Part shown: positions 1 to 45,942 of the stretch, in pieces
How positions within the stretch are numbered: the first letter of the stretch is position 1
Layout: each line of letters starts with the position of its first letter
NCBI GenBank assembly: GCA_903875465.1
Contig: CAIQWB010000014.1
Span: 1-45,942, forward strand
Direction of reading: 5' to 3'
Source of the DNA: an uncultured Verrucomicrobia subdivision 3 bacterium
GTDB lineage: Bacteria > Verrucomicrobiota > Verrucomicrobiia > Limisphaerales > UBA11358
Length of the DNA stretch: 45,942 nt
Notes under the pieces: generated by a model
Told to the model about the DNA's origin: nothing
What the model saw: only the letters and a program-made list of their open reading frames with translations
Database searches by the model: none
Program-made: the position numbers and the translations under genes

Positions 1-104
1 CACAACCCCGTTGGGGTTGCATAAAAATGCGTCAGCCTGCCCAGGGTAGTCCCGCTGCCGGGACAACCCTGGGCTAGCGGCCGGAATCCCGTTGGGATTC
101 GGCA
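1..104. repeat. Composite palindromic intergenic repeat (three stem-loops)
   Basis: Three perfect stem-loops lie in a row. The first has arms CAACCCC (3-9) and GGGGTTG (13-19) with a 3-nt loop. The second is a two-part stem: GCCCAGGGT (39-47) pairs with ACCCTGGGC (66-74), and TCCCG (50-54) pairs with CGGGA (59-63) inside it. The third has arms GAATCCC (84-90) and GGGATTC (94-100). From memory, similar strings of CCCGTTGGG and CCCAGGGT/ACCCTGGG hairpins are frequent between genes in Verrucomicrobia and Planctomycetes genomes. The unit may extend left of the window. Its function is unknown. Confidence 0.65.
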
Positions 105-378
105 ATCCAGCAGCCAACGGCCCAAGCCAACCCGAATGCCACCGAAAACAGCGAGGAACCTTTTTGAGGGGGTTGACGAGGGGTTTTCGAACCAGCCTCG
201 AAAAGTTCGAGAAACTTCAAGTTTGGGGGTGAGCGGGTGGCAGAGGTGAGGTGAGTTCCTCGCCTGGCCAGCTCAGGAGCGTGCTGCGGGTCACAGCCCC
301 GCGCTCCGGTCGGGCCGGTTGGCGGGGGCGGCTCGGGATGATGCTGTTATCACTTTCATCGGGAACAAGTTTAGCGGG

Positions 379-407
379 GGACCCTGGACATCCGCTGTCC
401 AGGGTCC
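379..407. repeat. Perfect 12-bp stem-loop
   Basis: The left arm GGACCCTGGACA (379-390) is exactly complementary to 396-407, with a 5-nt loop. It could act as a bidirectional terminator or as an RNA processing site, but no recognised gene ends nearby. The outer 8 bp recur in the hairpin at 23573-23601. Confidence 0.7.
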
Positions 408-430
408 AAAATATTTGAAAATATTTTGGA
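405..430. repeat. Perfect 12-bp AT-rich palindrome
   Basis: The left arm TCCAAAATATTT (405-416) is exactly complementary to 419-430, with a 2-nt centre. It shares bases 405-407 with the right arm of the preceding stem-loop, so the two structures cannot both form fully. The AT-rich symmetry would suit a protein-binding site or the base of a cruciform. Confidence 0.7.
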
Positions 431-773
431 GGGGGCGCTGTTTTTGTTAGTTGCTTGTAAATAACAGTTTGTGAATTTTATAGCCGGGTGTTTGGCGTGG
501 TGGCGCGAGAAAAATGTAAAGCGCGCTGGAAAAAATGGGTTTAGCGCATTCCCCCTCCCCGGGCCCGCTACTGTGAAAATGCCGTGGGGCAAAGAAATTA
601 TGCTCGCGCCGGAGCGCTCGCAACGCCGGGTGTGAGGGCACCAGGCCTACAGGGACAAGGGACTTTCCTCCCCGGTGGTGAACGCAAGTTCATGGCGACT
701 CTCTCGGGGCGAGGGGGAATTGGTCGGCCGGCTCACAGGAGTCGCGTGATCATAGCGAACGGGTGGTTAACCG

Positions 774-918
774 CAAAAGCGGCAGAGGACTGCACGCACT
801 CCGGGACGCTTCGCGCGGTCGGTGGATCGCCGGCGCAGGGAGCCTGGCAGGAAGTCGGACGGCTGCCGGCTGTCAGCCGGCGATACAGCCGATTGGCAAT
901 CGGCGCTACCTGGCTGTA
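774..918. repeat. Repeat-like segment with paired hairpins
   Basis: GCCGGCTG (865-872) and CAGCCGGC (874-881) form one stem. GCCGATT (888-894) and AATCGGC (898-904) form another, so two hairpins sit side by side. The phrase with CGATACAGC next to a hairpin of the type ATTGGCAAT resembles intergenic repeats I remember from Verrucomicrobia. That family link is recollection, not a search result. No gene is apparent. Confidence 0.4.
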
Positions 919-994
919 CGGGTGGTCAGTACCGGGTCTCCAGCTCGGGCTATAACATGACGGGCTGGCGGCCCTGAGGAACGCCAGCCACTTT

Positions 995-1837
995 TCAGGC
1001 CAGGGGCAGTTTCGAGCCGGCGCGGGTGGTGTCGTCGTGGATTTTGAGCAGGACCTGGACCTCGGGATGGACATCGCGGTTCCCGATGGAGCGGAGGAAG
1101 GCACAGGTGGCCCAGGTGGCGGATTTCTCCTGACAGCGGGCTTCCCATTTTTCAAATTTTGCTTTGGCCCGCTCATCCCGCCAGGGCCAACGCGGGGGTT
1201 TGGCGGAGTAACCGCAGCGCCAGGGTTTGGGGGTGAGCCGGGCGCGAAAGCAATTTTGGGTCTGGCACAGTTTTTGGTAGAGCGGGTCGGTGCCGAGGGC
1301 GGCAAACACGTCGCGGGCGGTAGCCGAATTGGCAGCCAGCAATCCCTGGGTGGCGAGCAAGCGGAGTCCCGCGCGGGTGCGGTAGATTCGCCAGCCCCAT
1401 TCGGAATGCTGGCGGGTCCAGGTTTCGATTTTGGCGAGCGCGGTCTCAAGCTGGTGCGGTGGAACGCGAGGGAGGGGTTTGCCGAACAGTCGTTGTAGAA
1501 AGCCCGGCTTCCGGGGTTCGGGGAGGTCGATGTCCACGTACATGACTTGTGCGGTGTTGAGCACGAGGCAACCGTAGGAGTTGCGGGTGATGACGGCAGC
1601 GAGGTCGCCGGAGTTGCTTTTGAATTCCTGCAAGATGGGCTCCCGCATTGGGCGGTTGGGATAGTAGCCGCCACCGGAGGCTCCGCTATTGGGAAAATCG
1701 CCAGTCCGATAAAGTTCCGCCAGTTTTTGGGCGGCCTGATTGGCCAGTGTTTGCGCGTCGGCCGCGCTCTGGTCGGAGGAGCGCCAGCAGGTGAAATTGC
1801 CGTGAGTCCCCAATGCCCAATATTGCGGGAAGTGCAC
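995..1837 (-). CDS. Conserved hypothetical protein with a VDID motif
   Basis: The predicted protein has 280 residues from a GTG start reading MHFPQYW. No ATG lies upstream in frame before the stop near 1880, and no Shine-Dalgarno site is obvious, so the start is tentative. I recall proteins of this type as conserved hypotheticals in several phyla. Recognisable blocks are CLVLNTAQVMYVDIDLPEP (90-108), WGWRIYRTRAGLRLLAT (147-163) and CFRARLTPKPWRCG (196-209). The paired acids D102 and D104 at the end of a hydrophobic strand, followed by a basic strand-turn with RTRAG, recall the first two blocks of the primase-polymerase (AEP) fold. The histidine expected in the second block is missing, so this is a suggestion only. 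No signal peptide or membrane segment is seen. It stands alone, about 200 bp downstream of the GH51 gene on the same strand. Confidence 0.8.
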   Translation of the reverse strand: MHFPQYWALGTHGNFTCWRSSDQSAADAQTLANQAAQKLAELYRTGDFPNSGASGGGYYPNRPMREPILQEFKSNSGDLAAVITRNSYGCLVLNTAQVMYVDIDLPEPRKPGFLQRLFGKPLPRVPPHQLETALAKIETWTRQHSEWGWRIYRTRAGLRLLATQGLLAANSATARDVFAALGTDPLYQKLCQTQNCFRARLTPKPWRCGYSAKPPRWPWRDERAKAKFEKWEARCQEKSATWATCAFLRSIGNRDVHPEVQVLLKIHDDTTRAGSKLPLA

Positions 1838-2036
1838 GCGGTAATATGGGCTGATGGGGCTGGTGGTGGCAAGAATTTTTCACCGGGGGGGGGCGGTTAA
1901 CCATTGGACAAGTGCAATGCCAAATTTGAAATTGGAAATTTCAAAAAGGATAAGTGCGGCGCTCTGCCGAGACGCCGCTACGAGCCTGCTTCACGCTGGC
2001 AAAGTACAAGGCGGCGAAGGGGCGAGGCGCCATGGT

Positions 2037-4031
2037 TTACTTCGCCTTTAATTCCAGAACGGTGATGGAGTGCGGCGCAAAAGTGTGGGCGAAGCTGCTA
2101 CTCACCCCCGCCCGTTTGGTAGTGACGGGCACGAGGTGGACGGGATCGTTGATGGAATTGGTTTCCTCGGGGTCGCCGGCGAGCGTAACCACCGTGGCTT
2201 TGCCAGCAATGCTGGCGACGCCGTTCAGAGTGAGGTACACGATCTGGGGCTGGGCGGTGATGTTGACGACTTTCACGTAGATGAGACCCTTGGCGGTGTC
2301 GCGGGTGACGGAGTAATCCAGCGGGGCCAGCTCCCCGGCGGGCAGGCCGGTGAGGGCGGCTTTCAGAACGGCATCGCCATGGTAGCGGCTGAAGAGTTGG
2401 ATGGCATAATAGCTGGGAGAGCCGAAGCTGTGGAGGGCATCGTAGCCAATGAGGTTGGGACGCCACTGGCGGCCGCCGGGATTGACGTTCACCAGCATGG
2501 GGGCGTAGCAGTTCATGACAATGATGTCGGCATTGCGTTCCATGGCGGCCATCCAGGCGGCATCGCCCAGGGCGGAGCGCATGGCCGGGGTGGGCGGCAG
2601 TTTGCCGGAGGCTCTGTCCCACGGCACGATTTTCTCGTAGGCGGCCCATTCACCGACGAAAATTTTGGGGCCTTTGCGATCATACTTCTCAAAGCGCGTG
2701 GGGCCGTCCTGCTCAAAATCGCGGGCGGAGCGGTAGTAATGTTCATCCACCACATCCGGGATGCGGCTGTGCACACGCTTCGCTTCCGGCTGCTCATTCC
2801 CCACGGTGGAGATAAGCTGGAGCCGGGGATATTTCGCCTTGATGGCGTCGTAAAACTGGGTGAACCGGCCATCGTAGCTGCCGGAGGGATCGAACCAGTC
2901 TTCATTGCCAATTTCCACGTAGGTGAGGGGGAAGGGTTGGGGATGGCCATCGGCCGCGCGGCGGGCACCCCAAGTGGTGGTGGTGTCGCCGGTCACGTAT
3001 TCGATTTCATCCAGCGCATCCTGCACATAAGGCTGCAAGGCCGGGCCGGCCGGGATCATTTCGGATTTCGGCGGGAGGCTGTAGCCGGCGAAAACCGCGA
3101 GCACCGGCTGGGCGTGCAAATCCTCGGCCCATTCGAGAAATTCCAGTAGGCCGAGGCCATCAGTGGCGCGGTACCCCCAGCATCCCGGATGGCCGGGACG
3201 GGTGACGAGATCGCCCAGGGTGGTCTTCCACGGGAAGCGGTTGACAATGGCGTCGCCCTCCAGGAAGTTGCCGCCGGGGCAGCGCAGGAAGGTGGGCTGC
3301 ATGTCATCGAGCTTCTGCATGAGATCGATGCGGTTCCCATTCGGACGATGATGCCAGGTGGGCGGGAACAGGGAGACCAGATTGAACCAAACGGTGCCGG
3401 GCTGGTTGACGCGCAGCACGAAGCGGGCTTTATCCGTGGGCATCAGGCCGCCGGTTTTCAGGGTGACGGTATATTTCTGCCATTCGCTGGTGAGTGCCTT
3501 GACGCGGGCTTGCGCATAAACAGTCGCGCCCTCGTTGCTCTCGATGGCCACGGTGACCTGCTCGGGCGCGCCGGGGGCGGCCTTGGCGTAAAAGGAGGCG
3601 GTGTAATGCGTGTGGGCAAGCACCGGAATGCCCCAGTAACCATCATTGGCCACGCCGGGCCGGGCCTGGTCGCTGGCGGCAGTGACGTCCAGGCGCAGGC
3701 AGGGTAAGAGATTGGTGTTGAGGGGATTGGCCTGGTCCAGGGCGATGGTGGCGGACGCCCCGGGGGCGGTAACGACGGACCAGTGCACGGGCTGGGTGGA
3801 GTCGTTTTTGAAAACCCGGTTCTGAACCAGTTCGCCATACAGCCCGCCATCGTAGGAATGGTTGATTTCCTCGGTCATCATGCCGTACATCAACGGGCTG
3901 ATGTGCGCGACGGTTTGGCTGGCATCAATCGCCAGGGTCGGCACGTCTTCCCCTGCCCCACGGGTCACGAGGGGGGCAAGTCCGAGACTAAGCAGTGCGG
4001 CCAGGGCGCAAAAATGGTTGAGACGTTTCAT
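2037..4031 (-). CDS. Secreted alpha-L-arabinofuranosidase, GH51 type
   Basis: The predicted protein has 664 residues and should release terminal arabinose from arabinan or arabinoxylan. I chose the ATG at 4031 because it is followed directly by a signal peptide (MKRLNHF, a hydrophobic run, then VTRGAG). A longer frame upstream adds only Pro-rich sequence. After an N-terminal strand with the family block SPLMYGMMTEEINHSYDGG comes a jelly-roll carbohydrate-binding region (about 95-230). A TIM-barrel follows with the acid/base glutamate in EIGNEDWF (E377) and the nucleophile in FVGEWAAYE (E461). A C-terminal beta domain closes the protein. It probably acts in the periplasm or at the cell surface. 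It lies 118 bp downstream of moaA on the same strand, but a 14-bp palindrome in the gap suggests separate control. The family assignment is firm; the exact substrate is not. Confidence 0.93.
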   Translation of the reverse strand: MKRLNHFCALAALLSLGLAPLVTRGAGEDVPTLAIDASQTVAHISPLMYGMMTEEINHSYDGGLYGELVQNRVFKNDSTQPVHWSVVTAPGASATIALDQANPLNTNLLPCLRLDVTAASDQARPGVANDGYWGIPVLAHTHYTASFYAKAAPGAPEQVTVAIESNEGATVYAQARVKALTSEWQKYTVTLKTGGLMPTDKARFVLRVNQPGTVWFNLVSLFPPTWHHRPNGNRIDLMQKLDDMQPTFLRCPGGNFLEGDAIVNRFPWKTTLGDLVTRPGHPGCWGYRATDGLGLLEFLEWAEDLHAQPVLAVFAGYSLPPKSEMIPAGPALQPYVQDALDEIEYVTGDTTTTWGARRAADGHPQPFPLTYVEIGNEDWFDPSGSYDGRFTQFYDAIKAKYPRLQLISTVGNEQPEAKRVHSRIPDVVDEHYYRSARDFEQDGPTRFEKYDRKGPKIFVGEWAAYEKIVPWDRASGKLPPTPAMRSALGDAAWMAAMERNADIIVMNCYAPMLVNVNPGGRQWRPNLIGYDALHSFGSPSYYAIQLFSRYHGDAVLKAALTGLPAGELAPLDYSVTRDTAKGLIYVKVVNITAQPQIVYLTLNGVASIAGKATVVTLAGDPEETNSINDPVHLVPVTTKRAGVSSSFAHTFAPHSITVLELKAK

Positions 4032-4090
4032 GTTGATGTGGCACAGAATGCCGGGAAGGAACGGGGTTGGCAAGCCGGGGGGAAGGGTAT

Positions 4091-4104
4091 CCCTCAATTG
4101 AGGG
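4091..4104. promoter_or_regulatory. 14-bp perfect palindrome upstream of the GH51 gene
   Basis: CCCTCAATTGAGGG is fully self-complementary and ends 60 bp before the GH51 start codon. Its size and position would suit an operator for a dimeric regulator. It could equally be a small hairpin after moaA. No regulator gene is adjacent. Confidence 0.35.
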
Positions 4105-4149
4105 GGGGGAAACTTCAAAAATCAAACTTCAAAATCCCGAGAAAACGGG

Positions 4150-5121
4150 CTAGCCACCAATGGCAGTCATCACCCGGTGTGGCTGGTAGTTGTCGCGGAA
4201 GAGGTGTTCGGCGGGCTTGACGGTGAGGGTTTGCCGGAACAAGGCCGCCAGGGCGGCGGGATTGATTCGCGGGCGCAGGGCGGGAATTAGATCGGTCTCC
4301 AAATGATTGCCGAGGCAGGGACGCAATTTGCCATCACAGGTCAGCCGCATTTTGTTGCAACGCTCGCAGAAATGGAGGTCGCTGAGGGCACCGATCAGCC
4401 CCACGGTCACCCGGCGCTGTTTGAGCCGGTAATACTTGGCGGGCCCGAAGCCAAAGGCATCGGGCAGCGGCTCCAGTTCGTCCTCCTGCTGCAAGCGGTG
4501 ATACAATTCCGTGACGGGGTAAAAATTCTTTTCGCTCAGCATTTCCGTGAGGCTCACGGGCATGAGTTCAATGAAGCGAATCACGATGTCGTGCTCGGCG
4601 GCGAAATCCAGCAGGCGGAAGATTTCGCCATCGTTGCGCCCGCGCATGAGCACGGTATTTAATTTCACGGACTCGAACCCAAGTTCCTTCACCCGCCGGA
4701 TCCCGGCCAGCACCGGGCCCACCTCGCCCTGGGTGATGGCGCGGTAAATCGCGGGGTCCAGGGCATCCAGACTGATATTGACGCGGCGCAGACCGGCGGC
4801 GAAGAGCGGAGCGGCCAGCTCGGGGAGGCGGGTGCCGTTGGTGGTGAGCAGGACCGATTCCACCCCGGGCATCGCCACCAGGTCGCGGATAAACTCCACC
4901 ACGCCCGGCCGGATCAACGGCTCGCCACCGGTGACCCGGAACCGTTTGAAGCCCAATTGGGTCGCCGCGCGAACCACCGCGAGGAATTCGTCATAGGCGA
5001 GCACGCTGCCGCGCGGGAGCCAGTCGTGGTAATTTTCGGGCAGGCAGTACAGGCACCGCTCATTGCAGCGGTCGGTGATCGAAATTCGCAGGTAATCCAC
5101 CGTGCGCCCAAAGGAATCCAT
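4150..5121 (-). CDS. moaA: GTP 3',8-cyclase MoaA
   Basis: A radical SAM enzyme that, with MoaC, converts GTP to cyclic pyranopterin monophosphate in molybdenum cofactor synthesis. The predicted 323 residues match the family length. The N-terminal cluster motif CNERCLYC supplies C19, C23 and C26. The second 4Fe-4S site near the C terminus has C252, C255 and C269 (CX2C followed by X13C). The TGGEPL motif of radical SAM proteins is present. The protein ends in IGG, the GG tail typical of MoaA and needed for activity. The MOSC gene lies upstream on the same strand, which fits a shared cofactor theme. moaC, moaE and mogA are not in the window, so the rest of the pathway must be elsewhere. The ATG start (MDSFGRTVDYLRIS) matches the family. 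Confidence 0.97.
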   Translation of the reverse strand: MDSFGRTVDYLRISITDRCNERCLYCLPENYHDWLPRGSVLAYDEFLAVVRAATQLGFKRFRVTGGEPLIRPGVVEFIRDLVAMPGVESVLLTTNGTRLPELAAPLFAAGLRRVNISLDALDPAIYRAITQGEVGPVLAGIRRVKELGFESVKLNTVLMRGRNDGEIFRLLDFAAEHDIVIRFIELMPVSLTEMLSEKNFYPVTELYHRLQQEDELEPLPDAFGFGPAKYYRLKQRRVTVGLIGALSDLHFCERCNKMRLTCDGKLRPCLGNHLETDLIPALRPRINPAALAALFRQTLTVKPAEHLFRDNYQPHRVMTAIGG

Positions 5122-5210
5122 AATTAATACCGGGCTAAAGAAACGCTCAAATCACCGGGAAATCAAGTTTTGATTCGCGACGGCAGACGGATGCAATGAA
5201 CCTGCCAACT

Positions 5211-5978
5211 TCACATGACCCGGTCGCCCACGCGCAATACCCGCCCTGCCCCGCCAGCAGGAATGGAGGTGTTGACGGTGAAGCGGTAAAAATGATTGAA
5301 GCGCCCGGCGTTCGCCCAGGCGGGCAGGGTTTGCTGGCGCAGCTCCATGAATTTCTTCTGAAAGTCGGCCGTGGACTGGCCAGTGTCCGGATCCCGCGTG
5401 GGCACCACGCAACGCTGGCAGGGATTATGACCCAGGAACGGCACTTCGCCAATGTGAAAGGCGTGCAGCGAGCCGGGCGCGCCAAACAGCCGGTCTTCCC
5501 CAAAGGCCTCCGTGCCGAGCAATTCCAGATTCGTCCGGAAGCGCCGCCGGACCTGGTCGATGGTCAGTTCGGGAAACCAGCTCTGGACGGCTTGCAGACT
5601 GGCTTCGCTCGTAATGGTTGGTCCGGAAGCCGTATGGTCATCGGGAAAGCCCTGGACCGGATCGTATTTGAGCCACACCGCCAAGCCAAAAAATTCGCTA
5701 AGCCAGTGTTCCAAGGCGGCGGGCGCATCCAGTGGAAATTGCACCGGGGCCCCGCCACCGGGGATCGATAAACGGACTTCATTGATCCCGGCATCGAAAG
5801 TGCAGCGCAACTCATGTATCCGCGCCGTGCGCTTGCCATTCACGATCTGGCCCGCATGGTCGAACAGGGCATAGACGCGGTCGTGTTGCAAAATCCCGCC
5901 CGCAGTAATCGCGGCCTGGGCCACGGAAACGCCATCCAGGGATTTAATGGGAAATATCTGAATACGGCCAAGCTGCAC
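5211..5978 (-). CDS. MOSC domain protein, mARC-like
   Basis: A beta-barrel N-terminal domain (LGRIQIFPIKSLDG, start of the mature protein) is followed by a MOSC domain with the block HNPCQRCVVPTRDPDTG. This block is typical of the amidoxime-reducing (mARC/YcbX) and molybdenum-cofactor sulfurase C-terminal families. The conserved cysteine that ligates Mo is probably C187 or C190 (counting from the GTG start). The role is likely a small molybdoenzyme reducing N-hydroxylated compounds, or cofactor handling. The open frame extends to 6086, but the first 36 residues (Pro/Cys-rich) do not fit the family. The GTG at 5978, just before QLGRIQIFP, gives a 255-residue protein of normal length. No ribosome site supports either start. 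It lies 89 bp upstream of moaA and diverges from the TPR gene. Confidence 0.88.
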   Translation of the reverse strand: MQLGRIQIFPIKSLDGVSVAQAAITAGGILQHDRVYALFDHAGQIVNGKRTARIHELRCTFDAGINEVRLSIPGGGAPVQFPLDAPAALEHWLSEFFGLAVWLKYDPVQGFPDDHTASGPTITSEASLQAVQSWFPELTIDQVRRRFRTNLELLGTEAFGEDRLFGAPGSLHAFHIGEVPFLGHNPCQRCVVPTRDPDTGQSTADFQKKFMELRQQTLPAWANAGRFNHFYRFTVNTSIPAGGAGRVLRVGDRVM

Positions 5979-6108
5979 GGGATTTTTAATACAGCAGGCA
6001 CGCTTGGGCCGGCAATCACAAACCGGTGGCAATTCGCTGCTGTCTGGCGGTCGGTGGCCGCTGGGGAATTTAGGTTGACGAACCAATCATGCAAATTAAG
6101 CTTCGCCC

Positions 6109-7914
6109 ATGCAGGGGCAGGCAAACGATCCCGGCCGGACCGGCACGAAACTGCGGTGCCTTGGGTTGCTGCTGCTCTTGTGCTGGCAACCCGGCGGCTT
6201 GCGCGCCGCCGCGAGCCCCCAACCCACCGAGCAACCATCGTCTGCCCCACCCCATGAGGTTTACCACACGCAAACCGCCAAATCGTATCGGGACACTGGC
6301 CGGGCCTTTCTCCACGAAGGAAAGTATGACCAGGCCATCACCAATTTAACCAGGGCCATTCATTTGCATCCCACGGACGCCTGGGCCTATCAATGCCGGG
6401 CCATCGCCAGGGGAAATAAAAGCGACTTTGACGGGGCCATCGCCGATTTCCGGACCGCCTTGCGCATTAGTCCGGATTACGCGAATGCGTATTACAACTG
6501 CGGTTGGTTCTTCCAGTACCAGAAACATGATCTGCGGGTGGCCATTGCCGATTATTCGGAGGCCATCCGGCTGGAACCCACGAATGTTGTTACCATTGTC
6601 GCCCGGGCCAGGGCTTATGAGGAGCAAATGAATTTCGATCTGGCGATCGCGGACTTCGCCTCCGCCATTCAAATCGCCCCCACGAATGCCGACACCTTCA
6701 TCGACCGGGCCCGTGCCTATCTGGCACAAACCAATTTCGATCTGGCCCTGGCTGACTTCAACACGGCCAATCAACTGCAACCAAACAATCCCGAGTGGTT
6801 GATTGAGCGTGCTTGCGCCTATTGTGACCACCAGGATGCGGCCAAAGCGCTGGCGGATTACGCCGCCGCCATGCAACTGAACCCCACCAATGACTGGACC
6901 ACTTTTCAGTGCGAATCATTCGCGCTGAAAATGACCAACTACCCGGCGGCAGAAATTTTTTACACCCAGGGGACCCAGTCAAACCCCACCAATCCGTTTT
7001 TTTGGTCCGCCCTCGGGGAAATCCATGAGCGCATGACTAATTACGATGCGGCCATTGCTGATTTCACCAATTGCATTCAACTGTCGCCAACCAATGCCGA
7101 ATATTATGCTAACCGGGCATCCGCGCAACGCTCGGCCGCCAAGTCATTTGCCAAATCCGGCGAACAGAAAAAAACGCCAGGGTATTTGGAGCACGCCCTG
7201 GCAGATTGGCGGCAGGCGGCCGCCTTGGATGCTCACAGATTATGCGGACTTGGCAGTTTTGAGTGTCACCAAGGGAATTACGAAGCCGGCATTGAGGATT
7301 TCACCCATTACCTGCAAACCTACCCAACGAATCTGATGGCTTTGGATTTACGAGCCTTTGCTTATGAGGTCGCCGCCCAGAATGATGCTCGGCGGGGCGA
7401 TCTGGCGGCCCAGCGGGATGCATTGGCTAATGCCCTGGCCGACTGGAACCGATTGGTGGCTATGAATTCGGCGGCATCAAATTGTTTCGTCTGCTTTCGT
7501 GGGGATTTTTATGCCCGCAATCAGCAATATGACCGTGCCCTGGGCGAATACCATCAAGTACTTGCCCAGGAACCAGGCAATTACCAGGCCTTAATTTCTT
7601 TGGGCTGGTTCCAGGCCACCTGTCCCGACCCGGCATTTCGTAATGGCAGTGAAGCATTGGCCAATATCCTCAAAGCTTGTGATGCAGACAAGCCTCGCGA
7701 TGGTAACGGTCTGGCAGCGCTTGCCGCTGCCTATGCCGAAACGGGTGATTTTACGCAAGCGGTCCAATTTCAGAAACTGGCAATTGAGGGTATTACTTTT
7801 GAGGGATTTGAGGGATCGACGGCCGGGGGCATCACTGAAATGACCGATCGACTAAACCTTTACAAACAGCGCAAACCTTGCCGGCGGCCGGTTGGAGTGT
7901 TGCTTTTCGAATGA
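6109..7914 (+). CDS. Secreted tetratricopeptide-repeat protein
   Basis: The predicted protein has 601 residues. A signal-like segment (LRCLGLLLLLCWQPGG, about 16-31) is followed by a short linker and then roughly eight or nine TPR units from about residue 57. The units carry the spaced pattern YDQAITNLTRAIHLHPTDAWAY, FDGAIADFRTALRISPDYA, FDLAIADFASAIQIAPTNA and so on. Several repeats share the phrase AIADF with P-T-N at the turn. The later third is more divergent. The family provides scaffolding surfaces, so no enzymatic role can be assigned. The C-terminal tail with LYKQRKPCRRP looks like the ends of other TPR proteins from this phylum. The ATG at 6109 is the only start before the signal segment. 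It is transcribed away from the MOSC gene and probably forms a single-gene unit. Confidence 0.9.
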   Translation: MQGQANDPGRTGTKLRCLGLLLLLCWQPGGLRAAASPQPTEQPSSAPPHEVYHTQTAKSYRDTGRAFLHEGKYDQAITNLTRAIHLHPTDAWAYQCRAIARGNKSDFDGAIADFRTALRISPDYANAYYNCGWFFQYQKHDLRVAIADYSEAIRLEPTNVVTIVARARAYEEQMNFDLAIADFASAIQIAPTNADTFIDRARAYLAQTNFDLALADFNTANQLQPNNPEWLIERACAYCDHQDAAKALADYAAAMQLNPTNDWTTFQCESFALKMTNYPAAEIFYTQGTQSNPTNPFFWSALGEIHERMTNYDAAIADFTNCIQLSPTNAEYYANRASAQRSAAKSFAKSGEQKKTPGYLEHALADWRQAAALDAHRLCGLGSFECHQGNYEAGIEDFTHYLQTYPTNLMALDLRAFAYEVAAQNDARRGDLAAQRDALANALADWNRLVAMNSAASNCFVCFRGDFYARNQQYDRALGEYHQVLAQEPGNYQALISLGWFQATCPDPAFRNGSEALANILKACDADKPRDGNGLAALAAAYAETGDFTQAVQFQKLAIEGITFEGFEGSTAGGITEMTDRLNLYKQRKPCRRPVGVLLFE

Positions 7915-7954
7915 ACAGCCGTGGCCACCTAACCCACCTCCCCCATCCGGGCAT

Positions 7955-7990
7955 AAAAAAATCGAGGCCGGAAATAAATCCGGCCCCGAT
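7955..7990 (-). terminator. Intrinsic terminator of the RRM gene
   Basis: On the minus strand the transcript would form a 12-bp stem (arms 7979-7990 and 7961-7972, one mismatch at 7965/7986) with a 6-nt loop. A run of T residues follows (7954-7960 read in reverse). It lies 26 bp after the RRM stop codon and could also stop readthrough from the TPR gene. Confidence 0.8.
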
Positions 7991-8016
7991 GTGAAAATCA
8001 ACGATGTGAATCGCGA

Positions 8017-8355
8017 TCAATAACGGCGACCGCCGCCGCCGCCGCTGCTGCTGCCGCCGAATTCACGACGACGACCGCCGCCGCCGCTGCCGCCGGCCGG
8101 ACGATCTTCACGGGGACGCGCGACATTGACCGTCAGAGCGCGACCATCCATCTCTTTCCCGTTCATGGCTTCAATGGCTTTCTCGGCTTCGGCCGGGGAG
8201 CTCATGGTGACGAAACCGAAACCGCGGGGACGGCCCGTGGTGCGGTCCATCATCAGGTTGGTTTCGGTGACCGATCCAAACGCGGCAAAAGCGTCGTTCA
8301 GGTCGTTTTCGGTGACGTTGAAGGAAAGATTTCCCACAAACAATTTGTTACTCAT
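8017..8355 (-). CDS. Glycine-rich RRM RNA-binding protein
   Basis: A single RNA recognition motif protein of 112 residues. RNP2 is LFVGNL (5-10) and RNP1 is RGFGFVTM (44-51), both with the aromatic residues that stack on RNA bases. After the domain comes a low-complexity tail (about 85-112) rich in Gly, Ser and Arg, ending GGGGGRRY. Such proteins are common in cyanobacteria, Verrucomicrobia and Planctomycetes and are often cold-inducible, acting on RNA structure. Their targets are not known here. The frame is open to 8427, but the domain begins directly at MSNKLFVGN, and the ATG at 8355 gives the usual architecture. A terminator follows the gene. The 5' region (8356-8690, shared with ftsK) contains no other gene, so a long leader is possible. 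Confidence 0.93.
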   Translation of the reverse strand: MSNKLFVGNLSFNVTENDLNDAFAAFGSVTETNLMMDRTTGRPRGFGFVTMSSPAEAEKAIEAMNGKEMDGRALTVNVARPREDRPAGGSGGGGRRREFGGSSSGGGGGRRY

Positions 8356-8690
8356 GTGATGTTTTACTGTGCGACTAACCGTTGTTATTCCATAGCTGTT
8401 CCCGAACGCCGGGTTTAAAATCATCACTGAAACGAGTTCACCTGAGGATTCACCATGCCTTGAAAGAGACTAGTTATCTTACAGACAGGGACATTCTCGC
8501 TCATTTCCGAACATTAGCAATAACTTTCGCCATTTATATTTGGGCGGGGTTAAACCCTATGCACATGACGCGAGTTCCGCACCTGCCGCCGGAGTATGCC
8601 GGGACCAATCGCATCCCTGGCGCCTCGTCGCCCGGCGGGTTCTGCAATTTCAACTTTGATGTTAAGTCCGGCGGTTGGTAGCATGCCGCC
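8356..8690. other. Divergent intergenic region, RRM gene / ftsK
   Basis: A 335-bp gap holding the promoters of two divergent genes. I see no convincing ORF, repeat or RNA gene. No -10/-35 pair is clear enough to report. Confidence 0.5.
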
Positions 8691-11375
8691 ATGTCACGCA
8701 AGACAGATTCCGAGTCAGCAGCCGCCCGGGGGATTGATGAAATTACCGGGCTGGTGCTGTTGCTCCTGGCCGCTTTGCTGCTGGTCGCCCAGGTCACCTT
8801 TGACTGGCGCGATCTCCCCGATTTCAGCACGCATCCCAACAAACCCGCGAACAATTTCATCGGCCCCTTTGGCGCGCATCTGGCCTGGGGGTTCTTTTTC
8901 CTGTTCGGCCTTTCGGCCTACCTGCTGCCGATCCTCCTGACCGCCTTTGGGGTGGGCCACCTTACCCGCTACCTCGCCCCGCTGCGCCAGCGCCGGGTCT
9001 GGTACATTTCCTGGGTCGCCTTGTTGGTCGTGGCCCTGGCCGGCCTCCTGCAAATGATGGATTCCCCGCTGCGCGGCTGGACCAAAAGCCTTCAGGCCCC
9101 CGGGGCGGGTGGTTTGCTCGGCCGAACCCTGTACGAATATGGCTTCTGGAATTTCGGTAAATTGGGCGCCACCGTGATCTATATCGCCTTGATTTTAATC
9201 AGCCTGATGTTCCTCACCAATTTCCGTTTGCTGGCCTGGCTGAAGCAGTTGATTCCCCAGCGGGATGAGGCCGCCGTGGTCGCCGCCGGCGGCAAAACCA
9301 AGGAAGAACTGGCCCTCGAACGCCGCGCGCGCGACTTGGAAAAACAATCCAGGAAATTGCAGGAACAAGTGGAAAAAGTCACCGGCGTTCCCACCCCCAC
9401 CGGCCTGGGCGCGGACATGCAACCCGTGCCCGAACCCACTGTGCGCGACTTGAGCGTGCCCCAAGCCAGGCCGGCCGATGGCCCCCGCATCACCAAGACC
9501 ACCCAACCCCCGCGCAAGGAAGCCAGGGACAACCACCCGCCCGCCAGTGCCGTGGTCGTTTCCGCCCGGGAACTGGGCACCGCTTCCACCGCAGATATTC
9601 TCGGACAAAAATCCGATGCCAAAGCCGAGGCGGCCGGCAAAAAGCCCGAACCCGAGGACGAACCCTCGCCCTTCAAGGATGAGGATGAGGACGACGCGCT
9701 GCCGGTCGTCCCGCCCGCGCCCAACGCCCCCGGGGCCAAGCCGAAACTGCTGCCCCGCCGGCCCAAGCCCATTACCGTGGCCCAGACGCCCATGATCGGC
9801 AATTACAAGCTGCCGTCCATGGATTACCTCCAGCACCCGGACACCACGCTCAAGCCCACCGAATCCAGGGAGGAGCTGATGGCCAATGCCCGCCTCATGC
9901 AGCAAACCCTGGCGCAATTCGACATCGAAGTCGCCCTCGGCGACATCACCAAGGGCCCGACCATCACCCGGTACGAAATGCATCCCGCCCCGGGCGTCAA
10001 GCTCGAACGTATCGCCTCGCTCACCAATAATATCGCCGCCGTGCTCAAGGCCGAGCGCATCAACATCCTTGCCCCCGTCCCCGGCAAAAGCTCCGTGGGC
10101 ATCGAGGTGCCCAACCTGGTGAAAACCAAGGTCATCATGCGCGACCTGCTGGAATCGGATGAATGGCGCAATTCCAAGGCCCGCATCCCACTCGCCCTCG
10201 GCAAGGACGTCTACGGCCAGCCCATCATCGCCGACCTCGGCGACATGCCGCATTTGCTCATCGCCGGCAGCACCGGCTCCGGCAAATCCGTGTGCATCAA
10301 TTCCATCATCGCCTCACTGCTCTACAAATTCTCGCCCGACCAGTTGCGCTTTGTGATGATCGATCCCAAGGTCGTCGAATTGCAGCAGTACAATGCCCTG
10401 CCCCACCTCGTGGTCCCCGTGGTCAACGACCCCAAGAAAGTCATCCTGGCCTTGCGCTGGGTGGTGAATGAGATGGAGAAGCGTTACCAGATCTTCGCGC
10501 GCGTCGGCGTCCGCAACATCAAGTCCTTCAACGAACGCCCCAAGAACAAGCTCGCCCCGCCCGCCGAACCCGAGCTGCCTTTGATGTCCAAGAAGGAAAA
10601 AGTCGAGCCCGGGGCCGATGGCTTTGCTGTGGAAGTGGACGAGCAAATCGTCGTGCCCCGCGAGGATGACATCATCATCCCGGAAAAATTGAGTTATATC
10701 GTCGTCATCATCGACGAACTGGCCGACCTCATGCTCGTGGCTCCCGCCGATGTGGAAATGGCCATTGCGCGCATCACCCAAATGGCGCGCGCCGCGGGCA
10801 TCCATTGCATCGTGGCCACCCAGCGCCCCAGCGTGGACGTCATCACCGGCGTGATCAAATCCAACATCCCCGCGCGCATCGCCTTCCAGGTGGCGGCCGC
10901 CGTGGATTCCCGCACCATTCTTGATGCCAAGGGCGCCGACAAACTCCTGGGCAAAGGCGACATGCTCTACCTGCCCCCCGGCTCCGCCAAGCTCATCCGC
11001 ATGCAAGGCGCGCTCATCACCGACCAGGAAATTCAGAGCGTCGTGGATTCCATCGCCATCCAGGGCAAACCCAGTTACGAGTTGGAAATTCACAAACAAC
11101 TCTCCAAACCCAGCACCGGCCTGGGCGACGAGAGCGGCATTGACGAGGACGAGGAAATCATCCAGCAATGCATCGAAGTCATCCGCAGCGAGCAAAAGGC
11201 CAGCGTTTCCCTGCTCCAGCGCCGCCTGCGCCTGGGGTACGGCCGCGCCGCGCGCATCATGGATGAACTGGAAAATCGCGGCATTGTCGGCCCCAGCAAT
11301 GGTGCCGAACCCCGCGACATCCTCATTGACCTCGACGGTGAAGGCCACGACGGCGGCGGGCAGGAGGCGGTTTAA
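8691..11375 (+). CDS. ftsK: DNA translocase FtsK
   Basis: FtsK anchors at the division septum and pumps DNA so that chromosome dimers are resolved before cell division. The predicted protein has 894 residues. The N-terminal membrane part has about four hydrophobic segments (roughly 18-36, 60-85, 103-122, 157-180). A charged, Pro-rich linker runs to about residue 370. The motor then follows, with the Walker A motif GSTGSGKS (526-533) and the Walker B strand VVIIDELADLML (about 670-681). The C-terminal winged-helix gamma domain, with ASVSLLQRRLRLGYGRAARIMDEL, recognises polar KOPS-type DNA sites. An acidic insert lies between the Walker motifs (about 620-665). The start follows a GC-rich leader without a strong ribosome site. 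The YcxB-like gene starts 11 bp after the stop and is probably co-transcribed. Confidence 0.96.
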   Translation: MSRKTDSESAAARGIDEITGLVLLLLAALLLVAQVTFDWRDLPDFSTHPNKPANNFIGPFGAHLAWGFFFLFGLSAYLLPILLTAFGVGHLTRYLAPLRQRRVWYISWVALLVVALAGLLQMMDSPLRGWTKSLQAPGAGGLLGRTLYEYGFWNFGKLGATVIYIALILISLMFLTNFRLLAWLKQLIPQRDEAAVVAAGGKTKEELALERRARDLEKQSRKLQEQVEKVTGVPTPTGLGADMQPVPEPTVRDLSVPQARPADGPRITKTTQPPRKEARDNHPPASAVVVSARELGTASTADILGQKSDAKAEAAGKKPEPEDEPSPFKDEDEDDALPVVPPAPNAPGAKPKLLPRRPKPITVAQTPMIGNYKLPSMDYLQHPDTTLKPTESREELMANARLMQQTLAQFDIEVALGDITKGPTITRYEMHPAPGVKLERIASLTNNIAAVLKAERINILAPVPGKSSVGIEVPNLVKTKVIMRDLLESDEWRNSKARIPLALGKDVYGQPIIADLGDMPHLLIAGSTGSGKSVCINSIIASLLYKFSPDQLRFVMIDPKVVELQQYNALPHLVVPVVNDPKKVILALRWVVNEMEKRYQIFARVGVRNIKSFNERPKNKLAPPAEPELPLMSKKEKVEPGADGFAVEVDEQIVVPREDDIIIPEKLSYIVVIIDELADLMLVAPADVEMAIARITQMARAAGIHCIVATQRPSVDVITGVIKSNIPARIAFQVAAAVDSRTILDAKGADKLLGKGDMLYLPPGSAKLIRMQGALITDQEIQSVVDSIAIQGKPSYELEIHKQLSKPSTGLGDESGIDEDEEIIQQCIEVIRSEQKASVSLLQRRLRLGYGRAARIMDELENRGIVGPSNGAEPRDILIDLDGEGHDGGGQEAV

Positions 11376-11386
11376 TTTACCATGCC

Positions 11387-11908
11387 ATGCCGATGGTAAT
11401 AAAAACCGAACTGACCGCCCCCGATTTCCGGGCGTTTACCCGCCATGTTGCCTTTGGCAAAAATGGCCTTAAGGGGGTCTATGTTACCCTGCTTGGCACC
11501 GGCGCCATCGTGGGTGCCATCCTCGGCGTTTCGCTGGCCGTGACCGGTATTCATTTGGACCTGCCTAATTTAATGATCGGCCTGTTTGCCGGCACTTTCA
11601 CCCTGGTGATTTACGCCAAACTCCAGATGCGCAACACCCGCCCCGCGGCCAATGGCTCGGTGCTTGGCCCCCGGACCATTTCCCTTAGCGAAGCGGGCGT
11701 TGGCGAGGCCTGCCCTCATCAAGAAACCTTGATCCGCTGGCCCGCCGTGCTGGCGGTGCAATCCGTGGGCGAACACATCTTCATCATGATCGACCGCAAC
11801 GCGGGCATCATCATTCCCCACCGGGCCTTCACTTCGGCTCACGAACGGAACCAATTTCTGGCCGAACTGCGCCAGCATGCCCCCGCCGCCGTGCCGTCGC
11901 TCCCCTGA
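11387..11908 (+). CDS. YcxB-like membrane protein
   Basis: The predicted protein has 173 residues with two central hydrophobic helices (about 30-52 and 60-78). A C-terminal domain follows with IRWPAVLAVQSVGEHIFIMIDRNAGIIIPHRAF, the pattern of the YcxB-like family. Members often have two transmembrane helices and a small beta domain on the cytoplasmic side. The function of the family is unknown. It lies 11 bp after ftsK on the same strand, so translation is probably coupled, but that need not imply a role in division. The start at 11387 could shift by one codon pair to the second methionine (MPMVIKTEL). Confidence 0.78.
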   Translation: MPMVIKTELTAPDFRAFTRHVAFGKNGLKGVYVTLLGTGAIVGAILGVSLAVTGIHLDLPNLMIGLFAGTFTLVIYAKLQMRNTRPAANGSVLGPRTISLSEAGVGEACPHQETLIRWPAVLAVQSVGEHIFIMIDRNAGIIIPHRAFTSAHERNQFLAELRQHAPAAVPSLP

Positions 11909-12004
11909 CCCTCGCCCGGAAATGCCGGGGCAAAGCCTCCGCTCCCGCAACCGCGCAGAGTATCCGATTGACGAACCTCTGGCGCTAATTTAGCGTCCTC
12001 CGTC

Positions 12005-12883
12005 ATGAACCTTTGGCTCCCGTTCGCCGTCGTTTTACTCGGCCTTTTCAGCGTCACCGGCTTCGCCCAGGAACCGGTCGTCCGGCTTTATGCCGGCCCC
12101 GCGCCCGGCTCCGCGGATTGGAAACAAACCGAGCAGGAAAGCCGCACCAATTTATGGAATACGCGCGTCACCTTTAATGTCGCCAGTCCCACCCTGACGG
12201 TCTTCCGGCCGCCCGCCGGACGGGCCAACGGCACCGCCGTGGTGATCTGCCCCGGCGGCGCGTTTTTCGGACTCTCCATCGATAGCGAAGGCTGCGAGGT
12301 GGCCCGTTGGCTGAACCAAAAGGGCGTCACCTGCTTCGTGCTCAAATACCGCCTGGTCGAATGTAAAACCGACGATCCCACCACCGAGGTCATGACCCGC
12401 GGCCCGCTGGAGCCCGTAGTCGCCCCCATCGTGAAACTCGCGCTGGCCGATGGCAACGCCGCGATCAAGTATGTGCGCCAGCACGCCGCCGAATACGGGG
12501 TGAAACCGGATCGCATTGGTATCATCGGCTTCTCCGCTGGCGGCACCCTGGCGGTGTCGGTGGCGATGAACTACACCCCGGAATCGCGTCCGGATTTTGC
12601 CGCGCCGATTTATGCCGTCTTCAACTGGGCCATCAAAGACCATGGGGTGCCCACCGACGCCCCGCCCGCCTTCATTCTGGCGGCCTCGGATGACCCGCTG
12701 GGCCTGGCCCCCCAGAGCGTGGAAATTTACTCTGCCTGGCTCAAGGCCGGCAAACCAGCGGAATTGCACATGTTCGCCCGGGGCGGCCATGGCTTTGGCA
12801 TGAAGGAACAGCATCTCCCCACCGACCATTGGATTGAGCGTTTCGCCGACTGGCTGGAACACCAAGGCTGGCTCACCAAGTAA
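12005..12883 (+). CDS. Secreted alpha/beta hydrolase (esterase-like)
   Basis: The predicted protein has 292 residues with a signal peptide (MNLWLPFAVVLLGLFSVTG, cleavage after about FAQ, 20-22). The fold is that of small serine hydrolases related to acetyl-xylan and acetyl-carbohydrate esterases. VVICPGGAFFGLS forms the oxyanion region, the nucleophile S177 sits in GFSAGG, the acid is D229 or D230 in ASDDPLG, and the histidine is H262 in GGHGFG. The likely role is removing acetyl or other acyl groups from polysaccharide in the periplasm, which would suit the two glycoside hydrolases in the window. That link is inference. It lies 96 bp after the YcxB-like gene and is probably a separate unit. 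Confidence 0.88.
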   Translation: MNLWLPFAVVLLGLFSVTGFAQEPVVRLYAGPAPGSADWKQTEQESRTNLWNTRVTFNVASPTLTVFRPPAGRANGTAVVICPGGAFFGLSIDSEGCEVARWLNQKGVTCFVLKYRLVECKTDDPTTEVMTRGPLEPVVAPIVKLALADGNAAIKYVRQHAAEYGVKPDRIGIIGFSAGGTLAVSVAMNYTPESRPDFAAPIYAVFNWAIKDHGVPTDAPPAFILAASDDPLGLAPQSVEIYSAWLKAGKPAELHMFARGGHGFGMKEQHLPTDHWIERFADWLEHQGWLTK

Positions 12884-12951
12884 GGTGCCGCCCGGCGGTG
12901 TTAAAAATGTCGTGTCACTTTTTCGGTGGACGGGCATGTTAAATTCAGGAG

Positions 12952-14019
12952 ATGAAAACTGTAAATACCGTCCTGACCGAACTTGAAATGACCGCTGCGT
13001 GGCAGCGTCGCGATTCCAGCTATGATGGCATGTTTTTCAGCGCCGTGAAAACCACCGGCATTTTTTGCCGTCCCTCCTGTCCTTCCCGCCCCAAACTGGA
13101 GCATGTGGAATTTTTCCGCACCTGCGGCGAGGCCGTGCGGGCGGGTTATCGTCCCTGCAAACGCTGCCAGCCCGAACTCGCCAATGGCCACCCGCCGGAC
13201 TGGGTGGCGCAACTCATGACCCGGGTGGCGGCCGCGCCGGAGGAACGAGTCTCCGCCCGGGATCTGCGCGCGCAGAACATTCCTCCGGAACGCGTGCGCC
13301 GTTGGTTTAAGCAGAACCATGGCATGACGTTTGCCGCCTGGTGCCGGGGTCTCCGCCTGGCGCGCGCCTTCACGCAAATCCGTTCGGGCGAACCGCTGGA
13401 TGAGGTGGTTCTCGGCCACGGTTTTGCATCTCACAGCGGCTTCCGTTCCGCGTTCACCCGCACCTTCGGCCGGCCGCCCGGACAGGCTGCGGAACAGGAT
13501 TGCCTCCGCGTGACCATGCTGGACACCCCCCTCGGCCCGATGCTGGCAGCGGCTGGCGAAACGGGTTTGTGCCAGCTCGAATTCGCCGACCGGCGCGGAC
13601 TGGAGCAAGGCTATGCCGAAATGCGGCGGCGCTTCGGCCTGCCCGTGGTGCCCGGAGACAATGCGGTTTTACCGCAACTGCGCCGCGAACTGGCCGAATA
13701 CTTCAGCGGACAACGGCGGCAATTCAACGTCCCGTTGGCCTTGCAGGGCAGTCCCTTCCAGCAAAAAGTCTGGTGTGAATTGCAAAAAATCCCCGCTGGC
13801 CGCACCATCAGCTACGAAACCATTGCCCAAAAAATCGGCCAGCCCGCCGCCTTTCGTGCCGTCGCCCGGGCGAACGGGGCCAACCGCATCGCCCTGCTGG
13901 TCCCCTGCCACCGGGTCATTGCCAAGGATGGCACCCTCAGCGGCTACGGCGGGGGTGTCTGGCGCAAGCGGCTGCTGCTGGCATTGGAATCAACTGGAAA
14001 ATTACCGGCGGCACCTTAA
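12952..14019 (+). CDS. ada: Ada-type regulator and O6-methylguanine-DNA methyltransferase
   Basis: A suicide DNA-repair protein that also acts as a transcription activator after methyl transfer. The predicted 355 residues fit the family. The N-terminal zinc domain has the four cysteines C39, C43, C69 and C72 (FCRPSC and CKRC); C39 would take methyl groups from phosphotriesters. An AraC-type helix-turn-helix follows (about 85-180, with LDEVVLGHGFASHSGFRSAF). The C-terminal methyltransferase domain has the active site PCHRVI with C319. The ATG at 12952 has AGGAG directly against it, an unusually tight spacing. A second methionine at 12988, before TAAWQRRDSSYDG, also fits family starts. The DUF2891 gene begins 11 bp after the stop, so methylation damage may control both. 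Confidence 0.95.
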   Translation: MKTVNTVLTELEMTAAWQRRDSSYDGMFFSAVKTTGIFCRPSCPSRPKLEHVEFFRTCGEAVRAGYRPCKRCQPELANGHPPDWVAQLMTRVAAAPEERVSARDLRAQNIPPERVRRWFKQNHGMTFAAWCRGLRLARAFTQIRSGEPLDEVVLGHGFASHSGFRSAFTRTFGRPPGQAAEQDCLRVTMLDTPLGPMLAAAGETGLCQLEFADRRGLEQGYAEMRRRFGLPVVPGDNAVLPQLRRELAEYFSGQRRQFNVPLALQGSPFQQKVWCELQKIPAGRTISYETIAQKIGQPAAFRAVARANGANRIALLVPCHRVIAKDGTLSGYGGGVWRKRLLLALESTGKLPAAP

Positions 14020-14030
14020 GCTGATGCCCC

Positions 14031-15131
14031 ATGACAAGGTTCATCGTCACCGGGTTGTCGCTGATTGTTTCACTGATGACTACAATGATGTTATCCGCGG
14101 CCCCCGCTGAGCGCCTGGACGCGCTCCGGGCCGAAAAATTCGCGCGCCTGGCCCTCGCCGGCATTGATCGTGAATACCCTAACAAACCGAGCGAAACCTT
14201 GACCGGCCCCCAGGACCTGGTGCCGCCGCGCACCGTGCATCCGGCGTTCTTTGGCTGTTTCGACTGGCATTCCGCCGTGCATGGCCATTGGATGCTCGTG
14301 CGCTTGCTGCGGGAACACCCCGATCTGGCCAGCGCCGCCGAAATCCGCGCCCGCCTCGCGGCCCACCTCACCGCCACCAACCTCGCCATCGAGGCGGCTT
14401 ACTACACCCCCAAGGACAACCTCAATTACGAGCGCATGTACGGCTGGGCCTGGGCCCTGCGCCTGGCGGCGGAACTGCACGCCTGGCATGATCCCGACGC
14501 GCGGCAATGGGCGGCCAATGTTGCCCCGCTGGAACAAAAATTGGTGGCCCTCACCGAAAGTTATCTCCCCCGGCTGACGTATCCCATTCGTACCGGCGTG
14601 CATCCGGACACCGCCTTCGCCCTCGCCCAAATGCTCGATTACGCCCGCACCGTGCATAATCCCACCCTGGAACAATTGGTGGTGGACCGTGCCAGAATAT
14701 ATTTTCTAAACGACCAGGCTTATCCCGCCAGCTACGAACCCTCCGGCGAGGATTTCCTGTCCCCGGGTCTGGACGTGGCTGACCTCATGCGGCGGGTGCT
14801 GCCGCCGGCGGAATTTTCCGTATGGCTGGACGCCTACCTGCCCGGACTGCGCGCCGGGCACCTGGGTGCCTGGTCCACGGCGGCGGAAGTGAGCGACCTC
14901 AGCGATGGCCGCCTCATCCACCTGGTCGGCTTGAATCTCAGCCGGGCCTGGACCCTCCACGGCGTGGCCTCCGCCCTCCCGACCTCGGACCCGCGACGTG
15001 GCGTTTTGGCAGCCGCTGAAAACACGCACGCCGCAGCCGGACTAAAATACGTCTTCAGCGGCCACTACGAGGGCGATCACTGGCTGGCCACCTTCGCCGT
15101 ATATTATCTATCCCAAACCGGGGTGAAATAA
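14031..15131 (+). CDS. DUF2891 family secreted protein
   Basis: The predicted protein has 366 residues with an N-terminal hydrophobic segment (ITGLSLIV-like, about 4-22, ending SAAPAE). The family is marked by HPAFFGCFDWHSAVHGHWML (about 63-82), NYERMYGWAWALRLAAEL, YEPSGEDFLSPGLDVADLM and HYEGDHWLATFAVYYL. The many conserved His, Trp and acidic residues in a mostly helical chain suggest an alpha/alpha-barrel, perhaps an enzyme acting on sugars, but no activity is known to me. It sits 11 bp downstream of ada and is probably co-transcribed. The stop codon TAA (15129-15131) overlaps the first base of the long-hairpin repeat, so the element may have supplied or altered the end of the gene. Confidence 0.9.
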   Translation: MTRFIVTGLSLIVSLMTTMMLSAAPAERLDALRAEKFARLALAGIDREYPNKPSETLTGPQDLVPPRTVHPAFFGCFDWHSAVHGHWMLVRLLREHPDLASAAEIRARLAAHLTATNLAIEAAYYTPKDNLNYERMYGWAWALRLAAELHAWHDPDARQWAANVAPLEQKLVALTESYLPRLTYPIRTGVHPDTAFALAQMLDYARTVHNPTLEQLVVDRARIYFLNDQAYPASYEPSGEDFLSPGLDVADLMRRVLPPAEFSVWLDAYLPGLRAGHLGAWSTAAEVSDLSDGRLIHLVGLNLSRAWTLHGVASALPTSDPRRGVLAAAENTHAAAGLKYVFSGHYEGDHWLATFAVYYLSQTGVK

Positions 15132-15366
15132 ACCCGAACTCCGAAAGTAAAATGGCTGGGATGTGTCCAGATGTTGGAGCAAAAACACTTTGGAAAAATC
15201 GCCGGCATACCCGCAGTGGTCTGGTGAGACTGCCTCCGCGCGCAGCGCGCAGCGCGCATCGTCAAATGGGCAACTGCTTGGCAGCGGCTTGGGAAGCCAA
15301 TGCTCCAAAGCATTTATGCCCCAGAGATGGATGCCGACCGGCCGTTTTAATTTCGGAGTTTGGGTT
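15131..15366. mobile_element. MITE-like long-hairpin element, copy A
   Basis: 236 bp bounded by imperfect terminal inverted repeats: AACCCGAACTCCGAAAG at the left, and the complement of TTTCGGAGTTTGGGTT at the right. The inverted symmetry continues inward for about 70 bases on each side with mismatches (for instance CTTTGGA at left against TCCAAAG at right). The DNA or RNA could therefore fold into one long hairpin. The middle carries a GCGCGCAGCGCG run and smaller stems (GGCTT/AAGCC). There is no ORF for a transposase, so any mobility would need help in trans. The first base is also the last base of the DUF2891 stop codon. Copies B (23396-23565) and C (38384-38609) share both ends. Confidence 0.8.
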
Positions 15367-15434
15367 AAATGAGGGCACCGCCTCGTTCGCTGCTTGGAGT
15401 TTGGATTTTCCCTTAAGTTTGAAGTTTTCCCCCA

Positions 15435-15731
15435 TCATCCTCCCGCAATCGCCCCAATAATCATCAACGGTTCCGTGCCGTTCAGAACCTCTGGCGGCAG
15501 CACGGTCTCCGATGGTTCCAAGGACCAGTCTTCCTTGCAGGCAAAGAAGCGCAAGAAGGCCCGGCGTTTCAAGGTGCCGTGCTCGCGGATCGTTCCACGC
15601 AAGTTGGGATATTTTGCCTCCACGGCATCCAGCACCCCGCCCAAGGTCACCGGACCGGTGAGGTCCAGCAACACTTCGCCCTCCATGCGGGCAAGCTTGC
15701 GGAGATGAAATGGCAGCACCACGCGAATCAT
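15435..15731 (-). CDS. MoaD/ThiS-like ubiquitin-fold protein
   Basis: A 98-residue protein ending in IIGAIAGG. The C-terminal di-glycine is the mark of the ThiS/MoaD sulfur carriers, which are adenylated by a ThiF/MoeB-type enzyme and carry a thiocarboxylate. The start MIRVVLPFHLRKLARMEGEV and the block VTLGGVLDAVEAKYPNLRGTI fit the beta-grasp fold. A central strand with FLRFFACKEDWSLEP is longer than in classic MoaD. It begins 6 bp after the BNR gene stop, so the two are surely co-transcribed. That partner, rather than moaE or thiG, suggests a role outside standard cofactor synthesis, although the sulfur-carrier chemistry may be shared. No activating enzyme is in the window. Confidence 0.85.
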   Translation of the reverse strand: MIRVVLPFHLRKLARMEGEVLLDLTGPVTLGGVLDAVEAKYPNLRGTIREHGTLKRRAFLRFFACKEDWSLEPSETVLPPEVLNGTEPLMIIGAIAGG

Positions 15732-15737
15732 CGCATT

Positions 15738-16904
15738 TCACTTCAAGGTCTGCACTTCCACGGAAAGCACGGCCGGCAAATCCCGCACGATGGCGTTCCA
15801 ACTATCCCCGCCATTGGCCGAGCAATAAACCTGGCCGCCCGTGGTGCCAAAGTAAACGCCGCAGGGTTCCAGCGAATCCACCGCCATGGCATCGCGCAGC
15901 ACATTGACGTAGCAATCCTTTTGCGGCAGGCCTTTGCCCAGCGGTTCCCAGTCGTTGCCGCCGGTTTTACTCCGGTACACGCGCAGCTTGCCCTCCGGGG
16001 GATAATGCTCGGAATCGCTCTTGATCGGCACCACGTAAATCGTCTCGGGTTCGTGCGCGTGAACATCAATCGGAAACCCAAAATCACTCGGCAGGTTGCC
16101 GCTGACCTCGGTCCACTGCCCGCCCGCGTCGTCAGTGCGCAGAACGTCCCAGTGCTTTTGCATGAAGAGCACGTCGGGCTTGGCGGGATGCAGCGCAATG
16201 CGATGCACGCAATGGCCCACTTCGGCTTCCGGGTCCGGCAATTGGTAGGGCGACTTCAAGCCCCGGTTGATCGGCTTCCACGTCACCCCGCCGTCATCCG
16301 TGCGGAACGCGCCCGCCGCCGAAATGGCCACATAAATCCGGCTGGCGTTTTTGGGATCGAGCAATATGGTATGCACCGCCATGCCCCCCGCCCCGGGCTG
16401 CCAGAGCGGCCCCTTGGCGGCGCGCAGGCCGGGCATTTCCTTCCACGTTTTGCCACCGTCGGTGGTTTTAAAAATCGCCGCGTCCTCCACGCCCGCATAG
16501 GCAGTGTCCGGGTCCGTGAGGGAAGGTTCGAGGTGCCACACCCGCTTGAACTCCCACGGATGCTGGGTGCCATCGTACCACATGTGCGTGCCAGCCTGGC
16601 CCTCATAGGCAAACCTGTTGCTCTCCCCTTTTGGAAATCCGCCGGGACCTTGCAACTCTTCCGGACTGCTGCCGGGTGTGTTCCAGGTAAGGCCGCCATC
16701 ATCCGAGCGCTGGATGATCTGGCCGAACCAGCCACTGGACTGCGAGGCATAGATCCGGTTGGGATCCACCGGTGAGCCTTTGAGGTGATACATCTCCCAG
16801 CCCGCAAAATGCGGACCGCTGATGGTCCAATCCTGCCGCCGGCCATCGGCCGTGAGGATGAACGCGCCCTTTTTTGTTCCCACCAACACACGAATGGCAC
16901 TCAT
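15738..16904 (-). CDS. BNR/Asp-box beta-propeller protein
   Basis: The predicted protein has 388 residues from the ATG at 16904 ([17 protein letters not shown]). The open frame extends further upstream, but the extra 21 residues do not resemble the family. Repeats with the Asp-box signature S-x-D-x-G-x-T-W are visible: [39 protein letters not shown] and NGGDSWN. They indicate a sialidase-type or photosystem-assembly-type propeller of five to six blades. There is no signal peptide, so it is probably cytoplasmic, unlike true exo-sialidases. The catalytic Arg triad and Tyr/Glu pair of sialidases are not evident. A MoaD/ThiS-like gene follows after 6 bp. The function is unknown. Confidence 0.88.
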
Positions 16905-17058
16905 GAGTTTAAACCTTGGGTCGGCTGCCGTTGCTCTTGGTTGAATTTCTGGTGCCTTTATGCCCAAGGAGCCGCGCGGCTGTCAAATGTGAAATGGAGA
17001 TTTCCTCCCCCTTGCAGCATCCACCACGGCTCGCCACTCGCCACCCGCCACTCCCTCA

Positions 17059-17565
17059 TCATGCTGTCGCGCCCAACTGTAACCGCGCGTCCGCTTCCAG
17101 CATTGCCTTCAAATTGGCCCAATGCGCTTCATTCATGCCGTTAAATGCATTCAGGTACAGCGCCACCGTCTCCGCCGGATACTTGGCCAGCAACGTGTCC
17201 ACGGCCGCCTTCAACTGCTCGTCCGGCACACTTTCCGGCAGGTTTTCCACCACCCCCTGCTCATGCGGCAGCCCGAGCGCATTCAGGAAATCCACCAGCA
17301 TGGCGTTCTGCTTTTTCATCAGCCACGCCCGCAGCAGGCTCGCGGCGATCATTTCCGACCCCGGCCGCGCCAGCGTGGCCATCATCATCGCATGGCGCTG
17401 CACCCGCGGCTGGCGTTCCAGAAACACCGACCGCACCTTGCGCGCCTCGGCCACCGCGTTCATGGTCGCCTTGTAAGTCTGCTTGTCCGATTCAAAAATA
17501 TAGCCGAGAATGTCATTGGCCAGCGCCGGCGACATGAAACCGAAGAGTTCGTGGGAGGATAACAT
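17059..17565 (-). CDS. Hypothetical protein, helical
   Basis: The predicted protein has 168 residues. I do not recognise a named family, but the sequence looks like a true protein. It is helix-rich with few turns, and phrases such as MLSSHELFGFMSPALANDILGY at the N terminus and AVALYLNAFNGMNEAHW-like text near the end are well formed. It has no signal peptide, membrane segment or cysteine. It lies between lpxI (55 bp upstream) and the BNR gene (154 bp downstream), all on the minus strand. Codon use resembles its neighbours. The ATG at 17565 lacks a clear ribosome site. Confidence 0.75.
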   Translation of the reverse strand: MLSSHELFGFMSPALANDILGYIFESDKQTYKATMNAVAEARKVRSVFLERQPRVQRHAMMMATLARPGSEMIAASLLRAWLMKKQNAMLVDFLNALGLPHEQGVVENLPESVPDEQLKAAVDTLLAKYPAETVALYLNAFNGMNEAHWANLKAMLEADARLQLGATA

Positions 17566-17620
17566 GGTTTTAAAGGAATTTAACGTTGTAAAATGTTGAT
17601 TAACAATCCAGAAATGATCT

Positions 17621-18454
17621 TTATTCGACGGTCACCACCGAAATTTTATTTTTTTTGGCCAGTTGTTCGCAAGCCTCGCGTTCCAGCAACAACGTCTTGC
17701 CGGGTTCCAGCGCCAGCACCGAAATCTTCACCGCCGCGCACGTTTGCAGCGTCAGCGCTCCCAGGCAGGGAATGTCAAACCGCAGATCATGCTTCTCCCG
17801 GGCCACCTTCACCGCCACCGCCCCGCCGGATTTGCCCGCCAGTTCGCCCCCCCGGGTCAGGCACTTGTCCGTGCCCTCAAACCCCTCCACCGCCAGCACC
17901 GTGCCATTTTTGACCACCACAATCTGGCCAATTTCCAGCCGCGACACTTCCTTGGCAATCCGAAAACCAAACGCCACGTCCTCCCGCTGTTCCGCCGATA
18001 ACTTGGGACCGAGTTGAAACCCCGCCGCCGGCATCAACGGCTTGAGCCAGGGCGTCGCCTCCACCAGCTCCACCCCGTCCTTCTTCAATTCATCCGCAAT
18101 CCCGCCAAAAATCGTGTGCGCATTCTTTTCCTTGAGCCGGAACAACAGCGCCATCGCCCGCAAATCCGGCCGCAAATCAAACAAGTTTTTTGGCGCAATC
18201 TGCCCCACCATCACACATTCCTTCACTCCCCGCTCCGTAAACGCCGCGATCAGTTTGGAAAGTTGCCCCACCCGGAGCCAGACCATCTCATCCACCAGCC
18301 CTGCCAGCGCCGGATCCGTCTCATTTTCAAACGCCACCGCCACCAGCCGGCGCACCCCCGCCGCCCGCGCCAGCCGGGCAAATTCCAGCGGCAGCGTGCG
18401 ATTTCCGGCAATCATGCCCAGCGTCTCAGGTGCGATTTCCATCGTATGGTTCAA
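17621..18454 (-). CDS. lpxI: UDP-2,3-diacylglucosamine pyrophosphatase LpxI
   Basis: LpxI hydrolyses UDP-2,3-diacylglucosamine to lipid X and UMP in lipid A synthesis, replacing LpxH in many phyla. The predicted 277 residues match the family. The N-terminal Rossmann-like half begins LGMIAGNRTLPLEFARLAR and contains VMVGQIAPKNLFDLRPDLR. The C-terminal catalytic half has the family block VLAVEGFEGTDKCLTRGG, with acidic residues that bind metal. The presence of the gene implies a Gram-negative envelope with lipid A. It may start at either M1 (18454) or M5 (18442); the second fits the family slightly better. It is 56 bp after the DUF3052 gene. No other lpx gene is in the window. Confidence 0.93.
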   Translation of the reverse strand: MNHTMEIAPETLGMIAGNRTLPLEFARLARAAGVRRLVAVAFENETDPALAGLVDEMVWLRVGQLSKLIAAFTERGVKECVMVGQIAPKNLFDLRPDLRAMALLFRLKEKNAHTIFGGIADELKKDGVELVEATPWLKPLMPAAGFQLGPKLSAEQREDVAFGFRIAKEVSRLEIGQIVVVKNGTVLAVEGFEGTDKCLTRGGELAGKSGGAVAVKVAREKHDLRFDIPCLGALTLQTCAAVKISVLALEPGKTLLLEREACEQLAKKNKISVVTVE

Positions 18455-18510
18455 CCATCATATCAAACCCCCACCCGGACGCCAGCCTGCGCTTTAACCC
18501 CTTACCACCC

Positions 18511-18918
18511 TCACCTCAATTCCTTCCGAATCACCAATTTCAGCCCCGACCACACCTCATCCACCGCGCAAACCTTGATATCCACCAACCCGGTGGGCAG
18601 CGCCACCTCCCGAATCAAATTCTCCGTAATGTCCGTGACCCTCCCGGAACTTTTCTTCGGCCAGGAAACCCAAATCATCCCGCCCGACGCAATCTGCCGT
18701 CGCCACGCCTTCAGCCGCGCCTTCAAAACCGTCGCCTCCGTCACAAACAAATGTGCGATTTGCATTTTATCCGCCGGGCTGTCCAGCCACTCCACCGTCA
18801 CCTCCTCGGGCAACCCCAACCAAGCCCGATACGGTGCCGGAGCGGCTTCCACATAAACCGTCATACCCGCCTTATACCCAAGTTTTTTCCACAACGGTGT
18901 GCCTGAATACCCAGCCAT
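18511..18918 (-). CDS. DUF3052 family protein
   Basis: The predicted protein has 135 residues from the ATG at 18918. The family start MAGYSGTPLWKKLGYKAG is exact, and later blocks match: VEWLDSPADKMQIAHLFVT, GGMIWVSWPKKSSGRVTD and KVCAVDEVWSGLKLVIRK. The open frame reaches 19155, but the added 79 residues are translated repeat sequence (see 18969-18994 and 19065-19140) and are unlikely to be protein. Members are small alpha/beta proteins often annotated as hypothetical; the biochemical role is not known to me. It starts a likely minus-strand unit with lpxI. Codon use is ordinary for the window. Confidence 0.87.
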   Translation of the reverse strand: MAGYSGTPLWKKLGYKAGMTVYVEAAPAPYRAWLGLPEEVTVEWLDSPADKMQIAHLFVTEATVLKARLKAWRRQIASGGMIWVSWPKKSSGRVTDITENLIREVALPTGLVDIKVCAVDEVWSGLKLVIRKELR

Positions 18919-18968
18919 AAAAGTCCCTTTTTCCAATAAAGTCGTATCCCAGCAGTAGAAAAGCAAGC

Positions 18969-18994
18969 GGTTGCGCCGCGGATTTTTGCGTAAG
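18969..18994. repeat. Dispersed 26-bp motif, copy 1
   Basis: The segment begins GGTTGCGCCG and ends ATTTTTGCGTAAG. It matches 39700-39725 at 25 of 26 positions (C to T at the eleventh base). Both copies are intergenic and in the same orientation. In copy 2 part of the motif is one arm of an inverted repeat. Confidence 0.65.
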
Positions 18995-19064
18995 GCGACG
19001 AGGGAGGCGCCTAGCATATCCAATGTGTATTTGACTGCCAGCGCGAAGTACATGTCCCATCGCA

Positions 19065-19140
19065 TCGCTTTGAAATCTGAAATTTCAAGTTTCCAATGCA
19101 TACCCTCTCTACCCCTTATTCCCAATAACAACCGACTATC
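19065..19140 (-). repeat. Dispersed AT-rich segment, copy 1
   Basis: Read on the minus strand it runs from TATTGGGAA through a central CATTGGAAACTTGAAATTTC to GATTTCAAAG and CGATGGG. The same order of landmarks appears at about 20155-20223. The two copies are in the same orientation and flank the small membrane protein gene. Confidence 0.5.
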
Positions 19141-19439
19141 CGGCGCGTTGCCCAAACCCCGGAGATCGCCCGTCTCGGGCGCAGCAACGTAAAAAGGCCT
19201 GAGAAAATAGGGTTGTATCCCTCACCAACTGGCGTATTTTTCCCTGTTTTTGACTTGGGCAACCCACCCTATCGGCTATTTTGGTGCCAAGCCTCCACCG
19301 CGCCGGATCGCTCCAACGGCTAATCCAATACCTCCCGCTCCAAATTGCTCTGGACAGGCCAAATACAAAAGATTATTGCTGATTTCATGGACCGCGATAA
19401 ACCACACCATCGTGGATCCCAATAATGTTAGGAAGCACC

Positions 19440-19769
19440 ATGCGAGCATTTATTTGGTTACTGACTTTTTCGATGGGAGTTCTATGTCTTGGCTGCTGGG
19501 CCATGGCTGAAGTCGCCGAGAGTTGGTTTCGGGGTGTTAATGTCGCGTTGCCAAGATTCACACTCTTGGTTTTAGACCCACACGGCTGGCTCCTTTTCAT
19601 GCCCATTCCTTGGGTCATTTATTCGGTCGTTCTCAGCGTTCGCAAAGAGCTATCGGCGAGGGCACCATTTATCTTTGCCGGAACGGTTGTCCTGTTTATG
19701 ACATTGGTGTTTTTCTCCGTAGTTGTAGCAGGGCTTTTGCCACTTATTACTTTGAAAATTGTGCATTGA
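19440..19769 (+). CDS. Small hypothetical membrane protein
   Basis: The predicted protein has 109 residues from the ATG at 19440, which has AGGA eight bases upstream. An in-frame start at 19425 lacks such a site. Three hydrophobic segments are visible: about 3-24 (FIWLLTFSMGVLCLGCWAMA), 52-66 (WLLFMPIPWVIYSVV) and 77-102 (FIFAGTVVLFMTLVFFSVVV). I do not recognise a family. The base composition is lower in GC than its neighbours, and the gene sits alone between two related dispersed repeats, so recent acquisition is possible. It could still be an ordinary orphan. The good ribosome site and hydrophobic pattern make it likely to be real. Confidence 0.65.
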   Translation: MRAFIWLLTFSMGVLCLGCWAMAEVAESWFRGVNVALPRFTLLVLDPHGWLLFMPIPWVIYSVVLSVRKELSARAPFIFAGTVVLFMTLVFFSVVVAGLLPLITLKIVH

Positions 19770-19970
19770 AATCAAGACACCCAATCAGTCGCCAGCGCCC
19801 GCCGTCCCGTCCGCCGAAGCCTTGGTGAAGGATGAAGCTTCCGCTCGAAGCCAAAAAAGAGGTTAATGGTATTGGTACATTTTTCGACACGCCCTCCTGC
19901 CCGGTCACGTACCCCAGTGCCAGCACCCTGTCTTTGTGTCTTTGAGCACTGCAAGCCCGCCATGTTAAAG

Positions 19971-20027
19971 CCCGGGGTGAAGCCCCGGGAACCGTGCCAC
20001 CCCTTCCTGGCCGCCCTGCCAGGGCGG
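19971..20027. repeat. Paired GC-rich stem-loops
   Basis: The first stem pairs CCCGGGG (19971-19977) with CCCCGGG (19983-19989) over a 5-nt loop. The second pairs CCGCCCT (20011-20017) with AGGGCGG (20021-20027) over a 3-nt loop. The style is like the hairpins at 1-104, with G/C-only arms and 3-5 nt loops. There are no T-runs, so they are not classic terminators. Confidence 0.6.
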
Positions 20028-20154
20028 GACACGCCCCAAACCTCCAGCACCAACGGCGCGCCCCATACCAGCCTGGGTCAGAGCGAGCCACGCGAGCGCA
20101 GGCCCAGGTACACACCCAGCTTACACTCCAGGGCCAACGGCCCGCCCCATCGCG

Positions 20155-20223
20155 TCGAACCCGTCCCTTTGAAATCTCAAATCTCCAATTCATTGCCTCA
20201 CGAACCCTGTTTCCCAATAGCAC
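20155..20223 (-). repeat. Dispersed AT-rich segment, copy 2
   Basis: On the minus strand it reads TATTGGGAA, then AATTGGAGATTTGAGATTTC, then CGATGGG, the same order as at 19065-19140 with many substitutions. Translated frames of the two copies also look alike (LLGIRGREGMHWKLEIS and LLGNRVREAMNWRFEIS), which led me to the match. Confidence 0.5.
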
Positions 20224-20274
20224 CAGTCCACTTTGGAACCAAAAGACTCCCGCCAGCCAAAACCACCACCCACC

Positions 20275-22338
20275 TCACTTATAAATCAGCCCCGGCGCCG
20301 CCAGGTAAAGCGTGCCCTGGCTTTTCTGCCGTGAAACATTATCGATCAAAAACAAGGTGTCCCATTGAATCGGGTAATGCATCACCCCATCGTTGGCCCC
20401 GCCCCAATGACCGTCGGGTGCCGTAAAGTCAAACTCCACATAGCGCCAGCCCGTCCAGTCCATCGCCGCCGCCGAGGGCTGAAACGTTTGCCCCGTCGCA
20501 TCCACCAACCGCACGCGCGGACCAGCATGGCCCCCGTCCCCGTAAACCCAAATCCCGAATCCCACCGGTGAACCAGCGATGTCACGCCCCCCGCCCTCCG
20601 CCGGCACCACCCGGAAAAATTTCCAACCGTCGTCGCACTGGTAATCCACCTTCACCACCACCACCGCCGGTGAACCGGGCAATGCCTCCGGTGCCCCCGC
20701 GCTGGCCAACGTCTGTTGCGACGCAACCTTCGCGTGGCCATCCGAAACCAAGCTCGCCCTGGCCAGGCTGCTTTCTTCCAGGCGATGATACCGCCGAGGG
20801 GCCAGTTCCAGCATCACCACATCCTCACAATGGATGCGCAATCCGGCCACGATGTCGGCATTGGTCGCAGGCCCGGACATCGAATACCGAAACTTCGCGG
20901 TTTCCCCCGGTTTCAGATGGATGCGTTTGTTTCCCGCGAAGTCGCCGGCGGCGGGCGTCAGTTGGAGTGTGCCGTTTAAAAAATCCTCCCCCGGATTTTC
21001 AACCGTGACCAGCAACTCGTTGCCACTCACCGGACCAATCCACGCTCGCAAGGGCAACGCCGCCGGTGCGGCGTTCAAGCGTGGATTGGCAGTCCGCGCA
21101 ATCAGATATTGCGGCGCCGGGGTGAGCGTAACGTCCAGCCCCCTGGCATCTGCCCGGAGGGTCTCGCCCTGCTCCCCCGTGTGGTGGACCACCTCAAACT
21201 CCCCCGGGCTGGAGCGAAGGTGCACCGGCTGCGGGGTGGTCGCCGTCGTCCAGAGCGCCACCCGCACCTCGTAGCCCCGGCGGAAGAGCATCGCGTAATT
21301 CTCCGGGTTGCCCAGCGCCAGGCGTTTGGCGAAATGAAAACCCTCCAGCACCGTCGTCAGGGTTTTCGCAGCCCGATACGCCGGCTTGGGCTGGTACACG
21401 GGCGCTTCACCCGCATGATACTCATTGCCCACCGTGCCAAAATGATGTTCCGGCTCCTTCGGATCGGTGCCGTCCTCGTGCCAGTCATACCAGATGGAAA
21501 GCGGAATGCCGCTGGCCAGATTGACCAGCCACTGCCGCGCCAGCATCCGCCCCTGACGGGCCTCATCGAAATTCTGCCACCCACTGGAATAACCCCACTC
21601 CCCCGAAAGGATCGGAATCGACTTGCCCTTCGGCGCATACTGTGCGATCAACTCGCGCAACTTCTGATACTCCGCCACCGCGCTTTCCGGGTCCGACTGC
21701 CGGTAAGGATGCACCGAAACCGCATCCCACCCGTTAAGCAACCCTGCCTTGAAACAGCTTTCGAGAAAAGGCATGTCCACTCCCGAAGTGGCCGGACCAA
21801 TCACCGCTTCCCCCGGTGCGGCCGCATGGATGGCCTCCGCCGCCGCGAGCGCCAGCGCCGCGTAATCCTGCACCTGCGCCTTCGGTTTCCAAAAGTCACC
21901 GTTGGGTTCATTCCAGATTTCCCACAAAATGCCATGCCCCTTGAAATGAACCGCTGCCGCCGCCGCCCACCGCGAAAACGCCTGCCGCCCGGCCTCCGTG
22001 GCCACCGCACTATTCGCTTCGTAAAGCGTGTTGCCGTAATCGAGAATAAACAGCGCCCGCACCTTTTTGACCTCCAGCGCCGCCAGCAAACGGTCGTACG
22101 CCGAGAAATCATACTCCCCGGCCCGCCGCTCCGTTCCGCCCCAGAGAAAATCCATCCGCACCCAGCGAAACCCCGCCGCCGCCAGCATTTCCAATTCCCC
22201 CGGCCGCGCTTCCGTGAAATGAATATTCACCCCCAACCCCTCCGGCACCACCGCCGCCGGCAACGCCGGATGCGGCGGATCCGCCCGGACCGCCCACGCC
22301 ATCAGCATGGCCAGGCAAACGGTGAGAAAGTGCTTCAT
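20275..22338 (-). CDS. Secreted clan GH-A glycoside hydrolase
   Basis: The predicted protein has 687 residues from the ATG at 22338, preceded by AGGTGG. A signal peptide follows at once (MKHFLTVCLAMLMAWAVRAD). The catalytic TIM-barrel (about 25-370) has GFRWVRMDFLW near the start, the acid/base glutamate E144 in IWNEPNGDFW and the nucleophile E247 in LSGEWGYSSG. This is the arrangement of GH5, GH39 and related families. Beta-sandwich regions follow (about 400-687), probably for carbohydrate binding; the last resembles a galactose-binding fold with WTGWRYVEFDFTAPDG. It should cleave a beta-linked polysaccharide outside the cytoplasm, but the substrate cannot be read from the sequence. It stands apart from other hydrolase genes. 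The frame extends to 22497 without support. Confidence 0.9.
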   Translation of the reverse strand: MKHFLTVCLAMLMAWAVRADPPHPALPAAVVPEGLGVNIHFTEARPGELEMLAAAGFRWVRMDFLWGGTERRAGEYDFSAYDRLLAALEVKKVRALFILDYGNTLYEANSAVATEAGRQAFSRWAAAAAVHFKGHGILWEIWNEPNGDFWKPKAQVQDYAALALAAAEAIHAAAPGEAVIGPATSGVDMPFLESCFKAGLLNGWDAVSVHPYRQSDPESAVAEYQKLRELIAQYAPKGKSIPILSGEWGYSSGWQNFDEARQGRMLARQWLVNLASGIPLSIWYDWHEDGTDPKEPEHHFGTVGNEYHAGEAPVYQPKPAYRAAKTLTTVLEGFHFAKRLALGNPENYAMLFRRGYEVRVALWTTATTPQPVHLRSSPGEFEVVHHTGEQGETLRADARGLDVTLTPAPQYLIARTANPRLNAAPAALPLRAWIGPVSGNELLVTVENPGEDFLNGTLQLTPAAGDFAGNKRIHLKPGETAKFRYSMSGPATNADIVAGLRIHCEDVVMLELAPRRYHRLEESSLARASLVSDGHAKVASQQTLASAGAPEALPGSPAVVVVKVDYQCDDGWKFFRVVPAEGGGRDIAGSPVGFGIWVYGDGGHAGPRVRLVDATGQTFQPSAAAMDWTGWRYVEFDFTAPDGHWGGANDGVMHYPIQWDTLFLIDNVSRQKSQGTLYLAAPGLIYK

Positions 22339-22639
22339 GCCCCACCTATAGCCGACTCCCCTGCCGAAAGAAACCATTTTGCCAGGTTGGGAACGTCCCG
22401 CTATCCGCAAATCCCTCGCCTGAGGTCCACCCAGCCACAATGGCTTGCCCTCCCCAGCGCCCGCGGCCCGCCCTGCCCGGCCCCAGCCATTTTGCATTCA
22501 TACAACCCACGCCAAGCTCAAATTTCCCAATCGATCCCTGTCCTTCTCTGCGCTCTCCGTGTTCTCTGTGGTTAAAAAGCTGCTTTTTCCCCCGTTAGCA
22601 AGATTGCATCCCCACCCCCTTTTGGCCAAATTATCCCCC
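22339..22639. other. Divergent intergenic region with a CTCTGTG-type element
   Basis: This 301-bp gap lies between the GH-A gene and the phosphatase gene, which diverge. At about 22540-22576 a string of short pyrimidine-rich phrases (TTCTCTGCG, CTCTCCGTG, TTCTCTGTGG) is followed by TTAAA. From memory, strings of this type are widespread between genes in many environmental bacteria. No gene is visible. Confidence 0.45.
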
Positions 22640-23368
22640 ATGACGAATCGTTGCCTTGTTCCGCTCCGTGGCTGGCTCGCCCCGCTGCTCCTGCTCCTCG
22701 CCCTTGCCGCTACCCCCGTGCGGGCCGAACTCTCCCACGTCGATTATTATTTCCCCACCAACAAAATCGACATCCTCAACCTGCTTCCCCCGCCGCCGCT
22801 GGACGGCACTCTGGAACAAACGGATGACCTGGCCGCCGTTTGCCGCATTAATAAGTCCGCCCCCACCAATGAACTGGCCATTGCCCGGGACGAGGACCTC
22901 CACCCATCGATCTTTTCGTTTGCCCCGGTCGTCGGCCCCTATTTCTGCGCCGAAAACCTCCCGAAAACCACGAATTTTTTCAACCGCATCTCCAAGGAAG
23001 CCAACCAGATCCTGAACACCGGCAAAAACCACTGGCTGCGCCGGCGCCCTTTCCTGGCGGATCCGGCGGACCTTGCCCCCGAGCACCCCGCCAAAGGCTA
23101 TAGCTATCCCAGCGGTCACGCGGCCTTCGGCACCCTGAACGCCTTGATCCTCGCCGAAATATTTCCCCAAAAGCGGGACGCCCTCTTTAACCTCGGCTTG
23201 AACATGGGCCTCCATCGCGTCATGCTCGGGGACCATTACTCCACCGACATCTATGCCGGACGGTTGGTGGGTCAGGCCATTTTTCAAGAGCTAAAATCCA
23301 GCCCCGACTTTCAGCATGACCTGCACGAAGTCCAAGCCGAACTCGCCGCCCACCAATCCGACCGCTGA
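22640..23368 (+). CDS. Secreted PAP2-type acid phosphatase
   Basis: The predicted protein has 243 residues from the ATG at 22640, after which a signal peptide runs to about PVRAE (28-30). The longer open frame upstream is repeat-like sequence. The three phosphatase blocks are present: K129 to R136-P137 (KNHWLRRRPF), the PSGHAAFG block with S158-G159-H160, and R193-x5-H199-x3-D203 (HRVMLGDHYSTDIYAG). The histidine of the last block would form the phospho-enzyme. The short soluble form with an N-terminal extension (HVDYYFPTNKIDILNLLPPPP) matches class A bacterial acid phosphatases, which act on phosphomonoesters in the periplasm. It is a single-gene unit; repeat copy B lies 28 bp after its stop codon. 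Confidence 0.92.
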   Translation: MTNRCLVPLRGWLAPLLLLLALAATPVRAELSHVDYYFPTNKIDILNLLPPPPLDGTLEQTDDLAAVCRINKSAPTNELAIARDEDLHPSIFSFAPVVGPYFCAENLPKTTNFFNRISKEANQILNTGKNHWLRRRPFLADPADLAPEHPAKGYSYPSGHAAFGTLNALILAEIFPQKRDALFNLGLNMGLHRVMLGDHYSTDIYAGRLVGQAIFQELKSSPDFQHDLHEVQAELAAHQSDR

Positions 23369-23395
23369 CCCCGCCTTCGCCCACTAAAAATTAAT

Positions 23396-23565
23396 TTAAC
23401 CCGAACTCCGAAAGTAAAATGGCTGGGATGCGTCAAGATATTGGAGCAGAAACGCTTTGGTAAAATCGCCGCATACCCGCAGAGGTCTGGTAAGATTTTT
23501 CCAAACCGTTTATGCCCAAAAGATTGATGCCGACCGGCCGTTTTAATTTCGGAGTTCGGGTTTAA
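23396..23565. mobile_element. MITE-like long-hairpin element, copy B (short form)
   Basis: About 168 bp with the same terminal inverted repeats as copies A and C (TTAACCCGAACTCCGAAAG at the left and the matching complement at the right). It lacks the roughly 70 bp that hold the GC-rich middle in the other copies. The arms then meet over a short loop: AAAATC (23463-23468) pairs with GATTTT, and CTTTGG with CCAAA beside it. The whole copy is therefore one long imperfect hairpin with arms of about 65 bases. It lies 28 bp after the phosphatase stop. Confidence 0.78.
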
Positions 23566-23952
23566 CTTTTTGGGACCCTGGCCCGCAAATGTGCAGGGTC
23601 CGGCCGTAATCTTCCTGCGCCCGCCTGGGCACACCCCGGCAAAAATGCTGGCACCGGCCGCTAGATGACATCCATCGAGCCGTTCTTTGAAATATATATA
23701 GGGGTCGGCTGGGAATTTTTGTGGTCCCTCCCTGCCCCCTTCGCCCCTAATCGCCCTTTTCACCCCAGCTTGCGAACCAAGTTCCCGGCCTCGCGCCCCT
23801 CGCCCCGCGCCTCGCGCCTCTCATCAACCCCGTCAAGCCGCCGCCCCCTGCCACGGCCACCCTCCCCCCGGGGGTTCAAAAACCGTCAGCGATTGATTTT
23901 GACGCCATGCCTTTCCTAGCGTAGCGTTTCCCCTCTATTTTCACAGATTGTC
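23566..23952. other. Gene-free region upstream of secA
   Basis: A stem-loop with arms GGACCCTG (23573-23580) and CAGGGTCC (23594-23601) is the only clear structure. Its arms equal the outer stem of the hairpin at 379-407. The remainder is pyrimidine-rich on the plus strand (about 23720-23880). No gene is visible; the secA promoter must lie here. Confidence 0.5.
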
Positions 23953-27021
<3,069 letters not shown>

Positions 27022-27037
27022 TCCGTTGCCCCCGCCA

Positions 27038-27067
27038 ACCACCCCGGCCATGACTGGCCGGGGTGGT
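27038..27067. terminator. Stem-loop after secA
   Basis: A perfect 12-bp stem (ACCACCCCGGCC at 27038-27049 with its complement at 27056-27067) and a 6-nt loop, 16 bp after the secA stop. No T-run follows, so termination would have to be rho-independent in an unusual way, or the stem only protects the 3' end. Confidence 0.55.
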
Positions 27068-27090
27068 CGCTTGTCACTTGCCACTGGAAA

Positions 27091-27129
27091 TGGTACCAGG
27101 AAAATCCCCGGCTTGTTTTTCTAGTACCA
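27091..27129. promoter_or_regulatory. Inverted repeat, possible operator of the hicBA pair
   Basis: The arms TGGTACCAGGAAAA (27091-27104) and TTTTTCTAGTACCA (27116-27129) are complementary at 12 of 14 positions around an 11-nt spacer. The right arm ends 17 bp before the hicB start codon. HicB proteins commonly repress their own operons through such symmetric sites. Binding here is inference. Confidence 0.45.
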
Positions 27130-27146
27130 TCGGTTAAAGTGCCCTC

Positions 27147-27410
27147 ATGGTGTTTCCGCTCACTGCCTATATCGAAGCTGCGCTGGAACTGGCCTGTTAC
27201 GACAAGCTGGAAGATGGTTCATTTGCCGGTGAAATCCCGAAATTAAAAGGCGTGGCCGCATTTGGTACATCTCTCCGCGAATGTGAGTCTGAATTGCGTT
27301 CTACGCTGGAAGATTGGATTCTGGTCGGCTTGCGATTGGGTCACAAACTACCGGTCTTGGCCGGCATTGACTTGAACAAACTTCCCAATGTCCCGGTGGC
27401 GGCCAATTAA
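27147..27410 (+). CDS. hicB: HicB-type antitoxin
   Basis: An 87-residue protein with the partial RNase H-like fold of HicB: YIEAALELACYDKLEDGSFAGEIPKLKGVAAFGTSLRECESELRSTL shows the strand-strand-helix order. The family block of the type E-P-x-L-x-G-V-x-A-x-G is visible as EIPKLKGVAAFGTS. It should bind and block the HicA toxin. There is no clear DNA-binding helix-turn-helix or ribbon-helix-helix at the C terminus (it ends LPNVPVAAN), so any autoregulation may need the HicA complex. The gene precedes hicA and overlaps it by 23 bp. The order antitoxin-toxin is the less common one for this family. Confidence 0.88.
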   Translation: MVFPLTAYIEAALELACYDKLEDGSFAGEIPKLKGVAAFGTSLRECESELRSTLEDWILVGLRLGHKLPVLAGIDLNKLPNVPVAAN

Positions 27411-27618
27411 GCGGCGCGAGTTTATTCGGAAACTCCAAGAGCTGGGTTTTGCAGGACCATATTCCGGCACCCGTCATCAATTCATGGTGTTTGGCCAGCA
27501 CCGCCAAACCATTCCAACCAATTTGGAATACTCTGTACCGCAAATCCGGATGCTTCTCCGCCAAATCGAATCCATCATTTCTCGCCCGGTGCCCCAGAAA
27601 GAATGGGATTCGCTGTAA
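27388..27618 (+). CDS. hicA: HicA-type mRNA interferase toxin
   Basis: A 76-residue protein with the double-stranded RNA-binding-like fold of HicA. KRREFIRKLQELGF (8-21) forms the first helix. GTRHQFMVF (27-35) holds the catalytic histidine H30, and the strand RQTIPTNLEY and the helix VPQIRMLLRQIE complete the domain. HicA cleaves mRNA and is held inactive by HicB. The ATG at 27388 lies inside the hicB frame, so translation is coupled. The chain is complete, so the pair appears intact. The Arg/Lys-rich N terminus and the extension EKEWDSL-like tail (PQKEWDSL) are ordinary for the family. Confidence 0.88.
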   Translation: MSRWRPIKRREFIRKLQELGFAGPYSGTRHQFMVFGQHRQTIPTNLEYSVPQIRMLLRQIESIISRPVPQKEWDSL

Positions 27619-28096
27619 GGCCTCAACATTTTCAGGTTATCAGACTCTGATCAAACCAATCAAAATTATGGGGGCTGTATCCAAAAATGCGGATCATCTT
27701 GCTACCCTTCTGATATTGCAACCCAATCCGAACCAGCATTTCCTTAAGCCCAGCTGATTGGTCAATCCCAATGGGGGGCAATCACCCCCCCACGATAGCT
27801 GCGCTCAATCAATAAAATGTCCAACCATCCCAAAGATAATAATGTAAATAGCAGGTGATAAAACCACTCGCCGTCCCAGTAAGACGGGGTGCTATCGATG
27901 CACTTGCCGTGAAACTGCGGCCTCCCAGCCTTCTCGTGACCTCATTGTGTCAATAAACTCATCCCACGTTGTATCACTGGCCACTCATCATAGTTCACGC
28001 TGCTGAAGGATGCGACGAAGTCGTTTACGATCCTCTGGATCTGGCGAACTTTTGGCACTTGGAATGGAACTGTTCATAAAAGCCGCCGCTGCGCAG
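27619..28096. other. Intergenic region with hairpin and broken small ORF
   Basis: A stem-loop with arms TGGGGGG (27772-27778) and CCCCCCA (27786-27792) lies 153 bp after hicA and has no T-run. Between 27892 and 28077 on the minus strand is a broken small reading frame (listed separately). The plus-strand sequence between 27793 and 27890 shows nothing I can name. The region is less GC-rich than its neighbours, which together with hicBA may mark a small acquired segment. Confidence 0.45.
27892..28077 (-). pseudogene. Possible small broken gene
   Basis: On the minus strand ATG at 28077 opens a 29-residue frame (MNSSIPSAKSSPDPEDRKRL and nine more) that ends in two TGA codons (27985-27990). The same frame then continues from a GTG at 27984 for 30 residues (VASDTTWDEFIDTMRSREGW and more) to a TAG at 27892. 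Both halves have protein-like composition, so this may be one small gene cut by the double stop, or two tiny genes. I do not recognise a family. The chance of a random open frame is considerable. Confidence 0.25.
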
Positions 28097-30418
28097 CTAC
28101 TCCTGCGGATAAACCAAAATCCGGTCATGCACCAGCACCACCAGGTCGTTCTTCTTGTCGCCGGTCACATCCACCACCAGCGCCTCGCGCGGTTCGGGCA
28201 GGGCGTTCTCCCGGTTGCGGAACGTGTGCTGCTCAAACACCGGCCAGCGGTCGCCGGGCACAAACTTGTGGTTTTTGTCAAACAGCACCACATCCAGATA
28301 GTTCTTGCCCGTTTCCATGAAAATCAACTCCTTGCGCCCATCGCCATTGATATCGCCGGCGACCACATCATTGAGGAAGCCATTCTTGATGGGCGTGTCG
28401 TAGCCGTCCAACTCCTTCAACTGCCATTGATCCCCCGCCAACGGCAGCCAGGCCACGGCGTTTTGCCCCAGAAAGGCCACGCTCTGGGTGTTCGTCCCGC
28501 CGAGCTTCACCGAGGTAATACCGCCAAAATCCGCCACCGGCAGTTCCACATTGTGCACCACCTGCCATACCCCGGCGGCATCCCGCTCGCACAAGGTCAA
28601 TTGCTTGTGCTCGGCATCCAGCAAAAAAATGGAGGCCACCGCATTGGTGCCATTGACCACCGTCGTTGCCCCGGTGATTCGCGAGTCACGCTGCGCGCCA
28701 TTAATCTGGTCCTTCACCCGAAACTGCCAGCCGGGCTGGTTTGTGGTGGTGTCCGATTTCGGCTGTTGTTCCAGCACCACCGCCCGCACAAAATTCTTCT
28801 GCGGCAGCAGCAACTCCGCCTTGCCGTCACTGTCCACATCCAGGGAGGAAATCCAGGGTTGTTCCATCGCCCCGCCCGGCGGGTCCACATCCACTTCCTC
28901 AAAGTCGCCCGCTTTCGTCTGCAACAGCACCTTGATTTTTTCGTAAGGAATCAGGACCACCAGGTCCGGGCGGCCGTCCTGGTTGGCGTCCAGCATCGTC
29001 ATGCTCGTGGGATTGGATTTGAAACTGTCGCTCAATTTCTTCGTGTGGGTTTTGCCCTCCGCCGTGCGCGTCACCAGCGAGCGCACGCCATCCTTGTCCA
29101 CCAGCACCGCCAGCACCGGCTTGCTGCCCGGTTTTAATACCCCCGCAGTCATGACCAGCGGCTTGCCATCCAGCGGAATCAACATGGGGAACGCCAGCTT
29201 GCCATTCGCATCAAACTGCGTCATCCCCACCGCATTCTCATCCTTGCTCAGCAAAAAGATTTCTGGATGCCCGTCCCCATTCCAGTCTGCGGCCACAATC
29301 TGACTCACTCCCGCCAGCGTGGGAAACGTTTTGGCGGGGGCCAGGGTGCCGTTGGTTTGCTGCAAATAAACCGCCACCTGCCCGCTCTCCGGAATCGCCA
29401 CCAGCAAGTCGGCCCGGCCATCGCCGTTGAGGTCCGCCCAGCGCATCCCCCGCTGCCCCGCATCGGACTTGCTCAACGGAAATATTTCGAACTGCCCCTG
29501 CTTGAGCGCCCCCGACAAGGCGGCACCCGGTTTGCGGGTAAATTGGGACACCAGCGCCCGCCCCGAGCTTTGCGCGATGCTCACGACAAAATTTTGCCCG
29601 CTTTTCTCCAAATCGTCCGCAATGTAGGAACGAATCGGCTGGCTCTTAAAATACGTTTCCGGCCCCAATTGCCCGGCCGCATTTTGCAACCGGAACCGGA
29701 AGGGCGTGGGACTGTCAAAATCCACCAGCAGCAAATCACTCCGGCCGTCGCCATCCACATCCACGATTTGCACGGACTTGGGTGTGCCGGAATAAGGAAT
29801 CTTTTGGGGTTCCGCCAGCGTGCCGTCGGCCTGTTGGGCCAGGAAATAAACCGACCCGCCATCCCCCAGCAGGGCCACATCCGGCCGGCCGTCCCCGTTT
29901 AAATCACCCACCACCAGCGCATTCGCATCCATTTGGCCGTCATCCATGTGCCAGCGCTTGGGCTCGCTCCAGCCATTGGTGCCCTGATTATAGAGCACGA
30001 TCAGGTCGTGTGTGTCGCCGAAATAGACGATGTCCGGCCGGCCGTCGCCATTCAAATCCGTCACCACCAGCGCGGCGATCCGCTCATCCGTCGGCAGGCT
30101 GTCCATGCGGAAGCGCGCGCCGGGGGGCAGCTCATTCAACTCCAATTTGCGGGCCGGTGTGGCGCTGGCCAGGTTCGTCTTGCCGGTCAGGTTATAGAGC
30201 AGTTCGAGTTTGGCGCGCAGATTATTGGCCACCACCAGGTCCATCAACCCATCCCCATCCAAATCCGCCGCGTGCAGCTGGCTGATTTGCTGATCCACTG
30301 GAAATACTTCCGTCCCACTAAATCCAAAGGCATTCGTTACTGCTTCAGCTCCCCCGTCTGGGGCCGCCCCCAGCACCACCATCAACCATAACATTCCCCG
30401 CAGCCGGATCATATTCAT
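28097..30418 (-). CDS. Secreted FG-GAP/VCBS repeat protein
   Basis: The predicted protein has 773 residues from the ATG at 30418, chosen because GGGAG lies 8 bases upstream. A signal peptide follows (LRGMLWLMVVLGAAPDGGAEA). The body is a chain of about ten Ca-binding loops of the type D-x-N/D-G-D-G-x-x-D: DLDGDGLMDLVV, DLNGDGRPDIVY, DLNGDGRPDVAL, DVDGDGRSDLLL, DLNGDGRADLLV, DWNGDGHPEIFL, DANQDGRPDLVV, DVDSDGKAELLL, DINGDGRKELIF and DVTGDKKNDLVV. They probably build one or more integrin-like seven-bladed propellers. The protein should be periplasmic or on the surface, and may bind ligands or adhere. It lies 48 bp after the yjbQ-like gene and may be the last gene of that minus-strand unit. Confidence 0.9.
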   Translation of the reverse strand: MNMIRLRGMLWLMVVLGAAPDGGAEAVTNAFGFSGTEVFPVDQQISQLHAADLDGDGLMDLVVANNLRAKLELLYNLTGKTNLASATPARKLELNELPPGARFRMDSLPTDERIAALVVTDLNGDGRPDIVYFGDTHDLIVLYNQGTNGWSEPKRWHMDDGQMDANALVVGDLNGDGRPDVALLGDGGSVYFLAQQADGTLAEPQKIPYSGTPKSVQIVDVDGDGRSDLLLVDFDSPTPFRFRLQNAAGQLGPETYFKSQPIRSYIADDLEKSGQNFVVSIAQSSGRALVSQFTRKPGAALSGALKQGQFEIFPLSKSDAGQRGMRWADLNGDGRADLLVAIPESGQVAVYLQQTNGTLAPAKTFPTLAGVSQIVAADWNGDGHPEIFLLSKDENAVGMTQFDANGKLAFPMLIPLDGKPLVMTAGVLKPGSKPVLAVLVDKDGVRSLVTRTAEGKTHTKKLSDSFKSNPTSMTMLDANQDGRPDLVVLIPYEKIKVLLQTKAGDFEEVDVDPPGGAMEQPWISSLDVDSDGKAELLLPQKNFVRAVVLEQQPKSDTTTNQPGWQFRVKDQINGAQRDSRITGATTVVNGTNAVASIFLLDAEHKQLTLCERDAAGVWQVVHNVELPVADFGGITSVKLGGTNTQSVAFLGQNAVAWLPLAGDQWQLKELDGYDTPIKNGFLNDVVAGDINGDGRKELIFMETGKNYLDVVLFDKNHKFVPGDRWPVFEQHTFRNRENALPEPREALVVDVTGDKKNDLVVLVHDRILVYPQE

Positions 30419-30466
30419 ACGCATAACTCCCGAAAAACCTGCCACCCACACCCCAAATTTGCGAGT

Positions 30467-30889
30467 TTATTCACCAATAAAGTGCAATACCACCCGGCGG
30501 CTGTGCGGTTGTGTGCGATGCTCCCAGAGATAAATCCCCTGCCACACCCCCAGCACCATCCGCCCGCCCCGCACCGGCAGACTCAAATTCACCGCCGTCA
30601 ACGCGGTGCGCACATGCGCCGGCATGTCGTCCTCCCCCTCCAGGGTATGCACATACAGCCGGTCACCATCCGGCACCAGCCGTTTAAAAAAAGCCTCCAG
30701 GTCCCGGCGCACGTCCGGATCCGCATTTTCCTGAATGAGCAGCGAGGCCGAGGTATGCTGCAAATGCAGGGTCACCAAGCCCTCCCGCCAGCCCTGCCGG
30801 GCCAGCCATTCCGCCACCGCTGGCGTGAATTCATAAAGCCCCCGTCCGCGTGTGACCAGTGTCAGTTCCTGAAATCCTTGGGTCAGCAT
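30467..30889 (-). CDS. YjbQ family (UPF0047) protein
   Basis: A 140-residue protein from the ATG at 30889 (MLTQGFQELTLVTRGRGLYEF). Family blocks are LHLQHTSASLLIQENADPDV (41-60), EGEDDMPAHVR and LGVWQGIYLWEHR. The clustered His, Asp and Glu residues form the metal-binding pocket of this trimeric fold. E. coli YjbQ has been given a secondary thiamine-phosphate synthase activity. Whether that is the natural role is not settled. The frame extends upstream to 31009, but that part overlaps the neighbouring gene and does not match. The coiled-coil gene ends 7 bp upstream, so the two are co-transcribed. Confidence 0.92.
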   Translation of the reverse strand: MLTQGFQELTLVTRGRGLYEFTPAVAEWLARQGWREGLVTLHLQHTSASLLIQENADPDVRRDLEAFFKRLVPDGDRLYVHTLEGEDDMPAHVRTALTAVNLSLPVRGGRMVLGVWQGIYLWEHRTQPHSRRVVLHFIGE

Positions 30890-30896
30890 GACTGGC

Positions 30897-32258
30897 TTAG
30901 GGTTTCGCCGCCGGACGCGCCATTTCCAGCGCCAAACGGGCTTGCAACGCATGCAATTGTTCCTTGAGTTGCAATACCACGGTGTTGGTCGCTGCCCGGT
31001 TGGGATCACCGCCCCACAATTGGGTGGCGGCCATTAATTTCACGCGCAACATATCCCGCTCCTCCTCCAACTCCCGGATGCGCCCCGCATCGTTCGCGAG
31101 CGCCGCCGCCAGGTCCTTGGTGGTGGGAGCCGTGGGACGATTAACCACCATCGGCAGTGTTTCCCCGGGTTGCACCAATACCGGTGCCGTATCCGAAGCG
31201 GTTAAAGGTATTAGGACTTTGGGGGCGGCTGGCGGCAGGGTCGATGGGGCAACCACCGCCGTCTCCAAGGACTTCAACTTCGCCTCCAGCGCCACCGTTT
31301 CCAAATCACTCCGCCGCGCCGCTGCCTGCCATGCCGCCACTTGCACCTGGGCTTGCGCCAAAGCCGCCTGCAACTTGCGCGCCGTTTCCGCCGCCGCTGC
31401 GGCCTCGGCTTTGGCGGCGGCGCGCGCCTCCGTCAATTGCTTTTTCAACAGGGTGTTTTCCGCCCGCAGGGCTTCCACCCCTTCGTGACTGGTCAGCAGG
31501 GTTTTGGTCTGCACCTCCAGAGCTTGATTTGCCGCCGATAGTTTCTCCGCCTGCGCCATCGCCCGGGCTAATTGTTTGCTCATCCCCGCCAGCGACTGCC
31601 GCGCCTGCGCCAGTTCATTGGAAGCCACCAGCAGGCCGGCCGTTGCCGTGCCATGTTGCGGCCGCGCCAGGCTCACCCGGAGCAGGTCGTTTTCTTTCAT
31701 CAGCGACCGCACTTGCTCCTGCGCCGCCGCCAGTTCGCGTGGATCCAACGCCGCCGGCTGCGCCGCCAGCGCCTCGCGCAACTTGGCTGTCAAATTCGCA
31801 TTGCCCGCCTGCAAATTAGCCACCTGCGCTTGTAATTCCAGCAGTTGTGCGCTCAATCGCGCATCCGGTGCAACCGGTTGGGAAACGGGCAACCGGGCCG
31901 ACAGCGAAGTCCCATTTGAGGTTGGCGGCGGTACTGCGGGACTGGCCGTTTCCGCCGTCGTTTCCGCCGGCAACACCACCTCTGCCGCCGCTATTTTGTC
32001 CGCCAGGTAGTTCTTCCGGAAGGTGACAATATTCGTGCTCCACTCCGGGTAAGTAGTGGCGAACTTCTGCAATTCCGTCAGCGCTGCTTGATATTCCACC
32101 CGGGCCTGCTGCGGCTGCCCGGCTTCCGCCAGGGCGTCGGCCTGCCCGATCATCCCATAAATCATCACATACCGCTCATCCGGCCCCGCTTGGGCGTGCG
32201 CCACCGCCAGCCCCCAGGCCAGCCAAATACCGATGATCAGAATGCCCGCTTTCATCAC
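30897..32258 (-). CDS. Secreted coiled-coil protein
   Basis: The predicted protein has 453 residues with a signal peptide (MMKAGILIIGIWLAWGLAVAHAQ). A short helical-repeat domain follows (about 27-90, YGMIGQADALAEAGQPQQAR). Then comes an Ala/Gln/Glu-rich chain (about 150-330) with heptad-like spacing, and finally a second coiled segment near the C terminus (RIRELEEERDMLRVKL). No enzyme motif is seen. It probably spans the periplasm or organises an envelope complex. Similar TPR-plus-coil proteins are common in this phylum as hypotheticals. It opens a unit with the YjbQ gene 7 bp downstream. Long runs of Ala-rich coil make family searches unreliable. Confidence 0.82.
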   Translation of the reverse strand: MMKAGILIIGIWLAWGLAVAHAQAGPDERYVMIYGMIGQADALAEAGQPQQARVEYQAALTELQKFATTYPEWSTNIVTFRKNYLADKIAAAEVVLPAETTAETASPAVPPPTSNGTSLSARLPVSQPVAPDARLSAQLLELQAQVANLQAGNANLTAKLREALAAQPAALDPRELAAAQEQVRSLMKENDLLRVSLARPQHGTATAGLLVASNELAQARQSLAGMSKQLARAMAQAEKLSAANQALEVQTKTLLTSHEGVEALRAENTLLKKQLTEARAAAKAEAAAAAETARKLQAALAQAQVQVAAWQAAARRSDLETVALEAKLKSLETAVVAPSTLPPAAPKVLIPLTASDTAPVLVQPGETLPMVVNRPTAPTTKDLAAALANDAGRIRELEEERDMLRVKLMAATQLWGGDPNRAATNTVVLQLKEQLHALQARLALEMARPAAKP

Positions 32259-32432
32259 TGCAAACTAACTGAAACCCCCGCCCCTTGGCAACTGGCACCC
32301 GCATTTTCCATACAGTCAAACCGTGCAGTTTATTGGTTGCTCCCGCCGTCCAGTTGCCCTTTGCCACCGAATCGTCACAAGACCTTGTTTGACACGGTCC
32401 GCCAAATTTGTTAACTGTTCAGCTCAGGAGAC

Positions 32433-33050
32433 ATGAATAAAGTGCTTAATCAACACGTTCTGGTCCTGAACCGGTTGTGGCAGGCGGTCAACGTCTGTAC
32501 TGCCCGGCGTGCCCTCACCCTCTTGTTTCAAGGCCAGGCGCAAGTCGTCATGAACGAAGCGGACGGTTCCTTTCGCACCTTCAGCTTTGTGCAGTGGCGG
32601 GATATTTCCGAACAAGCCCCCACCGAGGAATCCGTTCACGCCATTTCCTTCCGCATCCGCGTGCCGCGCATCATTCTGTTGCTCGCCTACGACCGGCTGC
32701 CCAAGAAGGAAGTTAAATTTACCCGCCACAACATTTTCGAGCGCGACAAGAACAAGTGCCAGTACTGCGGTGAAGTTTTCGATCGCAAGGACTTGAATCT
32801 GGACCATGTCATCCCGCGCGACCGCGGCGGTCCGACAACTTGGGAAAATATTGTCTGCTCCTGTATTGAGTGCAATACCCACAAGGCCAACCGCACGCCC
32901 TCCGAGGCGGGTATGTATCTCATTCGCAAGCCTAAACGTCCCAAATGGCGTCCCTTCGTGCAAATCAGTTTCAGTCTCAACCAGCATGATAGCTGGCGCC
33001 ACTTCATTGACTTGGCGTACTGGAACGTGGAGCTGGGCGAGGAATTGTAG
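32433..33050 (+). CDS. HNH endonuclease domain protein
   Basis: The predicted protein has 205 residues, with AGGAG well placed before the ATG. After an N-terminal beta-rich domain (about 1-95, starting MNKVLNQHVLVLNRLWQAVN) comes a treble-clef HNH domain. Zinc ligands are C109, C112 (CQYC), C144 and C147 (CIEC). The catalytic part runs from D124-H125 (LDHVIPRDRGG) through N139 (WENIVCSC) to H150 (NTHKANRTP). Such stand-alone HNH proteins of about 200 residues occur across bacteria and are not tied to phage. Their targets are unknown. It is transcribed alone, diverging from the coiled-coil gene. The C-terminal tail with Trp and Arg (WRHFIDLAYW) is conserved in the family as I remember it. Confidence 0.92.
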   Translation: MNKVLNQHVLVLNRLWQAVNVCTARRALTLLFQGQAQVVMNEADGSFRTFSFVQWRDISEQAPTEESVHAISFRIRVPRIILLLAYDRLPKKEVKFTRHNIFERDKNKCQYCGEVFDRKDLNLDHVIPRDRGGPTTWENIVCSCIECNTHKANRTPSEAGMYLIRKPKRPKWRPFVQISFSLNQHDSWRHFIDLAYWNVELGEEL

Positions 33051-33281
33051 AAACCGGTGGCCGCCAAGCCGGATCCCTTCAAAAGCGAATCCAGAGGAAA
33101 CCCATTGGACTGCTAGCCAGCCAGGCAGCGCTTTACAGCCTAAGCTTTAAGGATTTATGTGGGCCTCAGACAGCCTCCGGTCCAAAAAACCAGGGGAAAT
33201 GGGAATATTGAAAGTGGGGTTAATTCTAGGTGGCGCAAATTAATGGCGCCATTCGGGGCAATCCGAGAATCCAGACCAGCC

Positions 33282-33449
33282 TCACTTGTGTTGGCCGGTG
33301 TCAATCGGCATGCCGTTTTCCCAACCCTTGGGCGAGTTCCACGGACGCAAGGAAATGTTTTCGGGGTCGTCCGTCTGACAACCGCTGACACTCACAAGCA
33401 CCGCCCCCAGGACGAGTAACAGCAATAATCTGGCAGAGGGGCGTTTCAC
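33282..33449 (-). CDS. Very small lipoprotein
   Basis: A 55-residue protein that was found by reading the minus strand directly. It starts at a GTG (MKRPSARLLLLLVLGAVLVS), has a lipobox VSGC with the lipidated cysteine C24, and ends with a short polar tail containing DDPENISLRPWNSPKGWENG. The tail pattern with RPWN followed by GWENG is one I recall from tiny lipoproteins across Verrucomicrobia; that is memory, not a search. It begins 9 bp after the stop of the coiled-coil gene upstream and is surely part of the same transcript. There is no strong ribosome site, so translation may depend on the upstream gene. It should be exported and anchored in a membrane. Confidence 0.8.
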   Translation of the reverse strand: MKRPSARLLLLLVLGAVLVSVSGCQTDDPENISLRPWNSPKGWENGMPIDTGQHK

Positions 33450-33458
33450 ACCGGGAAA

Positions 33459-34232
33459 TTAGGAGGCAGGCGCAGGATGGGCGGGACTAACCTGGTCGCC
33501 TTCCAACACAGAACCGAAATTCCAGCCCGGCACAACGTTCGCAATGCTGCGTCCTTTGTCCACCGAGCGAACGATGACTTTGGAAACCAGTTTGCCTTCG
33601 CGGCTGACGAGCAATTCACCACCATTGATGATGCCTTGGTCTTCACCCACGTCTAACACCACAAAGGACCACTTGGGATCCACCGTCAGAATTTTGCCGC
33701 GCAAATCTGCCCGCAGTTTCACGTCCGAATCCGGTCCCGTGTATTTGGCCAGTTCATTGGTCAGGCGGGTAATGGTGCGATACAAGACCGCCTTTTCATC
33801 ATTCAAAACTTGGATGGCGGCGAGGGAACTCTTATATTGTTTGTTCAACTTCGTAACCGCCTCGGGCGTCAACCCAATGGTGGTGTACGCCGCGAGCTGG
33901 TTGCGGGCGTCGTCCCGCTCGCCAGTGGTGGTGTTCAATTTATCGGCCAGCTCATCCGCACGCTTTTGTTGCACGGACACGGCGGCGACCGCCTTGTCCA
34001 GCTTCGTGTGCGTGTCAGCCAGCTCTTGCTGGGTCTGCACCAGTTGACCCTGGGTTTTCACCAGGATTTTGTTGGTGGTGGCCAGTTGGTTGAGCGCGGT
34101 ATCCTTTAATCCCTTTTCGTCATCGCGCTGGGCGATGAGTGCCGGAATTTGTTTGGACACCTCAAGATAACCCAGCGTTCCCGCGCCCAGGGCGGCGAGA
34201 ATGGCCACAATCAGACTAATGCGAAGTAACAT
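33459..34232 (-). CDS. Membrane-anchored coiled-coil protein
   Basis: The predicted protein has 257 residues. An N-terminal hydrophobic segment (LRISLIVAILAALGAGTLGYLEV, about 3-25) is probably an uncleaved anchor. A coiled coil follows (about 30-165), with phrases such as LVQTQQELADTHTKLDKAV. A C-terminal beta domain comes last (about 185-250, GKILTVDPKWSFVVLDVGEDQGI). That domain resembles the beta-barrels of MreC-like and similar envelope proteins, which would give a rod with a small head in the periplasm. I do not know a named family. The tiny lipoprotein gene follows by 9 bp, so the two may work together at the outer membrane. Confidence 0.85.
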   Translation of the reverse strand: MLLRISLIVAILAALGAGTLGYLEVSKQIPALIAQRDDEKGLKDTALNQLATTNKILVKTQGQLVQTQQELADTHTKLDKAVAAVSVQQKRADELADKLNTTTGERDDARNQLAAYTTIGLTPEAVTKLNKQYKSSLAAIQVLNDEKAVLYRTITRLTNELAKYTGPDSDVKLRADLRGKILTVDPKWSFVVLDVGEDQGIINGGELLVSREGKLVSKVIVRSVDKGRSIANVVPGWNFGSVLEGDQVSPAHPAPAS

Positions 34233-34344
34233 GGCTATTAAGCAATTTTCAGCAAATTAAGCTTTCGCAAGCACCGTGTCAACGCCCCTTTGCAATTTTG
34301 TCTTTGCTCTTTGCAAAATCACCCATTCACCCCATTTTCACCCG

Positions 34345-35547
34345 GTGAAATTACATCACGGCGCGCACCTGGCCTATTGCACCAACATTCATTGCGGCGA
34401 AAACTGGACCGAAACGTTCACCGCCCTGCAAACCCACACGTTAGCCGTGCGGGAAAGAGTGGCCCCACACTCGCCCTTCGCCATCGGCTTGCGCCTCAGT
34501 GCCGCCGCCGCCCGGGAATTAAGCGATCCGCCCGTCCGGCTCGCGTTCCAACGCTGGCTGGCAGCGCATGATTGTTATGTGTTCACCATCAATGGCTTTC
34601 CCTATGGCCCCTTCCACGGTGCCCGCGTCAAGGAATCCGTTTACACCCCCGATTGGTCCACCCCTGAGCGCCTCGCCTACACCAGCCAATTATTCGATCT
34701 GCTGGTCCAACTGCTCCCCCCGGGTGTGGCGGGCAGTGTCAGCACCCTGCCCGGCTCATTCAAAGGCTGCCACCCCGGCCCGGGCCAGGTGGCTGCGATC
34801 CGGCGGAATTTATGGCTGTGTGTCGAGCATATCCACCAACTCAGCCAGGCCAGTGGCCGCTGCCTGCATCTGGGCCTGGAACCCGAACCGCTTTGCCTCC
34901 TCGAAAACACCACCGAAACCGTTGAGTTTTTCGGGGCGTTGCGCCACGACCGGCCACACGATGAACGGCTGGATCAATTTCTGGGCGTCAATTACGACAC
35001 CTGCCATTTGGCTGTGGCGTTCGAGGAACCTCGCGCGGCGCTGGCACGTCTGCATGCCGCCGGTATCAAAATCAGCAAAATCCACCTTAGTTCGGCCCTC
35101 AAAACCATCCCCACCGCCGCCGCCCGCACCGCTCTGGCCCGGTTCGCTGACCCGGTTTATCTGCACCAGGTGGTGGCTCGCAGCGTCAGTGGCGAACTAA
35201 CTTATTTCCTGGACCTGCCCGCCGCCCTCGCCGCCACGGTGCCCGTCGCCGAGGCGGCCGCATTGCCGGAATGGCGCATTCATTTTCATGTTCCCCTGCA
35301 CGCGCCCACCGCCGCCCCCTTTGCCAGCACCCAGGACCATTTGCTCGGCACCCTGGACCTGCTCGCGGCCCAGCCCGGCCTTTGCCAGCATCTGGAAATG
35401 GAAACCTACACCTGGGAAGTTCTGCCGCCGGAATTAAAAAGCCGGAGCGTGGAAGATCAACTCGCCGCCGAATATGCCTGGACCCTGGCTCGCCTCGCCG
35501 AGCGGGGCCTGGCTGACGGCAGGCTCGCCAACGCCGGAGTTTTATGA
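34345..35547 (+). CDS. eboE: EboE-type metabolite traffic protein
   Basis: The predicted protein has 400 residues from the GTG at 34345, which starts the family text VKLHHGAHLAYCTNIHCGE. An upstream ATG (34276) adds 23 residues that do not fit. Blocks of the EboE family (a TIM-barrel related to sugar isomerases) are YCTNIHCGE (11-19), NGFPYGPFHG (83-92), VYTPDW (99-104) and later GVNYDTCHLAVAFE. In cyanobacteria and some other bacteria ebo genes move a precursor metabolite, for example for scytonemin, to the periplasm. The biochemical step of EboE is not known. The UbiA-like gene starts 14 bp after the stop. eboA, eboB, eboD and eboF are not present beside it. Confidence 0.88.
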   Translation: MKLHHGAHLAYCTNIHCGENWTETFTALQTHTLAVRERVAPHSPFAIGLRLSAAAARELSDPPVRLAFQRWLAAHDCYVFTINGFPYGPFHGARVKESVYTPDWSTPERLAYTSQLFDLLVQLLPPGVAGSVSTLPGSFKGCHPGPGQVAAIRRNLWLCVEHIHQLSQASGRCLHLGLEPEPLCLLENTTETVEFFGALRHDRPHDERLDQFLGVNYDTCHLAVAFEEPRAALARLHAAGIKISKIHLSSALKTIPTAAARTALARFADPVYLHQVVARSVSGELTYFLDLPAALAATVPVAEAAALPEWRIHFHVPLHAPTAAPFASTQDHLLGTLDLLAAQPGLCQHLEMETYTWEVLPPELKSRSVEDQLAAEYAWTLARLAERGLADGRLANAGVL

Positions 35548-35560
35548 TTTCCTAGTCCCC

Positions 35561-36439
35561 ATGCATCAAACGCTGGCCGCCCGACTCCGCACGCTGCTCA
35601 TTTTGGGCCGCGTGTCGAATCTGCCCACCGTTTGGTCCAATTGCCTCGCCGGCTGGTGGCTGGCCGGCGCGGGCAACAGCTCCCGGCTGCCCTGGTTGCT
35701 CCTCGGCATGAGCTCGCTCTACCTCAGCGGCATGTATTTAAATGATGCGTTCGATGCCGAATTTGACCGGCAGCGCCGGACCACCCGCCCCATTCCCTCC
35801 GGCCAGATTTCCGCCCCGGAAGTCTGGCGCTACGGCTGGGCCTGGCTGGGTTCGGGAATTTTACTACTGTTTGCCACCGGCCTGCTCGCCGGCACTCTCA
35901 GCTTGGTCTTGGCTGCCTTTATCATCCTTTACAACCAGTCGCATAAATTAGTCACCGCCTCCCCCTGGCTCATGGGCATCTGCCGGTTCTGGGTCTATTT
36001 TATTGCCGGCATCGCCGGGGCCGCCGACCCCGACGCCATGGTCGGCTGGACTGTCTGGTGTGGTTTGGCGCTCGCGCTCTACATTGTCGGCTTGAGCTAT
36101 GTGGCGCGCCGGGAAAGTTACCGCAGCCCCGTGCCTTACTGGCCACTGTTGCTGCTGGCCGCACCCTTTTTTCTCGCCTGGCTCATGGACCCCGGGGAAT
36201 CCCGCCCCGCCGGCCTGTGGATTGCGGCAGTCCTGGCGCTCTGGATCGCCCGCTGTGTGCGGCCGGTCCTCCTGTCCGGCACCGTCAATGTGGGCCGCGT
36301 GGTCTCCGGGCTCCTGGCCGGCATCGTGTTTGTGGACTGGCTGGCTGTGGCCCCGGAATGCCCCCGCGGTTTGAGTCTGGTTTTTTTAGCCCTGTTCGGC
36401 ACCACCCAGGCCTTGCAACGCTATATTCCCGCTACCTGA
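35561..36439 (+). CDS. eboC: UbiA-type prenyltransferase, EboC-like
   Basis: The predicted protein has 292 residues from the ATG at 35561 (MHQTLAARLRTLLILGRVSN). About eight or nine transmembrane helices and the Asp-rich motif NDAFDAEFD (61-69) assign it to the UbiA superfamily, which attaches a prenyl chain to an aromatic or other acceptor. Position next to eboE supports the EboC branch; sequence alone would allow a menaquinone or other UbiA family member. The second Asp motif is weaker (probably ADPDAMVGW, about 158-166). The 3' end overlaps the TMEM175-like gene on the other strand by 19 bp. Substrate and acceptor are not known. Confidence 0.87.
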   Translation: MHQTLAARLRTLLILGRVSNLPTVWSNCLAGWWLAGAGNSSRLPWLLLGMSSLYLSGMYLNDAFDAEFDRQRRTTRPIPSGQISAPEVWRYGWAWLGSGILLLFATGLLAGTLSLVLAAFIILYNQSHKLVTASPWLMGICRFWVYFIAGIAGAADPDAMVGWTVWCGLALALYIVGLSYVARRESYRSPVPYWPLLLLAAPFFLAWLMDPGESRPAGLWIAAVLALWIARCVRPVLLSGTVNVGRVVSGLLAGIVFVDWLAVAPECPRGLSLVFLALFGTTQALQRYIPAT

Positions 36440-37068
36440 GCCGTATCTTTCTCCTGCGTAAGCGGCGTGATAAAAAACAGCGGCGTGATCCCATACAAAC
36501 CAAACGCCAGCCATGGGTTTACCCAGGCCATGCCCGCCCCTGCCAAATAAAATGCCGGCCCCATCATGGATTTGCGAATAATCTGCGGATCCTGCTCGTC
36601 TGCCAGTTCGGGTTTGAGCAAATGCTTTAGAATATAAGCATGGAGCACGATAAAGATCAGCGTATTCACCGCCATCACCACCCCAAACAGGCTCACCGCC
36701 AGCGCATTTCCCGGATATTCCCCCATCACTCCCATGGGAAACGGCACGAAGGATTGAAACATTAGGAAAATCGAATTCAGCCAGATCAACCCATAATTGG
36801 CATGCCTCGCCAGCTCCATGATATGGTGATGGTTCAGCCAAAATTTGCAGACGATCACAAAACTGATCAGCCAGCTCAAAAATTTGGGCAGCAGGGCCAC
36901 CAATTGCCGCCCCAGCTCCCCCGGACTGTCGGCCTGTGCCCCCAGCGCCGGCACATGCAGTTCCAAAACCAGCAGCGTAACGATAATCGCAAACACCCCG
37001 TCACTAAATGCCTCCAGCCGCCCCAGCGGAAGTTCCCCCCGGCCAAATCGTCGCAAAAATCGCTTCAT
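36421..37068 (-). CDS. TMEM175-family channel protein (DUF1211)
   Basis: The predicted protein has 215 residues with about six hydrophobic segments and the family motif FSDGVFAI (21-28) in the first helix. A second block HHHIMELARHAN follows the third segment. Bacterial members form tetrameric potassium-permeable channels, by analogy with the lysosomal TMEM175; selectivity of this one is not tested. The C terminus overlaps the end of the eboC-like gene by 19 bp in convergent direction. There is no neighbour on the same strand within a likely operon, because the PDZ gene lies upstream only by 119 bp and is probably separate. The start at 37068 (MKRFLRRFGRGELPLGRLEA) is typical. Confidence 0.9.
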   Translation of the reverse strand: MKRFLRRFGRGELPLGRLEAFSDGVFAIIVTLLVLELHVPALGAQADSPGELGRQLVALLPKFLSWLISFVIVCKFWLNHHHIMELARHANYGLIWLNSIFLMFQSFVPFPMGVMGEYPGNALAVSLFGVVMAVNTLIFIVLHAYILKHLLKPELADEQDPQIIRKSMMGPAFYLAGAGMAWVNPWLAFGLYGITPLFFITPLTQEKDTAQVAGI

Positions 37069-37187
37069 TCGGCCGGAAAAATGGCTTGCTGCCGCTCAAA
37101 AGGCAAGTTCCAGCGCCGCCAAATCACTTTCTAATATCATCGGTTGTCACGCCTGCCAGCGTCCCACTGGTCTCTCCCAAACTGCGG

Positions 37188-38306
37188 TTAATGCCCTTCC
37201 CCTTGAATCAATGGCTGGGCCTGCTCCCAAACTGCCTTCGGCACCTTCGCCTGCTCCGCCGCCGTGTCAATGTCCCCATCAAACAGCGTCTTGCCATGCT
37301 TGTCGCGGGCAGTCAGATGTTGTTTGGCTCCCGCTTCGTAAATAATGGTGCCACTGTCATCAGTTTTCACCATGGTCCGCTGCGAGCTCTCGGTGGAACG
37401 CACCGTCACCGTGGCATCCTTGCCCACCGCCACCCCATTGTGCGCCAGCGCCTCCAACTCCGCCTGTACTTTGTCCAGCGAACCCACGTTCGAAGTCCCC
37501 TGGCGCAGGGAATCCTGAATGGCTTTGGTGGTTTGTTCCAGGGCCCGTTGAATTTCCACGTTCATCTTGGTCTTGTCCAGGCCTGCCCGGGCCAGGGCAT
37601 CCTCCATGCCGGACCCACGGCCATCCAGGTCTTGCACACGAAACTGCAATTTCGGCAGCCCTCCGGGCATCCGGCCTGGTTCCCATTTCAGCGCTGCCCC
37701 GCCCGTCCGCTTGCCCAATTTGACGGACGCCGTCTGCTTCTTGCCTCCCCGGAAATACGTCAGTTTAATCGTCTCCCCCTCGCCATGCATTTGCACCAAT
37801 TTGCGCAACTGCACCGGGTCCACCAGCATCTGGCCGTCCAGTTCCACCAGCACATCGTTCTTGTGAAAATCCGCCTTCGCCGCCGGACTGTCCTTGGCCA
37901 CGTAATTAACCGTCAAGCCCGCCCCGGGACTGAGCCCTAATTGGGCGGACAGCGCCTCGGGCGACTCCTCGGCGGCGAGCCCCAGCCACGTCGACTCCTT
38001 CGCGGTTTCCGGGCCGCCATCCGGCTCAAGGCTTTGGATGATAATGTTTCGCTGGCTGGAGGATCCCCCCGCGCTGGCCGCCGCGCCACTCCCCGCCGGG
38101 CCATCCCCATCATTCTTTATTTGCGTCGTGAATACCATTGGCGACTTGGCCCCGTTGGCCGCCGCCGCATCGTCGGACACTGTCTGGGCGTTCACCACCA
38201 CCGTCCGCACCTCCTGCGCCTGGGCAAACCCTGCCATCCCCCACGCCACTTGCACCCCCGTGGCAAACGCCACGGCCAGTTTGATTTGATTGGTTAAATA
38301 ATTCAT
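37188..38306 (-). CDS. Secreted PDZ domain protein
   Basis: The predicted protein has 372 residues from the ATG at 38306. A signal peptide (LAVAFATGVQVAWGMAGFAQA) leads to a low-complexity Ala/Gly/Ser region, then one PDZ domain (about 107-198, with WLGLAAEESPEALS, GLTVNYVAKDSPA and NDVLVELDGQML). A basic linker and a C-terminal helical and beta region follow. No protease catalytic triad is seen, so it is not a complete HtrA enzyme. It lies 302 bp downstream of the sigma/anti-sigma pair on the same strand, with repeat copy C between. It could be an extracytoplasmic partner or target of that pair. That is inference from position. Confidence 0.85.
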   Translation of the reverse strand: MNYLTNQIKLAVAFATGVQVAWGMAGFAQAQEVRTVVVNAQTVSDDAAAANGAKSPMVFTTQIKNDGDGPAGSGAAASAGGSSSQRNIIIQSLEPDGGPETAKESTWLGLAAEESPEALSAQLGLSPGAGLTVNYVAKDSPAAKADFHKNDVLVELDGQMLVDPVQLRKLVQMHGEGETIKLTYFRGGKKQTASVKLGKRTGGAALKWEPGRMPGGLPKLQFRVQDLDGRGSGMEDALARAGLDKTKMNVEIQRALEQTTKAIQDSLRQGTSNVGSLDKVQAELEALAHNGVAVGKDATVTVRSTESSQRTMVKTDDSGTIIYEAGAKQHLTARDKHGKTLFDGDIDTAAEQAKVPKAVWEQAQPLIQGEGH

Positions 38307-38383
38307 ATGTAGTTTTGCTTGATTGATTGATTGTTGCCTGCCCCTCTCCCTGGCCTCGGTCACCGCCGCTGCCCTCGTTTTAT

Positions 38384-38609
38384 CCCGAACTCCGAAATTA
38401 AAATGGCCGGGATGCGTCCAGCTATTGGAGCCGAAACGCTTTGGAAAAATCGCCGCATACCCGCCGCGGTCGGGTAAGACTGCCTCTGCGCGCAGCGCAC
38501 ACCCTTAAATGGGCAACGGATTGGCAGCGGCTTGGGCAGCCAATGTTCCATATCGTTCATGCCCAGGAGCTGGAGGCAGACCGGGCGTTTTAATTCCGGA
38601 GTTCGGGTT
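38384..38609. mobile_element. MITE-like long-hairpin element, copy C
   Basis: 225 bp with the same imperfect terminal inverted repeats as copies A and B, CCCGAACTCCGAAATTAAAATG at left being mirrored at right. It keeps the middle block with GCGCGCAGCGCAC. Inner symmetry is seen between CCAGCTATTGGAG at left and CTGGAGG-type text at right. The right end touches the stop codon of the anti-sigma-like gene (TAA on the minus strand, 38608-38610), just as copy A touches the DUF2891 stop. Relative to its gene this copy is in the opposite orientation to copy A. No transposase is encoded. Confidence 0.8.
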
Positions 38610-39066
38610 AATAAGTTTCAAACCGCACCGGGGTTACCTCCACCCGCGGACTGCTCGTTTCAATTTCCACGCCGCGAACTTTGTCGCGCACCACCATCTG
38701 ATCCCGCAATTGCCGGCACCGGAAGCGCACCGGCTCGCCGCCAGGCAGTTGTGCCACCACCTCATAGGACGAAACCAGTTCCTCATTCACTTGCACATCA
38801 TCCGGCTTCCATCCCGCCGCCGCCGCCACCGGGGTGGTAAATTTCGCCAGGCCCAGGCTGAGTCCCGCCACCACCACGGCCATTCCCAACGCTGGAGCCA
38901 GCCAGCGCCAGTCCCACCCGCCGCGCACGACTGGAAGGGGTCGCGCTGCCGGCTTTGCCGGCTCCGGCCTGGCCGCCCGCAAGCGAGCCATGAATTCCTC
39001 CGGCGGCCGCGCCGGTGTCAGACGCCGTAATTCCGCTTCCCATTGCTGTTCGTCTAATTCGTTCAT
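38608..39066 (-). CDS. Anti-sigma factor-like membrane protein
   Basis: The predicted protein has 152 residues. A cytoplasmic N-terminal part (1-50, MNELDEQQWEAELRRLTPARPP) could bind the sigma factor. One transmembrane helix follows (54-74, WLAPALGMAVVVAGLSLGLA). A periplasmic tail (75-152) ends VTPVRFETY. No zinc-binding HxxxCxxC motif is seen, so it is not a classical ZAS anti-sigma factor. The role is assigned by position: its start overlaps the sigma factor stop by 4 bp, the usual coupling for such pairs. The stop codon abuts repeat copy C, so the last residues or the 3' end may have been altered by the insertion. Confidence 0.75.
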   Translation of the reverse strand: MNELDEQQWEAELRRLTPARPPEEFMARLRAARPEPAKPAARPLPVVRGGWDWRWLAPALGMAVVVAGLSLGLAKFTTPVAAAAGWKPDDVQVNEELVSSYEVVAQLPGGEPVRFRCRQLRDQMVVRDKVRGVEIETSSPRVEVTPVRFETY

Positions 39067-39581
39067 GCCAATACCTCCCGGGTTGCTTTGCGCAATTCCT
39101 GCAAGCCATAACGGTAGCGCGAAGCCGCCGTGTTGGCGGGAATATCCAGGGCTTCGGCAATCTCGCCAAAGGTCAGCCCGCCCCAGACTTTCAAAGTCAA
39201 AACCTCGCGGTAAATGTCCGGCAGGGTGCTCAGGGCTTTCTGGATCAATTGACTCCGTTCCCGTTCATCCACCCCGGCATCCAGCCAGCATTCCGGACCA
39301 TCCAGGTGAACCGCCGCCTCCCGGTTGGTCCGGCGCCCGTTCCGCCGGGCCCAGTCAATCGCCCGGTGCCGGATCATGGCATACACCACGCCCAGCGGGG
39401 GCGGCACCCCGCCGCTGTGCCGCTGCCAGGACGCCACCACCGCCTCCTGCACCAAGTCCTGGGCATCCGTCTCCCCGTCCGCCTGTTGCCGCGCAAACAG
39501 CAGCAGCGCCGGTGTGTGCCGGGCCAGCCATTGCTCCCAGCTGGTCTCGTCCGCCACGTCATGTTCTGAACCGTTATTCAC
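39063..39581 (-). CDS. ECF-type RNA polymerase sigma factor
   Basis: The predicted protein has 172 residues from the GTG at 39581, with AGGTGA about 8 bases upstream. Region 2 (about 20-85) carries the block DAQDLVQEAVVASWQ that binds the beta' clamp and the -10 element. Region 4 (about 112-165), LPDIYREVLTLKVWGGLTFG followed by EIAEALDIPANTAASR, is a helix-turn-helix for the -35 element. Regions 1 and 3 are missing, as in all ECF sigma factors. It is followed by the anti-sigma-like gene, so the pair is likely a membrane-stress or signal switch. The gene often controls its own promoter; I could not identify one with confidence. Confidence 0.93.
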   Translation of the reverse strand: MNNGSEHDVADETSWEQWLARHTPALLLFARQQADGETDAQDLVQEAVVASWQRHSGGVPPPLGVVYAMIRHRAIDWARRNGRRTNREAAVHLDGPECWLDAGVDERERSQLIQKALSTLPDIYREVLTLKVWGGLTFGEIAEALDIPANTAASRYRYGLQELRKATREVLA

Positions 39582-39699
39582 GCGATTTCACCTATTCAAG
39601 CGTCACCACTGCGCGGCTTTGTCTAAACTTTTGCTCATTGCTTAAAATTGTTGTTGGCGACCCGGGCTCTCTACGGATTCATGCCATAGCCCTGCCCGT

Positions 39700-39725
39700 G
39701 GTTGCGCCGTGGATTTTTGCGTAAG
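39700..39725. repeat. Dispersed 26-bp motif, copy 2
   Basis: It matches 18969-18994 at 25 of 26 positions. Its end forms one arm of the 84-bp inverted repeat 39714-39797, which copy 1 does not appear to have. Confidence 0.65.
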
Positions 39726-39797
39726 TCGGGGAGTGCGGCGCGCCGCCTATCCCTCCTGGATCTGGCAGCACCACACGACGAAGCCATTACGCAAAAA
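39714..39797. repeat. 84-bp inverted repeat, possible short MITE
   Basis: The 11-bp arms are perfectly complementary over a 62-bp middle that holds a 12-bp palindrome (39735-39746). The size and shape suit a tiny inverted-repeat element or a large hairpin. I see no target-site duplication. Confidence 0.5.
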
Positions 39798-40095
39798 AAA
39801 CAGGCCAACGCGGCATTTCTATTGCCTGGTCCCGGCTTGGCCTGGGTCGCCCGGAATTTATTGGAAGAAATCGCTGAAGAAAACCTCAACCCGCTGGTTG
39901 GGATTGGCTCCCGCGTGGCTGACGGCGCTTGCCCTCCGCCAGTGGGGCGGAAAGGAAAGCAAGGCCCCGCCACGCCCAATGGGGATGCCCATGGCAGCAT
40001 ACTGTAAAACACCGAATGGCCCAGGCGCCACGCTAAGCCGGATCCTGCCGTGGCAGCCCGTGCCGGCCGCCCAACCATTAACCATGGCAACTCAA

Positions 40096-41058
40096 TCAGC
40101 CCGCCTGCTTGCGAATCGCCTGCTGCTTTTGGTGGGTCAGGTAATCCAAATAGGAAATCAACTGCTGCTTCATCTCCCGGCGGGAAACAATCGCGTCAAT
40201 CAGCCCGTGGTCCAGCAAAAATTCGGCGGTTTGAAAACCCGGCGGCAGTTCGGCCTGGGTGGTGTCCTTGATCACGCGCGGACCGGCGAACCCAATCATC
40301 GCCGCCGGCTCGGCCAGGATCAAATCCCCCACACTGGCATAGCTCGCCATCACCCCGGCCGTGGTCGGATGCGTCAGCACACTGATGTAGGGCAAATGCC
40401 GTTTGGCATGGTACGCCAGGGCCGCGCACGTCTTCGCCATTTGCATGAGGCTGAACATGCCCTCGTACATCCGCGCCCCACCACTCGTGGAAATAATGAT
40501 AACCGGCAATTCCTTTTCCGTGGCCCGCTCAATCAACCGGGTCAATTTCTCGCCCACCACCGAACCCATCGACCCGCCCAAAAAACCGAAATCCATCACG
40601 CCCAAGGCCGCCCGGTGCGCGCCAATCTGGCAGAGCCCGGTAACCACCGCATCCTTCAGAAACGTATTGTTCTTTTTGTAAGCCGCCAGTTTGGAGGCGT
40701 AGGTGGCCACGCCTTTGAAACCAAGCACATCCACGCTGGCCATTTGGGCATCCATTTCCTCAAACGTGCAGGTTTCCACCAGCGAATGAATGCGTTCCCG
40801 CGAACCAATCGGAAAATGGTGGTTGCACTTCGGACACACTTTCAGGTTTTCGTCCAATTCCTTGTCAAAAACCATGGTGGAACATTTCGGACACTTCGTC
40901 CAAAGCCCCTCGGGAATCTCCCGCTTGCGGGTCTTGGACTTGCCCGAGCTCATTTTGGGCTTCTTCGGCAGTTGCGTAATCGCCGATAGTGGTGGCGTCA
41001 ACGCCGGCTCGATGGTTTCCAATCCCAGCGTTTTCTTCGTGAATGAGGTTGTGTCCAT
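40096..41058 (-). CDS. accD: Acetyl-CoA carboxylase carboxyltransferase subunit beta
   Basis: AccD and AccA move the carboxyl group from biotin to acetyl-CoA, making malonyl-CoA for fatty acid synthesis. The predicted 320 residues are complete. The zinc ribbon has C56, C59, C75 and C78 (CPKC and CPKC), after an N-terminal extension of about 45 residues that is longer than usual. The carboxyltransferase fold has the blocks FGFLGGSMGSVVGEK, TSGGARMYEGMFSLMQMAKT and HPTTAGVMASYASVGD, followed by ILAEPAAMIGFAGPRVI. A start at M36 would remove most of the extension and is a fair alternative. The comF-like gene ends 24 bp upstream. folC, which often follows accD, is absent here. Confidence 0.96.
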   Translation of the reverse strand: MDTTSFTKKTLGLETIEPALTPPLSAITQLPKKPKMSSGKSKTRKREIPEGLWTKCPKCSTMVFDKELDENLKVCPKCNHHFPIGSRERIHSLVETCTFEEMDAQMASVDVLGFKGVATYASKLAAYKKNNTFLKDAVVTGLCQIGAHRAALGVMDFGFLGGSMGSVVGEKLTRLIERATEKELPVIIISTSGGARMYEGMFSLMQMAKTCAALAYHAKRHLPYISVLTHPTTAGVMASYASVGDLILAEPAAMIGFAGPRVIKDTTQAELPPGFQTAEFLLDHGLIDAIVSRREMKQQLISYLDYLTHQKQQAIRKQAG

Positions 41059-41082
41059 TCTATTTTGTAAGCAATTATCCTA

Positions 41083-41829
41083 CTAAATCCCCCGGGCGAC
41101 TGTCCAGACCCAAACCGGACCCGCCCCGGCCGCCCGCAAGACCCTGGCGCAGGCGTTCGTGGTGGCCCCCGTCGTAAAAACGTCGTCCACCAGGACAATC
41201 CCCTGCCCTTGCAACCGCGCCCCCGGCTGCACCGCGAACACGCCCGCCATGTTTTGGGCGCGCTCGGCGCGGGTCAGCCGGGTCTGGGTCATGGTAAATG
41301 AGACACGCCGCAACAGCGTTGCGTTCAAAGGGATTCCCAAGGCCGCCGCCAGCGGCGCGGCCAGCCGGGCGGCCTGGTTAAACTCCCGCTCCCGCTCCTT
41401 CACCGGATGCAAGGGCACCGGCACCACCAGGGAGGGCCGGAGTGCCGCCAGCTCGGGCACGGCCGTTCGCAGCAAACAGCCCGTGAGAAAGGGCTCAAAC
41501 CACAGCGACCGCTGGTATTTGTAGCGGAGGATCACCTCCCGCACCAGGCCTTGCGAGATCACGGCCGCCCGGGCGGAGTTAAAATGAAACTCCAGGTCCC
41601 GGCAGTTCGTGCAGTCAAATTCCCCCGTCAGCGCCCCGGCAAACGGCAGCCCGCAACGCCGGCAAAACGGCGGCACCACCGGCCGCACTTGCTGCTGGCA
41701 AGCACCGCAGACAAACCCTTCCGCCGCCGTGGACCGGGCCGCGCCGCACACTTGGCACACTTCGGGATAAACCAAGGCCAGCCCGGCCTTAAACCAGTCA
41801 CGCAACGGGTTGGCCCAGGCCGGATTCAC
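41083..41829 (-). CDS. comF: ComF family phosphoribosyltransferase-like protein
   Basis: The predicted protein has 248 residues from the GTG at 41829. That start overlaps the upstream stop by the 4 bases GTGA, the usual coupling. An in-frame ATG at 41868 would overlap by 43 bp. The N-terminal zinc domain has CQVCG, CGAC, FCRRCG and CTNC. The C-terminal type I phosphoribosyltransferase domain has VVPVPLHPVKERERE and the PRPP loop VLVDDVFTTGAT. In competent bacteria ComF helps DNA uptake or recombination; here, with no com genes near, its role may be broader. It lies between the CPBP gene and accD in a minus-strand unit. Confidence 0.92.
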   Translation of the reverse strand: MNPAWANPLRDWFKAGLALVYPEVCQVCGAARSTAAEGFVCGACQQQVRPVVPPFCRRCGLPFAGALTGEFDCTNCRDLEFHFNSARAAVISQGLVREVILRYKYQRSLWFEPFLTGCLLRTAVPELAALRPSLVVPVPLHPVKEREREFNQAARLAAPLAAALGIPLNATLLRRVSFTMTQTRLTRAERAQNMAGVFAVQPGARLQGQGIVLVDDVFTTGATTNACARVLRAAGAGPVWVWTVARGI

Positions 41830-42725
41830 AACTGCTGGGATGGGTGCCGGGGCGCATTCCCCGGCCATAATTTAAATCCGATGAGCACGGCCGCCAGCAC
41901 CCCAAACGCCAGCCAGCCATCAATCAGTTTGGCGGTGCCCCAGAACCAGCTGGGGGCCGCCGCGTTCGTCTCCGTAAACGCTCCGTAGGATTTCAGCCAG
42001 AAGATCCAGCCCGCATGCAGGCCCATGGAAAAATATAAGTTCCCGGTGCGTTGATAAGCCCAGCCCAGTAAAATCCCCGCCAGCGTCAGATTGAAAAAAC
42101 CCGGCACCAACTGGTGCAGGTCGCCAAATCCCGCCAGCATCGGCCCCAGCAAGACCAGACCCGAATTCCAGTGCACCGGCCCCACTAATTCCGTCTTTTG
42201 GAGGAAATGCACCAAGGCATAAATGGCACTGCTCGCCAGCAAAGCACTGGGCCAGCCGATCACCCGCCGTAACCCGCCAAAGGCTCCCCCGCGAAACAGA
42301 ATTTCCTCCAGCGTGGCCACCAAGCCCGCCGTGCCCGCCGCGCCTGCCAGCGTCCCGATGATTTTCCCACTGGCCAGGCTGTGGTTAAACGTGCGTTCAT
42401 GAAGTAATAGCGCCAGTCCCGCCACCGTGGCCAGCGAACCGAACCCAATCAACAGCCCCAGCCCCAGCCGCCGCCACTGGCCCACCGGTGAAATTAAACC
42501 CAATTCCCGCCCCGAGGTCGCTCCCAGGGCACGCAGCAACGGCCATAAACCCGCCAGGGCAATCATCAGCAGGGAACGGTCCACAAAGCGGTGGAACGGG
42601 GCCTGGGCTAATCGGGGAAACGCCGGACCGCCCAACTGCGCCAGCCACCACAACCAAGGCGCGAGCAGGGCCCCACCAATAAAAACCGCGGACAAATAAA
42701 TGAGCAGGGCCCGCACGGGTCGCAT
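41826..42725 (-). CDS. CPBP family intramembrane metalloprotease
   Basis: The predicted protein has 299 residues with about eight hydrophobic helices. The Abi/CPBP motif EEILFRGG is present (about residue 140), and a second conserved His lies in FSMGLHAGW. These residues bind zinc and form the active site of the Rce1-type membrane proteases. Substrates are unknown. Such proteins have been linked to bacteriocin immunity and protein processing, but nothing in the neighbourhood points to that. It overlaps the comF start by 4 bp and lies 63 bp after the phosphoesterase stop on the same strand. The ATG at 42725 (MRPVRALLIYLSAVFIGG) begins directly with the first helix. Confidence 0.88.
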   Translation of the reverse strand: MRPVRALLIYLSAVFIGGALLAPWLWWLAQLGGPAFPRLAQAPFHRFVDRSLLMIALAGLWPLLRALGATSGRELGLISPVGQWRRLGLGLLIGFGSLATVAGLALLLHERTFNHSLASGKIIGTLAGAAGTAGLVATLEEILFRGGAFGGLRRVIGWPSALLASSAIYALVHFLQKTELVGPVHWNSGLVLLGPMLAGFGDLHQLVPGFFNLTLAGILLGWAYQRTGNLYFSMGLHAGWIFWLKSYGAFTETNAAAPSWFWGTAKLIDGWLAFGVLAAVLIGFKLWPGNAPRHPSQQL

Positions 42726-42788
42726 GGGTCTAGCTTAATCCAAACCGCCTCCCCCCGCCAAGCGCCAATTACCCCACCCCCGCCCGTC

Positions 42789-43577
42789 CTACACTTCAAA
42801 AATCGTCACTTCCGGACGACAGTTAAACCGCACCTTCAAATGCAGCCACCCAATGCCGGGATTCACATACAGTGGACCCGCCGGGGTCTGAAACATCCCC
42901 ATGTCATATTCATCCACGTTAAACGGCACCACCAGTGAACCCACCCCCGGGATCCGCACCTGCCCCCCATGCGAATGGCCGGCCAGCAGCAGATCGCTTT
43001 GCTGGGACCCCAACCGCTTGGCCCAGGCCGGAAAATGCATCAGGACAATATTTTTCGCCCCCGGTTTCAGGGGCAGCGGCACCGCGAGATCCCTTCGGCA
43101 AGCCAGCCCGTTGAGCCGTAACCGGCCCTCCGCCAGATCGCAATACTCATTCATCAGCCACCCTCCCCCCGTGGCGGCAAATGCCTTCCGATACGGACCA
43201 AAATCCGCCCGGCTCCAATAATCATGGTTGCCCGGCACCCCGTAGAGCGGGGCCTTGATACCGGATAATAGTTCCAGCGCCTCCGGCACAAACTTCCGAT
43301 CCTCGATCAGGTCGCCGCCAAAACAAACAAAATCCGGGGCTTCCCGGTTAATCGCCGCAACCACGGCCTCCACGTAAGCGCGATCCCCCTTGTAATGCAA
43401 ATCCGTGAAAAATGCCAGACGCTGGACCGGCGTGCCCGTGCCCATGCTGACTTTCTGGATGTTCAGCCAGTGCGGCTCCACCCATTTCGCATAACCACCG
43501 CCGGCCAGACCTCCCGCCGCGCCCAATAATCCCAGGCGCTTCAAAAAGCGGCGGCGGCTGTAGTTGGGAGTGTTCAT
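42789..43577 (-). CDS. Tat-exported metallophosphoesterase
   Basis: The predicted protein has 262 residues from the ATG at 43577; AGG lies about 9 bases upstream. Two other in-frame methionines (43583, 43592) are possible. A twin-arginine signal (SRRRFLKRLGLLGAAGG, 8-24) indicates export of the folded protein. The metallophosphoesterase blocks are FFTDLHY (D59, H61), FGGDLIED (D89), PGNHDYW (N117, H118) and AGHSHGGQVRIPG. The fold and order are those of the YkuE/UDP-diacylglucosamine hydrolase-like group, which bind two metal ions and cut phosphate esters. The exact substrate is not known. It diverges from the permease gene. Confidence 0.92.
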   Translation of the reverse strand: MNTPNYSRRRFLKRLGLLGAAGGLAGGGYAKWVEPHWLNIQKVSMGTGTPVQRLAFFTDLHYKGDRAYVEAVVAAINREAPDFVCFGGDLIEDRKFVPEALELLSGIKAPLYGVPGNHDYWSRADFGPYRKAFAATGGGWLMNEYCDLAEGRLRLNGLACRRDLAVPLPLKPGAKNIVLMHFPAWAKRLGSQQSDLLLAGHSHGGQVRIPGVGSLVVPFNVDEYDMGMFQTPAGPLYVNPGIGWLHLKVRFNCRPEVTIFEV

Positions 43578-43697
43578 TACCATACCTAGCATAATCTTAA
43601 GGAAATCACCCCATTTTGACAAGCTCAGGCCAATACTTGCCATCCCGCCCTGCAACCCGGAGTTGCGCCGGGGCACCGCTCCCGTTACGTTGCCCGC

Positions 43698-45413
43698 GTG
43701 TCAGTGCCACCAACCAAATCCCCGCCGTCCGCCTTGTGGCTGTTGCTTCGCGTCAACACCCTGCAAAGCTGGCGCCGGTTGCTGGCCACCCGCAGCCAGT
43801 CCCGGTTGCTGACCAGCATCATTGGCTTTTTTGTGCTCGGCTACCTCGTCCTCTCCTTTGAATTGTTTTTCCACGGCCTGAAATTCATCGCCGGCTTCCC
43901 CGGCCTGGGCGCGGTGCTCACCGAACGGCTCCTGTACGTCCTCTTCGCCTTCCTCTTTGCCCTGCTGCTGCTGAGCAACCTCATCATCAGCTACACCAAC
44001 TTGTTCCGCAACCGGGAGACCGCCTTTCTGCTGTCCCTGCCCGTCACCAACCAGACGATTTTTCGCTGGAAACTCCTCGAATCCACCCTGCTCGCCTCCT
44101 GGGCCTTCTTGTTTCTCATCGCCCCCCTGCTCGCCGCGTTCGGCCTGGTCCGCAACGCCCCCTGGCATTTTTACCTGCTCACCGTCGGCTTGATCGCCCT
44201 GTTCATCGTGCTGCCCTCCGTGCTGGGGGCCTGGCTGGCCATCATTATCGGCCGGTTTTTGGACCGGCGCAGTTTTCAAGTGACCGTGATCCTCACCGCC
44301 GTAATGCTCCTGTTCATCGCCGTTTGGTGGAAAACCCAGGCCGCCACCGATGAACTGCTCGATAAACGCACCCTGGAGGCCCTCGATCAATTGCTCTCCA
44401 AAACCCGGTTCACCCTCTTCCCCTTTTTGCCCAGCTACTGGCTGTCCACCGCCGTGCTGCAATGGGCCGAGGGCATCTTCCGCAATTCCCTCTTCTTTGC
44501 CCTCGTGCTCCTCAGCCACACCCTGTTTTTTGGCTGCCTCGCCTTCACCCGCTTTGGCAATTTGTTTTACGACACCGCGTCCGCCGTCCAAAGCCGTGCC
44601 GGCCGCCCCGGGTTCAAATTCAATCTCTTCTCAACGCGCCCGACCGACCGACCGGGCCGCCTCCTCGAACGCTGCTTCAGCTGCCTCTTCTGGCTGCCGC
44701 GCGACACCCGCGCCCTCGCCGTCAAGGACATGCAAATGTTCTGGCGCGACACCACCCAGTGGGGCCAGTCCGTCATGTTCTTCGGCCTGCTCGCCGTCTA
44801 CATCATCAACCTGCGCAACTTCACCCACCAACTCAGCAGCCCCTTCTGGATCAACATGGTGGCCTTCTTGAACCTCGGCGCCTGCGCCTTCAACCTCGCC
44901 TCCGTCACCACCCGGTTCGTCTTCCCCCAATTTTCCCTCGAAGGCCGCCGCATGTGGATCATTGGCCTGGCCCCCATGGGCCTCGCCCGCGTCGTCACCA
45001 CCAAATTCTGGCTGGCCAGCGTCATGTCCCTCATCATCACCCTCGGCCTCATCACCCTGTCCTGCTGCCTCTTGAACATGACCTGGGACCGCATCGTGTT
45101 CTTCGGTGCCGTCGTCACTGTGATGTCTTTCAGCCTCAATGGCCTGGCCGTCGGCCTCGGCGTCCTCTACCCCAACCTCAAGGAAACCAACCCCAATAAA
45201 ATCGTCAGCGGCTTTGGCGGCACCTTGTGCTTTGTGCTGAGCTCCGTCTACATCCTCGCCTCCCTGGGCCTCATCGTCGTGGGCGCGGGCGGACTGCACC
45301 CGAACCTGGCCTGGTCCGCCGCCAGCATCGTTGCCTTCGTCCTCCTCTCCCTGCTCGTCGGCTGGGTCCCCCTCCGCTGGGGCCTCTCCCATCTGAAAAA
45401 TTTTGAAATGTAA
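43698..45413 (+). CDS. ABC-type exporter permease, ATPase not present
   Basis: The predicted protein has 571 residues with about twelve hydrophobic segments, beginning with SIIGFFVLGYLVLSF (about 40-55) and ending with VAFVLLSLLVGWVPL. It resembles the large permease-only subunits of putative ABC exporters in which one chain holds two sets of helices. No Walker motifs occur in it, and no ATPase gene lies nearby in the window; the next gene could be beyond the right edge. GTG at 43698 is the first start; a second GTG at 43704 is equally possible. A soluble, Arg-rich linker lies in the middle (about 300-350). The substrate is unknown. Confidence 0.82.
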   Translation: MSVPPTKSPPSALWLLLRVNTLQSWRRLLATRSQSRLLTSIIGFFVLGYLVLSFELFFHGLKFIAGFPGLGAVLTERLLYVLFAFLFALLLLSNLIISYTNLFRNRETAFLLSLPVTNQTIFRWKLLESTLLASWAFLFLIAPLLAAFGLVRNAPWHFYLLTVGLIALFIVLPSVLGAWLAIIIGRFLDRRSFQVTVILTAVMLLFIAVWWKTQAATDELLDKRTLEALDQLLSKTRFTLFPFLPSYWLSTAVLQWAEGIFRNSLFFALVLLSHTLFFGCLAFTRFGNLFYDTASAVQSRAGRPGFKFNLFSTRPTDRPGRLLERCFSCLFWLPRDTRALAVKDMQMFWRDTTQWGQSVMFFGLLAVYIINLRNFTHQLSSPFWINMVAFLNLGACAFNLASVTTRFVFPQFSLEGRRMWIIGLAPMGLARVVTTKFWLASVMSLIITLGLITLSCCLLNMTWDRIVFFGAVVTVMSFSLNGLAVGLGVLYPNLKETNPNKIVSGFGGTLCFVLSSVYILASLGLIVVGAGGLHPNLAWSAASIVAFVLLSLLVGWVPLRWGLSHLKNFEM

Positions 45414-45942
45414 GCCCCGTGAGTCATGGCCCGGCATGGCAACCGGCTTGCCGATATACCATCTTGCGAACCACCGGGCTGCGTTCCCAGGCCGCGCTTG
45501 GCTCCCCGGCAACGACCGCGAAACCAGCTCAAAACCCTGCTCCTGTAGGAGACGACGTGAGGAGTCTCACTTCAATTCCCGGAATGGATCCGCGCCTCGC
45601 CACCTCGACGCCTACTCGCATCCAACCCTCCCTCGCCACCATTACGGATATGCCATCTTGCGAACCGCCGGGCTGCGCTTGGCTCCCCGGCAACGACCTC
45701 AAAACCAGTTCAAAAACCCTGCTCCTGTAGGAGACGACGTGAGGAGTCTCACTTCAAATCTGGGAGTGGATCCGCAACTCGCCACCTCGACTCCTACCCG
45801 CGCCAAACCCACCCTCGCCACCATTACGGATATCCCATCTGGCGAACCACCGTGCTCCGTTCCCTGGCCGCGCTTGGCTCCCCGGCAACGACCTCGAAAC
45901 CAGCTCAAAACCCTGCTCCTGTAGGAGACGACGTGAGGAGTC
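45414..45942. other. Gene-free right end carrying tandem repeats
   Basis: Everything after the permease stop belongs to, or leads into, the tandem array (see next entry). The long open frames through it are shadows; they shift register between units and do not encode a repeated peptide. Confidence 0.6.
45453..45942. repeat. Tandem array of ~190-bp units with a conserved core
   Basis: Three units begin near 45453, 45647 and 45829 with GATATNCCATCTTGCGAACC-like text. Unit 1 is 194 bp. Unit 2 is 182 bp, because 13 bp near TTCCCAGGCCGCG are missing and one base is added. Unit 3 is cut by the window edge. The units differ by scattered substitutions, but the core from CCCTGCTCCTGTAGGAG through ACGACGTGAGGAGTC (about 45535, 45717 and 45911 onward) is identical in all three. 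In the core CTCCT and AGGAG can pair, and GAGAC can pair with GTCTC. The array may continue to the right. Its function is unknown; a structured RNA or a protein-binding array are both possible. Confidence 0.8.

Follow-up and report, generated by a model that had tools for sequence, protein, structure and literature searches.

The window analysed here is the entire 45,942-nt contig C14 of a 5.3-Mb genome in 153 contigs (the source genome, G000) from an uncultured Verrucomicrobia subdivision 3 bacterium. It carries three long hairpins, which had been described in an original prediction, made from the letters of the DNA, as one family with shared ends that lies between genes and represents either a non-autonomous transposon or a class of long structured RNA 3' ends. 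All three copies are present in the window. They are located between genes, as described, with the restriction that copy 1 touches the stop codon of a DUF2891 gene (14031-15131); in a sample of 47 copies from the source genome, a called open reading frame (ORF) extends over four. The copies and their parts are arranged as follows:

15128-15132, no strand: left flanking 5-mer ATAAA of copy 1, an inexact duplication that shares bases with the DUF2891 stop codon
15133-15364, plus strand (the strand of the GCATACCC motif): copy 1, which has the long (225-type) form plus an additional insertion of 7 nt
15204-15228, plus strand: apical motif GGCATACCC..GGTCTGGTGAG of copy 1, from sequence reading with the motif pattern
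15230-15302 (approximate), plus strand: additional GC-rich block responsible for the long form in copy 1, from the alignment
15365-15369, no strand: right flanking 5-mer TTAAA of copy 1, an inexact duplication
23395-23399, no strand: target duplication TTTAA to the left of copy 2, exact
23400-23560, plus strand: copy 2, short (162-type) form, common to other genomes
23471-23494, plus strand: apical motif GCATACCCGCAGAGGTCTGGTAAG of copy 2 (match of core model R1 at 23426-23534, 117 bits)
23561-23565, no strand: target duplication TTTAA to the right of copy 2, exact
38379-38383, no strand: left flanking 5-mer TTTAT of copy 3, an inexact duplication
38384-38607, plus strand: copy 3, long (225-type) form
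38455-38478, plus strand: diverged apical motif GGTCGGGTAAG of copy 3
38480-38545 (approximate), plus strand: extra GC-rich block of the long form in copy 3, from the alignment
38608-38612, no strand: right flanking 5-mer TTAAT of copy 3, an inexact duplication

The limits of the elements were set by the target duplication, inexact in two of the three copies (1 and 3), and yield lengths of 232, 161, and 224 nt; those of copy 1 lie two bases inside the predicted limits on each side. The shared terminal inverted repeats (TIRs) are real, while the end motif proposed for them, AACCCGAACTCCG, takes in two target bases, as the position of the duplication reveals. With up to three mismatches, a 16-mer of the end is found seven times in the window, compared with 0.49 times on average in shuffled sequence; six of these are element ends and the seventh is a stray at 24545 (three mismatches). 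A full-model scan of the window with R1 returned the three copies, one of them on both strands, along with three weak strays (best E 0.034). The proposed inward symmetry agrees with the predicted folds: copy 1 reaches a z of -6.2 against shuffles, and a 162-nt copy from elsewhere in the source genome (L046) folds at -99.6 kcal/mol compared with a shuffled mean of -42.7 (z -14.6).

Other repeats are found close by. Positions 1-160 of the window belong to a second repeat family with the end GGTTCCTCGCTGTTTTCGGTGG; the start of the contig truncates this copy. In four other loci of the source genome (L057, L058, L063, and L014) this repeat adjoins the MITE sequence TCCCAGCC, which is apparently duplicated by 8 bp in L057; the two either spread as one composite or this site is a hot spot. 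At the other end, positions 45490-45942 hold a tandem repeat with a period of 182 and 2.4 copies that runs to the contig end and includes a GGAGACGACGTGAGGAGTCTC stretch.

The expectation that three copies in one contig imply many in the genome proved correct. A longer end pattern matches the source genome at 226 places (reversed control: 0), which, halved, corresponds to about 113 elements, a rough figure given that truncated copies and contig ends interfere; the 13-mer end with at most one mismatch matches at 227 places, compared with 20 for the reversed control. An initial search gave 40 long matches (at least 212 nt) from 40 scored candidates out of 164, the remaining 42 matches being one arm matching the other. 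Several contigs of G000 (C9, C18, C69, and others) start inside an element copy; the assembly is thus probably interrupted by the repeat, which makes copy counts approximate. Among the 47 sampled copies, the long form, with exactly 225 nt, is the commoner one (27 copies), followed by the short form of 161-162 nt (15 copies); according to the alignment, the long form is characterised by an extra GC-rich block of about 63 nt adjoining the loop. The sister genomes G033 and G236 additionally harbor short forms of 78-79 nt without the core. Searches of the full genome and of related genomes thus encountered many copies in several lineages with conserved ends, and the family is confined neither to this contig nor to a single lineage with variable ends.

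The TIR of the source-genome element is CCCGAACTCCGAAATTAAAA, and its consensus shows a perfect 20-nt TIR. The element is flanked by a 5-bp target duplication of the type TTNAA, with left-flank bases T (43), T (46), any, A (46), and A (40) in the 47 copies. Exact flanking 5-mers border 33 of the 47 (mean 9.0 and maximum 16 in 300 shuffles), and the same holds for 20 of 44 copies in G033 and G236 (shuffled mean 4.7, maximum 11), 14 of 36 of a PVC type with ends CCTGAATCCGTGAGAT (0.6 and 3), and 8 of 15 of a Neomarinimicrobiota/Acidobacteria type with ends CCTAAATTGAGCGATT (0.6 and 5). From 2 to 9 bp, no duplication length other than 5 exceeded its shuffled maximum. In this test the limits were taken from the terminal repeat alone, and size limits were preset around known sizes for the source genome and G033/G236. 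Four end types have their length peak at 160-162 nt, and for two of them the search had allowed a wide range of sizes. The description of the hairpins as gene-free stands, since six-frame translations of ten elements, inspected by eye, contained no conserved open frame. A conserved loop acting as a protein C-terminus was considered and discarded, because the frames are unconserved and the loop varies by single bases between elements.

Concerning the enzyme, the transposase with matching terminal repeats that had been suggested as a check was encountered in a sister species and not in the source genome, in which neither PF13701 (the IS1380 type) nor the transposase protein of G010 gave a match; the partner is consequently deduced from sister species. 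In L348 of the sister species G243, TIRs at 1 and 1473 delimit 1473 bp with an IS1380 transposase split over two ORFs; NF033539 is the best match of both (E 2.2e-39 and 1.3e-17), at 135 and 64 bits, which is below the curated 180-bit cut-off in each case; its left duplication is unreadable because the contig starts at the left TIR. End matches in sister genomes also led to a fragment in G010 (L347; NF033539 E 4e-15, PF13701 18 bits). Over 16 nt, the source-genome TIR agrees with IS1380 ends at 15 and 14 positions for two in G243 and at 15 for that in G010, compared with 6-10 for nine other IS1380 ends.

This relationship recurs outside the sister species. PF13701 matches are present in 31 of 49 genomes of the genus (22 above the cut-off) and in 6 of 16 searched genomes that carry the element (5 above the cut-off, the match in G445 lying below it with 27.7 bits). 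In four of these six the element ends resemble those of IS1380, with 16 of 16 nt in G476, 14 in G440, 15 in G445, and 14 in G638, all ends, including those compared with the source-genome TIR above, having been picked by hand and the better element end used in G445 and G638; for the remaining two genomes, G705 and G707, no matching ends were established. G476 contains a 1676-bp IS1380 with ends CCTGAATCCGTGAGAT and the duplication TCAAT next to a resident hairpin element with the same 16 nt. G440, with 75 PF13701 matches, harbors a 163-nt hairpin element (duplication TATAT) whose ends resemble the resident IS1380 as counted above, and a second end type that agrees at 14 of 16 positions with an IS1380 end of another genome, G023, and with none of those shown in G440 itself. 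Other end types fit less well: that of G091/L169 reaches 11 of 16, and the Neomarinimicrobiota/Acidobacteria type matched no IS1380 end (best 8 of 16).

The core model found nothing inside the tested IS1380 loci (32 loci and 5 further ones); core matches in three IS loci of G440 are separate neighbouring elements. Because the examined IS elements are devoid of the core, the hairpin element is no simple deletion derivative of them. Transposases of the PF01609 type were rejected as partners, as 22 loci from four genomes showed no ends of the source-genome type within two mismatches; ends of the G033 type occur there as a pair in L150 alone, about 84 nt apart and beside the gene, not around it. 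Longer TIR-to-TIR stretches in G033 and G236 revealed no recognisable transposase when their ORFs were read. Coreless hairpins of the same end type (L335, L336, L337, L338, L341, L342, L343, and L345) exist in the same genus; an exact 5-bp duplication flanks five of eight measured (163-223 nt), and model R2 detected no core in 12 such loci. The same ends therefore serve several interiors.

Taken together, the elements are short, gene-free, bordered by TIRs and a target duplication, and present in high copy number, and they share their ends with an autonomous-type element (IS1380 L348 in G243, with the fragment L347 in G010), as is characteristic of MITEs; a MITE feature that they lack is an interior derived by deletion from an autonomous element, the core being absent from the tested IS1380 loci. 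As in elements mobilised by IS1380, their duplication is AT-rich and within the range of 4-5 bp, and their ends start with CC. Of the two identities originally offered, exact 5-bp duplications, fixed ends, high copy number, and an IS1380 with the same TIR speak for the non-autonomous transposon. The three hairpins are supported as copies of a MITE, i.e. a non-autonomous DNA transposon, and it is hardly in doubt that this element is moved by an IS1380-type transposase.

The interior of the element recurs in distant lineages. The ~160-nt element carries the apical motif GGCATACCC-n-GGTCTGTYGAG, and R1, for which 23 cores from four genomes of the order were used, detected the core in 7 of the 320 order genomes searched (E 1e-4) and in 17 of the 387 phylum genomes (E 1e-3), the source genome included in both; the weakest phylum matches, near E 1e-3, may be chance. 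Scoring in these scans covered the best 9-12 candidates of each genome, which makes the resulting copy numbers lower bounds. Model R2, built from 27 more diverse cores, found the core in 12 of 387 phylum genomes at E 1e-4. A search of genome contigs for the exact motif returned at least 97 stretches. As about nine chance occurrences are estimated for the whole collection, the motif alone is weak evidence and the R1 match is what counts: at E 0.01, R1 matches 91 of the 97 listed loci, nearly all over most of its 110 positions. The six listed loci that it does not match at this threshold are L180, L217, L224, L241, L246, and L255, and Muiribacterium is left out of the count for this reason. One Candidatus Neomarinimicrobiota MAG accounts for 31 of the 97 listed loci (30 matched by R1) and Acidobacteria MAGs for 15 (13 matched). 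Desulfobia and Mucilaginibacter contribute one listed locus each, which could be misbinned; the ends of the Mucilaginibacter element resemble those of L209 from Verrucomicrobiales. A contig titled Rhodospirillales (L232, CAIXXC010000065.1) is 99.9% identical over 2.7 kb to L008 of the source genome and is likely misbinned. Distant elements combine different CC-type ends with a homologous core. No match was obtained for the exact motif in viral contigs, for element L127 in plasmids, or for element L046 in phages, and a literature search that reached a minority of subscription papers returned no report of the motif or of an IS1380 MITE.

Two loci display local rearrangements. In L092 (G051:C215), from another family of the order, cores at 2959-3066 and 4840-4950 face the same way at a distance of 1.9 kb and have similar flanks, the picture that a local duplication would leave. 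In L116 (G033:C13, ~590-870) a core element is split by an insert of about 300 nt with inverted ends of its own.

The core is predicted to form a hairpin of about 110 nt with conserved bulges and, typically, the apical helix GGCA-U-ACC..GGU-C-UGUC. Individual folds from six lineages end in this helix or close to it in five cases and in a variant in L126; the AT-rich Muiribacterium fold is weak (z -2.7). The compensating changes that had been proposed as a check are evident in an alignment (A3) of 27 hand-chosen sequences from 184 instances in 21 clusters, two of which looked like chance hits; poorly alignable sequences were omitted, the alignment was made by sequence instead of structure, and the structure was derived with RNAalifold. 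A3 contains 57 double-change cells compared with 18.6 after shuffling, spread over 11 of 16 pairs, and 93.2% of its cells are paired compared with 81.7%. For pairing, double changes, and covariation score, none of 500 shuffles was as high; further pair types alone are unexceptional (72 of 500 shuffles). Slid structures pair at 54% or less, a comparison in which the structure is favoured because it was derived from the same alignment. Mean column identity of the core between lineages is 65%, and pairing is preserved by double changes.

Strand polarity was counted within lineages, with the motif giving the orientation and with G-U pairs barred in structure prediction. Stems of 160-162-nt copies contain 190 G-U vs 77 A-C cells, or 92 vs 51 site types (p 7.6e-4). 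Changes of C>T plus A>G affect 112 of 238 sites vs 81 of 238 for the reverse at paired positions (plain binomial for these alone, p 0.03), and 33 of 67 vs 62 of 103 at unpaired positions. The per-site odds of changes that make G-U pairs are 1.72 at paired and 0.64 at unpaired positions, with a composition-corrected interaction p of 0.0075; the uncorrected Fisher value of 2.6e-4 overstates the contrast, since C and A are less frequent than G and T at unpaired sites. Because copies share ancestry, the polarity and shuffle tests both count non-independent events. Polarity is weak in G033/G236 (34 G-U vs 28 A-C site types) and absent from the 225-nt form of the source genome (10 vs 15), as if the inserted block had freed the core from constraint. 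Covariation together with the excess of G-U over A-C indicates selection on one strand of the hairpin, and selection of the core as a single strand is somewhat favoured on these grounds. That the selected strand is RNA is a tentative reading of sequence patterns. Skipping-rope RNA is a conceivable relative. In eight loci, Rfam at E up to 1 matched only a tRNA, and the window had no match at gathering score.

The overall model that we consider probable combines a non-autonomous transposon, mobilised by IS1380 in trans, with a core selected as a single strand. In this model, the CCCGAACTCCGAAATT ends are recognised by an IS1380-family DDE transposase acting in trans, which cuts the element out and places it in a TTNAA site, thereby duplicating 5 bp. 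Such an enzyme would have moved the copies of the source genome, where it may by now be absent, unassembled, or too diverged to be found. The element occurs with several end types, some of which match IS1380 lineages, and the interior, no remnant of the examined IS elements, is retained in similar elements of about 160 nt across distant bacteria under these different ends. The core would work as a single strand, most likely as a transcribed RNA and less likely as a single-stranded DNA hairpin, and putatively binds, e.g., the transposase or a host protein that itself binds RNA or DNA. It would serve the spread of the element itself, a view based on its mixed orientation relative to genes: among copies between co-directional genes (ORFs of at least 100 aa, four sets, window copies excluded), 27 are in sense and 30 in antisense. 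An antisense bias in the PVC set (0 vs 13) vanished under a plain ORF criterion (9 vs 8).

This mixed orientation also makes a gene-linked role improbable and speaks against the second identity originally offered, namely that the hairpins are structured RNA 3' ends or regulators of neighbouring genes and not primarily mobile. That reading could draw on the very stable fold and on the position of source-genome copies: 48 gene 3' ends face a copy at medians of 86 and 125 nt, and 32 gene 5' ends at the larger medians of 136 and 308 nt, a difference that the loss of harmful insertions would lead one to expect. The reading is opposed by the target duplications and the transposon ends, and also by the lack of a terminator-like site in one scanned copy and of an Rfam match in the window and the eight loci named above, so that it is scarcely credible. 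More weight is due to an ordinary MITE with a functionless interior, whose conservation would reflect horizontal transfer and whose palindrome would persist by chance and copy turnover. The patchy distribution in order and phylum fits this alternative, as do the nearly balanced G-U and A-C counts in G033/G236, the non-polar 225-nt form, and the fact that several records are MAGs and may be misbinned. It accounts poorly for a widely divergent core sequence whose pairing is kept by double changes, for a common length peak under four end types, and for a substitution asymmetry confined to paired positions, and we regard it as unlikely.

The remaining alternatives concern the nature of the strand. 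DNA, too, accommodates G-T more readily than A-C; the polarity therefore fails to distinguish RNA from DNA and is compatible with a strand-specific hairpin that is processed as single-stranded DNA during replication or transposition. A scan of one copy, which showed no promoter beyond one promoter-like match across the left end, also suits a DNA hairpin. Staggered-cut 5-bp duplications, on the other hand, are the mark of a DDE transposase acting on double strands, for which a single-strand hairpin is unnecessary, and the DNA-hairpin explanation appears rather improbable, slightly more so than the ordinary MITE. A bolder version of the RNA reading would see in the elements a mobile structured-RNA family, i.e. 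a lineage of ~160-nt RNA hairpins that re-acquires the TIRs of whichever IS1380 transposases are available and whose motif binds the transposase or a host factor; judged from sequence comparison, this is conceivable though doubtful. If true, such a family would correspond in bacteria to the non-autonomous transposons that encode RNAs, except that a cut-and-paste DNA transposase would move it.

Bacterial MITEs are usually viewed as deletion remnants with a narrow host range. One interior of near-constant length, shared by distant lineages under different ends and with indications that its fold is under selection, is unexpected for a specialist. It raises the questions of whether a MITE depends on, or supplies, a structured nucleic acid and by what means a non-autonomous element outlives its transposase, and IS1380 is the enzyme family identified for testing them.

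Among known palindromic repeats, those of the REP/RAYT and IS200/IS605 type are intergenic, are recognised as hairpins, and are not known to make a target duplication; the present element differs from REP/RAYT or IS605-type palindromes in duplicating 5 bp. Tn3-derived TIMEs have a repeat of about 38 bp starting with GGGG, whereas the hairpin element ends read CCC/CCT. The closest resemblance is to the IS1380 family (ISEcp1, IS1247; NF033539, PF13701), with a TIR agreement of 15 of 16 to the sister-species member and a 5-bp AT-rich duplication, in contrast to which the element measures 160-230 nt instead of ~1.5-1.7 kb, lacks a transposase gene, and has an interior absent from the tested IS1380 elements. 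IS1247 is reported with 1672 bp, IR 16/13, and DR 5 (PMC3281130), and ISEcp1 is described as making 5-bp duplications (PMC2887853). With the bacterial MITEs Correia/NEMIS, ERIC, MITEPye1, and TIMEs the element shares small size, lack of genes, TIRs, and target duplication. Such MITEs are described as able to fold as a long hairpin at the RNA level, with IS1182 as the element linked to MITEPye1 and Tn3 as that linked to TIMEs (PMC10969869, PMC11578231, PMC4133298); compared with them as described in these passages, the present element differs in its IS1380 partner and in one interior that spans distant lineages with different ends. The MITE-like repeats bcr1-bcr3 of the Bacillus cereus group are comparable by description: about half of the repeat copies are reported as expressed, a TTTAT motif is linked to mobility, and bcr1 is described as restricted to one species group, unlike the element described here (PMC3446304, PMC6542083).
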